From positions 1 to 40,801 of the forward strand of contig JAFSXU010000053.1 in the NCBI GenBank assembly GCA_017443895.1: 40,801 bases of DNA, read 5' to 3'. Below are positions 1-40,801 of the stretch, piece by piece. Position 1 is the stretch's first letter; every line of letters begins with the position of its first letter. The notes under the pieces were generated by a model. The model was not told the origin of the DNA. It ran no database searches and worked only from the letters and a program-made list of their open reading frames with translations. The stretch is from Clostridia bacterium (lineage in GTDB: Bacteria > Bacillota > Clostridia > UBA1381). Both the position numbers and the translations under genes were made by a program.

Positions 1-166
1 GATATGTTTCAATGTTCTCTCAGGCACCAAAATCTTTGATTTTGCCTGTGCCGTGAGGTTATTATAACATAAACGCAAGGCGCATCCGTGCCGCAGCGAT
101 ATGTTTCAATGTTCTCTCAGGCACCAAAATCTTTGATTTTGTCTGTGCCGTGAGGTTATTATAACA
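1..166. repeat. Two direct copies of a 69-bp hairpin repeat at the left edge
   Basis: Copy 1 is at 1-69 and copy 2 at 98-166. They differ at one base (c at 45 versus t at 142) and are separated by 28 bp of unrelated sequence. Each contains nested inverted repeats: CAAAATC-TTT-GATTTTG (28-44 and 125-141) inside GGCA/TGCC and CTCA/TGAG arms, so each unit can form a long hairpin. Copy 2 overlaps the last codons and the TAA stop of rlmN at 159-161. On the minus strand each copy carries TGTTATAAT, which resembles an extended -10 box, but I see no matching -35. The array may continue to the left of the window. Confidence 0.85.
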
Positions 167-1178
167 CTTTTTTTCTCAATTGTCCACAGGAAGCTGAAAT
201 ATCTGCTCCAAGCTCGCGTCTTATTGTCGCATTTATGCCTAAGCCTACCAATGTGTCCTTAAATTTTTGTATCTCTTCCTTTGTGCCTTTATGAAACTCT
301 CGTTCCTCTACATTGTTTACAGGTATCAAATTCACATGAGCGTGTATAGGTTTTATAAGTCTTGCAAGCTCATGTGCTTGCGCCTCACCGTCATTTACAC
401 CGCTTATGAGCGAATATTCAAAGCTTATCCGCCTTCCGGTTGTATCGACATAATTATGACACGCTTTTATAAGCTCGTCAATCTTATATTTATGATTTAC
501 GGGCATTATCGTATCACGAATAGCGTCATTTGGGGCATGCAGTGAAATTGTAAGCGTTATTGGAAGATTGCATTTTGCAAGCTCGTATATCCTTGGCACA
601 ACACCGCAGGTTGACAGCGTTATATGCCTATACCCTATATTTAAGCCCTTTTCGTGGTTTACATTATGTAAAAACTTTACCACATTATCAAAATTATCCA
701 ACGGCTCGCCTATACCCATAAGCACAATATTGCTTATCCTCTCACCCAAATCCTTTTGCGCAAATATGACCTGGTTTAATATCTCGCCTGCGGTAAGGCT
801 CCTGTATAAACCGCCTATGGTTGAGGCGCAGAACCTGCACCCCATACGGCACCCTACCTGCGACGAAATACAGATTGTCAGCCCATGATGATAGCGCATT
901 ACAACGCTTTCTATACAGTTTTTGTCAGGTAACTCGAATAAGTATTTTACCGTACCGTCAAGCTTTGATACATATTTCTCACGAATACTAAGCGTTGAAA
1001 CATAAGTATCACGCATAAGTTTTTCTTTTGTTTTTGCACTTATATTTGTCATTTCATCATATGATGTTACACCCTTGTGAAGCCATGAGAAAATCTGCTC
1101 GGCACGGAACTTTTTCTCGCCGATACCTGTTAAATACTCCACAAGCTCATCATATTCAAAATCCTTTAAATCAAGCAT
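159..1178 (-). CDS. rlmN: 23S rRNA (adenine-2503-C2)-methyltransferase RlmN
   Basis: This radical SAM enzyme methylates C2 of A2503 in 23S rRNA (and A37 of some tRNAs) in the cytoplasm. The 339-residue length is normal for the family. The radical SAM cluster motif CRMGCRFC gives C110, C114 and C117, and the methyl-carrying cysteine is C331 in the C-terminal SCGQL. The GEP segment reads MGIGEPLDN. The start is supported by AAAGGAT 5 nt upstream. It is the last visible gene of the yicC-to-rlmN operon, 82 bp after rsmB; that gap holds a dispersed hairpin repeat. Its stop codon lies inside the second copy of the left-edge repeat, so that repeat may shape the end of the mRNA. Confidence 0.97.
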   Translation of the reverse strand: MLDLKDFEYDELVEYLTGIGEKKFRAEQIFSWLHKGVTSYDEMTNISAKTKEKLMRDTYVSTLSIREKYVSKLDGTVKYLFELPDKNCIESVVMRYHHGLTICISSQVGCRMGCRFCASTIGGLYRSLTAGEILNQVIFAQKDLGERISNIVLMGIGEPLDNFDNVVKFLHNVNHEKGLNIGYRHITLSTCGVVPRIYELAKCNLPITLTISLHAPNDAIRDTIMPVNHKYKIDELIKACHNYVDTTGRRISFEYSLISGVNDGEAQAHELARLIKPIHAHVNLIPVNNVEEREFHKGTKEEIQKFKDTLVGLGINATIRRELGADISASCGQLRKKVL

Positions 1179-1192
1179 TTTTTATCCTTTTT

Positions 1193-1250
1193 GAAAAATC
1201 GAAGATTTTTCTATATAAATTATTCATTATTCATCATTCATTATTCATTG
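1193..1250. repeat. Dispersed hairpin repeat, copy 1 (GAAAAATC-GAA-GATTTTTC plus ATTCATT tail)
   Basis: A perfect 8-bp hairpin, GAAAAATC-GAA-GATTTTTC (1193-1211), is followed by a low-complexity run of ATTATTCATT-type units up to about 1250. The same arrangement recurs at 8432-8500 and 27589-27646. It fills the gap between rsmB and rlmN, ending a few bases from the rlmN ribosome binding site. Confidence 0.8.
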
Positions 1251-1260
1251 CGATTATATT

Positions 1261-2520
1261 TTATAATCGTTCAAGTTTACAAATATAGAAGCCATCTCCC
1301 TTATGTGTATTCGGGTAAAAAGTTTTTTCATATGTCTTTTTAAACTCGCTATGCTCCTTCAAAAAAGCATCTGTAATATTTTCATTTTCGTCTTTATTTA
1401 TCGTGCAGGTTGAATAGACAATAACGCCGTCAGGCTTTACATACCTTGATGCATTTTCAAGGATTTTTGCCTGCACCGACAAAAGCTCATCTAAATCCTC
1501 TTGCCTGTTCCACTTTATTTCAGGCTTTCTGCCGATTATGCCAAGTCCCGAACACGGAACATCGCACAAAACCTTATCGGCAATACCGATAAGTTCGTTA
1601 TTTAAAACTGTGGCATCCTGACATTTTGCATCTATTATGTCAATACCCAGTCTTTTTGCATTTTTATTTATAAGGTCAATTTTATGCTCATACATATCAA
1701 AAGCATAAATCCTGCCCTCATTTTCCATAATCTCGGCAAGCTGTGTGGTTTTTCCGCCCGGTGCGGCACACATATCTATTACCGTATCGCCCTTTTTAGG
1801 TGCTAAAACCTTGCCTGCCGTTTGTGCCGATATATCCTGAACGCTGATATATCCTTTTTTATAAAGCTCATTATCCGAAACATCAAAGCCGTTACAAATT
1901 ATGGTATCTTCTAAAATTTCGGGGTTATACTCCGATAAAGCATTAAAAACCGTGTCTATATCCGAATTTAGGGTATTAACTCTTAATGTAAGGCGCGGGC
2001 TTTTTGAAAAAGCGACCATTAAATCCTCACAAAATCCGTACCCGAAATCATTTACGAATTTTTCACAAAGCCAGATAGGATACGAATATTTTACCGACAA
2101 ATACTCCAATTTATCGTCGGGATATTCTATTTCACACCGTGTGGCGCTCCTTAAAACTCCGTTTACAAAGCCCTTTGAGGCACCGTGTCCGTATCGCTTT
2201 GCAAGGTTTACGCTCTCGTTTACCGCCGCGCTCTCGGGCACTTTATCCATAAACATTATCTGATAAATACCAAGCCTTAGGATATTTAATATCCATACCG
2301 AAATTTTTTTGAGCTTTATTTTGGATAGCTTTGATATTACATAATCAAGAGTAAGCAATTTATCAACAACACCATAGACAAGGTTTGTTATAAAATACCT
2401 GTCCTGCTGAGTTAATTCCTTGTTTTTTGAAAGCTCGCTTTTCAATGCAATATTTGAAAACGCACCGTCTTTATCAATTCTTACCAAGACTTTGAGTGCA
2501 GTTTCACGGGATTTGTCCAT
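1261..2520 (-). CDS. rsmB: 16S rRNA (cytosine-967-C5)-methyltransferase RsmB
   Basis: RsmB methylates C967 of 16S rRNA using SAM. The 419-residue protein has an N-terminal NusB-like RNA-binding domain (about 1-140) and a C-terminal Rossmann methyltransferase. The SAM loop is VIDMCAAPGGKTTQ, the first catalytic cysteine is in DVPCSGLG, and the second, nucleophilic cysteine is in YSTCTI. The ATG directly follows the TAA stop of the metallopeptidase gene (TAAATG), so the two are probably translationally coupled. Its place between yugP and rlmN matches the usual Firmicutes order. Confidence 0.97.
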   Translation of the reverse strand: MDKSRETALKVLVRIDKDGAFSNIALKSELSKNKELTQQDRYFITNLVYGVVDKLLTLDYVISKLSKIKLKKISVWILNILRLGIYQIMFMDKVPESAAVNESVNLAKRYGHGASKGFVNGVLRSATRCEIEYPDDKLEYLSVKYSYPIWLCEKFVNDFGYGFCEDLMVAFSKSPRLTLRVNTLNSDIDTVFNALSEYNPEILEDTIICNGFDVSDNELYKKGYISVQDISAQTAGKVLAPKKGDTVIDMCAAPGGKTTQLAEIMENEGRIYAFDMYEHKIDLINKNAKRLGIDIIDAKCQDATVLNNELIGIADKVLCDVPCSGLGIIGRKPEIKWNRQEDLDELLSVQAKILENASRYVKPDGVIVYSTCTINKDENENITDAFLKEHSEFKKTYEKTFYPNTHKGDGFYICKLERL

Positions 2521-3228
2521 TTAGTTTCTCCTGTTTCTGTTTGCAAGGATAAGCAGTCTTAAAAACTGCAACGCCGTTGATGCAACGGCCGCAACATATG
2601 TCATTGCCGCCGCAATAAGTACCTTTTTTGCGCCGTCATAGTCACTGCCCTCTAACATACCCATTGATTTTATAGTCTCTAACGCTCTTTTTGACGCATT
2701 TGTTTCCGCAGGCAAGGTTACAAGCTGGAACAAAAATACCGCCCCGAACAATAATGCGCCAATCATTGCAAGAGAATAACCCGAATTATACCTTCCGCCC
2801 ATTATCATACCAATAATGAATAACGGCATGGAAAGACGGTTACAAACATTTACAAACGGTACAATGCCGTTTCTTACCTTAATCGGTACATACCCGACCT
2901 TGTGCTGAATAGCGTGACCGCATTCGTGCGCGGCAACACCGATTGCGCCTATTGACTGACTGTTATATGTCGAATCGGATAATCTTATAACGCCCTCTTT
3001 GGGGCTGTAATGGTCGGTTAAACTGCCCTGAATATGCTCTAATCTGATATTCCTTAATCCGTTTGCATCAAGTATCTGTCTTGCCGCCTGCGCGCCTGTA
3101 AGTCCCCTTGCATTGCTTACAGTGCTGTATTTATTAAATGTAGCTTTTACTCCAGATGATGCAATCATGGTAAATATAAATCCGACAATTACAAGCAAAT
3201 ATGTCCAATCATACATTCCGTAATACAT
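2521..3228 (-). CDS. Zinc metallopeptidase, YugP family
   Basis: This is a 235-residue membrane protein with the zinc peptidase motif HECGH (in GVAAHECGHAIQH) at about residue 100. It has an N-terminal hydrophobic segment (about 7-24) and further hydrophobic segments at about 130-165 and near the C-terminus, which fits the YugP/DUF-type neutral zinc metallopeptidase family. The substrate is unknown. The gene is 14 bp downstream of fmt and abuts rsmB. Position in this operon is conserved in many Firmicutes, suggesting a housekeeping role, but the sequence does not show what that role is. Confidence 0.9.
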   Translation of the reverse strand: MYYGMYDWTYLLVIVGFIFTMIASSGVKATFNKYSTVSNARGLTGAQAARQILDANGLRNIRLEHIQGSLTDHYSPKEGVIRLSDSTYNSQSIGAIGVAAHECGHAIQHKVGYVPIKVRNGIVPFVNVCNRLSMPLFIIGMIMGGRYNSGYSLAMIGALLFGAVFLFQLVTLPAETNASKRALETIKSMGMLEGSDYDGAKKVLIAAAMTYVAAVASTALQFLRLLILANRNRRN

Positions 3229-3242
3229 TCTATCATTCCTTT

Positions 3243-4169
3243 CTAAGCACCCAAGACCGTGCCTATCTCCACGCTATGCCCTCTTGCATAGTCATAAACC
3301 TTCATTTTCTTGCTTCCGAAAAACTGCGCAACATCTATACATATTGCGCCATCGCCCGTATAGACCTTTAAGCCCGATTTATTAAGCTCTGCAATCTGCC
3401 CCGGCGTGCCGCTTCCGTCTGATTTATATGCTGTTACGATTTTTAAGACCTCGCCCTTATATAATGTCCATGCAAGAGGCCATGAATTCATACCGTAAAT
3501 AAGATTTATTATTTTTTGAGTCGGCATTGTCCAGTCAATTTTTGCATCTTCCTTGCCTATCATTTTTGCGTATGTGGACAGGCTATCGTCTTGCTTTATC
3601 GGCTCTACTTCACCACGCTCTATCATTTTAAGCGTTTTTATAAGCAGTTCTCCGCCAAGGTCTGCAAGCCGTGAAAATAATTCCTCCGCTGTTTCATACT
3701 CGCCTATAGGGGTTTTTGAAACAGTCAGAATATCACCCGTATCAAGCCCTTTTGACATCTGCATTATTGTAACGCCTGTTTCCTTTTCGCCGTTTATAAT
3801 TGCCCACTGTATAGGTGCGGCGCCCCTGTATTTTGGAAGAATGGAGGCGTGTACATTTATACAGCCGTATTTTGGGTAGTTTATAACATATTCGGGTAAA
3901 ATTTTACCGTATGCCGCAACCACTATAATATCGGGCGAAAGCTCGTCTAAAAGCTCGGCTATTGCACCGTTTTTTAAGGTTTCGGGCTGATACACGCTAT
4001 AGTTATGCTTAGCAGCCTCAACCTTTACATCTGTCGGCTGTAATTTATGACCTCTGCCCTTTGGTCTGTCGGGCTGTGAAATTACGCCGACTATATCCAT
4101 TCCCGAATTTGCCAGATATTCAAGTGATTTTGCCGCAAAATCGGGCGTTCCCATAAACAAAATCTTCAT
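3243..4169 (-). CDS. fmt: Methionyl-tRNA formyltransferase
   Basis: Fmt transfers a formyl group from 10-formyl-THF to initiator Met-tRNA. The 308-residue length is typical. The N-terminal formyltransferase domain starts MKILFMGTPDFA and carries the catalytic stretch HASILPKYRGAAPIQ and the following GVTIMQMSKGLDTGDIL. A C-terminal OB-like domain follows from about 205. It sits 24 bp after def; the pair adds and later removes the formyl group. The ATG is preceded by AAAGGAC. Confidence 0.97.
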   Translation of the reverse strand: MKILFMGTPDFAAKSLEYLANSGMDIVGVISQPDRPKGRGHKLQPTDVKVEAAKHNYSVYQPETLKNGAIAELLDELSPDIIVVAAYGKILPEYVINYPKYGCINVHASILPKYRGAAPIQWAIINGEKETGVTIMQMSKGLDTGDILTVSKTPIGEYETAEELFSRLADLGGELLIKTLKMIERGEVEPIKQDDSLSTYAKMIGKEDAKIDWTMPTQKIINLIYGMNSWPLAWTLYKGEVLKIVTAYKSDGSGTPGQIAELNKSGLKVYTGDGAICIDVAQFFGSKKMKVYDYARGHSVEIGTVLGA

Positions 4170-4193
4170 TTTGCTGTCCTTTCGACTAAAGTT

Positions 4194-4649
4194 TTATTCT
4201 GCTTCACAATACTCTGTTACATGCTCACGGAAAAGTATTCCCTCAAGATGCTCGACCTCATGGCACATTGCTCTTGCGGTAAGCTCCCTGCCTGTGATTT
4301 TAAACCATTTTCCGTCCCTGTCCTGCGCCCTTACGGTTACGACATTGGGGCGCTCAACAATTCCGTACACCCCGGGGACCGACAAACAGCCCTCCGAGCC
4401 TTCCTGTGTGCCCTGCTCGTCTATTATCTGTGGGTTTACAAGCTCAATAAGTCCCTCGCCCACATCTATTACTACCGCTCTTTTTAAAACTCCGACCTGC
4501 GGTGCGGCAAGTCCTACACCGCCTGCCTTCTTCATTGTTTCATACATATCGTCAAGCAGAGTGTGAAGCTTTTTATCAAAAACCTTTACCTCCTTACAGT
4601 GCTTTGTAAGGATTTCATCACCCTCTACCCTTATCTCTCGAATTGCCAC
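4194..4649 (-). CDS. def: Peptide deformylase
   Basis: Def removes the N-formyl group from nascent proteins. The 151-residue protein has all three family motifs: GVGLAAPQ (residues 44-51), EGCLS with the metal ligand C88, and HEVEH with ligands H130 and H134 and catalytic E131. The translation start is a GTG (4647-4649) with AAAGGAG about 11 nt upstream. It lies between priA and fmt in the usual order. The third motif reads HEVEH where HEVDH or HEIDH is more common, a conservative change. Confidence 0.96.
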   Translation of the reverse strand: MAIREIRVEGDEILTKHCKEVKVFDKKLHTLLDDMYETMKKAGGVGLAAPQVGVLKRAVVIDVGEGLIELVNPQIIDEQGTQEGSEGCLSVPGVYGIVERPNVVTVRAQDRDGKWFKITGRELTARAMCHEVEHLEGILFREHVTEYCEAE

Positions 4650-4677
4650 CGTTTTTTCGCTCCTTTATCCTATAAAA

Positions 4678-7101
4678 TTAAAGCATATTTGGGTTTTTAT
4701 CAATTACCACAACCACATTTTTGTAGTTATCATGCGTTTTACACGCTTTTTGTGCTTCTAATAAAATCCCGTTTAGTTTATCATAATCTTCACATTTAAT
4801 TATTATTCTGTATCGGTATTTATTATTTATTTTTGCAAGTCCGTCCGGTACAGGTCCCAAAATCTGCGTCCTCTGACCTAAATCGACAAGAAATTTTCTA
4901 AAATATGCCGTACAATTGGCAACCAAATTCTTTGATGTACCCGAAAAGAGTATCGCAACAATTTGGCTGTAGGGCGGATACCACATCAGTTTTCTTTCCA
5001 CTATTTCACCGTCATAAAAACGGTTATAGTCGTGAGTTTTTACAAGGCTTATCGCCTCATTATCGGGGCTGTATGTCTGCACAATCGCCCTGCCCGGCTT
5101 TTTGCCCCTGCCTGCTCTTCCGCAAACCTGGCAAAGCATGGAAAATGTACGCTCCGAGCTTCTGTAATCACTGATATTTAGCATTGTGTCGGCACTTATA
5201 ACACCCACAAGCGTTACATTTTCAAAGTCAAGTCCCTTTGCGACCATCTGTGTACCGATAAGAATATCAGTTTTATCATTTACAAACTTGGATAAAATTT
5301 TATCGTGTGATTCTTTTTTTCCCATTGTATCAACATCCATTCTTAAAACCGATGCATCGGGAAAAAGCCTTTTAACCTCCGCCTCAACTCTTTGCGTGCC
5401 GACGCCGAAATAGCGTATATACTTACTCTGACAGCTTGGGCACACCGTATAGTTTTTATGCGTATAGCCACAGTAATGGCATTTTAAGCTATCCTCAAAC
5501 TTATGATAAGTAAGAGTTATGGAGCAGTTTGGACACTTTGCAACATAGCCACAGCTCCTGCATGATACAAATGTGGAAAAACCTCGTCTGTTAAGGAAAA
5601 GTATCGTCTGTTCTTTATTTTTTAAATTTTTTGAAAGCTCATTATACAGGCTTCTCGATAACATACTTTTATTGCCCGTCTTGAGCTCCTCACGCATATC
5701 CACAATTTTAATATCGGGCATACGGTTATTATTATACCTGCTGTTCATAGTAAGCAGGGTATAATCACCCGATTTTGCACGGAACATACTCTCCGTTGAC
5801 GGGGTTGCAGATGCCAACACAACAGTTGCGCCCAAAAGCTCGGCTCTTTTTATAGCAACCTCTCTTGTTTCATATCTTGGCGACATTTCAGATTTATATG
5901 TATCTGAGTGTTCCTCGTCGATTATTATAACACCGATATTTTTAAGCGGTGCAAAAACCGCAGACCTTGCACCTATTACAATATCGGCATTACCTTCGTT
6001 TATTATCTGCCACTGGTCAAACCGCTCGCCCAACGACAGACCGCTATGCAAAATTGCAACACGCTTTCCAAACCTTGATACAAACCTGTTTACCATTTGC
6101 GGTGTAAGTGAAATTTCGGGGACAAGAACAAGCGCTGTTTTGTTATTTTCTATGCAATGCTCAATTGTCTGCAAAAACACCTCTGTTTTTCCGCTTCCCG
6201 TTACACCGTGCAACAGATACACTCCGCTCTTTGCTGAGTCAATGCCGTTTGAAATTTCTCGGATTGCAACGCTTTGCTCATTTGTCGGCGTGTATTTACC
6301 GCTTGTTGTAAAACTCTTACCCGATAACGGATTTCTGTTTATTTCCTTATCAAAAGCCTCAATTAAGCCTTTTTTTATAAGGGCGTTTACAGCGCTTTGA
6401 GCGCTTTTGGAAATTTTAGAAAGGTCTGATAAAATAACCTCGTCTTTATCCAAAAACTGCTCTAAGACCTTTGCCTGAACTCCCGCCCGTTTTTGGGTTT
6501 TTAATATTACATCGGGTAATTTGTCGCGGTCAATTTTAAGCCTTAGCGCCCTGTGTGTTTTTTTGCTTATGGCAGAGTGGTAGCTATACTCCTTTTCCAA
6601 AACCCCTTGGCTTATCATAGTGCGGATTTGAGGGGCAATGCTCTTTTGAAAATACGATTGCAGAGCGTTTTGCTCCATTTTTCCGCCATTTTGATGGATT
6701 AGTTTTTGGATTTGGTTTATGGTATCGCTTGTTGATTTATGCGGATTTTTAAGGCTTAAGGTTACATTACCTCGCACATTTGTACCTGACGGCACAATGG
6801 TATGGATAATATCTAAATAGCTTGCAAGGTATTTATTCCGCATCCACTCGATAAGTAAGAGCATTTCCTCATCAAACGCACGGGGCATATCCGACATTTT
6901 TATAATGCTCTTTAAGCGTTTTGCATCCGTTTTGTCCTTGATACGCATACAAAAACCCTCAACACGGTTATTTCCGCCCGAGAACGGAACAATAACCCTT
7001 GAGCCTACCGTAATGCTGTCCTCTAAATTTTCGGGGACAGCATAGTCAAAAACCTTATCAACCTGTTTTGCGTGATTGTCAACAATAATCTCTGCAACCA
7101 A
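4678..7101 (-). CDS. priA: Primosomal replication protein N' (PriA helicase)
   Basis: PriA restarts stalled forks by loading the replisome on branched DNA. The 807-residue protein has the N-terminal 3'-end-binding domain (about 1-100), helicase Walker A GVTGSGKTEV, the Walker B DEEH in IIIDEEHSD, and a zinc-binding insert with four CxxC pairs (CRSCGY, CPNCS, CHYCGY, CPSCQ). The start codon is TTG (7099-7101), with GAGG 8 nt upstream; no ATG fits as well. The coaBC gene often found between rpoZ and priA in Firmicutes is absent here: only 18 bp separate rpoZ and priA. Confidence 0.97.
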   Translation of the reverse strand: MVAEIIVDNHAKQVDKVFDYAVPENLEDSITVGSRVIVPFSGGNNRVEGFCMRIKDKTDAKRLKSIIKMSDMPRAFDEEMLLLIEWMRNKYLASYLDIIHTIVPSGTNVRGNVTLSLKNPHKSTSDTINQIQKLIHQNGGKMEQNALQSYFQKSIAPQIRTMISQGVLEKEYSYHSAISKKTHRALRLKIDRDKLPDVILKTQKRAGVQAKVLEQFLDKDEVILSDLSKISKSAQSAVNALIKKGLIEAFDKEINRNPLSGKSFTTSGKYTPTNEQSVAIREISNGIDSAKSGVYLLHGVTGSGKTEVFLQTIEHCIENNKTALVLVPEISLTPQMVNRFVSRFGKRVAILHSGLSLGERFDQWQIINEGNADIVIGARSAVFAPLKNIGVIIIDEEHSDTYKSEMSPRYETREVAIKRAELLGATVVLASATPSTESMFRAKSGDYTLLTMNSRYNNNRMPDIKIVDMREELKTGNKSMLSRSLYNELSKNLKNKEQTILFLNRRGFSTFVSCRSCGYVAKCPNCSITLTYHKFEDSLKCHYCGYTHKNYTVCPSCQSKYIRYFGVGTQRVEAEVKRLFPDASVLRMDVDTMGKKESHDKILSKFVNDKTDILIGTQMVAKGLDFENVTLVGVISADTMLNISDYRSSERTFSMLCQVCGRAGRGKKPGRAIVQTYSPDNEAISLVKTHDYNRFYDGEIVERKLMWYPPYSQIVAILFSGTSKNLVANCTAYFRKFLVDLGQRTQILGPVPDGLAKINNKYRYRIIIKCEDYDKLNGILLEAQKACKTHDNYKNVVVVIDKNPNML

Positions 7102-7119
7102 AGTAATAACCTCAAATAA

Positions 7120-7461
7120 TTATTCTTCGCCCTCTTGTGTATCGGCAGTCTTCTCCGCCTCAAGGCGTGCGTCAAACTCGGCATTTGCCTCTATTGCGCT
7201 TTCACTGTATGAAAGAATTGCCGCTTCCTTTTCTTCCTCATATTCCTTTGCCGCCTGAACAGCGTCGGAACGCACATAGCCAATCTTGCCCTGTGCAATT
7301 TCATCGGCGGCTATTGACACAGGCTTTATTGCCTTATACTTACCGTTTACCTCCTGTGTTTTTTGACCTATCATTCTTGCACGCTTTGCAGCCATTGTAG
7401 CTAATGTATAGCGACTATCTACGCATCTTGAAAGCTCTGTAATTCCCGGTTTAATCATCAT
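7120..7461 (-). CDS. rpoZ: DNA-directed RNA polymerase subunit omega
   Basis: Omega helps assemble and stabilise RNA polymerase around the beta' subunit. The 113-residue protein carries the expected N-terminal core: a start similar to MIKPGITEL, then SRYTLATMAAKRAR, and PVSIAADEIAQGKI near residue 50. The C-terminal third is glutamate- and alanine-rich and probably disordered, making this longer than the usual 65-90 residues of clostridial omega. Two ATG codons in tandem begin the frame; either may be used. It is 20 bp after gmk. Confidence 0.93.
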   Translation of the reverse strand: MMIKPGITELSRCVDSRYTLATMAAKRARMIGQKTQEVNGKYKAIKPVSIAADEIAQGKIGYVRSDAVQAAKEYEEEKEAAILSYSESAIEANAEFDARLEAEKTADTQEGEE

Positions 7462-7481
7462 TTTTATATACTTCCTCTCGT

Positions 7482-8078
7482 TTAATATTGTTCGTTTAAT
7501 AATATATCCAGCGCTTGGCGTTCTTCGGTTTTGGATTTAATAAAATCGCTGACCTCGCCCACACAGCGCATAAGATCGTCATTTACCATAACCTTGGTAT
7601 ACATCGGCGCTTGGGTAAACTCCCATTTTGCGGTGTCTAATCTTTGCCTTATCTGGTCCTCATCCTCCCTGCCACGGTCTGTAAGCCTCTTTTTAAGCTC
7701 TGCCATTGACGGCGGAATAATGAAGATAAGCACCGCATCGGGGATAAGTTTTTTTACCTGCATTGCGCCCTGCGCTTCAATCTCAAGCAAGACATTCTTG
7801 CCCGCATTTAGCTTATCCTCAACGGTTTTTCTCGGTGTACCGTAATAGTTTTCACCGTATTTTGCATATTCAAGCATTTGCGAATTTTCAATCATTTTCT
7901 CAAATTCTTCCACGCTTGTATAGTTATAGGTTACTCCGTCAACCTCGCCCTTTCGTATTTCCCTTGTGGTTGAGGATATGGAAAGATAAATATCCTCTGT
8001 TTTTAAAAGCTCTTGGCAAATTGTACCCTTGCCCGTGCCCGACGGCCCTGACATTATAAAAAGTACGCCTTTTGTCAT
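7482..8078 (-). CDS. gmk: Guanylate kinase
   Basis: Gmk phosphorylates GMP to GDP with ATP. The 198-residue protein has the P-loop GPSGTGKG at residues 11-18 and the GMP-binding elements TTREIRKGEVDGVTY, with the expected lid and C-terminal helices. The ATG follows GGAGGTAACCCAA. It is the third gene of the operon, between remA and rpoZ, as in Bacillus and Clostridium. Confidence 0.97.
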   Translation of the reverse strand: MTKGVLFIMSGPSGTGKGTICQELLKTEDIYLSISSTTREIRKGEVDGVTYNYTSVEEFEKMIENSQMLEYAKYGENYYGTPRKTVEDKLNAGKNVLLEIEAQGAMQVKKLIPDAVLIFIIPPSMAELKKRLTDRGREDEDQIRQRLDTAKWEFTQAPMYTKVMVNDDLMRCVGEVSDFIKSKTEERQALDILLNEQY

Positions 8079-8106
8079 TTGGGTTACCTCCCTGTTTTTT
8101 AGTTAA

Positions 8107-8346
8107 TTATTCACCGTCTGTAAGTCTTTGGCTTATAGTTTCGGGCTGTGTTGCGGATAATATGATATGCTCGCTGTCCATTACAATTACAGCCCTTGTA
8201 CGCCTGCCGTAAGTGGCATTTACCAAAAGTCCCTTGTCCTCTGCCTCACGCACAACTCTTTTTATCGGTGCCGATTCGGGACTTACCACCGCAATTACTC
8301 GAGCCGCGCTTATCATATTTCCAAAGCCGATATTTACAAGTTTCAT
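8107..8346 (-). CDS. remA: RemA-like extracellular matrix regulator (DUF370)
   Basis: The 79-residue protein matches the RemA/DUF370 family in length and in the segments [11 protein letters not shown] and [12 protein letters not shown]. In Bacillus subtilis RemA is a DNA-binding oligomer that activates biofilm matrix operons; its role in anaerobic clostridia is less clear, so the regulator function here is by homology. The yicC-remA-gmk order is conserved. The ATG is preceded by AAGGAG. A perfect 9-bp-arm palindrome lies just upstream of that ribosome binding site. Confidence 0.93.
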
Positions 8347-8358
8347 ATACCTTGCTCC

Positions 8359-8380
8359 TTATTATATACTCATATAATAA
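8359..8380. promoter_or_regulatory. 22-bp palindrome upstream of remA
   Basis: TTATTATAT-ACTC-ATATAATAA forms perfect 9-bp arms. On the minus strand it contains TATAAT and ends only a few bases before the remA ribosome binding site. It could be a -10 region with an operator or an mRNA hairpin. No good -35 was seen. Confidence 0.4.
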
Positions 8381-8431
8381 GTAAATGGAGGAGTGAATAG
8401 CTTATATTAAAATTAACATACCATAAAATTT

Positions 8432-8500
8432 GAAAAATCGAAGATTTTTCTTCATTACCTATTCACTTTTCACTATTACCTATTACTTGCTTGCAATAGC
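8432..8500. repeat. Dispersed hairpin repeat, copy 2
   Basis: GAAAAATC-GAA-GATTTTTC (8432-8450) is identical to the hairpin at 1193-1211 and is followed by a run of ATTCACTTTTCACTATTACC-like units that reaches the yicC stop codon. It occupies the gap between yicC and remA. Confidence 0.8.
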
Positions 8501-9379
8501 CTATTCGATATTTTGTATCTGCTCTCTTAATTTCTCAATCTCTCCCTTTAAGGTTACAACAATTTTTGCAATCTCAACATCCGACGCCTTTGAGCCTATC
8601 GTGTTGGTTTCACGGTTAATTTCCTGGATTAAAAAATCAAGCTTTCTGCCTGCAGGGGCACTGCTGTCTAAAATAGAGTAAAATTCAACAAAGTGGCTTG
8701 CAAGTCTTACCGTTTCTTCATTTACCGCAACCTTATCCGCAAAAATTGCAACCTCGGTTAAAATCCGTGTTTCATCAATATCCTTATCCTCTAAAAGCTC
8801 TTTCATCTTTGTATATAGCTTTTCCTTGTACTCTGAAACGGTCTGCGGGGAGCGCTCATCAACTTTTTTGGCTAACTCCTCCATATACGCTATGCGCTCT
8901 CTTAAATCCTTTTCTATTCTCTCGCCCTCACGGGAACGCATTGCGACAAAGTCGGCCATTGACATATCCATAACCGTTTTTACAGATTGCCATATTGCGT
9001 CCTGATCCTCTTCACGGCGCTCGGTCTTAAAGATGTCGGGGTTTCTTGCAACACTCATCACGCTTATATCGTCTTTTAAGTTGAACTTATCACGCAGGCT
9101 GTAGAGTGCTTGAAGATAGCTCTTTGCAACAGCCTCGTTTAAAAGCACATCCTTATCCGCCTCGTCATAGGACTCAACGGCGATATAAATATCAACCTTG
9201 CCCCTTGTTATATATGAGGCTGCATAATTTCTTACCTTTTCCTCCAAAAATCCCAAATGCCTGGGAACGCGTATATTATAATCTGCATACCTGTGGTTTA
9301 CAGATTTTATTTCAACCATTATCTTTTTGCCATCGACAATTTCTTCATGTCTGCCGTAGCCGGTCATACTCTTTAGCAT
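8501..9379 (-). CDS. yicC: YicC family endoribonuclease
   Basis: The 292-residue protein has the family signature start MLKSMTGYGR, the YicC N-terminal domain, and a C-terminal DUF1732 domain with the stretch KLDFLIQEINRETNTIGSK. Family members are reported as RNA-cleaving, stress-linked proteins; the physiological target here is unknown. An upstream in-frame ATG would add nine residues, but the start at 9379 has CCGAGGAG 8 nt upstream and matches the family N-terminus, so I prefer it. It is the first gene of the long operon that ends at rlmN. Confidence 0.93.
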   Translation of the reverse strand: MLKSMTGYGRHEEIVDGKKIMVEIKSVNHRYADYNIRVPRHLGFLEEKVRNYAASYITRGKVDIYIAVESYDEADKDVLLNEAVAKSYLQALYSLRDKFNLKDDISVMSVARNPDIFKTERREEDQDAIWQSVKTVMDMSMADFVAMRSREGERIEKDLRERIAYMEELAKKVDERSPQTVSEYKEKLYTKMKELLEDKDIDETRILTEVAIFADKVAVNEETVRLASHFVEFYSILDSSAPAGRKLDFLIQEINRETNTIGSKASDVEIAKIVVTLKGEIEKLREQIQNIE

Positions 9380-9445
9380 ATTGTTTTCTCCTCGGATTTT
9401 TAACATATTGCTCTAATTTTTTCAAAACTATCCGCAATTTTAACT

Positions 9446-9454
9446 ATTGTACCA
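9446..9454 (-). promoter_or_regulatory. Candidate extended -10 promoter of the yicC operon
   Basis: On the minus strand the sequence reads TGG-TACAAT (hexamer at 9446-9451), an extended -10. No good -35 is present 16-18 bp upstream, so confidence is modest. It is 67 bp ahead of the yicC start. Confidence 0.4.
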
Positions 9455-9521
9455 TAATTTTCAAAAAAATAATATACTTTTTTGAAAATTTTTTTAAATT
9501 ATTTTAAAAAAACAATAATTA

Positions 9522-9550
9522 TTGACAATATCATAGTATTGGGATATACT
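9522..9550 (+). promoter_or_regulatory. Strong sigma-A promoter upstream of rqcH (distal)
   Basis: TTGACA (9522-9527), a 17-bp spacer and TATACT (9545-9550). Transcription would start near 9557 and meet a terminator-like hairpin within about 60 nt. Confidence 0.75.
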
Positions 9551-9556
9551 ATTTTC

Positions 9557-9626
9557 CAGAAAGACACCCTATCAATATCAGGATTTGTTTTTAACAAATT
9601 GCTGAGGTCTGAATGGGTGTTTTTTG
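9557..9626 (+). ncRNA. Candidate attenuator or small RNA ahead of rqcH
   Basis: Downstream of a strong promoter lies a compact structured unit. AAGACACCC (9561-9569) pairs with GGGTGTTTT (9615-9623) and runs into a T-tract, forming a terminator. Between these arms is a second hairpin, TCAG-g-ATTTGT / ACAAAT-tg-CTGA (9578-9605). AGAC (9562-9565) could alternatively pair with GTCT (9607-9610), a competing fold. This may be an attenuation leader for rqcH or a free-standing RNA of about 70 nt. It does not match any riboswitch class I know. A weak second promoter (TGATATACT, 9665-9673) could transcribe rqcH independently. Confidence 0.45.
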
Positions 9627-9664
9627 TTATTTGGAATTTTTTCCTTTTAAATTGGCTGTTTTTA

Positions 9665-9673
9665 TGATATACT
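9665..9673 (+). promoter_or_regulatory. Candidate proximal extended -10 promoter of rqcH
   Basis: TG-A-TATACT lies downstream of the terminator-like hairpin and 34 bp before the rqcH start. The -35 region is poor. If used, it would free rqcH from the upstream hairpin. Confidence 0.35.
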
Positions 9674-9706
9674 TTCTGTAAAATATAATAAATCGGAGAA
9701 ATTATT

Positions 9707-11434
9707 ATGGCTTTTGATGCATTGGCTCTTAGTTTGCTTACTCGTGAGCTTAAAAATACAATAATCGGTGCAAGGATTGACAAGGTTTCACAGCCTGAGC
9801 GTGATGAGGTGGTTTTATCGCTTCGCACCTTCAGGGATAATTACAGGCTTGTATTATCGGCGTCCTCTGCGCACCCAAGAATACATTTAACTGAAGTTTC
9901 AAAGAAAAATCCGCAGACTGCGCCTTTATTTTGTATGCTTTTAAGAAAGCATTTAGGTTCGGGAAAAATTACAGATATTGAACAGGTGGGTTTTGAAAGA
10001 ATTGTAAAAATCAGTGTTGAGAGCTATGACGAGCTTGGAGATTTGACAACAAAGTACCTTATAATCGAGATTATGGGCAGGCACTCAAATGTGATTTTAA
10101 CAAATGCGGAAATGAAAATTATCGACTGCATAAAGCATATTGATTTTACAATAAGCTCTGTGCGTGAGGTGTTACCGGGGATTACATACACCTATCCGCC
10201 AAAGCAGGATAAAATTCCTCTGCCTGAATTTAATAACGACACAAGCATTGATTTTTCCACACCGCAAACTGTGGACAAGGCGATAATGTCGGCAATTTCG
10301 GGAATTTCGCCGATACTTGCACGGGAGTTTGTGTACAAGATTTTCGGCACAACCGATGTCCGTGCAAATTCGCTCAACACAAACCAGCAAGCGGCGATTA
10401 AGGTTGCAATCTTAAAAACCGTATCGGACATTGAAAACGGCATATTCTCGCCATGTATGATATGCGATGCATCATCGGGTAAAATTTTGGATTTCTGTGC
10501 GGTAAATATTTCGCAGTATGAAACGCTTGCAAAGGTTATACCGTATGAGGATATGAACACCCTTGTTGATGATTTTTACAAAACCCGTGATATGCACGAG
10601 CGAATGAAACAAAAGAGTGCCGACCTTAACAAGCTCTTAACAAACGCAATAGAGCGTGCGGCAAAAAAGCGGATAATTTTAGAGCGCACGCTAAAGGATG
10701 CAAGCGACCGTGAAAAATACAAGATAAAAGGCGATTTAATTACGGCAAACATATATAAAATTCATCAGGGCGATAAATCCGTTACGGTTGATAACTACTA
10801 TGACGGAAGTGTGCTTCAGATCACGCTTGACCCTACCCTTACGCCGTCACAAAACGCACAGAAATACTACAAACGCTACAACAAGGCAAAAACCGCACAG
10901 GTGGAGGCAAAAAAGCAGTTTGATATGACCATATCCGATATTGAGTATCTTGAAAGCACACAAATGGCGATTGAAAATGCCGAAAATCAAAGCGACTTAG
11001 ATGCAATAAGAAACGAGCTTATAGACCAAGGATATTTAAACAGACGACCCGATAAAAAAAGACGAAAAAAAGAGGAGTCAAAACCGCTTCATTATGTAAG
11101 CTCTGACGGGTTTGATATTTATGTGGGCAAAAACAATACCCAAAACGACTACCTGACACTAAAGCTTGCAAATTCCTCGGATATTTGGTTCCATACCAAA
11201 AACATACACGGCTCACACACTATTATAAAATTAGGTATCGACAAGGATGTACCCGATACAACCATGCGTGAGGCGGCACAGCTTGCGGCATACTATTCAA
11301 AAGCACGAAGCTCCGCGCAGGTACCCGTTGACTACACGCAAATTAAAAATGTAAAAAAACCAAACGGCGCAAAGCCCGGTATGGTTATATACGACCACTA
11401 TAATACTGTGTATGTAACACCCGGATTGATATAA
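9707..11434 (+). CDS. rqcH: Rqc2/RqcH-type ribosome quality control protein (NFACT family)
   Basis: RqcH binds stalled, split 50S subunits and recruits tRNA-Ala to add poly-alanine tails to the blocked nascent chain. The 575-residue protein has an NFACT-N domain starting MAFDALALSLLTREL, the conserved EIMGRHSNVILTN segment, a long central coiled coil (about 290-440), and a C-terminal NFACT-R domain with YVGKNNTQNDYLT and DIWFHTKNIHGSHTII. It was formerly annotated as fibronectin-binding protein FbpA. The ATG follows CGGAGAAATTATT. It is monocistronic, divergent from the yicC operon, and closed by a perfect hairpin terminator. Confidence 0.95.
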   Translation: MAFDALALSLLTRELKNTIIGARIDKVSQPERDEVVLSLRTFRDNYRLVLSASSAHPRIHLTEVSKKNPQTAPLFCMLLRKHLGSGKITDIEQVGFERIVKISVESYDELGDLTTKYLIIEIMGRHSNVILTNAEMKIIDCIKHIDFTISSVREVLPGITYTYPPKQDKIPLPEFNNDTSIDFSTPQTVDKAIMSAISGISPILAREFVYKIFGTTDVRANSLNTNQQAAIKVAILKTVSDIENGIFSPCMICDASSGKILDFCAVNISQYETLAKVIPYEDMNTLVDDFYKTRDMHERMKQKSADLNKLLTNAIERAAKKRIILERTLKDASDREKYKIKGDLITANIYKIHQGDKSVTVDNYYDGSVLQITLDPTLTPSQNAQKYYKRYNKAKTAQVEAKKQFDMTISDIEYLESTQMAIENAENQSDLDAIRNELIDQGYLNRRPDKKRRKKEESKPLHYVSSDGFDIYVGKNNTQNDYLTLKLANSSDIWFHTKNIHGSHTIIKLGIDKDVPDTTMREAAQLAAYYSKARSSAQVPVDYTQIKNVKKPNGAKPGMVIYDHYNTVYVTPGLI

Positions 11435-11437
11435 TGT

Positions 11438-11667
11438 GGGGCTGATGCCTTTAGCGCAGAACGCCCAAAGGTGATAATATTTTAATTAAATAAGCTTTTT
11501 ATTAGCTTAACAGCGTTTTAATATTTATTAATGAATAATTCCGAAAAAATTTTTCGGAATTATTTGTTTTTATACCTGTGGGCTACGAACACAACTCACC
11601 ACTCGGAGTATACATATACGCCGTCGGATGAGTTGTGTCCGTTCTGCATCTAAATCCATTCAGCCCC
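11438..11667. repeat. MITE-like element of about 230 bp between rqcH and RNase J
   Basis: Imperfect terminal inverted repeats of about 27 bp bound this stretch. The left end begins GGGGCTGATGCCTTTAG and ends GCAGAACG (11438-11464). The right end, read on the minus strand, begins GGGGCTGAATGGATTTAG and also ends GCAGAACG (11667-11640). Inside are the rqcH terminator palindrome and a second inverted repeat, ACACAACTCA (11589-11598) with TGAGTTGTGT (11629-11638). No transposase gene and no certain target duplication are visible. It is non-coding as far as I can see. Confidence 0.6.
11534..11571 (+). terminator. Rho-independent terminator of rqcH
   Basis: A perfect palindrome with arms AATAATTCCGAAAAA and TTTTTCGGAATTATT (11534-11564) is followed by TGTTTTT. 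It lies 100 bp after the rqcH stop, within the MITE-like element. Confidence 0.75.
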
Positions 11668-11740
11668 TTAAAGACTGATTTTTTGCTACTATGAAAATAC
11701 CTGTCCCTACAAGGAGTATGCAGAAATGTTTTTCAAGTGC

Positions 11741-11770
11741 TTGACTATAATATGTAATTTGTGGTATAAT
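11741..11770 (+). promoter_or_regulatory. Sigma-A promoter of RNase J gene
   Basis: TTGACT (11741-11746), an 18-bp spacer, and TATAAT (11765-11770) preceded by TG-G, an extended -10. The predicted start is about 60 bp ahead of the coding region. Confidence 0.8.
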
Positions 11771-11838
11771 AAATTTGATGTATTTGCGTTCGGAAATATT
11801 ATAAGCATTATGCTTATAGGAAAAATGGAGGTTTTATT

Positions 11839-13506
11839 TTGGCAAAAAGCAAAAAATTGAAGATTATCCCACTTGGAGGTCTCGATGAAATCGGTAAAAA
11901 TATGACCGTTTTCGAGTACGGAAACGAGATAATCCTTGTGGACTGCGGTATGGCGTTCCCTGATGACGATATGCCGGGAGTTGATATTGTGTTAAACGAT
12001 ATTTCCTACCTTGAAAAGAATTATCAGAAAATCAAAGGAATTTTCCTTACGCACGGACATGAAGATCATATCGGAGGTCTGCCATACTTTTTAAAGGCAA
12101 TAAATGTGCCTGTTTACGGAACAAGGCTTACAATAAGTCTTGTTGAACACAAATTAAAGGAGCATAACATCCTATCCCGTTGTAATCTTGTGCGTACAAA
12201 GCCCGGAACGGTAGTAAAGGCAGGACAGCATTTTACAATTGAGTTTATAAACACAAACCACTCAATTGCCGACTCTGCCGCACTTGCAATTAAAACACCT
12301 TTAGGCACAGTGGTGCATATGGGCGATTTTAAGATTGATACCACACCCATTGTCGGCAAGGTTATTGACCTTGCAAGATTGGGCGAGCTTGGAAACAGAG
12401 GCGTTTTAGCGCTTATGTCCGACAGTACAAATGTCGAGCGACCGGGCTATGCAATGAGTGAAATGACAGTCGGGACTAAGTTTAACGAGATATTTGAAAA
12501 TTGCAAAAAGCGTATTATTGTCGCAACATTTGCATCAAATATATTCAGAGTTCAGCAGATAATAAATGCGGCTGTTACAAACGGAAGAAAGGTTGCCATA
12601 TCAGGACGGAGTATGGAAAACATCGTTGAGATTTCCATACTGCTTGGGTATATTAAAATCCCCGAGGGAGTTTTAATCCCTCTTGATAACATCAAAAAAT
12701 ACAGACCGAGTCAGGTTTGTATCATAACAACAGGCTCACAGGGTGAGCCGATGAGCGCTCTTACACGAATGGCATTTTCCGACCATAAAACAGTTGAGCT
12801 TACAAAAAATGATTTGATTATTTTAAGTGCAACTCCTATCCCCGGTAACGAGAAATCAGTTTCAAATGTTATTAACGAGTTATTTAAGATTGGTGCGGAG
12901 GTAATATACAGCTCCCTTGCAGATGTGCATGTTTCAGGTCACGCCTGCCAGGAGGAGTTAAAGCTTATATTATCACTTGTTAAGCCTAAATACTTTATAC
13001 CCGTACACGGTGAGCACAGGCATTTGGTGCTTCACAAGGAGCTTGCACAAAAGGTCGGAATACCTGAGCAAAACAACTTTATCCTGCATAACGGCGCTGT
13101 GTTGGAGCTTGACAAGCAATCCGCAAAGATTACAGGCGAGGTGCCCTCAGGCAAGGTACTTGTTGACGGCTTGGGCGTCGGAGATGTCGGAAATGTGGTT
13201 TTAAGGGACAGAAAAATTCTTTCCGAGGACGGTCTTATAATTGTCATTGCGACAATCTCGCACAAGACTCTGGAGCTTCTTGCCCAGCCCGATGTTATAT
13301 CCCGTGGCTTTGTGTATGTAAAAGAAGCTGAAAACTTAATAGACGGAATAAAATATGTTGCAAACGAGGCAATGGAAAAATCATTGGCAAGGAAACATTG
13401 TGACTGGAACACTATGAAGAGTTCTCTAAGAAGCTCTGTTTCAAAATACATCTATGAAAAAACAGAACGCAATCCTATGATTTTACCTATAATAGAAGAA
13501 ATTTAA
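11839..13506 (+). CDS. rnj: Ribonuclease J
   Basis: RNase J is a metallo-beta-lactamase/beta-CASP ribonuclease with endo- and 5'-3' exonuclease activity in mRNA decay and rRNA maturation. The 555-residue protein is the usual size. Zinc ligands sit in THGHEDHIGG (H72, H74, D76, H77); NTNHSIADS and HMGDFKID carry further metal ligands, and the C-terminal HVSGHA and VHGEHRH motifs of the beta-CASP and final domains are present. The start is TTG (11839) with ATGGAGG about 8 nt upstream; the protein then reads MAKSKKLKIIPLGG. Firmicutes often have J1 and J2; which paralogue this is cannot be told from the window. Confidence 0.95.
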   Translation: MAKSKKLKIIPLGGLDEIGKNMTVFEYGNEIILVDCGMAFPDDDMPGVDIVLNDISYLEKNYQKIKGIFLTHGHEDHIGGLPYFLKAINVPVYGTRLTISLVEHKLKEHNILSRCNLVRTKPGTVVKAGQHFTIEFINTNHSIADSAALAIKTPLGTVVHMGDFKIDTTPIVGKVIDLARLGELGNRGVLALMSDSTNVERPGYAMSEMTVGTKFNEIFENCKKRIIVATFASNIFRVQQIINAAVTNGRKVAISGRSMENIVEISILLGYIKIPEGVLIPLDNIKKYRPSQVCIITTGSQGEPMSALTRMAFSDHKTVELTKNDLIILSATPIPGNEKSVSNVINELFKIGAEVIYSSLADVHVSGHACQEELKLILSLVKPKYFIPVHGEHRHLVLHKELAQKVGIPEQNNFILHNGAVLELDKQSAKITGEVPSGKVLVDGLGVGDVGNVVLRDRKILSEDGLIIVIATISHKTLELLAQPDVISRGFVYVKEAENLIDGIKYVANEAMEKSLARKHCDWNTMKSSLRSSVSKYIYEKTERNPMILPIIEEI

Positions 13507-13518
13507 AATTCCGCAACA

Positions 13519-13556
13519 AAAAAATGAGTTTTTGTATTGGCAAAAACTCATTTTTT
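13519..13556. terminator. Bidirectional terminator between RNase J and the TetR gene
   Basis: AAAAAATGAGTTTTTG / CAAAAACTCATTTTTT is a near-perfect hairpin with a 6-nt loop, A-rich on one side and T-rich on the other. It serves the two convergent genes. Confidence 0.85.
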
Positions 13557-13563
13557 ATGTAAG

Positions 13564-14136
13564 TTACATATATTCCTGTATACTCCTTGATAAAACCTGC
13601 GTCATTGTCCTTGTGCTGTCCTCTAAGCTAATCTCGCCTAATTTATCCCTTGCCCAGTCCTCAAGTATCAGCACATATCCGCCTATAAAGAGTCTTAGGA
13701 TTATCTCAAAATTCTTTTTATCCCGTATCTTTGCCATAAGCTCCGTATCGGATAAGTATATATTTATAACAGTATCACGGAGCTGGTTTAAGAATTTATC
13801 CGCACCTCTTGTTCTTATAAGGGATTTATAGAATTTCTCGTCACTTTCAAGGAAATCAACTATCTCACTTATCGCTTCATACGAGCCTTTTAAGACTATA
13901 TCCTCCTTGGTTACAGACGCCATGATATTATCCATAACATCTGAATGTATCTTCTCCCTTACATCATCAATGGACTTAAAATGTGCATAGAATGTACTTC
14001 TGTTTATATCCGCCTCGTTTACAATGTCCGTCACCGTTATTTTGTCCTTTTCCTGCATAAGGGTTGCGTATGCACGAATAATCATCTTCTCGGAACGGAT
14101 TGCGTTCCTATACGGTTTCTTCGTTCTTTTTTCCAT
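13564..14136 (-). CDS. TetR/AcrR family transcriptional regulator
   Basis: The 190-residue protein has a TetR-type N-terminal helix-turn-helix (about 15-65) with the signature TVTDIVNEADINRSTFYAHFKSIDD, then an all-helical ligand or dimer domain. The C-terminal part resembles the TetR_C domains that accompany transporter genes. It is the last gene of the transporter/GLUG operon: its ATG lies 29 bp inside the end of the GLUG gene, with AAGGTG upstream. It probably represses its own operon in response to a small molecule, but neither ligand nor operator is evident. Confidence 0.85.
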   Translation of the reverse strand: MEKRTKKPYRNAIRSEKMIIRAYATLMQEKDKITVTDIVNEADINRSTFYAHFKSIDDVREKIHSDVMDNIMASVTKEDIVLKGSYEAISEIVDFLESDEKFYKSLIRTRGADKFLNQLRDTVINIYLSDTELMAKIRDKKNFEIILRLFIGGYVLILEDWARDKLGEISLEDSTRTMTQVLSRSIQEYM

Positions 14137-17100
14137 TGTTTGCTTTCACCTTTCTGTATATTTTTTTTACAAATAATGTACCTATTAAAATAAATAATAT
14201 AATAACTATTGCAATACTTATCACAATAATCATATTCGGTTTTTTATAAATCAGCATAAACTCGCCCGGCTCTTTCATGGTAAATACATCATATGTACCG
14301 TCTTGCTCACTATCGGTTATTTGCCATACGCCGTCTTTTTTAACTGCTATCTCTGCCCGTTTTTTTGCATCGTCACGGACATGGATTTTTAAATCGCCGT
14401 ATGAGTCATCGCTCAGACTATAGTTATAAACCTTTCCGACATCATAGCCCCTGAATTCAAAATCGCCGTTTATTTCATTAACTTTTACCTGTGTGCCGTC
14501 TGCAAAAACTCCCTCTACCAGTAAGATAGCAGGCTCCTCGCCCGATGAAATTGTAGTTGTTGCCTTGCTGTACTCGGTCTTAAACACAACATTTCTTATT
14601 ATCGGCTCCGCTGTGTCCCTATCCCACATTGGTATCTCGCCGCCATGTGCGTCAACGCGAGGTATATCCTTATCCGTCAGCTTTTCTCCGTACTCCTTTG
14701 TAACGGTTTTTAGCTCCGTTCCGTTATCTATAAATACAGCTTTAAAATGAAATCTTGCATATTCATCGGATATTGCCTTTATCGTTTCGCCTATATTTTT
14801 GGCGTCATTATCCGATAATGCCTTTATCTGCGGTAAATACTTATCTCCCGATGCAACATAGTATGTGTCGGCATTTAGCTTTGCAAGCTTTGTAGGCATC
14901 CTGCCATCGGTTGATACCATATCATCAGGCTTTATTGCCTCCGCTTTCCCTTCAAGGCTTGTGCCCTCAACTCCTGCCAAGCCCTCATCAATAAAGTAGT
15001 TTGCACTGATCTGACCTGTCACAACACCTGCAACCGCGCCCATTTTATCCGTATTCTTATTCCGTATTACAGGCATTGAATAGCAATTTGTAATGTTCTT
15101 GCCCTCACCGCAAATTCCGCCGACACGGGTCGTGCCATCAAGCTCATCAATGGCGATACAGGTCTTTATATCGGCAAGGGAATATCCGCAAATTCCGCCC
15201 ACATATCCGTCATCCTCCGAGCTTACCTTGGAGGTTGAGAGGCAGTTATCAATATTTCCCATATCGGCTCTTCCTGCTATTCCGCCTGCGTACTTGCCCT
15301 TGACATTTACATCACCCATATTTATGCTTGAATTTATAACAGCCTTTAAAATGGTATCGGGATCAATCTGTGTTCCGTCGGGAAGCTGTATATTCTCGCC
15401 GTTTCTTACTATTGACTCAAAGCCTGTAGCTCCTACTATTCCGCCTGCTGACTCGGTTGAGTCAATTTCGCCGTAGTTTATACAATGCTTAATCAGTGCG
15501 GTATCTGCATTTTCGTTACCGATAAGGCGTGGGATAACGATATTTGTGCTTTGCAGACTGCCGATTGAGATTTCCGTTTCCTTTGCATATGCGGTTGTAT
15601 GCAGGCTTCCGAAAAGCTTGTTGAATATCTCCCGTATCACCGTTGCACCGGGGCTGTCGGGATTTATTGTCGGCAACGGCCTTAGTGTAGGAATTGTGGG
15701 GATTGAGTTTACAAACCGATTAAGTGAATTTACAAGGTTTACCGTCTGCCTTTCAAGTCCGGTAAAGTTATCGGTCATGGTATCTACATCGTCCTCTAAC
15801 GACCTTAACAAGCTCTTTGTTACATTCATTGTATCGTCAAGGTTACCCAATGTAGTTTCAATATTATCGGATAAATCGTTTAGATTGTCAATTGTTTCAC
15901 TTAAATTTAATTCGTCAATCTCATTTTCTATTTTATCTATAAGATCGTTTATATTGTCATCGCCGTTTTCAATGGCATCGTTTAGATTATCTATAAGCTC
16001 TGTAAGCTCATATGCGCTGTCATTAAAAGTTGTGGCTGTTTCGTTTACAATGTCGAGTGTATCGTCTAAGGAGCTATGGAGCTCACTTATACGCCCATCG
16101 GTATCATCGGTTATTTTTGACAAATTATCGTCAATACTTTGGCTTATATCGTCAAGGAAATTTGAAACATTGCTGTTCCCCGTTCCGTTTATCGCATCGG
16201 ACACTGAACGGAAGGTATCGGTTGCGGCTCTTGCTAAGTTTCTGTTATCGGTAACCAAACCGCTTAGCTCATCATGCACTTCATTGCCCGAAAATCCGAA
16301 AACAGTCTGTAAAATATCGTCGGTATAGTCATCTACCTTCTTTTTTACTCTTTCAATTTCCTCCTTTACATCATTTGCCTGTTTCTTGACCGCCGCCTGT
16401 GCGCTTGCATAGCTAAGCTCAATATCGGTATACGGCTCAAATCTGCCGCAAATTCCGCCGACGCTTCGCCTGCCCTGCACCTTTGCATTATTGATACATT
16501 CCTTTGTTTCACCGCTCATCAATCCGCAGATACCGCCTATATTATCGCCAAACACCTCGCCGCCGACTGTGCCGTTATTGGTACACGCTACAACTGCGCC
16601 CTTGTTATTGCCTGCAATTCCGCCGACATTTACGGTATTTTCATTGGCGTCTGCGCCGACCTTGCCGAGGTTTTTACACAGTTTTACTCTGCCCTCGTTA
16701 TAGCCTACAATTCCGCCCACGGTGCTTGTTCCGTTTACGGTGGCATTTACCGAACAGCTGTCTATTATGCCAACCATTGTGTTTAGTCCTGCAATTCCGC
16801 CTGTCTGTTTCTGACCTCTTATACTGCCACGGAATGCACAGTTTACAATCGTACCCTCATTATAGCCCACAACTGCGCCAAAGTTTTCATCGCCCGATGC
16901 AACCTCGCTTTGGATATTCTGTGTGCTTACATCTGCTTTTTCGAGTATGTCAATTGCTTTTTTACGGACAACATTTTGTGTATCCTCTGTCCCGTCCGTT
17001 TTTATAATTCCCGTTACGGTAAGGTCACGGATTTTTGAGCCCTGCGTTGCAATTGCAAACAAGCCCCTGTTTGAACCCTCATATGTAAGCTCGATATTGC

Positions 17101-17365
17101 TTATAGTGTGTCCGTTACCTGCAAACTCACCGCAGAAAATCTCGGCAGGAGTAACCTCAACACCTTTTAAATCAATATCATTTAGGAGGGCAAATTTTTT
17201 GTTTTTTGAATATTCATCAAATGTGCATTTTTTTGTAAATGCCAAAAATTCATCGACTGTTGATATAGACACCGCATCGTCTGCATATGCAAACGGGACC
17301 GCATAGCCCATAAGCATTATAACCGACACCAGCAATGCCCCAAATTTCTTATTCGCTCTCATCAA
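14108..17365 (-). CDS. Secreted, membrane-anchored GLUG-repeat and coiled-coil protein
   Basis: This 1085-residue protein has an N-terminal signal peptide (about 1-28, ending in FAYA). A first block of GLUG-like repeats (about 160-315) shows the recurring form GGIAG-N-G-x-V-x-x-C. A long, Asp/Asn/Leu-rich heptad region (about 315-575) looks like an extended coiled coil. A second GLUG block (about 640-800) and a beta-rich C-terminal region follow. One transmembrane helix (about 1042-1062) and a short basic cytoplasmic tail end the protein. It overlaps the transporter gene by 17 bp and the regulator gene by 29 bp. The start may be TTG (17365) or the adjacent ATG (17362). The architecture suggests an extracellular partner of the RND transporter; the exact function is unknown. 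Confidence 0.8.
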   Translation of the reverse strand: MMRANKKFGALLVSVIMLMGYAVPFAYADDAVSISTVDEFLAFTKKCTFDEYSKNKKFALLNDIDLKGVEVTPAEIFCGEFAGNGHTISNIELTYEGSNRGLFAIATQGSKIRDLTVTGIIKTDGTEDTQNVVRKKAIDILEKADVSTQNIQSEVASGDENFGAVVGYNEGTIVNCAFRGSIRGQKQTGGIAGLNTMVGIIDSCSVNATVNGTSTVGGIVGYNEGRVKLCKNLGKVGADANENTVNVGGIAGNNKGAVVACTNNGTVGGEVFGDNIGGICGLMSGETKECINNAKVQGRRSVGGICGRFEPYTDIELSYASAQAAVKKQANDVKEEIERVKKKVDDYTDDILQTVFGFSGNEVHDELSGLVTDNRNLARAATDTFRSVSDAINGTGNSNVSNFLDDISQSIDDNLSKITDDTDGRISELHSSLDDTLDIVNETATTFNDSAYELTELIDNLNDAIENGDDNINDLIDKIENEIDELNLSETIDNLNDLSDNIETTLGNLDDTMNVTKSLLRSLEDDVDTMTDNFTGLERQTVNLVNSLNRFVNSIPTIPTLRPLPTINPDSPGATVIREIFNKLFGSLHTTAYAKETEISIGSLQSTNIVIPRLIGNENADTALIKHCINYGEIDSTESAGGIVGATGFESIVRNGENIQLPDGTQIDPDTILKAVINSSINMGDVNVKGKYAGGIAGRADMGNIDNCLSTSKVSSEDDGYVGGICGYSLADIKTCIAIDELDGTTRVGGICGEGKNITNCYSMPVIRNKNTDKMGAVAGVVTGQISANYFIDEGLAGVEGTSLEGKAEAIKPDDMVSTDGRMPTKLAKLNADTYYVASGDKYLPQIKALSDNDAKNIGETIKAISDEYARFHFKAVFIDNGTELKTVTKEYGEKLTDKDIPRVDAHGGEIPMWDRDTAEPIIRNVVFKTEYSKATTTISSGEEPAILLVEGVFADGTQVKVNEINGDFEFRGYDVGKVYNYSLSDDSYGDLKIHVRDDAKKRAEIAVKKDGVWQITDSEQDGTYDVFTMKEPGEFMLIYKKPNMIIVISIAIVIILFILIGTLFVKKIYRKVKANNGKKNEETV

Positions 17366-19841
17366 TTTGCATAACCTCCTCGCCTGTATTCTCTATAAGA
17401 TTATCGTCCTGCTCGCCAAGCTCAACCCTCGCATTTAACTGACCTTTTACAACTCCGAAAAATACTCCGTCAACAAAGCCCGAAACATCGCCTCGTATTC
17501 GTCCGTTTACAACAATAAGTCCCGACAAATCACGCCTTGATTTTTCATCGTCTTTTGCCTCCTCACGCTTAAAGGAGGTCTTTTCTATGAGCTTATCACA
17601 GGTTACTATTATCTGTGGCAGTACGAACATTACAACAACTATTGATATAAATGTACCTCGCCCAAGCGCAATACCAAGTGATGATATTATTGCATCTGAT
17701 GATAACCACCCTATTACAAAGCCTGCAAGCGTAAGAATTGAGCCGGAGGTAAATATAGTCGGGAACGACTGGTTAAACGAGCTTACCGCCGCATCAATAT
17801 TTGACATTGTTTCCTTTAATTGCATATACCTGTTTGTAAAGACTATTGCATAATCAATTGTCGCGCCCATTTGTATGGAGCTTACAACAAGGTAGCTCAA
17901 AAAATAGAGCGGTGTTGATGTAAGATACGGAATAGCAAAGTTTATCCATATACTTCCCTGTATCGCAATTACCAAAAGCACCGGTATTCCTGCGGACCTG
18001 AAGGTTACCATAAGTATCAGCAATACCGCAAGAAGGGTAACAATGCTTATCTTTTTATTATCACCGCCAAACGAGTCGCCAAGGTCACGGCTGTTTACGC
18101 TGTCTGATACTATCAGACAATCGGGGTAATATTCCAAAACTGCGGAGCGTATATCCTTTAAAAGCTCATAAGATTCCTCGCTCTCAACATCGCACCTGTA
18201 TGTAAATACCAGTCTTGAAAACTTATCGCTCTCAAGCTGATCCTTTGCATCGACCAATTTATCGTATAATTCGTTTAAGTCCTGTGTCTGCTCCTCGTCC
18301 AGATTTACTATACCCAAATCCATTTTCTCATGTATGTACATAAACAAATCAATTATCGGCACGGTATAATCGTTTACATCCGCAAAGATAGCGCTGTATT
18401 CTTCATGCTCCACACCGTATGCCTGAAACAGCAGGCAGCATGTATCATATTCAACGCCCAGAAGCTTTGATAATTCTCTTGCATTTATCTTTTGCGTCAA
18501 CAAATAATCGTCATTGACCTTCGTATTTGCAAGACCCAGGGCGGAATTTATTTCGGGGTTTCGCTCAATTAAGGATATTACCTTTGCCTCCCTGTCATAG
18601 TCGCCCGACGGCACAATTACCGCAAGCTGATGCTCGGTTTTAAATACCTCGCTTATTTTCTGCCTTGATAAGGATTCATCCGTCGCCTTTTTCGCCTGCT
18701 CGGATCTTGAATCAAATGTATAATTACTCTTTGACGATAAAACGGCGCACACCAATATTACAACCATAAATACCACAGGCAGTACATACCTTAGCTTTAT
18801 CATTGCCCTGCCTATAAACTCGATATTGGGAACATATGATTTATGTACGGTTTTATCAATAAGCGCTGAAAATCTTAAAAGCAATCCCGGCATAAGCAAG
18901 AACACTGAAATAAGTGAGCATAATATTCCCTTACACAGTACCAGGCCCATGTCCATACCTATCTTTAACTGCATTATGCAAAGCGCCGCAAGTCCTGCAA
19001 TGGTTGTCAAAGATGATGAGCTTATCTCAATAATCGCCTTTGACAAAGCCGCAACAAGTGCATCATGAGTGTTCTTTGTAAGCTTTTCCTCCGCAAACCT
19101 GTGCGACATGATAATCGAATAGTCTATCGCAAGCGCCAGCTGCAAGACCACCGCTACCGATTTTGTGATAAACGAAATCTCGCCGAATATGTAGTTTGTA
19201 CCCATATTAAGGACCGCCGCAACACCGAACACTATTAAAAATACGGGTATTTCCATAAAGCTCCGTGATGTAAAAAGCAGTACCGCAATTATTATAAGCA
19301 CCGAAACAGACAAAATAACCTGCATTTCATCATCAAGCTTTTTTGAGCTACTGTCGATGGAGTCCGAATACATATAATAATCATAACCCGAAAGCGTTTT
19401 CTTTACATTATCAATTATAATAAGCTCTTGGTCAAGATCATCATCAACATCAAGCGTTACATTAAAAAGTGCCGAGGAGTCCTTATAATGATCCTCATCG
19501 TCCTCAAAATCAACGCTTTTTACCCCGTCAACCTTTTCTATCCGTTTTTGGAGCTTCTTGGCAGTTTGGTAGCTTACATTTGTTACCATTACCTTTTCGG
19601 TGTCGTATGTAATAAATTCCTCGTCCATAAGCGTAAGTCCGCGCCGTGTTTCGGTATCTGACGGCAGATATGAGCTTATGTCGTTATTTACGCTGACCTT
19701 TGACATTGTAAACAGACACAGTAAAAAAGCCACCGCAAATATAAGATAAAATGCACGGTGCTTGTCAACTATGAATTCTGAAATCTTGAGCATCACATTA
19801 GATGTCTTGCTCTCTTTTTCTTCAAAATTCTGATTATCCAT
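17349..19841 (-). CDS. RND superfamily / MMPL family transporter
   Basis: This 830-residue transporter has the duplicated RND layout. There is a transmembrane helix at about 33-50, an extracellular domain (about 51-170), five helices (about 173-350, containing ALAIDYSIIMSHRF), another single helix, a second extracellular domain and five more helices (about 600-760, containing IDYAIVFTNRY). The two charged DY motifs are typical proton-relay positions of MMPL proteins. Substrates of this group are usually lipids or other hydrophobic molecules, but nothing here identifies one. The unusual C-terminal tail (about 775-815) alternates glycine and valine in a G-x-V/I-x-G pattern. It is the first gene of the operon with GLUG and TetR; the promoter and structured leader are directly upstream. 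Confidence 0.9.
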   Translation of the reverse strand: MDNQNFEEKESKTSNVMLKISEFIVDKHRAFYLIFAVAFLLCLFTMSKVSVNNDISSYLPSDTETRRGLTLMDEEFITYDTEKVMVTNVSYQTAKKLQKRIEKVDGVKSVDFEDDEDHYKDSSALFNVTLDVDDDLDQELIIIDNVKKTLSGYDYYMYSDSIDSSSKKLDDEMQVILSVSVLIIIAVLLFTSRSFMEIPVFLIVFGVAAVLNMGTNYIFGEISFITKSVAVVLQLALAIDYSIIMSHRFAEEKLTKNTHDALVAALSKAIIEISSSSLTTIAGLAALCIMQLKIGMDMGLVLCKGILCSLISVFLLMPGLLLRFSALIDKTVHKSYVPNIEFIGRAMIKLRYVLPVVFMVVILVCAVLSSKSNYTFDSRSEQAKKATDESLSRQKISEVFKTEHQLAVIVPSGDYDREAKVISLIERNPEINSALGLANTKVNDDYLLTQKINARELSKLLGVEYDTCCLLFQAYGVEHEEYSAIFADVNDYTVPIIDLFMYIHEKMDLGIVNLDEEQTQDLNELYDKLVDAKDQLESDKFSRLVFTYRCDVESEESYELLKDIRSAVLEYYPDCLIVSDSVNSRDLGDSFGGDNKKISIVTLLAVLLILMVTFRSAGIPVLLVIAIQGSIWINFAIPYLTSTPLYFLSYLVVSSIQMGATIDYAIVFTNRYMQLKETMSNIDAAVSSFNQSFPTIFTSGSILTLAGFVIGWLSSDAIISSLGIALGRGTFISIVVVMFVLPQIIVTCDKLIEKTSFKREEAKDDEKSRRDLSGLIVVNGRIRGDVSGFVDGVFFGVVKGQLNARVELGEQDDNLIENTGEEVMQIDESE

Positions 19842-19858
19842 TTATGCCTCACTCCTCA

Positions 19859-19970
19859 TTATACCAATGCTGTCAAGCTATCTTATCCTCAGCAAAACCC
19901 GACTGCACCGCTTGTAACGGCTAAAGGTGCTTATTTGTCTGTCTTGACATCATTACTCACCAAACTATAT
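19859..19970 (-). promoter_or_regulatory. Structured leader element 1 (5' UTR of the transporter operon)
   Basis: On the minus strand, AATGATGTCAAG at the 5' end pairs with CTTGACAGCATT at the 3' end (11 of 12 positions). This closes an approximately 95-nt stem-loop containing GCACC/GGTGC and CCG/CGG hairpins around GCCGTTACAAGCGGT. The element begins at about the predicted transcription start and ends just before the GAGGAG ribosome binding site. A related element lies at 20787-20887, and its 3' arm recurs at 28203-28219. Confidence 0.55.
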
Positions 19971-19997
19971 TATAAATTTCACCATTTTTATTGTCAA
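19969..19997 (-). promoter_or_regulatory. Consensus sigma-A promoter of the transporter operon
   Basis: TTGACA and TATAAT are perfect consensus hexamers with a 17-bp spacer. Transcription would begin near 19962, at the edge of the structured leader. The stretch from 20000 to 20190 upstream is AT-rich and holds no gene that I can see; a TATAATATTATA palindrome there could be a regulator site. Confidence 0.85.
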
Positions 19998-20192
19998 CAG
20001 TTAGTTTTTAAATATTAGTATAATATTATATATTTATGCAGTGTTTTGTATGACTTTGTACATTTTTAGCAAATTGCACAAATCACATTTACTTGTATGA
20101 ATTTAAACGCTTTGTCACTATTTGAAAACCACGGCAGACACGCCAAAATTTATATTATAGTCGGACAAATCAAATTATTATTTACAGACTAT

Positions 20193-20233
20193 AAAGGGAC
20201 TGTCTGCATTTTATCTGCAACAGCCCCTTTTTT
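20193..20233 (+). terminator. Hairpin terminator downstream of mazF
   Basis: AAAGGGACTGT (20193-20203) pairs with ACAGCCCCTTT and is followed by TTTT on the plus strand. The opposite strand has only a short T-run, so it may act mainly in the plus direction, although it is placed where the mazF operon ends. Confidence 0.55.
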
Positions 20234-20254
20234 GATATATGTAAATATATCTAT

Positions 20255-20605
20255 TTAAAAATTACCCAATCCAAAGCTAATGGAAATTGCATTATTTACA
20301 CGGCTCATTAAGCCCTCGTCAAGCCTGCCTATTCTTTCTCTCAGGCGTCTTTTATCAATTGTTCGTATTTGCTCAAGCAAGACCACAGAGTCCTTGTTCA
20401 AGCCGTATTCCTTAGCAGTAAGCTCGATATGTGTAGGCATCTTCGCCTTATTTATCTGGCTCGTTATCGCCGCGGCAATAACCGTCGGACTATATTTATT
20501 GCCAACATCGTTCTGAACAATCAAAACAGGCCGTATTCCACCCTGTTCACTGCCCACAACGGGACTTAAATCAGCATAATAAATATCTCCTCTTTTAACA
20601 ATCAC
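20255..20605 (-). CDS. mazF: MazF/NdoA-type mRNA interferase toxin
   Basis: MazF is a sequence-specific single-strand endoribonuclease and the toxin of a type II system. The 116-residue protein matches NdoA in length and motifs: [29 protein letters not shown] with catalytic R25, and ITSQINK with T48. The start is GTG (20603-20605), and GGAG lies within the end of the antitoxin frame. It follows its antitoxin by 3 bp and lies downstream of alr, as in Bacillus subtilis alr-ndoAI-ndoA. Confidence 0.95.
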
Positions 20606-20608
20606 TTT

Positions 20609-20764
20609 TTAGTCACACTCCAATAGCTTATCGACATAAGTATCAAAGGCATCATTATCCGAGGTAACCGCATCTTGGGCAAGCTCGGAATTTATCTTTG
20701 CCATTTCCTTATATCCATTTTCTAAAGCCTTATTCATCTCATCATTATTTTTTATCTGTGACAA
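20609..20764 (-). CDS. Short MazE/NdoAI-like antitoxin without DNA-binding domain
   Basis: This is a 51-residue acidic peptide read from a TTG start (20762-20764) with GAGG 5 nt upstream. An in-frame stop seven codons before that TTG rules out a longer form in this frame. The core segment NGYKEMAKINSELAQDA resembles the C-terminal, toxin-binding half of Bacillus NdoAI, which has GYMEMAKIN at the same place. The ribbon-helix-helix DNA-binding half of that antitoxin is missing; a structured repeat element occupies the space upstream. An ATG at codon 10 is an alternative start. Position, the 3-bp gap to mazF and the sequence match make the antitoxin call likely. Confidence 0.75.
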   Translation of the reverse strand: MSQIKNNDEMNKALENGYKEMAKINSELAQDAVTSDNDAFDTYVDKLLECD

Positions 20765-20786
20765 AGTAACCTCAGTCCCCTTTCAA

Positions 20787-20887
20787 TGGTAATGATGTCA
20801 AGCCAAACGAATATTGCTCGTCAACCGCCACAAACGGCGCCTGCTAAGCCACCTCCGCTATTTCTTTGCCTGATGACATTACTTATA
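20787..20887 (-). promoter_or_regulatory. Structured leader element 2 (upstream of the antitoxin)
   Basis: GTAATG-x-TCATCA at one end pairs with TGATG-x-CATTAC at the other, with the unpaired position at the same place as in element 1. A central CGCC/GGCG hairpin contains GCCGTT-N4-GCGGT, as does the 19859-19970 element. Sense to mazEF, the 3' arm reads GCTTGACATCATTAC and ends just before the antitoxin ribosome binding site. Confidence 0.5.
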
Positions 20888-20910
20888 ACAGTGCAACCTG
20901 ATATTGCCAA
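20882..20910 (-). promoter_or_regulatory. Candidate promoter for mazEF
   Basis: TTGGCA, a 17-bp spacer and TATAAG on the minus strand between alr and the antitoxin. It would put leader element 2 at the 5' end of a mazEF transcript separate from alr. TGCCAA/TTGGCA arms next to it can also form a hairpin. Confidence 0.4.
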
Positions 20911-20948
20911 ATCAAGAACTTGGCAGAAACTAAATTGACGATACATAA

Positions 20949-22109
20949 CTATTTTAAGTTATCTATTACCTCAACAACCGAATTATCACGAATATATACC
21001 CTTGGTATTCGTTTTGAGATACAGCACGATACTTCATAGTTAATGGTATGAAGCCATGAAGCCAAATCGTCAATAGTAACGGTATCTTTGCCAAAAAGGG
21101 TTACCTCATCACCTACACTAATATTATGGACATTTGTTACATCAATCATACACTGATCCATACATATTCGTCCGATAATTTTCGCCTTTTTGTTACCTAT
21201 TGCGATATATCCCTCTTTTGCTATACCCCTTAAATACCCGTCGGCATACCCGACAGGAACAGTTGCAACAACTGTTTTATCACTGCTTGTTATGTACTCC
21301 TTGCCGTAGCTTATGCCACATTTTGGGCCAAGAGCTTTGATATTGGTTATCCGTGATTTTAAGCTCATTACAGGATAGAGTTCTAACCTCGACTTATCAA
21401 CCTCGTCTGACGGATACATACCGTATAAAATTACACCCGGGCGCACCATATCAAGGTGCATTTTAGGGTACATCATAATCCCTGCGCTGTTACAGATATG
21501 GCGAATGGGAATTTTAAGTCCCCTATCCTCTAAGGCGTTACACACATTCATAAACCGCTCAAACTGTAATTGTGTATAGTCGCCGTTTTCCTCATCGGAG
21601 GTTGAAAAATGCGAGAATATTCCCTCAATATTTATATTGGGGAGCTTTGACATCTCTAAAATTTCAGATACCACATCTTCATTATCATCGCCTATAACAT
21701 AACCAATCCTACCCATGCCCGTATCAAGCTTTATATGGATATTCACGGTTTTATTCTTTTTAACCGCCGTATCGGATATTGACTTTGCTATTTTATATGA
21801 ATATACATTTGGGATTATGTCATAGTCAATAAGCGTTTCTATCATATCCTCCATGCAAGTTCCCAAAATAAGCATTGGTGCACTTATGCCTGCCTTGCGT
21901 ATCAGCACACCCTCCTCTGCCGTTGCAACGGCAAGATAGTCCGCGCCGTTCTCTAAAAATGTTTTTGCCAGTTGGTAGTAGCCGTTACCGTATGCATCAG
22001 CCTTTACAACCGCCATAATCTTGGCGTTTTTGTCGGTTATGGCTCTAATATTTTGAATATTTGATTTGGCAGCGTCAAGGTCAATTTCTGCCCATGTTCT
22101 TTTTATCAT
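20949..22109 (-). CDS. alr: Alanine racemase
   Basis: Alr interconverts L- and D-alanine with pyridoxal phosphate and supplies D-Ala for peptidoglycan. The 386-residue protein has the PLP lysine K36 in VVKADAYGNG, the catalytic tyrosine Y268 in CGISYGKEY, and the C-terminal beta domain with IGRICMDQCMIDVT. The ATG follows AGGACAGGAT. It is 37 bp after nnr and precedes the mazEF pair, a conserved arrangement. Confidence 0.97.
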   Translation of the reverse strand: MIKRTWAEIDLDAAKSNIQNIRAITDKNAKIMAVVKADAYGNGYYQLAKTFLENGADYLAVATAEEGVLIRKAGISAPMLILGTCMEDMIETLIDYDIIPNVYSYKIAKSISDTAVKKNKTVNIHIKLDTGMGRIGYVIGDDNEDVVSEILEMSKLPNINIEGIFSHFSTSDEENGDYTQLQFERFMNVCNALEDRGLKIPIRHICNSAGIMMYPKMHLDMVRPGVILYGMYPSDEVDKSRLELYPVMSLKSRITNIKALGPKCGISYGKEYITSSDKTVVATVPVGYADGYLRGIAKEGYIAIGNKKAKIIGRICMDQCMIDVTNVHNISVGDEVTLFGKDTVTIDDLASWLHTINYEVSCCISKRIPRVYIRDNSVVEVIDNLK

Positions 22110-22146
22110 TATCCTGTCCTCGTATTATATTTTAACAAATTATCGG

Positions 22147-23691
22147 TTAATTTTCCACCTGTAATATCTGGCAGATTGCATCGGGTATACACTCCATTAC
22201 CTTTGTTGCAATAACGCTTTCCATGCCGTATTTTTTGGCACAAATATCGCCTGCAAGACCGTGAATATATGAAGACATCGCCGTCGCAATACCCTCGTCA
22301 ATCCCACGGGCAACAAGCGACGCTATTATTCCTGCTAAGACATCACCGCTTCCGCCTGTTGCAAGACCGGGGTTACCTGTAATATTAATATACTGTTTTT
22401 TATCGGGAGTTGTTACAAGGCTGTATCTGCCTTTGAGGAGCAGAGTTACGCCGTATTTTTCACAAAATTGCTCCGATACCTCGAACCTGTTTGCCTCAAT
22501 ATAGTCCTTATTAAGTCCCGACAGTCTTGACATCTCAACAGCATGAGGTGTAAATATTACAGGGCACACCGCATCGGATAAAATTTCCATATCCCATGCA
22601 AGCGCGTTTATTCCGTCGGCATCTATAATTACAGGTATTCTTGCGGTTTTTAAAACCCTGTGCAGTATATTATTTATACAAACGCCTCTTGAAAGACCGG
22701 GGCCTATTAAAACGGCATCGTATTTATTTACTATTTTTTCTATTACCTCGCCTGCGCCGTCTGATAAATGTCCGTCCTCATCGGGTAGAGGAATGGTCAT
22801 AACCTCGGTTGTTTTTGCCTCCATTATACCGTTCAGACTCTTGGGTATGGCAAGCGTTACCAGTCCGCTGCCCGTCAATTGCGCCGCCTGTGACGATAAA
22901 TACGCCGCACCGCTCATACCCTTGCTTCCTGCGATAATGAGCACCTTTCCGTAATCACCTTTTTGGGAATTTTGCAATCTTTTTGGGAAATGCTCTTTAA
23001 CAAAATTGCGGTCTATAACATTTACATTTATGTTAAGCTCATCAATAATATATTGTGGGATTGAAATATCATAAACCACTACCTTACCTGTGTAATCGGC
23101 GGCAGGAAATTTAAACATTCCTATCTTATATGCGGCAAAGGTAACGGTTTTATTTGCCTTTATACACTCGCCCAAAACCTCACCGCTATCCGTTTCCATA
23201 CCGCTTGGCACATCAACAGACAGGATGTATTTTGCATTCTCATTTATAAGCGGTATAATCTCGCCTGCTATACCACGGACATTACCTGAAATCCCCGTAC
23301 CGAAAATGGCATCAATTACAATATCATATGAGCGGATAACATATTCAAAGCCTGCAGTATCAACTACCGTTTCAATGCTTACGCCCATACCCGTTATAAT
23401 ATCATAGTTTATTTTTGCATCGCCCAAAAAGTTATTTCCGCATAAGAGATACACCGATACATTTACGCCCATATTGTACAAATGCTTTGCAATTGCGAAG
23501 CCGTCTCCGCCGTTATTGCCCTTACCGCAAAATATGGCTATGCTTTTATGCTTTAAATCCGAAAATGTTTTTTTAAGCTCCAAAACGCAGGAAAGAGCTG
23601 CATTTTCCATTAGCACGATACTGGGTATCATGCCCTTTTCACTTGCAGTTTGGTCAATCTCCCGCATTTGAGATGCACTACACGCTTTCAT
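22147..23691 (-). CDS. nnr: Bifunctional NAD(P)H-hydrate epimerase / ADP-dependent dehydratase
   Basis: This enzyme repairs hydrated NADH and NADPH. The 514-residue fusion has an N-terminal YjeF_N epimerase domain (about 1-215) with GKGNNGGDGFAIAKHL, and a C-terminal carbohydrate-kinase-like dehydratase domain (about 225-510) with GPGLSRG, DADGINALAW and NPGLATGGSGDVLAG. It is the usual fusion length. The ATG has AAAGGAG about 11 nt upstream. It lies between a small membrane protein gene and alr, a common clostridial order. Confidence 0.96.
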   Translation of the reverse strand: MKACSASQMREIDQTASEKGMIPSIVLMENAALSCVLELKKTFSDLKHKSIAIFCGKGNNGGDGFAIAKHLYNMGVNVSVYLLCGNNFLGDAKINYDIITGMGVSIETVVDTAGFEYVIRSYDIVIDAIFGTGISGNVRGIAGEIIPLINENAKYILSVDVPSGMETDSGEVLGECIKANKTVTFAAYKIGMFKFPAADYTGKVVVYDISIPQYIIDELNINVNVIDRNFVKEHFPKRLQNSQKGDYGKVLIIAGSKGMSGAAYLSSQAAQLTGSGLVTLAIPKSLNGIMEAKTTEVMTIPLPDEDGHLSDGAGEVIEKIVNKYDAVLIGPGLSRGVCINNILHRVLKTARIPVIIDADGINALAWDMEILSDAVCPVIFTPHAVEMSRLSGLNKDYIEANRFEVSEQFCEKYGVTLLLKGRYSLVTTPDKKQYINITGNPGLATGGSGDVLAGIIASLVARGIDEGIATAMSSYIHGLAGDICAKKYGMESVIATKVMECIPDAICQILQVEN

Positions 23692-23714
23692 AAAATTACA
23701 GCTCCTTTTTTACA

Positions 23715-24281
23715 TTATTCAATTACAAAAACCTTACGCATATTATATTTTTTAGCGGTGTTTATCATTTTAAGTGTAGGCTGGAACAGCACCCTCATTT
23801 TTGTACCCTTATCGTCGGTATAGTCAACAAAGTAAACTCCGCCCCTTGACTTATCCCCTGTCAAATCCTCGATTTTATCACGGCTCTCACTGTTTTCGTA
23901 TTCATATTTATGCTCGGGATCATCTGTTCTTGCACATATGTCAATATTCTTAAAATCCCATGATACAATATGCTTTCTGCCTTTCTTAGACATTACCTTG
24001 TCAATATCCATTTCACTGTTTGTTAAAATATACTCCCATTCAACATTCATGGTTGTCATTAAAAGGTATGCACAGTACCATGCCGCCGCAATTACCAAAA
24101 GGCCGAGTGAAAATCCCAAATCACCCGTGTGTGTCTGGAACACGACAAAAAGTGTAAGCATAAAAATGCCTATTGACACCACTATCGCACCCAATACTAC
24201 AAGAACGCTTAAAAGTGTGTCCTTTGTGTCCTTTTTACGCTTTATTAAATATTCCATAAAAGTATCGTTATAAATATCCAT
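23715..24281 (-). CDS. Hypothetical membrane protein, DUF6106-like
   Basis: The 188-residue protein starts MDIYNDTFMEYLIKRKK and has two hydrophobic helices (about 23-48 and 56-76). A cytoplasmic C-terminal domain of about 110 residues follows, with an acidic middle and a basic end. It resembles the small clostridial membrane proteins called DUF6106, by memory of the N-terminal pattern; this family name is not certain. The ATG overlaps the rdgB stop by one base (TAATG), with AAGGAGG upstream, so the two are coupled. No function is known. Confidence 0.7.
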   Translation of the reverse strand: MDIYNDTFMEYLIKRKKDTKDTLLSVLVVLGAIVVSIGIFMLTLFVVFQTHTGDLGFSLGLLVIAAAWYCAYLLMTTMNVEWEYILTNSEMDIDKVMSKKGRKHIVSWDFKNIDICARTDDPEHKYEYENSESRDKIEDLTGDKSRGGVYFVDYTDDKGTKMRVLFQPTLKMINTAKKYNMRKVFVIE

Positions 24282-24865
24282 TATACTTCCTCCTTGATTA
24301 TCTCATATAACGCCCTTAATGCTCTGCCTCGGTGGGATATGCTGTTTTTCTCCTCAAGAGTTGCCATTGCAAAGGTTTTTTTAAGCTCATCACTGTAGAA
24401 AATCGGGTCGTAGCCAAAGCCGTTATTACCCTGCGGTTTATCAACAATATGCCCATACACTACGCCGTTTGCCGTTATCTCCCTGCCGTCGGGCGTGATA
24501 AATGCAACACTTGTCATAAAATGCGCGCTCTTGTCGGGAAATGGCGATAACTCCTCTAAAAGCCTTTTTATTTTCTCGCTGTAGGGCGTGTTCTCACCTG
24601 CATACCTTGCACTGTATATCCCCGGTCTTCCGCCAAGCGCATCAACGCAAAGTCCGCTGTCGTCAGAGATTACATAGTCATCACAAAGCTGTGCAATCGC
24701 ACGCGCCTTTATCAGTGCATTTTCTTCAAAGGTTTTGCCGTTTTCCTCGACATCAATATCAAACCCTGCCTCTTTTTGCGTTACCACATCAAAGCCAAGC
24801 GGAGAAAAAATCTTTTTTATTTCAACAATCTTCCCCTGATTACCTGTTGCAGCAATAATTTTCAT
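24281..24865 (-). CDS. rdgB: XTP/dITP diphosphatase (RdgB/HAM1)
   Basis: RdgB hydrolyses non-canonical purine nucleotides such as XTP and dITP to monophosphates, keeping them out of DNA and RNA. The 194-residue protein has the N-terminal IIAATGNQGK, the metal site DDSGLCVDAL, GNNGFGYDPIF and the C-terminal SHRGRAL. A GTG three codons upstream is part of the ribosome binding site AGAGGTGG, so the ATG at 24865 is the better start. It leads the rdgB-to-mazF gene set from its own promoter. Confidence 0.95.
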   Translation of the reverse strand: MKIIAATGNQGKIVEIKKIFSPLGFDVVTQKEAGFDIDVEENGKTFEENALIKARAIAQLCDDYVISDDSGLCVDALGGRPGIYSARYAGENTPYSEKIKRLLEELSPFPDKSAHFMTSVAFITPDGREITANGVVYGHIVDKPQGNNGFGYDPIFYSDELKKTFAMATLEEKNSISHRGRALRALYEIIKEEV

Positions 24866-24886
24866 AAATTCCACCTCTTAAATTCC

Positions 24887-24915
24887 ATTTTACTACAAAA
24901 TATACCTATTTTCAA
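24887..24915 (-). promoter_or_regulatory. Sigma-A promoter of rdgB
   Basis: TTGAAA, a 17-bp spacer and TAAAAT, placed 22 bp before the rdgB start and downstream of the iorB terminator. Confidence 0.7.
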
Positions 24916-24935
24916 GCCTGTTTAAACATTAGTGC

Positions 24936-24996
24936 ATAAAAATTTACCTTCCCCAAAGTAATGTATACGATTATGTACACACAATTTTGAGGAAGG
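24936..24996 (-). terminator. Terminator of iorAB
   Basis: On the minus strand CCTTCCTCAAA pairs with TTTGGGGAAGG across a loop that contains TGTACAT/TGTATAC-like repeats. TAAATTTTTA follows. It lies 10 bp after the iorB stop. Confidence 0.65.
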
Positions 24997-25006
24997 CATA
25001 AAAATC

Positions 25007-25567
25007 TTACATATTATAGCCTAATTCAAAGGCTTTTAAGTTAATTTCAAGGAATTTTGGCGGTACGGTTTCTTTAATGGTTTCAAGCCATACCTCTTTT
25101 GGAGTATCGGTACTTTTTGCCAAAAGTCCGATTAAAACAACATTGACAGCCTTAACCGTTCCTGCCTCTTTTGCGGCAGACAGAGCATCAACCGCCACTA
25201 AATTTACTTTATCGCTGAGTTTTCTTTGTATATCCTCAGGGTAGCCAACAGCACCTGTTATAACAGGCATTGGATCCATTTCCTGAGTTGATGCGATAAT
25301 TTTACCGCCGATTTTAAGATACGGCAATGCTCTGTACGCTTCGAGCATTTCAAATGCAAGGATAATATCCGCCTCGCCAAAATCTATGATTGGCGAATAC
25401 ACCTTCTCGCCGTATTTTACATAGGTTACAACGCTACCGCCACGCTGTGACATACCGTGTACCTCGCTTATTTTTACATCGTGACCTGCCTTTATTGCAA
25501 CCTTGCCCAAAATTCGGCTTGCAAGCAAAGTTCCCTGACCACCTACGCCAACTATCATTATATTCAC
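25007..25567 (-). CDS. iorB: Indolepyruvate ferredoxin oxidoreductase, beta subunit
   Basis: IorB is the gamma-type pyruvate:ferredoxin oxidoreductase domain that pairs with IorA to oxidise aryl pyruvates to aryl-acetyl-CoA, reducing ferredoxin. The 186-residue protein has the nucleotide-like start IMIVGVGGQGTLLASRILG and HGMSQRGGSV. A longer open frame begins upstream, but the GTG at 25567 has GGAGG 10 nt upstream, fits the family start and lies 5 bp after the iorA stop, so I choose it. It is oxygen-sensitive in related systems, supporting an anaerobic host. Confidence 0.93.
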   Translation of the reverse strand: MNIMIVGVGGQGTLLASRILGKVAIKAGHDVKISEVHGMSQRGGSVVTYVKYGEKVYSPIIDFGEADIILAFEMLEAYRALPYLKIGGKIIASTQEMDPMPVITGAVGYPEDIQRKLSDKVNLVAVDALSAAKEAGTVKAVNVVLIGLLAKSTDTPKEVWLETIKETVPPKFLEINLKAFELGYNM

Positions 25568-25572
25568 AGTAA

Positions 25573-27306
25573 TCAGTCCTCCTTCTCTATTGCACCAAAC
25601 GGGCATACATTTATACAAAGTCCGCAACCGTTACACTGGGTTGTATCAATCTTTACAACACCGTCTTTTAATGTGATTGCAGGACAGCCTATCTTCATAC
25701 AAGCCTTACACTTTTTACATTTATCCGTAATCGTACAATGACCGCTGTATTTAACAGTCTTTAACAATGCACAAGGACGCTGTACTATAATAACCGACGG
25801 CTCGTCCTTTGCGACCTCTTCCTTTACCACCTTTTCAATCGCCTTAATATCAAACGGATCGCAAATGGATACATTTTCAATCCCGATTGACTTACAAAGC
25901 GTTATAAGATTTACCTGCTTTGTCGGCTCTTTTCTTATGGTATATCCCGTTGTCGGGTTATCCTGATGACCTGTCATACCTGTTATTGAGTTATCGAGTA
26001 TTAAAACTGTGTTTATGCCCTTGTTATAAACAATATCAACAAGACCTGTTATACCCGAATGCATAAAGGTTGAATCTCCGATAACGGAAACCAAGTTCTT
26101 TGCAAACTCATTGCCCCTTGCCTTTGCCATACCGTGCGCTGCGCTTACGGATGCGCCCATACAAATGGTTGTATCAATTGCGCCAAGCGGCGGCATTGCG
26201 CCCAAGGTGTAACAGCCTATATCGCCGGCAACGGTAAGTCCCAATTTTTTAAGCACATAGAATGTACCTCTGTGCGGACAGCCTGCACACATTACAGGCG
26301 GTCTGCCCGGGATTTGCTCCTCAGGCTTGATATTTTCGACAGGGTCAATACCCAAAACCGCTTTTTTAATCATTGACGGAGTGTATTCGCCAAGCAGGGT
26401 AAATGCATCCTTACCGATTACATTAACACCCAATGCCTTACAGTGGTTCTCTATTACAGGGTCTAATTCCTCAATTACATAAACCGTATCGCACTTTGCT
26501 GCAAAATCCTTAATGAGCTTTTCGGGCATTGGATAAATCATACCAAGCTTTAAGTAGTTTACATTATCGCCCAATGCTTCCTTTGCATACATATATGTAA
26601 TACCTGCGCTTATAACACCTATCTTTTTGCCGTTATCCTCGATTTTGTTTAACTCACAATTTTCGGCATACTCGGTTAATTTCTTTATTCTCTCCTCAAC
26701 CACAACATGGCGCTTTATGGCATTTGCAGGCGCCATTACATATTTTTGCGGTTCTTTCTTGTATTCCTTTAGCTGATAATCACATTTATCCTCTTTTTCA
26801 ACCAAGCTCTGTGAATGTGAAACTCGGGTTGAGAGTCTTAAAAATACAGGTGTGTCAAACTCCTCTGAAAGTTCAAAGGCTTTCTTTGTAAACTCCTTAC
26901 ATTCACCGCTGTCTGACGGCTCTAACATTGCAATTTTTGATGCGGCCGCATAATGGCGTGAATCCTGCTCGTTTTGAGACGAGTGCATTCCCTGGTCGTC
27001 TGCAACGCATATTACAAGCCCTCCGTTTACGCCTGTATAGCTAACCGTAAATACCGGGTCTGCCATAACATTTAAACCCACATGCTTACAGCAGGTCATT
27101 GCTCTTGCACCTGCTATTGATGCGCCGATTGCAACCTCTGCTGCAACCTTTTCATTCGGCGCCCATTCTACATAAATATCATCATATGAAACAATGCTCT
27201 CTGTTATTTCCGTACTCGGCGTTCCCGGATACGATGAAACAACGCTTGCACCTGCCTCGTACGCACCACGGGCAACTGCGGCATTACCAATCATAAGCTC
27301 TTTCAT
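25573..27306 (-). CDS. iorA: Indolepyruvate ferredoxin oxidoreductase, alpha subunit
   Basis: IorA is the catalytic, thiamine-pyrophosphate-binding subunit for oxidative decarboxylation of aryl pyruvates from amino acid degradation. The 577-residue protein has an N-terminal pyrimidine-like domain (AVARGAYEAGASVVSSYPGT), a central domain, and a TPP domain with DIGCYTLG and GDSTFMHSG. The C-terminal ferredoxin domain has two cysteine sets, CKKCKACMKIGCP and CNGCGLCINVCP, for two 4Fe-4S clusters. The ATG follows AAGGAGG. Confidence 0.97.
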   Translation of the reverse strand: MKELMIGNAAVARGAYEAGASVVSSYPGTPSTEITESIVSYDDIYVEWAPNEKVAAEVAIGASIAGARAMTCCKHVGLNVMADPVFTVSYTGVNGGLVICVADDQGMHSSQNEQDSRHYAAASKIAMLEPSDSGECKEFTKKAFELSEEFDTPVFLRLSTRVSHSQSLVEKEDKCDYQLKEYKKEPQKYVMAPANAIKRHVVVEERIKKLTEYAENCELNKIEDNGKKIGVISAGITYMYAKEALGDNVNYLKLGMIYPMPEKLIKDFAAKCDTVYVIEELDPVIENHCKALGVNVIGKDAFTLLGEYTPSMIKKAVLGIDPVENIKPEEQIPGRPPVMCAGCPHRGTFYVLKKLGLTVAGDIGCYTLGAMPPLGAIDTTICMGASVSAAHGMAKARGNEFAKNLVSVIGDSTFMHSGITGLVDIVYNKGINTVLILDNSITGMTGHQDNPTTGYTIRKEPTKQVNLITLCKSIGIENVSICDPFDIKAIEKVVKEEVAKDEPSVIIVQRPCALLKTVKYSGHCTITDKCKKCKACMKIGCPAITLKDGVVKIDTTQCNGCGLCINVCPFGAIEKED

Positions 27307-27342
27307 TTGTTCTGCCTCCTTAATAAATTACCGTTACTGACT

Positions 27343-27371
27343 ATTCTATCAAAAAAAGACCTAAAGGTCAA
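27343..27371 (-). promoter_or_regulatory. Sigma-A promoter of iorAB with overlapping palindrome
   Basis: TTGACC, a 17-bp spacer and TAGAAT. The palindrome GACCTAAAGGTC (27358-27369) overlaps the -35 and is a possible operator. Confidence 0.75.
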
Positions 27372-27408
27372 GCAAAATGCAACACTTTCTTTGTGGTGGT
27401 TTTTTACA

Positions 27409-27569
27409 GTAAATTTTGGTTTATGTGTGTAAACGGGTATCACAATTTGTAGGGCAGGGGCTTGCTTCTGCCGTATCCCCGATACCGTAAACAACGGTTG
27501 GAGCAAGCCCCAACCCTACGGCCATACCAATTTACGATTTTTTAATTGGTATGCTAAACCAAAATTTAC
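27409..27569. repeat. MITE-like multi-hairpin element between iorA and nrdR
   Basis: The terminal inverted repeats GTAAATTTTGGTTTA (27409-27423) and TAAACCAAAATTTAC (27555-27569) are perfect. Outside them TGGTGGTT (27394-27401) and AACCGCCA (27574-27581) may extend the ends. Inside, GTAGGG-N2-GGGGCTTGCT (27449-27466) pairs with the arm at 27502-27519 in 16 of 18 positions, around a small central palindrome. CATACCAATT/AATTGGTATG (27523-27553) forms another hairpin. No transposase is present. An open frame across it is not a gene, as it lacks a ribosome binding site and follows the repeat. Confidence 0.75.
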
Positions 27570-27588
27570 CCCCAACCGCCATATTATA

Positions 27589-27646
27589 GAAAAATCGGAG
27601 ATTTTTCCACCATAATTATTCATTATTCATCATTCATTTTTCATTT
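27589..27646. repeat. Dispersed hairpin repeat, copy 3
   Basis: GAAAAATC-GGA-GATTTTTC (27589-27607) is followed by ATTATTCATTATTCATCATT and related units. It matches the copies at 1193 and 8432 in both parts; the ATTATTCATTATTCATCATTC run is nearly the same as at copy 1. It sits beside the MITE-like element. Confidence 0.8.
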
Positions 27647-27686
27647 AATCAAAATTACCCCTCTAAACCCAAATTTACAACCGCAC

Positions 27687-27718
27687 AAAAAAAGTTGCCT
27701 GCATCAAAAACAGGCAAC
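27687..27718 (-). terminator. Terminator of nrdR
   Basis: On the minus strand GTTGCCTG / CAGGCAAC with a 9-nt loop is followed directly by seven T. It is 9 bp after the nrdR stop. Confidence 0.9.
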
Positions 27719-27727
27719 CCACACATA

Positions 27728-28183
27728 TTATTTACCGTTAATTAAACCCTGTAATTCCTCCATAAAGGTATGCAAATCGTCAAATCTCTTATACACCGAT
27801 GCAAAACGCACATATGCAACCTCGTCAAGCAATCTAAGCTTTTCCATAACCTTTTCGCCTATATCGGCAGAATCAACCTCACGGGTCATGCTCTGATAAA
27901 GCTCGGACTCAATATCGTCTGCAACCTTCTCCATCTGCGCAAGCGAAATGGGACGCTTTTCACACGCGGTAATAATACCCTTTAATACCTTATCTCTGTC
28001 ATAGGGCTGTCTTGACTGATCCTTCTTTATAACAACCAAAGACAACGACTCAAGTTTTTCATATGTAGTAAATCTCTTCTGGCACTTAAGACATTCCCTG
28101 CGCCTTCTTATTGAATTACTCTCATCGGTCGGTCTTGAATCTATAACCTTACTTTCTACAAATCCGCAATATGGGCATTTCAT
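27728..28183 (-). CDS. nrdR: Transcriptional repressor NrdR
   Basis: NrdR represses ribonucleotide reductase genes in response to bound ATP or dATP. The 151-residue protein has the N-terminal zinc ribbon MKCPYCG...[12 protein letters not shown] (C3, C6, C31, C34) and the ATP-cone (about 48-138). An upstream in-frame ATG at 28198 overlaps the ribosome binding site GGAGG, so the ATG at 28183 is the real start. It has its own promoter, and its leader ends with the CTTGAC..CATT arm also found before the transporter operon and mazEF. No reductase gene or clear NrdR box is visible here. Confidence 0.96.
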
Positions 28184-28202
28184 ATTTATTTCCTCCATCC
28201 AC

Positions 28203-28222
28203 TTTTTACCAATGCCGTCAAG
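28203..28222 (-). promoter_or_regulatory. Leader arm shared with elements 1 and 2, upstream of nrdR
   Basis: Sense to nrdR it reads CTTGACGGCATTGGTA, matching the 3' arm of leader element 1 (CTTGACAGCATTGGTA) except at one base. It occupies the same position, shortly before the ribosome binding site. ATGCCG/CGGCAT arms make a small hairpin here. The 5' arm and central hairpin of the larger element are not clear, so this may be a reduced copy. Confidence 0.45.
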
Positions 28223-28260
28223 TCGGCATATGTTTAGAACAGCACACTAATCTAATGTTT

Positions 28261-28289
28261 ATACTAACACAAGTTTACATAATTTTCAA
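28261..28289 (-). promoter_or_regulatory. Sigma-A promoter of nrdR
   Basis: TTGAAA, a 17-bp spacer and TAGTAT on the minus strand, giving a leader of about 70 nt before nrdR. Confidence 0.65.
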
Positions 28290-28327
28290 CGGTTTAACAC
28301 ATTCGTAAACAAAAAGTATACCTAATG

Positions 28328-28573
28328 TTAATTTATGTTCATTGCGTAAATATCCGTTAATATATATTTATCCCCGACCGCAATAATGTTTTGCCACGGG
28401 ATAACAAACTCGCCAAGCCCTAAAAAGCGCTTTATAACTCCGCCTCGTATGACTATTATTGATACTATCCTTCCGTTTACCTCGTCAATCTCAATATCAC
28501 AGACTGTACCCAACTTTTGTGCCGTTTGCGAGTTGATAACAGGTCTGTTTTTCAGCCTTGCACCTCTGAACAT
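28328..28573 (-). CDS. YlmC/YmxH family PRC-barrel protein
   Basis: The 81-residue protein is a single PRC-barrel domain with the segments KLGTVCDIEIDEVNGRIVSIIV and FVIPWQNIIAVGDKYIL, matching the YlmC/YmxH family. Such proteins are named for a link to sporulation in Bacillus, but their molecular role is unknown. It lies upstream of nrdR, as in many clostridia. The only plausible ribosome binding site, GGGGGTGG, is part of a terminator hairpin directly ahead of the ATG, so expression may rely on read-through or on unfolding of that hairpin. Confidence 0.85.
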   Translation of the reverse strand: MFRGARLKNRPVINSQTAQKLGTVCDIEIDEVNGRIVSIIVIRGGVIKRFLGLGEFVIPWQNIIAVGDKYILTDIYAMNIN

Positions 28574-28611
28574 AAAAAACCACCCCCTGATATGATTACG
28601 GGGTGGTTTTT
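28574..28611 (-). terminator. Terminator hairpin that contains the ylmC ribosome binding site
   Basis: On the minus strand AAAAACCACCCC (28611-28600) pairs with GGGGTGGTTTTT (28586-28575). The run of T ends directly before the ylmC ATG at 28571-28573, and GGGGGTGG serves as its only ribosome binding site. It begins 10 bp after the upstream glucosaminidase stop. Confidence 0.8.
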
Positions 28612-28620
28612 AATTTTATT

Positions 28621-30540
28621 CTAATTATTGAGATTTGGAGCTGTCTGTCCGCTGTATACAGGGACTTCAAATCTCACATTTGCATCGGGGAAGCTCTTAA
28701 ATATCCCCGATATGCTCTGTGCCTGCTTAACCGCCCAGCCTACATCCGTTGCATACTGGTGTGTTCCGGGGTTTTGCGGATTCCAAAGCATTTTATAGAG
28801 TGTGTTTTGTCTACCGTCCGGCGAATTTACATAATAGGTGCTTATCCACCTTGCACCGCCTATAATCGCAGACTCGATACTCGTCCAGCCCTCTTTATAC
28901 GCCTTTTGCGAGCCCGAGTAAAGGGCGCTGTTATCATATGCGCCTATTCCGTACATATTATATACCATTTGACCGTTTACCTCTACTCCTCTTGAAAGCG
29001 CTGATGTGCCGTTGCCCGTTTCTAAGCAGGCGTGCGCTACAAGGTATACCTCGGATATATTATATTCATTTGCCGCCTTTATAAATGCACCGCCCATGCC
29101 CGACAATACGCCCTTGTCCGACAGATATGCATTTAGCGCCTCCTCCGATACACCGTTTGGCGCTGAGAGGTCAAGGAACTGGTATTTATAAACATCATCG
29201 CAGTAGTTTGCAGGGTTTAAATACTCTACAACCTCAAAAAGCGTTGCGCTCTGCGTTAAGCCGTTTTTCCATATTTTAGGCGCAGGTGAGAGTCCCATTT
29301 GAAGCTCTGCAAGCATTGGCAGGGTTTGGGGGTATGTCTGATACGATACACTACTCTCACCCAAAGCAACAACGGTATAATCATCGGTATTTAGATTAAA
29401 GCCGTCTGCCTCGTTTGATTTTAATACATTTACGGTTATCCTTGCAGTTACACCGTCTACGGATTTTGCAATTATATCGGCCTTTCCCTCGCTTATACCC
29501 TTAACTCTGCCTGTCTGGTTTACCGTTACAATCTTTTCGTTACTTGATGTCCATTTTAAGGTTTTGTTCTTTGCATTATACGGAACAACAGACGCAACAA
29601 GGTTTAAGGTTTTTCCCTCCATAACCTCGGCATCAGAGCCGTTTTCTATGTTTACCTTTTCTACCTTAACAGACTCATTTGTTACAGTTACAAAGCTCTT
29701 TGCGCTGAATTTTCCATCGAGCGTTACGGCAATTACCTCGCACATTCCAAGCCCCACAGGCTTTATATGTCCGTTTGAGTCAACAGTTACAATTTTCTCG
29801 TTTGTCGATTTCCATTTTAACTTCGTCTGCACCGCATCCGACGGGAAAAACTGTACCTTTAAATACTGCCCCGTTCCGTCCTTATAAAGAGTTACATTTG
29901 AGGTGCGCATAAAAATACCCGTTACAGGCTGTACAACCCTTAATTTCGCCCCAACACTGTATTTTCCGCCGTTTAGCCTTACGGTAATTTCTACATTGCC
30001 CGCTTTTTTTGCGGTTATATCTCCGTTTTTTGAAACCTCGGCAATCTCTTTATCCGAGCTTTCCCATACAAAGCCAAGCCGTTCCAAATAATCGGGGTTT
30101 GTGCTTGCCTTTAGCTTTGCATACGCCCGTCCCTCGTTTAACTCCACAACTCCGTCCGTCCAGTTAAGGCTAATGCTTTGATTATTGCCTGTTTTTGTAA
30201 GGCTGTATATTCTTGGTACAACGGTGTTTTCCCCAAAAGTATACGGCGGATTTACACGGTTAAATTGTGCAGATATTGAAAACAAAAACACTATGTAAGC
30301 TGTTGATAAAATCAGAACCGATAGTATATACAAAAACGGTATGTACTTTTTTGGATGGGTTACAAGCCATTTAAGAGCTTTTTTTATTGCCCCTAAAAGC
30401 TCGCCAAACGAGGGCGGATTATTTATAAACCCACGCACGCCGAATTTAAACATTCGCCATTTTACACCCATATTATACGGGAGGCTTTTTATAAGTTTTA
30501 ACATTGAGCCAAATACGGTATTTAGTTTTTTCCATGCCAT
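28621..30540 (-). CDS. Membrane-anchored Ig-like repeat protein with C-terminal glucosaminidase domain
   Basis: This 639-residue protein has a basic N-terminus and one transmembrane helix (about 66-89), so it is a type II protein facing the cell wall. Three bacterial Ig-like (Big_2) domains follow (about 110-200, 205-290 and 295-380), each with the pattern WxSS/T-N/D-E/K-I-V/A-x-V. The C-terminal endo-beta-N-acetylglucosaminidase domain (about 490-620, GH73-like) has the segment AHACLETGNGTSALSRG, whose glutamate is the likely catalytic acid, and YNMYGIGAYDN. It probably cleaves peptidoglycan glycan strands. It has a good promoter and begins the set that continues to ylmC and nrdR. Confidence 0.88.
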   Translation of the reverse strand: MAWKKLNTVFGSMLKLIKSLPYNMGVKWRMFKFGVRGFINNPPSFGELLGAIKKALKWLVTHPKKYIPFLYILSVLILSTAYIVFLFSISAQFNRVNPPYTFGENTVVPRIYSLTKTGNNQSISLNWTDGVVELNEGRAYAKLKASTNPDYLERLGFVWESSDKEIAEVSKNGDITAKKAGNVEITVRLNGGKYSVGAKLRVVQPVTGIFMRTSNVTLYKDGTGQYLKVQFFPSDAVQTKLKWKSTNEKIVTVDSNGHIKPVGLGMCEVIAVTLDGKFSAKSFVTVTNESVKVEKVNIENGSDAEVMEGKTLNLVASVVPYNAKNKTLKWTSSNEKIVTVNQTGRVKGISEGKADIIAKSVDGVTARITVNVLKSNEADGFNLNTDDYTVVALGESSVSYQTYPQTLPMLAELQMGLSPAPKIWKNGLTQSATLFEVVEYLNPANYCDDVYKYQFLDLSAPNGVSEEALNAYLSDKGVLSGMGGAFIKAANEYNISEVYLVAHACLETGNGTSALSRGVEVNGQMVYNMYGIGAYDNSALYSGSQKAYKEGWTSIESAIIGGARWISTYYVNSPDGRQNTLYKMLWNPQNPGTHQYATDVGWAVKQAQSISGIFKSFPDANVRFEVPVYSGQTAPNLNN

Positions 30541-30579
30541 ATCGGCTCACCTCACAAAATAAAATTCAATCCACGCTAT

Positions 30580-30608
30580 ATTCTAATATAAACCGCCTGC
30601 ATTGTCAA
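30580..30608 (-). promoter_or_regulatory. Sigma-A promoter of the glucosaminidase gene
   Basis: TTGACA, a 17-bp spacer and TAGAAT on the minus strand, about 40 bp before the coding start. Confidence 0.8.
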
Positions 30609-30640
30609 TCAAGCATTGGGATAATTTAAAATTTGTTTAC

Positions 30641-30682
30641 TTTTAAAGAGGGTATTGCCATTGGCAACACCCTCTTTAAAAT
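30641..30682. terminator. Bidirectional-type terminator after gatD
   Basis: TTAAAGAGGGT-a-TTGCC pairs with GGCAA-c-ACCCTCTTTAA over a 3-nt loop, flanked by A/T-rich runs on both sides. It separates gatD from the glucosaminidase gene. Confidence 0.85.
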
Positions 30683-30688
30683 ATGTTT

Positions 30689-31411
30689 TTATTTACTGCT
30701 AAATCTGTTTATTATATACTCCGATGCGGTGTTTTCAAGCGTATCACAAAGTGGTGTTAAGCCTTCAAATTCAGGGTATTTCCGCTTAATGGCGTTTGTG
30801 AGGATATAATCACATAGCTTTGGATTTTTCGGGAGCAGTGGACCGTGAAGATATGTCGCAACAACATTTTTATAGACCACTCCCTCAACACCGCTTTTAT
30901 CGTCGTTACCGTAGCCGTATACAACCTTGCCCAAAGGCGTATGGTTTCCTATATATGTTCTTCCGCCGTGGTTTTCAAAGCCGACAATCTTACCTGCAAT
31001 GTCACTGTCAAGCACTACATTCCCAATAAGCCTCTTTTTGCCCTGCTCGGTATATATATCTAAAATTTCAAGACCTTCTATTGTTTCATCCTGCAATTTA
31101 TAGTATTTCCCCAAAAGCTGATAACCGCCACAAACCGCTACCAATACCCCGTTATCGTTTACGAAATCATGGAGCATCTCCTTATGCTCTAAGAGTCTGT
31201 GACAGACTATTTTTTGTTCCCTGTCAGAGCCTCCGCCGATAAATACAATGTCAATATCCGAAAGCGAAAAATCCGTATCATCACAGGTATGAGTTATAAC
31301 CTCCGCATCAATACCGCGCCACATCAGGCGCTTTGTCATACATGCAATATTGCCCCTGTCGCCATATAAATTTAAAAGGTCGGGATATAAGTGAAGAATT
31401 TTTATATTCAT
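30689..31411 (-). CDS. gatD: Lipid II isoglutaminyl synthase, glutaminase subunit GatD
   Basis: GatD releases ammonia from glutamine for MurT, which amidates the D-glutamate of lipid II to D-isoglutamine. The 240-residue protein is a CobB/CobQ-like class I amidotransferase. The nucleophile is C94 in VAVCGGYQLLG and the catalytic histidine is H189 in YLHGPLLPKNP, the same positions as in Staphylococcus aureus GatD. It overlaps murT by 4 bp (ATGA), so subunits are made together. Confidence 0.96.
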   Translation of the reverse strand: MNIKILHLYPDLLNLYGDRGNIACMTKRLMWRGIDAEVITHTCDDTDFSLSDIDIVFIGGGSDREQKIVCHRLLEHKEMLHDFVNDNGVLVAVCGGYQLLGKYYKLQDETIEGLEILDIYTEQGKKRLIGNVVLDSDIAGKIVGFENHGGRTYIGNHTPLGKVVYGYGNDDKSGVEGVVYKNVVATYLHGPLLPKNPKLCDYILTNAIKRKYPEFEGLTPLCDTLENTASEYIINRFSSK

Positions 31412-32736
31412 CTGTTTTCACCCTCCTTTAGCATGGCATTTAAAACTCCCTCTGTAGGATATAATGCGGTATAGTTTACAAGCACATAGCAAACCTCACT
31501 GTCGCTTGATAGGGCACGCCCTACCGCCTCGCGCATTGACTGTGTCATTAAATCCACCTTTATATCCTCATACTTAAATCTGAGGCTTATATCATACAGC
31601 CTTATGCCTGTAGTCATTAAAAGATTTAAATTCTCGTCTTGGATTTTTTCAAAATCCACATCCCATATCCACGATACATCCCTGCCGTCGTTTACTTTAT
31701 CGTTTATGGCGATAATTACATCTTTTTTACGCTTATCGGTATTTACGGTTGAGATAGCCTGGTTAAATCCTGCCGGATTTTTTGACAGACTCAAAATTAC
31801 AGGCTTTTTAAAAGCAAACTCCTGCATACGCCCGATTTGTGGCTTATACTCCGTCAAAAGACTTCCAAAATCGTCAGTTCCCTCGCCCAATACCTCCATT
31901 GCTCCATACACCGCAACAAGGTTATAGATATTATAAAAGCCCTTATAATTTATCGTCATCGGTTTATTGTTTACCTTAAAACGCATGGGCGTTTCAAGCT
32001 TAACATCCGTTACATCAAAATCAATATGCGGTCTTTTAAATCCGCATTTTGGACAATAGTAATCGCCCAACTGACTGTAATGGTAATAGTTATATTTTTG
32101 TTCCTCTCCGCAGACAGGGCAAAATCTGCCCTCCTTTGTGTCGTTTGTCTGTGGAAGTACCTGCTCGGATATGCCGTAGTAATAGCCCTTTGCAAGCTGT
32201 CCGAACTGAACACACAGAGGATCGTCCCCGTTTAATATGAGCTTTAAATTCGGCACTTTTTTAATTGCACGCTTTAGTATATCCGAGGTTATATCAATCT
32301 CACCGTATCTGTCAAGCTGGTCACGGAATAAATTGGTTATTATCATAACATCGGGCGTTACATAATCAAATACAATAGGCGTATATGCCTCGTCTATTTC
32401 AAGGCAAGCATAATCAGCCTGCAACTTCCCGAAAATGCCCGACTCCTGAACCATAACCGTTGCAATGCCGTTTAGCATATTTGCGCCTAAGCGATTACAC
32501 AAAACCTTATACCCCTTTGCCTCAAGCGCAGATGCTATTAAGTTATTGGTTGTGGTCTTTCCGTTTGTTCCGCAGGTTACAATTATACCTTTTTTTATAC
32601 TTTTATTAAGTCCGCCAACAAGGTTGGGACATATTTTTAACGCAAACTCTCCGGGACTTGACGAGGATTTTTTACCTATCAGCTTTCCCGCTATTGTAAG
32701 CAGTTTCCCGGCCCACATTGCAAGTAGTTTTCTCAT
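31408..32736 (-). CDS. murT: Lipid II isoglutaminyl synthase, MurT subunit
   Basis: MurT is the Mur-ligase-like ATP-dependent subunit that amidates lipid II. The 442-residue protein has the ATP loop GTNGKTTTNN, a Mur ligase central domain holding a four-cysteine zinc ribbon (CPVCG...CPKCG) and a C-terminal DUF1727 domain. An upstream in-frame ATG at 32781 would add 15 residues, but that stretch overlaps the -10 box of the promoter. GAAAGGAT 6 nt before the ATG at 32736 marks the real start. Confidence 0.95.
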   Translation of the reverse strand: MRKLLAMWAGKLLTIAGKLIGKKSSSSPGEFALKICPNLVGGLNKSIKKGIIVTCGTNGKTTTNNLIASALEAKGYKVLCNRLGANMLNGIATVMVQESGIFGKLQADYACLEIDEAYTPIVFDYVTPDVMIITNLFRDQLDRYGEIDITSDILKRAIKKVPNLKLILNGDDPLCVQFGQLAKGYYYGISEQVLPQTNDTKEGRFCPVCGEEQKYNYYHYSQLGDYYCPKCGFKRPHIDFDVTDVKLETPMRFKVNNKPMTINYKGFYNIYNLVAVYGAMEVLGEGTDDFGSLLTEYKPQIGRMQEFAFKKPVILSLSKNPAGFNQAISTVNTDKRKKDVIIAINDKVNDGRDVSWIWDVDFEKIQDENLNLLMTTGIRLYDISLRFKYEDIKVDLMTQSMREAVGRALSSDSEVCYVLVNYTALYPTEGVLNAMLKEGENR

Positions 32737-32769
32737 ACTCTTATCCTTTCGTAATGTAGAATTATTCAA

Positions 32770-32798
32770 ATTATATACCATTTTTATTTTATTTTCAA
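32770..32798 (-). promoter_or_regulatory. Sigma-A promoter of murT-gatD
   Basis: TTGAAA, a 17-bp spacer and TATAAT on the minus strand. It is divergent from the queH promoter; the two -35 boxes share the inverted repeat TTCAAC-ATTAA-GTTGAA (32794-32810). Confidence 0.8.
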
Positions 32799-32805
32799 CA
32801 TTAAG

Positions 32806-32834
32806 TTGAATATGTGCGCCTTTTGTGATAAGAT
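32806..32834 (+). promoter_or_regulatory. Sigma-A promoter of queH
   Basis: TTGAAT, a 17-bp spacer and TAAGAT, 30 bp ahead of the queH start. Confidence 0.65.
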
Positions 32835-32863
32835 TGTAATATATTTTATCGGGAGATGTCGAT

Positions 32864-33496
32864 ATGTCAGCAAACTATCAGCTTATACTTGACGAAACAC
32901 TTAAAAAAATATCGGGTTCGGGCAAAACTCCGACTCTTTTTCTGCACGCCTGCTGTGCACCGTGTTCAAGCTATGTTTTGGAGTATCTGAGCAGTTATTT
33001 TAATATTATTATTTACTTTTATAACCCGAATATTTCACCCGAGTCGGAATTTATACGGCGCACTCATGAGCTTCAAAGGCTTATAAATACGATGCCCTTA
33101 AAAAATGAGGTTAAATTTATCGAGGGCGAATATGACAGCTCTGTGTTCTTTGATATGGCAAAGGGTATGGAGAATATGCGTGAGGGCGGTGAGCGTTGCT
33201 TTAAATGCTACCGCTTACGCTTAGAGCAAACCGCAATTATGGCAAAGGAATACGGCGCAGATTATTTTACAACAACTCTTTCCATAAGTCCGCACAAAAA
33301 TGCGCAAAAACTAAATGAGATAGGCTCTGAATTGAGCGCTGAATTTGGAATTGACTATTTATACTCAGATTTTAAAAAGCGGAACGGCTACAAGCGTTCA
33401 TGCGAATTGTCAAAGGAATATGATCTCTACCGTCAGGATTACTGCGGTTGTGTTTTTTCAAAAAAGGAAGCAGAGGAAAGAAACAAAAAAGACTGA
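32864..33496 (+). CDS. queH: Epoxyqueuosine reductase QueH
   Basis: QueH carries out the last step of queuosine biosynthesis, reducing epoxyqueuosine to queuosine in tRNA. It is the iron-sulfur enzyme unrelated to QueG. The 210-residue protein has the conserved cysteine sets HACCAPCSSY (C30, C31, C34), GERCFKCYRLRL and DYCGCVFS, matching the family. The ATG has GGGAGA upstream. Its TGA stop lies inside a terminator hairpin shared with the convergent gene. No other queuosine gene is in the window. Confidence 0.95.
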   Translation: MSANYQLILDETLKKISGSGKTPTLFLHACCAPCSSYVLEYLSSYFNIIIYFYNPNISPESEFIRRTHELQRLINTMPLKNEVKFIEGEYDSSVFFDMAKGMENMREGGERCFKCYRLRLEQTAIMAKEYGADYFTTTLSISPHKNAQKLNEIGSELSAEFGIDYLYSDFKKRNGYKRSCELSKEYDLYRQDYCGCVFSKKEAEERNKKD

Positions 33497-33527
33497 TTGT
33501 AAAAAAACCTACAATCAGTCTTTTTTT
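33491..33527. terminator. Bidirectional terminator holding the stop codons of two convergent genes
   Basis: GACTGATTGT (33491-33500) pairs with ACAATCAGTC (33511-33520) and is followed by seven T; the minus strand also has a T-run. The queH TGA (33494-33496) is in one arm and the TGA of the HAD/GtrA gene (33515-33517) is in the other. Confidence 0.92.
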
Positions 33528-34477
33528 GCAAATGCAAACAGTTTTACCAGTACAAATGTAACCGGTACTCCGATTATTGCAGCGATTGCATATACCACCA
33601 TGCTTGGCATATTTAAAATATCCGAGAAAATCTTTACCATAACCGTCTGTATAAGAAGATTAGGAAGATTTGATACAAGGAATTTTATATACTTTACTAT
33701 GCCAAAGTCCGTATCACGGAATGTAAATACACTGTTTAGAAAATACGAAACTATATTTCCGCTTATCCACCCCGGCACAAATGCAACGGTATTATCGGGT
33801 ATAAAATGCCTGTACAGGGTTGCAAACAGTGCGCCTGCAAATGTGTTTATAACACCGATCACCAAAAACATCATAAATTCACGGGATAAAAACATTTTAT
33901 ACTTTGGCTTTTTATAGTCCTGCCACGGAATAAGCTCGTCATTTTTAGATACGATAAATGCTTTTTCTGCCTCATTAGCAAGCGGTGTATCGGATAACGA
34001 ATCGGAATAGAAGGTATCAATTTTTGCATGACTATCCCATTCATAAAAACGGCGTACCTTTTCCGTATCACGGCAGTTTTCACCCTCGTATTTACCCGTA
34101 TGTTTATCAACTCTTGACGCCATAAGCTTACCGACGCCAAGCTTTTCACAAATGGGTATTAGCAAAAATTCGGGCGATGCTGAAATTATAACATCATCGT
34201 CCCGTTTTTGGCTGAGGTAATACGGCTTTATTTTTTGCATATTCTTATTCCAAAACAGCTCTACCTCTTTATCTATATCGGGAACACAGGTAAGGAATTT
34301 ATACATTTTTTCCTTAAACTGCGTAAGGGTATAAATATTTAAGTTGTAGAGCAAAAATGCAAACAACATACCCGGAACCGTTTTTAAAATACTCTTATAC
34401 TTTTTTAAACAGTGCTTATAAAAATTTGCGGTCGAGTCTCCGCTGTATATAGTTTTATCAAAATCGTATACATTCAT
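33515..34477 (-). CDS. HAD-family phosphatase fused to a GtrA-like membrane domain
   Basis: The first 195 or so residues are a HAD-IB phosphatase with the nucleophile motif YDFDKTIYSGD (D5, D7) and later motifs ISASPEFLL and DSLSDTPL. The C-terminal 115 or so residues are a GtrA-type domain with four hydrophobic helices, starting LVIGVINTFAGALF. GtrA proteins are linked to moving polyprenyl-linked sugars across the membrane. The fusion suggests a phosphatase at the inner face of the membrane acting on a lipid or sugar phosphate, but the substrate is unknown. It follows ispF by one base and is presumably in the same operon. Confidence 0.88.
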   Translation of the reverse strand: MNVYDFDKTIYSGDSTANFYKHCLKKYKSILKTVPGMLFAFLLYNLNIYTLTQFKEKMYKFLTCVPDIDKEVELFWNKNMQKIKPYYLSQKRDDDVIISASPEFLLIPICEKLGVGKLMASRVDKHTGKYEGENCRDTEKVRRFYEWDSHAKIDTFYSDSLSDTPLANEAEKAFIVSKNDELIPWQDYKKPKYKMFLSREFMMFLVIGVINTFAGALFATLYRHFIPDNTVAFVPGWISGNIVSYFLNSVFTFRDTDFGIVKYIKFLVSNLPNLLIQTVMVKIFSDILNMPSMVVYAIAAIIGVPVTFVLVKLFAFAKKD

Positions 34478-34478
34478 A

Positions 34479-34961
34479 TTAAAGTTTCCCTTTTTCGCTC
34501 AACAGTACAATCGCCATAGAGCTAATACCCTCGCCTCTGCCCTCAAAGCCTAACTTCTCGGTGGTGGTGGCTTTTATGCTTACGGCGTCTTTATCCACGC
34601 CCAAATCGTTTGCTACATTTTCACGCATGGCATCAATATAGCCTGCCAATTTCGGTTTTTGCGCTATTATGGTAACATCACAGTTTGAAATTACATAGCC
34701 CTTATCAAGTACCATTTTAACACATTCCCTTAACAGAACTCTGCTGTTTGCGCCCTTATATTTGGGGTCGGTATCGGGGAAATGCTTGCCTATATCGCCA
34801 AGCGCCGCCGCACCCAAAATCGCATCCGATAACGCATGGAGCGCAACATCGGCATCTGAATGGCCTAACAGGCCTTTCTCGTACGGAATATTTACACCGC
34901 ACAAAATCAAATCCCTGCCCTCTACCAGTTTATGAACATCATAGCCTTGTCCTATTCTCAT
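34479..34961 (-). CDS. ispF: 2-C-methyl-D-erythritol 2,4-cyclodiphosphate synthase
   Basis: IspF makes the cyclodiphosphate of the MEP isoprenoid pathway. The 160-residue protein has zinc ligands D8 and H10 in GYDVHKL and H42 in ALHALSDA, then [11 protein letters not shown]. The ATG shares a base with the ispD stop (TAATG), so the two are coupled. Confidence 0.97.
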
Positions 34962-35635
34962 TATTTTATCCCCTTATTGAGTATATTTTTTGCAATTTCA
35001 ATATCCTCGGGTGTTGTAATCTTGATATTGTCATACCTACCCTTAGTTATTTTTATCTTTACTCCGTAGCGTTCTAATAACGCACAATCATCGGTTGCAT
35101 CAGTTCCGTCTGCAGCGGCTCTCTTATGCGCCGATAAAATCGTATCGTACAAAAACGCCTGCGGTGTCTGTATCTGATATGTCCTGCTCCTGTCAACCGT
35201 ACCTAAAATAAAGCCTCTATCATCGACCGCCTTTAGAGTATCCTTACACGGCACTCCAACAGCCGCTGCACCGTATTTTTTGCAGTCTGCTATAACATTA
35301 TCAATCTCTGCCTGAGATATAAGCGCTCTTGCTCCGTCATGGATAAGCACTATATCGCCCTTTGTATGCATTAGCCCGTTATACACGCTTTTCTGCCGTG
35401 TGCTGCCGCCCGGTACAATATGAGTGCATTTTGTATCAGCACCGATAAGCTCCTTTACAAGCTCACATTCTGACATACCTGTTACAATTATAATTTCGTC
35501 AACATTTTTATTCTTTTCAAATGCGTCAACCGTATGCAAAATTATCTCTTTATCCAAAAGCTTTAAAAATACCTTATTTATATTTGCGCCCATGCGCGTT
35601 CCGCGCCCTGCGGCTACGATTATTGCAGATACCAT
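34961..35635 (-). CDS. ispD: 2-C-methyl-D-erythritol 4-phosphate cytidylyltransferase
   Basis: IspD activates MEP with CTP. The 224-residue protein has the nucleotide-binding start [31 protein letters not shown] and TDDCALLE, all in the expected order. The ATG is preceded by GGAGAATATAAA. It lies 86 bp after carD, with no promoter seen between them, so carD-ispD-ispF may be co-transcribed through the hairpin at 35667-35690. Confidence 0.97.
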
Positions 35636-35666
35636 TTTATATTCTCCAGTTTCCCATTAACACAGA

Positions 35667-35695
35667 GAAATCCGCTTTTTGGCGGATTTCCTTTT
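35667..35695. terminator. Hairpin between carD and ispD
   Basis: GAAATCCGC / GCGGATTTC with a TTTTTG loop; the plus strand continues CTTTTTC. On the minus strand, in the direction of carD, only a weak T-run (TTTCTCTG) follows, so read-through into ispD is likely. Confidence 0.5.
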
Positions 35696-35721
35696 TCTGA
35701 TATTAAATTACAACAGCTCTA

Positions 35722-36207
35722 TCAAAGTAATTCATCAACCGTATCGTTTATTATACTCTCAATATCACAAAGCTCTGCAACACGCGACGATACAAGCTCG
35801 CTCATTACAATCTGCCTTGCATTGCCTAAAATTTTCCTCTCGCTTGTTGAGAGTCCCTTTACTCTGTCCCGATACAGTAAATCCTTCAATACCTCCGACA
35901 CCTTAAAAATATCGCCCGATTTTATCTTCTCAATATTATCTCTTTGGCGTTTATTCCAATTTGAATCGTCCTTAACCTCTACTTTGCGAAAATGCTCCAA
36001 TGCTTTCATTGCAGTATCCTTGTCAATCACATCTCTTATTCCTATTGTTTCAGCGTTCTCGACAGGGATATTGGTTATCATGTTTCCAAGAGTAAATCTT
36101 AAGGCATAGTACTGACGCTTCTGTCCTACGATGTTAATTTCTTTGATCTCTTCCACTGTTGCCGCTCCATGCATAGGATGCACTACTTTTGCTCCGACCT
36201 TGTACAT
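35722..36207 (-). CDS. CarD/CdnL-type RNA polymerase-binding regulator
   Basis: CarD-family proteins bind RNA polymerase beta and steady the open promoter complex. The 161-residue protein has the N-terminal Tudor-like domain (MYKVGAKVVHPMHGAATVEEI) and the C-terminal helical domain with LKDLLYRDRVKGLSTSERKIL. The strong promoter and GGGAGGGC ribosome binding site fit a highly expressed gene. Its place beside ispD and ispF is common in Firmicutes. Confidence 0.94.
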   Translation of the reverse strand: MYKVGAKVVHPMHGAATVEEIKEINIVGQKRQYYALRFTLGNMITNIPVENAETIGIRDVIDKDTAMKALEHFRKVEVKDDSNWNKRQRDNIEKIKSGDIFKVSEVLKDLLYRDRVKGLSTSERKILGNARQIVMSELVSSRVAELCDIESIINDTVDELL

Positions 36208-36260
36208 TAGCTGCCCTCCCTTGAAAAGATTTCAACAAGATAATATTCCTTGTATCGTAC

Positions 36261-36289
36261 ATTATAACACACATCTTTTCAAAAGTCAA
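36261..36289 (-). promoter_or_regulatory. Sigma-A promoter of carD
   Basis: TTGACT, a 17-bp spacer and TATAAT on the minus strand, followed by a 50-bp leader. Confidence 0.85.
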
Positions 36290-36388
36290 AGGTTTGAATT
36301 ATATCATATCATACAAAAAAATGCAACACCTAATTTATAGAAATTATACAAAACTATGCAAATAGCACAAAAATGTCCATTTTATGCA

Positions 36389-39300
36389 TTAAATCGGCCA
36401 CTCAATTACAATTTCAGACATTATTCCTGATTCACGGATTTTATAACTGTCAGTCCACTGTGAGCCGCTTGTTCTATACGCGCCGTTTCCGTACCATGTA
36501 TAGTTATCATCGGCATTATGCAATGTTCCAAATACATTTTGTCTGTTTCCAAACAGTGTAATCTCAATACTATGCTCGCCTTTTTTAAGCTCGCCCAAAT
36601 CGACCCTATGCGGAGCAAACGCAATAAGTCCTTTTCTTTTACCGTCAAGGGATACCTCCAGCAACGGTGATTTAAAAGACGGAACTCTTAAACAGTATGC
36701 TCCCATCTCTTTTATATCAACGCTGAATTTGTATTTAATATTTCCCGTATAAAACGGCATACCCTGATTTGTGATACTTCCAAAATCAAGCTTTGCCGTA
36801 TCGGGAACAACTGTGGCTGTATTGCCCTGTAGCTCTACGCCAAAATCGCCCAAAATATAAATACTCTCAAGCTGTGTTTTTTGGTTGTACGGCATTTGGA
36901 TTTCCAGAATATTCTCCCCCGATTTTATCGGCGGTAACTTTAGCATTTTTATTGATTTATCAATATACCAGCCGTATTTAACATTATCAACACTACTGCC
37001 GTTAAGGGTTATGCTACACCCCTGCGGTCTTTCAATACCCAAAAACGCATCAGCTTCTATATTTGATGTAAATTCGTAAATAAGCCTTATGCTATGCTCC
37101 TCCCTCTTATCCGTTGCCCATGGCTGACGGTTTCTTCCGTCACGAATAAAGAAGCCCATATCCTTACGCAATTTATTGTCAAGCCGTAATATTTCATCAC
37201 GCCCGTATGCCTTATCATTATCAAGCACAGCCCTTGCATAGTCAAGAACGAGTACATTTTTTTCAGTTTTTGAAAATCCGGATATCCTATTTATTTTTTG
37301 CACTGCTTTAAACTCGGTTTTAGGTGAGTATTCCTCTTTTGAATAATACTCATTATCAAGCCGTATTAAAAAGCTGTCCTGACTGTAGCATGTAAGCTTT
37401 GCCTCGGTATATCCGTTATTTTCGGTTGAATTTATATAGCTTATATCGCCCGTTACGGTATCGTACAGGGTTAGTTTATAGCTGCCTTTTATTTGAAGCT
37501 TATACTCTTCCTTTTCCTCACCCGTATCGTTTACATGGCATATAAAAAGCCATTTACTGTCCCCGACCCGTCGGAGTTGGTAGAACAGATTATCCGATAA
37601 TGTGCCATCATTACAGGTAATTTTTATGTCCCTTATATCCTCTACGAAATTAAGAATTTCCTCCCGTGTAACCTTGATTTGTTCACATTTTTTTGCAAGA
37701 ATTTTTACTCTGTCTGACTTTATACCGTCAACATACTCGGGAATCCCTCCTGCAAATACTATCTCCTTGCCTGTTACTGCAAATTTTTCAAGTATTTGAA
37801 GAGTTGTACTCCGTATAGTTACCATATCGGGGACAATAACCCTTTCATATTCGCTCTTTCCCACTTTTAACGGCATACCGCCCGCATAATCCCTGCACTG
37901 CTCACAGAGCATACTCTCACACAGGTAGTCAAAATCAACAAGCCCGAACAAAAGCCATTTTGTTACAGACTGAAATGAATTTTCAAGCTTTTTTCGTCTT
38001 TTCTTTGTTTCCTTATCCGTACCGTATAGGAGCCAATAGCTCTCAACGGGGTGCAAAACCGCTGTTTTTGTTATACGCTTTCCCTGCCGTAATACGGTAT
38101 TTAATCTTGCAAAGTGATCCTCGATATATCCGTATTCTCTATACCACGGCGACTGATAGAAAATTGATGCAGGCCAGTCACGCTTGCCCTCGCCCTCGGT
38201 TGTCATATGCGAGAGGTGATGTACCCTGTAGGTTATACCAAGCGCCGCCTGCCAGTCGCCCTGCAATTTATATGTTTTAAAGGTACAATCCCACTGCGTT
38301 CCGCCGTATTCCTCGCTCATTGTACCCAATTTTCCGTACTGTTCACTGACACTTGATGCCTGTTTTACAGTGGATAATTCCTTGCCGTCAATCAGCAAAT
38401 CAACGCCCGGAATATCCATTTCCTTATATGTACGCATTGCGGAGCCGACCATGGTTGTTTGTGCAAGCAAATTTTCCTCACCCAAAATATGACCTGTCAT
38501 TTTTATGCCGTTTTCACTGCACCAGTGCGAAATCCTATCCATAAACACTTTTGAAAAACACTCACAAACACCGTTTCGATAAAGGTATCTGTTTTTTCTG
38601 TCCCCATTTGACATATCCCACACATATTCGGGGAGTATTGACAGTGCATCAATGCCGTATTCATTTTTAAACCACTCGCCAAAGTATTCGGTATACGGGA
38701 CAAACACATCCTTATCGGATGCTATACTCTCAAGCGGACCCTGCTTGCCCAGTCGTGGCTCGTCGGTAAAAATTGCAGATACACCGCTCTTAAAATCATT
38801 TCCCAATGCCTTTTTATACTGCTCATGAGTTACATTTATAAACTCACCGACCGCATCGGGGTTCATGGTATCAATATAGGTTTGACCGTTAAACCATTCC
38901 TCTTCCTCTGCAAGCTCAACATAGGCATACCTTATATTTTCGCCATTTGCTATTGCCGTATTTATTTGGGTATCGGTTTTTAGCTCACGGTATGCTTTTA
39001 GACCGTTATCACAAAAATCAAGCGAATATGCCGTTAGATAATAGCCGACAGGTATTTCGCCGTTTTTGATACGCATTTGAAACTCGTTATAATCCTTACA
39101 ATAATTGTCAAGTTTATTTTTGGTTAAGCGTATCTGCCTTGCCCTGTAGCGTGGATTTTTGGTAACAAGCCCGTCTGCCGCCCCCGACGGAAATCTGTCG
39201 TCATCATAGAGCCAGCAAACAAGCCCCATTTCTACACACATATCTGTGGTATACTTTACAATATCCAAAAACTCTTGACCCATATACTCGGTGTCAAGAC

Positions 39301-39460
39301 CTTCTCTTGGGTGGATTACAACTCCGCCCATACCCATTTCTTTAAATATTCCAAGCTGTTCTTTTATTACGCTCTTACTAAGCTTTGTATTCCACGACCA
39401 GAACGGATAGCCCCGATATTCTGCCGTTGGATTTTTAAATAATTCAGCATCAAAATTCAT
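36389..39460 (-). CDS. GH106-like glycoside hydrolase (alpha-L-rhamnosidase type)
   Basis: This is a 1023-residue protein. Its N-terminus FKNPTAEYRGYPFWSWN followed by MGMGGVVIHPREGL and WLYDDDRFPSG is the pattern of the GH106 / PF17132 group. A TDEPRLGKQG segment near residue 230 supplies acidic residues. The middle looks like a beta-sandwich-bearing region and the C-terminus like a jelly-roll carbohydrate-binding module (about 800-1020). No signal peptide is visible, so it should act inside the cell on imported oligosaccharides. True GH106 enzymes release alpha-L-rhamnose, but relatives of this type are poorly characterised and the substrate is uncertain. It follows the flavoprotein gene by 13 bp. 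Confidence 0.78.
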   Translation of the reverse strand: MNFDAELFKNPTAEYRGYPFWSWNTKLSKSVIKEQLGIFKEMGMGGVVIHPREGLDTEYMGQEFLDIVKYTTDMCVEMGLVCWLYDDDRFPSGAADGLVTKNPRYRARQIRLTKNKLDNYCKDYNEFQMRIKNGEIPVGYYLTAYSLDFCDNGLKAYRELKTDTQINTAIANGENIRYAYVELAEEEEWFNGQTYIDTMNPDAVGEFINVTHEQYKKALGNDFKSGVSAIFTDEPRLGKQGPLESIASDKDVFVPYTEYFGEWFKNEYGIDALSILPEYVWDMSNGDRKNRYLYRNGVCECFSKVFMDRISHWCSENGIKMTGHILGEENLLAQTTMVGSAMRTYKEMDIPGVDLLIDGKELSTVKQASSVSEQYGKLGTMSEEYGGTQWDCTFKTYKLQGDWQAALGITYRVHHLSHMTTEGEGKRDWPASIFYQSPWYREYGYIEDHFARLNTVLRQGKRITKTAVLHPVESYWLLYGTDKETKKRRKKLENSFQSVTKWLLFGLVDFDYLCESMLCEQCRDYAGGMPLKVGKSEYERVIVPDMVTIRSTTLQILEKFAVTGKEIVFAGGIPEYVDGIKSDRVKILAKKCEQIKVTREEILNFVEDIRDIKITCNDGTLSDNLFYQLRRVGDSKWLFICHVNDTGEEKEEYKLQIKGSYKLTLYDTVTGDISYINSTENNGYTEAKLTCYSQDSFLIRLDNEYYSKEEYSPKTEFKAVQKINRISGFSKTEKNVLVLDYARAVLDNDKAYGRDEILRLDNKLRKDMGFFIRDGRNRQPWATDKREEHSIRLIYEFTSNIEADAFLGIERPQGCSITLNGSSVDNVKYGWYIDKSIKMLKLPPIKSGENILEIQMPYNQKTQLESIYILGDFGVELQGNTATVVPDTAKLDFGSITNQGMPFYTGNIKYKFSVDIKEMGAYCLRVPSFKSPLLEVSLDGKRKGLIAFAPHRVDLGELKKGEHSIEITLFGNRQNVFGTLHNADDNYTWYGNGAYRTSGSQWTDSYKIRESGIMSEIVIEWPI

Positions 39461-39473
39461 CGGTATTCCTCTT

Positions 39474-40106
39474 TTATTTACTTAAATATGCTCCCATTTT
39501 AAACGCTTTTTCCAAATCAAGCGGAAATTGCTCTGCATTATATGCGATTTTATGCTCTGCATTAAAGCCTGCCATATTAAATCTGCTGTAGTCCTTTACC
39601 TGCAATGTATCACAGGCTGTTAAAACCTCAACCGTTCCGTTCAAGCTTGCAAATGCATTTATCTGATCGGCAAGCTTGGGCGCATAATACTGTTTATACA
39701 TCTGCTCGGGCGCGTTCATGGTAAATACAATTCCTACATTTACCTTGCCGTCAAAATAATTACTGTAATCATCATATGACAGCGCGCAAAAATGCAATCT
39801 TTCAAGGAGTGCATGGAACTGACTTGTTGTATCGCCCAAATAAATCGGCGAGCCGATAAACAGCGCATCCGCATCAAAAATACGGTCGATAATCGGCGAT
39901 AAATCGTCCTTCCAATAACAGTGGCATCGCTCCTTACCCTTTAGCTTACAGGCAAGGCATGACCTACAGCCTGTAAAATTCAAATCGTATAAGTCTATGT
40001 ACTCGGTTGTTGCGCCGACAGATTCTGCACCCTGCTGTGCAGATTTTAAGAGCTTTGCTGTGTTTTGGTTTTTTCTCGGGCTTGCATTTAAAATTATAGT
40101 TTTCAT
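39474..40106 (-). CDS. Iron-sulfur flavoprotein (NADPH-dependent FMN reductase family)
   Basis: The 210-residue protein has a flavodoxin-like fold with the FMN-binding start IILNASPRKNQNTAKLL and SPIYLGDTTSQFHALLER. The compact cysteine cluster C47-x2-C50-x2-C53-x7-C61 matches the CX2CX2CX4-7C motif of archaeal iron-sulfur flavoprotein Isf, which binds a 4Fe-4S cluster. It probably transfers electrons from reduced ferredoxin or NAD(P)H to an acceptor, possibly oxygen or peroxide detoxification in anaerobes. The ATG follows AGGAGAG. It shares a promoter with the hydrolase gene. Confidence 0.88.
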   Translation of the reverse strand: MKTIILNASPRKNQNTAKLLKSAQQGAESVGATTEYIDLYDLNFTGCRSCLACKLKGKERCHCYWKDDLSPIIDRIFDADALFIGSPIYLGDTTSQFHALLERLHFCALSYDDYSNYFDGKVNVGIVFTMNAPEQMYKQYYAPKLADQINAFASLNGTVEVLTACDTLQVKDYSRFNMAGFNAEHKIAYNAEQFPLDLEKAFKMGAYLSK

Positions 40107-40138
40107 TTTGGATACTCTCCTGTTTATTATTTGTTTTT

Positions 40139-40167
40139 ATTCTACCAAAATATGTTATGTATTTCAA
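40139..40167 (-). promoter_or_regulatory. Sigma-A promoter of the flavoprotein-hydrolase pair
   Basis: TTGAAA, a 17-bp spacer and TAGAAT on the minus strand, 32 bp before the coding start. Confidence 0.75.
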
Positions 40168-40181
40168 GAATAATATACAAG

Positions 40182-40214
40182 AAAAAAATGCAAATACCTA
40201 TGGCATTTGCATTT
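40182..40214 (-). terminator. Terminator of the Rrf2 gene
   Basis: On the minus strand AAATGCAAAT / ATTTGCATTT with a 9-nt loop is followed by a T-run. It is just after the Rrf2 stop. Confidence 0.85.
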
Positions 40215-40219
40215 TCAGA

Positions 40220-40630
40220 TCATATATTATTATTTATTAAATCACTTAATGTTACGCTCTCCAAATAATCGTCCATTACCTTTTGTAGCTTTACCCATAC
40301 GGGCAAGGTTCTGCATACCCCTGCCTTTGCACATTCGGGGCTCCCCTTTTCAAGGCACGATACCGTTGCAAGCGAGTTCTCGGTAAGCCTCAAAATTGAT
40401 GCAACGGTGTATTCCTCCGGCTTTTTAACCAACTTATAGCCGCCCCCCTTACCGTGCACCGCCTCAACAAAGCCTGCCTTTGACAGTACGGACATAATTG
40501 AGCTTACATATTTCTGTGAGATATTCTGCCTCATGGCAATATCCTTTAGCGGTATGAAATCGTCATTTGAATTTTCCGCAAGATCCATCATTACATTTAA
40601 TGCATATCTGCCTCTTGTTGATACCAACAT
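40220..40630 (-). CDS. Rrf2/IscR family transcriptional regulator
   Basis: The 136-residue protein has the typical Rrf2 start STRGRYALNVMMDLA and a winged helix (about 1-80) with ISQKYVSSIMSVLSKAGFV and GKGGGYKL. Three cysteines, C92, C100 and C106, can bind an iron-sulfur cluster as in IscR. It is likely to sense iron-sulfur or redox state. The gene upstream, cut by the window edge, looks like NifU/IscU, supporting a role in cluster assembly. The ATG is preceded by AAGGAG. Confidence 0.92.
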   Translation of the reverse strand: MLVSTRGRYALNVMMDLAENSNDDFIPLKDIAMRQNISQKYVSSIMSVLSKAGFVEAVHGKGGGYKLVKKPEEYTVASILRLTENSLATVSCLEKGSPECAKAGVCRTLPVWVKLQKVMDDYLESVTLSDLINNNI

Positions 40631-40696
40631 AAGTTATCACTCCTTCACCAAACTAAGACTGAAAGAAAATTGTGCTGTCGGCAATTTTATTCAGGC

Positions 40697-40801
40697 TTAC
40701 TCCTCTTCGTGTGGGTGTGCAAGCGACTTAAATGTATCGTCTGTGTACGGAATATTATTTTTATCGTAATAGTCCTTTATTGCAGATGCAATTGCCTCCT
40801 C
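40697..40801 (-). CDS. C-terminal fragment, possibly NifU/IscU-like scaffold
   Basis: The gene runs off the right edge. The last 34 residues (EEAIASAIKDYYDKNN and an HPHEEE end) are visible, then a TAA stop at 40697-40699. The segment resembles the C-terminal helix of NifU/IscU proteins, which reads LAEEAIHAAI-x-DY in relatives. Its proximity to an Rrf2 regulator agrees. The short piece leaves the call uncertain. Confidence 0.45.
   Translation of the reverse strand, partial: EEAIASAIKDYYDKNNIPYTDDTFKSLAHPHEEE

Follow-up and report, generated by a model that had tools for sequence, protein, structure and literature searches.

The surface protein with GLUG repeats and a helical arm that is encoded directly downstream of an MMPL/RND transporter in the analysed genome of a gut-type Clostridia bacterium is, on sequence grounds, well supported as a dedicated partner of that transporter, because all 42 genomes of a class-wide sample that hold the partner also hold the transporter and because the two proteins are fused into one polypeptide in some relatives. 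The locus probably encodes a TetR-regulated exporter of a hydrophobic compound, in which the MMPL protein works with this beta-helix partner as an extracellular scaffold or conduit, a reading favoured here with moderate confidence.

Organization of the locus

The window, i.e., the whole stretch of DNA that was analysed, covers the initial 40.8 kb of a contig of 105 kb, in a genome of 2.72 Mb. The MMPL gene, the GLUG/helical gene and the tetR gene are arranged head to tail with short overlaps, with one consensus promoter before them and one terminator after them (Table 1). The coordinates and gene order given by the first-pass annotation were confirmed, with all three genes on the minus strand. 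The 29 bp overlap it had reported between the GLUG/helical gene and tetR was also found, while the 17 bp overlap between the MMPL and GLUG/helical genes is obtained only from a TTG start and shrinks to 14 bp from the adjacent ATG. AGGAGG stands upstream of the GLUG/helical gene start. Elements comparable to the -35/-10 sequences were seen 5' of the MMPL gene in several relatives, and the gene converging on tetR encodes RNase J (Pfam). The MMPL and the GLUG/helical protein are each present in one copy in their own genome, and the closest named relative was a rumen MAG labelled uncultured Ruminococcus sp. (79% identity).

Table 1. Features of the transporter locus, in order of transcription (positions in the window).
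Feature	Position	Strand	Basis
Candidate TetR operator dyad TGT-N10-ACA (TGTACAAAGTCATACA), ~49 bp upstream of -35	20047..20062	-	
Promoter TTGACA-17-TATAAT, 12/12 consensus matches, ~128 bp before the MMPL start codon	19969..19997	-	
MMPL/RND transporter, 830 aa	17349..19841	-	ORF + Pfam
MMPL residues 454-536, short helical insert in second extracellular domain	18234..18482	-	model
MMPL residues 773-815, Gly-spaced C-terminal cytoplasmic tail, pLDDT 32-46	17397..17525	-	sequence + model
GLUG/helical surface protein (partner), 1084 aa from ATG	14108..17362 (14108-17365 from TTG)	-	ORF + Pfam + model
Partner residues 1-28, signal peptide ending AYA/DD (cut between)	17279..17362	-	read from sequence
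Partner residues 30-310, GLUG-repeat portion of the right-handed beta-helix before the arm	16433..17275	-	Pfam + model
Partner residues 318-553, coiled-coil-like helical arm inserted into the beta-helix, low pLDDT	15704..16411	-	model
Partner residues 604-850, continuation of this beta-helix after the arm	14813..15553	-	model
Partner residues 872-1040, two beta-rich domains, diagnostic for the family (alignment A4)	14243..14749	-	model + profile
Partner residues 1044-1075, C-terminal membrane helix with basic tail	14138..14233	-	
TetR-family regulator, 190 aa	13564..14136	-	ORF + Pfam
Likely bidirectional terminator (perfect inverted repeat of 16 nt) separating tetR from the convergent RNase J gene	13519..13556	.	

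Co-occurrence of the partner and the transporter

Three genome samples were used: the window's family (70 genomes), the class (391 genomes) and a phylum-wide set (398 genomes). One hundred MMPL neighbourhoods were fetched (101 with the window) and fell into two subfamilies, S1, to which the window belongs (74 loci), and S2 (27 loci). All 35 S1 matches of the class search outside the window's family were fetched, whereas the S2 set, made up of 25 class and two family loci, is a part of the available matches.

S1 transporters were detected in 44 of the 391 class genomes (at least 581 bits, the next genome scoring 231) and were spread over 14 numbered families. The partner was searched for in the same genomes with a profile of its C-terminal beta domains (A4, 51 rows). 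Its full C-terminal domain was found in 42 genomes, with 42 full-length matches of at least 115 bits; the next match, of 66 bits, covered half the length, and the partial matches from this score down were attributed to different proteins that have one beta domain in common. All 42 partner genomes were among the 44 genomes with an S1 MMPL, and in the remaining two (G264 and G290) a contig end cuts the partner before the domain used for the search. The co-occurrence gave a Fisher p of 1.8e-54, with shared descent ignored, and the mirror-tree correlation between MMPL and partner, 0.94 for 49 pairs and calculated without a species-tree control, is not counted as evidence.

The genes are also neighbours. 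In 72 of the 74 S1 loci the partner was directly downstream of the MMPL gene or fused to it in frame, a recurrence far beyond chance, the other two loci being contig ends. A separate GLUG-bearing partner lay directly downstream in 67 loci and followed a frame-broken MMPL gene in one (L072); four loci were fused (L140, L148, L150 and L153) and two stood at a contig edge (L071 and L156). Overlapping genes were counted in 56 of the 67 separate pairs, which is an upper bound because the most-upstream starts were used; the mis-assigned downstream ORFs of L072 and L153 were left out of this count. The partner gene was split into two ORFs at L088, L136 and L155. The phylum-wide sample yielded six matches to the partner profile and six to the MMPL, and in five further genomes outside the class the two genes were side by side in every case (5/5), some of them cut by contig ends. 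In one genome of the family sample (G040) the partner was located at a contig start and no MMPL match was obtained.

A GLUG protein encoded mostly without the transporter, named in the first-pass annotation as the finding that would speak against a partnership, was not what the class sample revealed, as the count was 42/42. The same count bears on a different explanation, according to which the surface protein is an adhesin or a wall-spacing protein merely co-regulated with the transporter. Many surface proteins have GLUG repeats, a signal peptide, a membrane anchor and helical regions, and these genomes gave abundant matches confined to the GLUG region. Independent movement would be expected of an adhesin, yet the partner was never seen without the transporter in the class sample and is fused to it in one genus, so this explanation is considered improbable.

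Fusions of the two proteins

Single ORFs of 1912, 1913, 1921 and 2003 aa joining the MMPL and the partner were found in four genomes, all from genus g89 of family f54. A fifth g89 genome has the locus split over two contigs, with the MMPL at the end of one and, on the other, a 1384-aa ORF with matches to the partner and to the end of the MMPL. Across the fusion point, the final helix of the MMPL is followed by a short basic stretch, a hydrophobic segment ending in VRAE or similar and then the beta-helix; this in-frame hydrophobic segment occupies the place of the signal peptide. The locus of G338, from another genus of the same family, was unfused. The fusions may represent one event, since all of them come from one genus. 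The earlier proposal of an external partner, spacer or adaptor gained support, as regards partnership, from these one-polypeptide forms together with the strict co-occurrence; the partner may act as a spacer, a conduit or a substrate acceptor. For unfused proteins, physical contact between MMPL and partner is presumed.

A candidate fusion at the S2 locus L176 was rejected, as its 1347-aa ORF turned out to encode an MMPL whose second extracellular domain carries a large tandem helical insertion.

A second MMPL subfamily with a different partner

The S2 transporters scored about 300-400 phmmer bits. A large partner gene was present downstream in 25 of the 27 S2 loci, and 18 of these 25 partners matched TIGR03057, the model of the X-X-X-Leu-X-X-Gly heptad. 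No downstream partner was found at L158 and L176, so that a partner is not universal among the MMPLs of the class. Like the S1 partner, the TIGR03057 proteins are coiled-coil proteins whose genes immediately follow an MMPL gene in genomes of this class, but they have no GLUG beta-helix and no C-terminal transmembrane segment was called in them at the threshold used; conversely, TIGR03057 was absent from the matches of the window partner. Comparison of S1 and S2 partners by hhalign gave a probability of 96 over 47 columns of repeat-like sequence with 13% identity, which does not point to convincing homology. The S2 pairing is consistent with a general need for a helical arm.

The MMPL transporter

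The transporter matched Pfam MMPL in two stretches (6.6e-33; 114.5 bits, cut-off 20.5). Its score against the HAE3 subfamily model TIGR00921 was 135.5 bits, below the curated cut-off of 351.9, and it was not assigned to this subfamily. Asp-Tyr pairs in TM4 and TM10 of MMPL/RND transporters form the proton relay. In an alignment of 58 sequences, D240, Y241 and Y664 were invariant and D663 was conserved in at least 90%. Proton coupling and an outward direction of transport are presumed for the MMPL.

The AlphaFold2 model of the transporter (mean pLDDT 77.5) had an RND fold, with MmpL4/5 and MmpL3 matching it at Z 44-41 over about 640-660 residues. The top structural matches were MmpL4 and MmpL5 (Z 44-43; Foldseek 2.6e-26), AdeB/AcrB and MmpL3 scored close behind, and HpnN was also among the matches. 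A coiled-coil hairpin like that of MmpL4/5, which is about 190 aa long, was sought in the second extracellular domain of the model and was absent, the longest predicted helix there having 21 residues.

Structure and conservation of the partner

The GLUG repeats and the C-terminal membrane anchor ascribed to the middle protein in the first-pass annotation were both recovered, the former as a Pfam Glug (PF07581) match above the cut-off (2.6e-12; 46.7 bits, cut-off 20.5) and the latter as a transmembrane helix in the model. The AlphaFold2 model, built with 58 sequences, had a mean pLDDT of 76 and a pTM of 0.62. Values for the beta-helix were mostly 85-97, weaker at residues about 121-160 and 651-670, while those for the arm were about 35-70, a range in which a hairpin, a bundle and an oligomer look alike. 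The segment separating the two beta-helix parts measured 283-553 aa in the 58 sequences.

Structural comparison (VIA-align 2) matched the beta-helix with those of IgA1 proteases (Z 23.8-22.6; the best with 261 aligned residues, 3.0 A), with B. ovatus 3n6z (Z 22.2) and with the A-module of AlgE4 (Z 17.4; 306 aligned, 3.3 A). The aligned ranges, given by their first and last residues only, run from near residue 30 to beyond 680 and so span both sides of the insertion, which suggests that the beta-helix is continuous and that the helical arm loops out of it. Foldseek alone gave no match to the partner model at E 0.001, the IgA1 protease appearing at 0.14. Matches of helical bundles to residues 317-554 (Z about 15) were near the chance level for helical models. 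Among the best 60 of 391 PDB sequences matched by the partner profile, the matches fell in the helical region and were mostly to functionally unrelated proteins of coiled-coil or helical type. The C-terminal domains of the window copy matched no Pfam family, and Flg_new was touched weakly by those of three of the 51 relatives.

The beta-helix type is common to the partner and IgA1 proteases, but the partner has the inserted arm and a membrane anchor, and no peptidase family was found among its Pfam/NCBIfam matches at E 0.1, so it was not counted among these proteases. Its invariant positions are mainly glycine, Asn, Pro, Trp and Tyr, and the polar residues conserved in at least 80% of the 58 sequences are scattered along the sequence with no evident active-site cluster. 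For these two reasons a scaffold is favoured over an enzyme.

These observations also bear on the possibility that the MMPL exports an envelope lipid or glycolipid and that the beta-helix protein receives or chaperones it, binding glycan or handing the product to the wall with no conduit involved. The structural matches of the MMPL include lipid exporters (MmpL3 and HpnN), and the beta-helix also matches glycan-acting folds such as the AlgE4 epimerase, tailspikes and polygalacturonases (Z 10-17). The latter are nevertheless a common fold and score below the IgA1 protease beta-helix, the scatter of conserved polar residues does not resemble an active site, and the invariably present helical arm is left unexplained, which makes such a receiver role unlikely.

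The arm was the least conserved part of the partner (15% mean identity), whereas identity in the beta-helix was high. An identity this low is odd for a specific tube and counts against a conduit. The same pattern would arise if a variable part facing a ligand were mounted on a constant platform, as expected if the partner were a sensor or gate, whose arm senses wall or membrane stress while the transporter otherwise works without it. No signalling domain was found in the partner with Pfam, though, and its cytoplasmic tail has only about 10 residues; little credence is given to a sensor.

The TetR-family regulator

The regulator belongs to the TetR family according to Pfam (TetR_N 24.3 bits, cut-off 24; TetR_C_8 33.6 bits, cut-off 26.1), and its score of 47.5 bits against the DhaS model TIGR02366 lies below the curated cut-off of 129, outside the DhaS group. 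With one TetR query, a regulator gene was detected downstream of the pair in 10 of the 74 S1 loci, divergent upstream in 34 and upstream on the same strand in six, and none was detected in 24; the divergent TetRs score weaker with this single query. Detected by this query in only 50 of 74 loci and in three placements, the TetR was rejected as a core component. The first-pass description of an operon of three genes therefore fits the window, but the constant unit across loci is the MMPL-partner pair, with TetR as a variable element.

The dyad TGT-N10-ACA precedes the MMPL gene in all 11 window-clade loci with enough upstream sequence, whereas 2000 simulated sets averaged 1.0 and never exceeded 5 of 11, the motif having been picked on the same 11 regions. 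It was also found in 16 of 57 other loci, and L073, L074 and L075 have a further copy no more than 50 bp from the predicted start of the MMPL gene. A narrower form of the dyad has four matches in the window, which is not clearly above chance. The dyad is proposed as a candidate TetR operator only, since it was defined by eye on the 11 regions and then counted there. The regulator is expected to repress or activate the operon.

Comparison with known systems and proposed function

No Omp85 match was obtained in the genome of the window, while the same model was positive in 7 of 14 control genomes; this is consistent with the single-membrane cell assumed in the first-pass annotation. Periplasmic adaptors are beta-domain proteins with an inserted helical arm and barrel/lipoyl domains. 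The partner resembles the adaptors of tripartite RND pumps in these first two traits and in serving one RND pump. It differs from them in having a beta-helix in place of the barrel/lipoyl domains, in the lack of any adaptor or membrane fusion protein family among its Pfam/NCBIfam matches at E 0.1, and in its genomic setting, where no outer membrane marker was found.

The mycobacterial MmpL4/5-MmpS4/5 systems are similar in the MMPL fold, an operon-encoded single-TM partner, a helical coil outside the membrane and a cytoplasmic-membrane pump that has to cross a wall (PMC12501195 and PMC12346298). As described in these and a third report, efflux by MmpL5 depends on its 196-aa coiled coil, for which a tube has been proposed, and MmpS5 is required for function (PMC12501195); MmpS5 stabilises the periplasmic parts of MmpL5 (PMC12346298); and trimer formation by MmpL10 is driven by its coiled coil (PMC12183618). 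The mycobacterial coil forms part of the transporter itself, next to a small Ig-like partner protein, whereas here the arm is carried by the 1084-aa beta-helix partner and the transporter lacks a coil. In keeping with this, no MmpS family match was found for the partner, which is not a small protein with a TM segment and one Ig-like domain. Since the coil has such a role in mycobacteria and the helical part is here on a separate gene, the partner may, by analogy, provide an oligomerising or conduit function in trans.

The S. aureus FarE/FarR system, compared by description, likewise consists of a Gram-positive RND/MMPL pump adjoining a TetR-family regulator gene and confers resistance to an antimicrobial fatty acid; FarR is divergent, unlike the downstream TetR of the window, and no GLUG/helical partner is mentioned in the available part of the source (PMC10019231). 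By analogy with FarE/FarR and the MmpLs, the substrate may be fatty acids or other hydrophobic compounds. Literature searches, with subscription papers mostly outside their coverage, returned no paper combining GLUG with MMPL, nor one combining a GLUG motif with a coiled coil and a transporter, and those on Gram-positive/Firmicutes MMPLs and on MMPL with YhgE/heptad repeats returned no such partner.

In the favoured reading, that of a regulated exporter with a scaffold or conduit partner, the proton-driven pump would extract from the membrane and export a compound of hydrophobic or amphiphilic nature, for instance a fatty acid, a lipid or a toxic molecule of similar type. The beta-helix platform would sit over the extracellular domains of the transporter, and the helical arm would play, outside the membrane, the part of the mycobacterial coiled-coil hairpin and MmpS, organising the pump and extending the exit path through the cell wall. 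A bolder version is entertained only tentatively: the arms would oligomerise into a tube through the peptidoglycan, forming a conduit in trans, and the S2 MMPLs would have done the same with an unrelated coiled-coil protein, so that Clostridia would possess their own, independently arisen single-membrane multipart RND pumps.

The data suggest that the partner is a pump accessory of a kind not described before, serving single-membrane cells. RND pumps of such cells are poorly understood, and how hydrophobic cargo passes a thick wall is an open question. A partner family that in the sampled genomes is tied to the pump and sometimes fused to it offers a clear target for addressing how the wall is crossed.

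Coding sequences flanking the transporter and the tail of the window MMPL protein

The 51-aa ORF preceding the gene of a MazF/PemK-type toxin in the window could encode the antitoxin of this toxin. The gene adjoining the pair (20949-22109) is, as we take it from its sequence, alanine racemase-like. The Gly-spaced cytoplasmic tail of the window MMPL protein, which by eye is similar to bactofilin-like repeats, was present in the longer members of the window-type subfamily (about 810-850 aa) and absent from those near 770 aa.

Features located in the window and in two loci of the second MMPL subfamily
Feature	Location	Strand	Remark
Gly-spaced cytoplasmic tail, window MMPL	window 17397-17525		low confidence in the model
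MazF/PemK-type toxin gene with preceding ORF	window 20255-20764		
Preceding ORF	window 20609-20764	minus	51 aa
L158 MMPL	L158:4276-6825		849 aa
L176 MMPL-like ORF	L176:3629-7672		1347 aa

A second MMPL subfamily and its partners

In the class, a coiled-coil protein was encoded downstream of second-subfamily MMPL genes (loci L098, L099 and L159-L182). The X-X-X-Leu-X-X-Gly heptad type (TIGR03057 match) was detected in 18 of 25 such partners, and their C-termini carried a conserved aromatic/basic segment, where no TM helix was called. No partner gene was found downstream of the MMPL gene in the L158 neighbourhood, nor of the MMPL-like ORF in that of L176. In the second extracellular domain of the latter protein, an inserted helical region several hundred residues long was made up of tandem repeats, and a short stretch in the window MMPL, for which BLAST gave weak matches only, may correspond to one unit of such an insertion.
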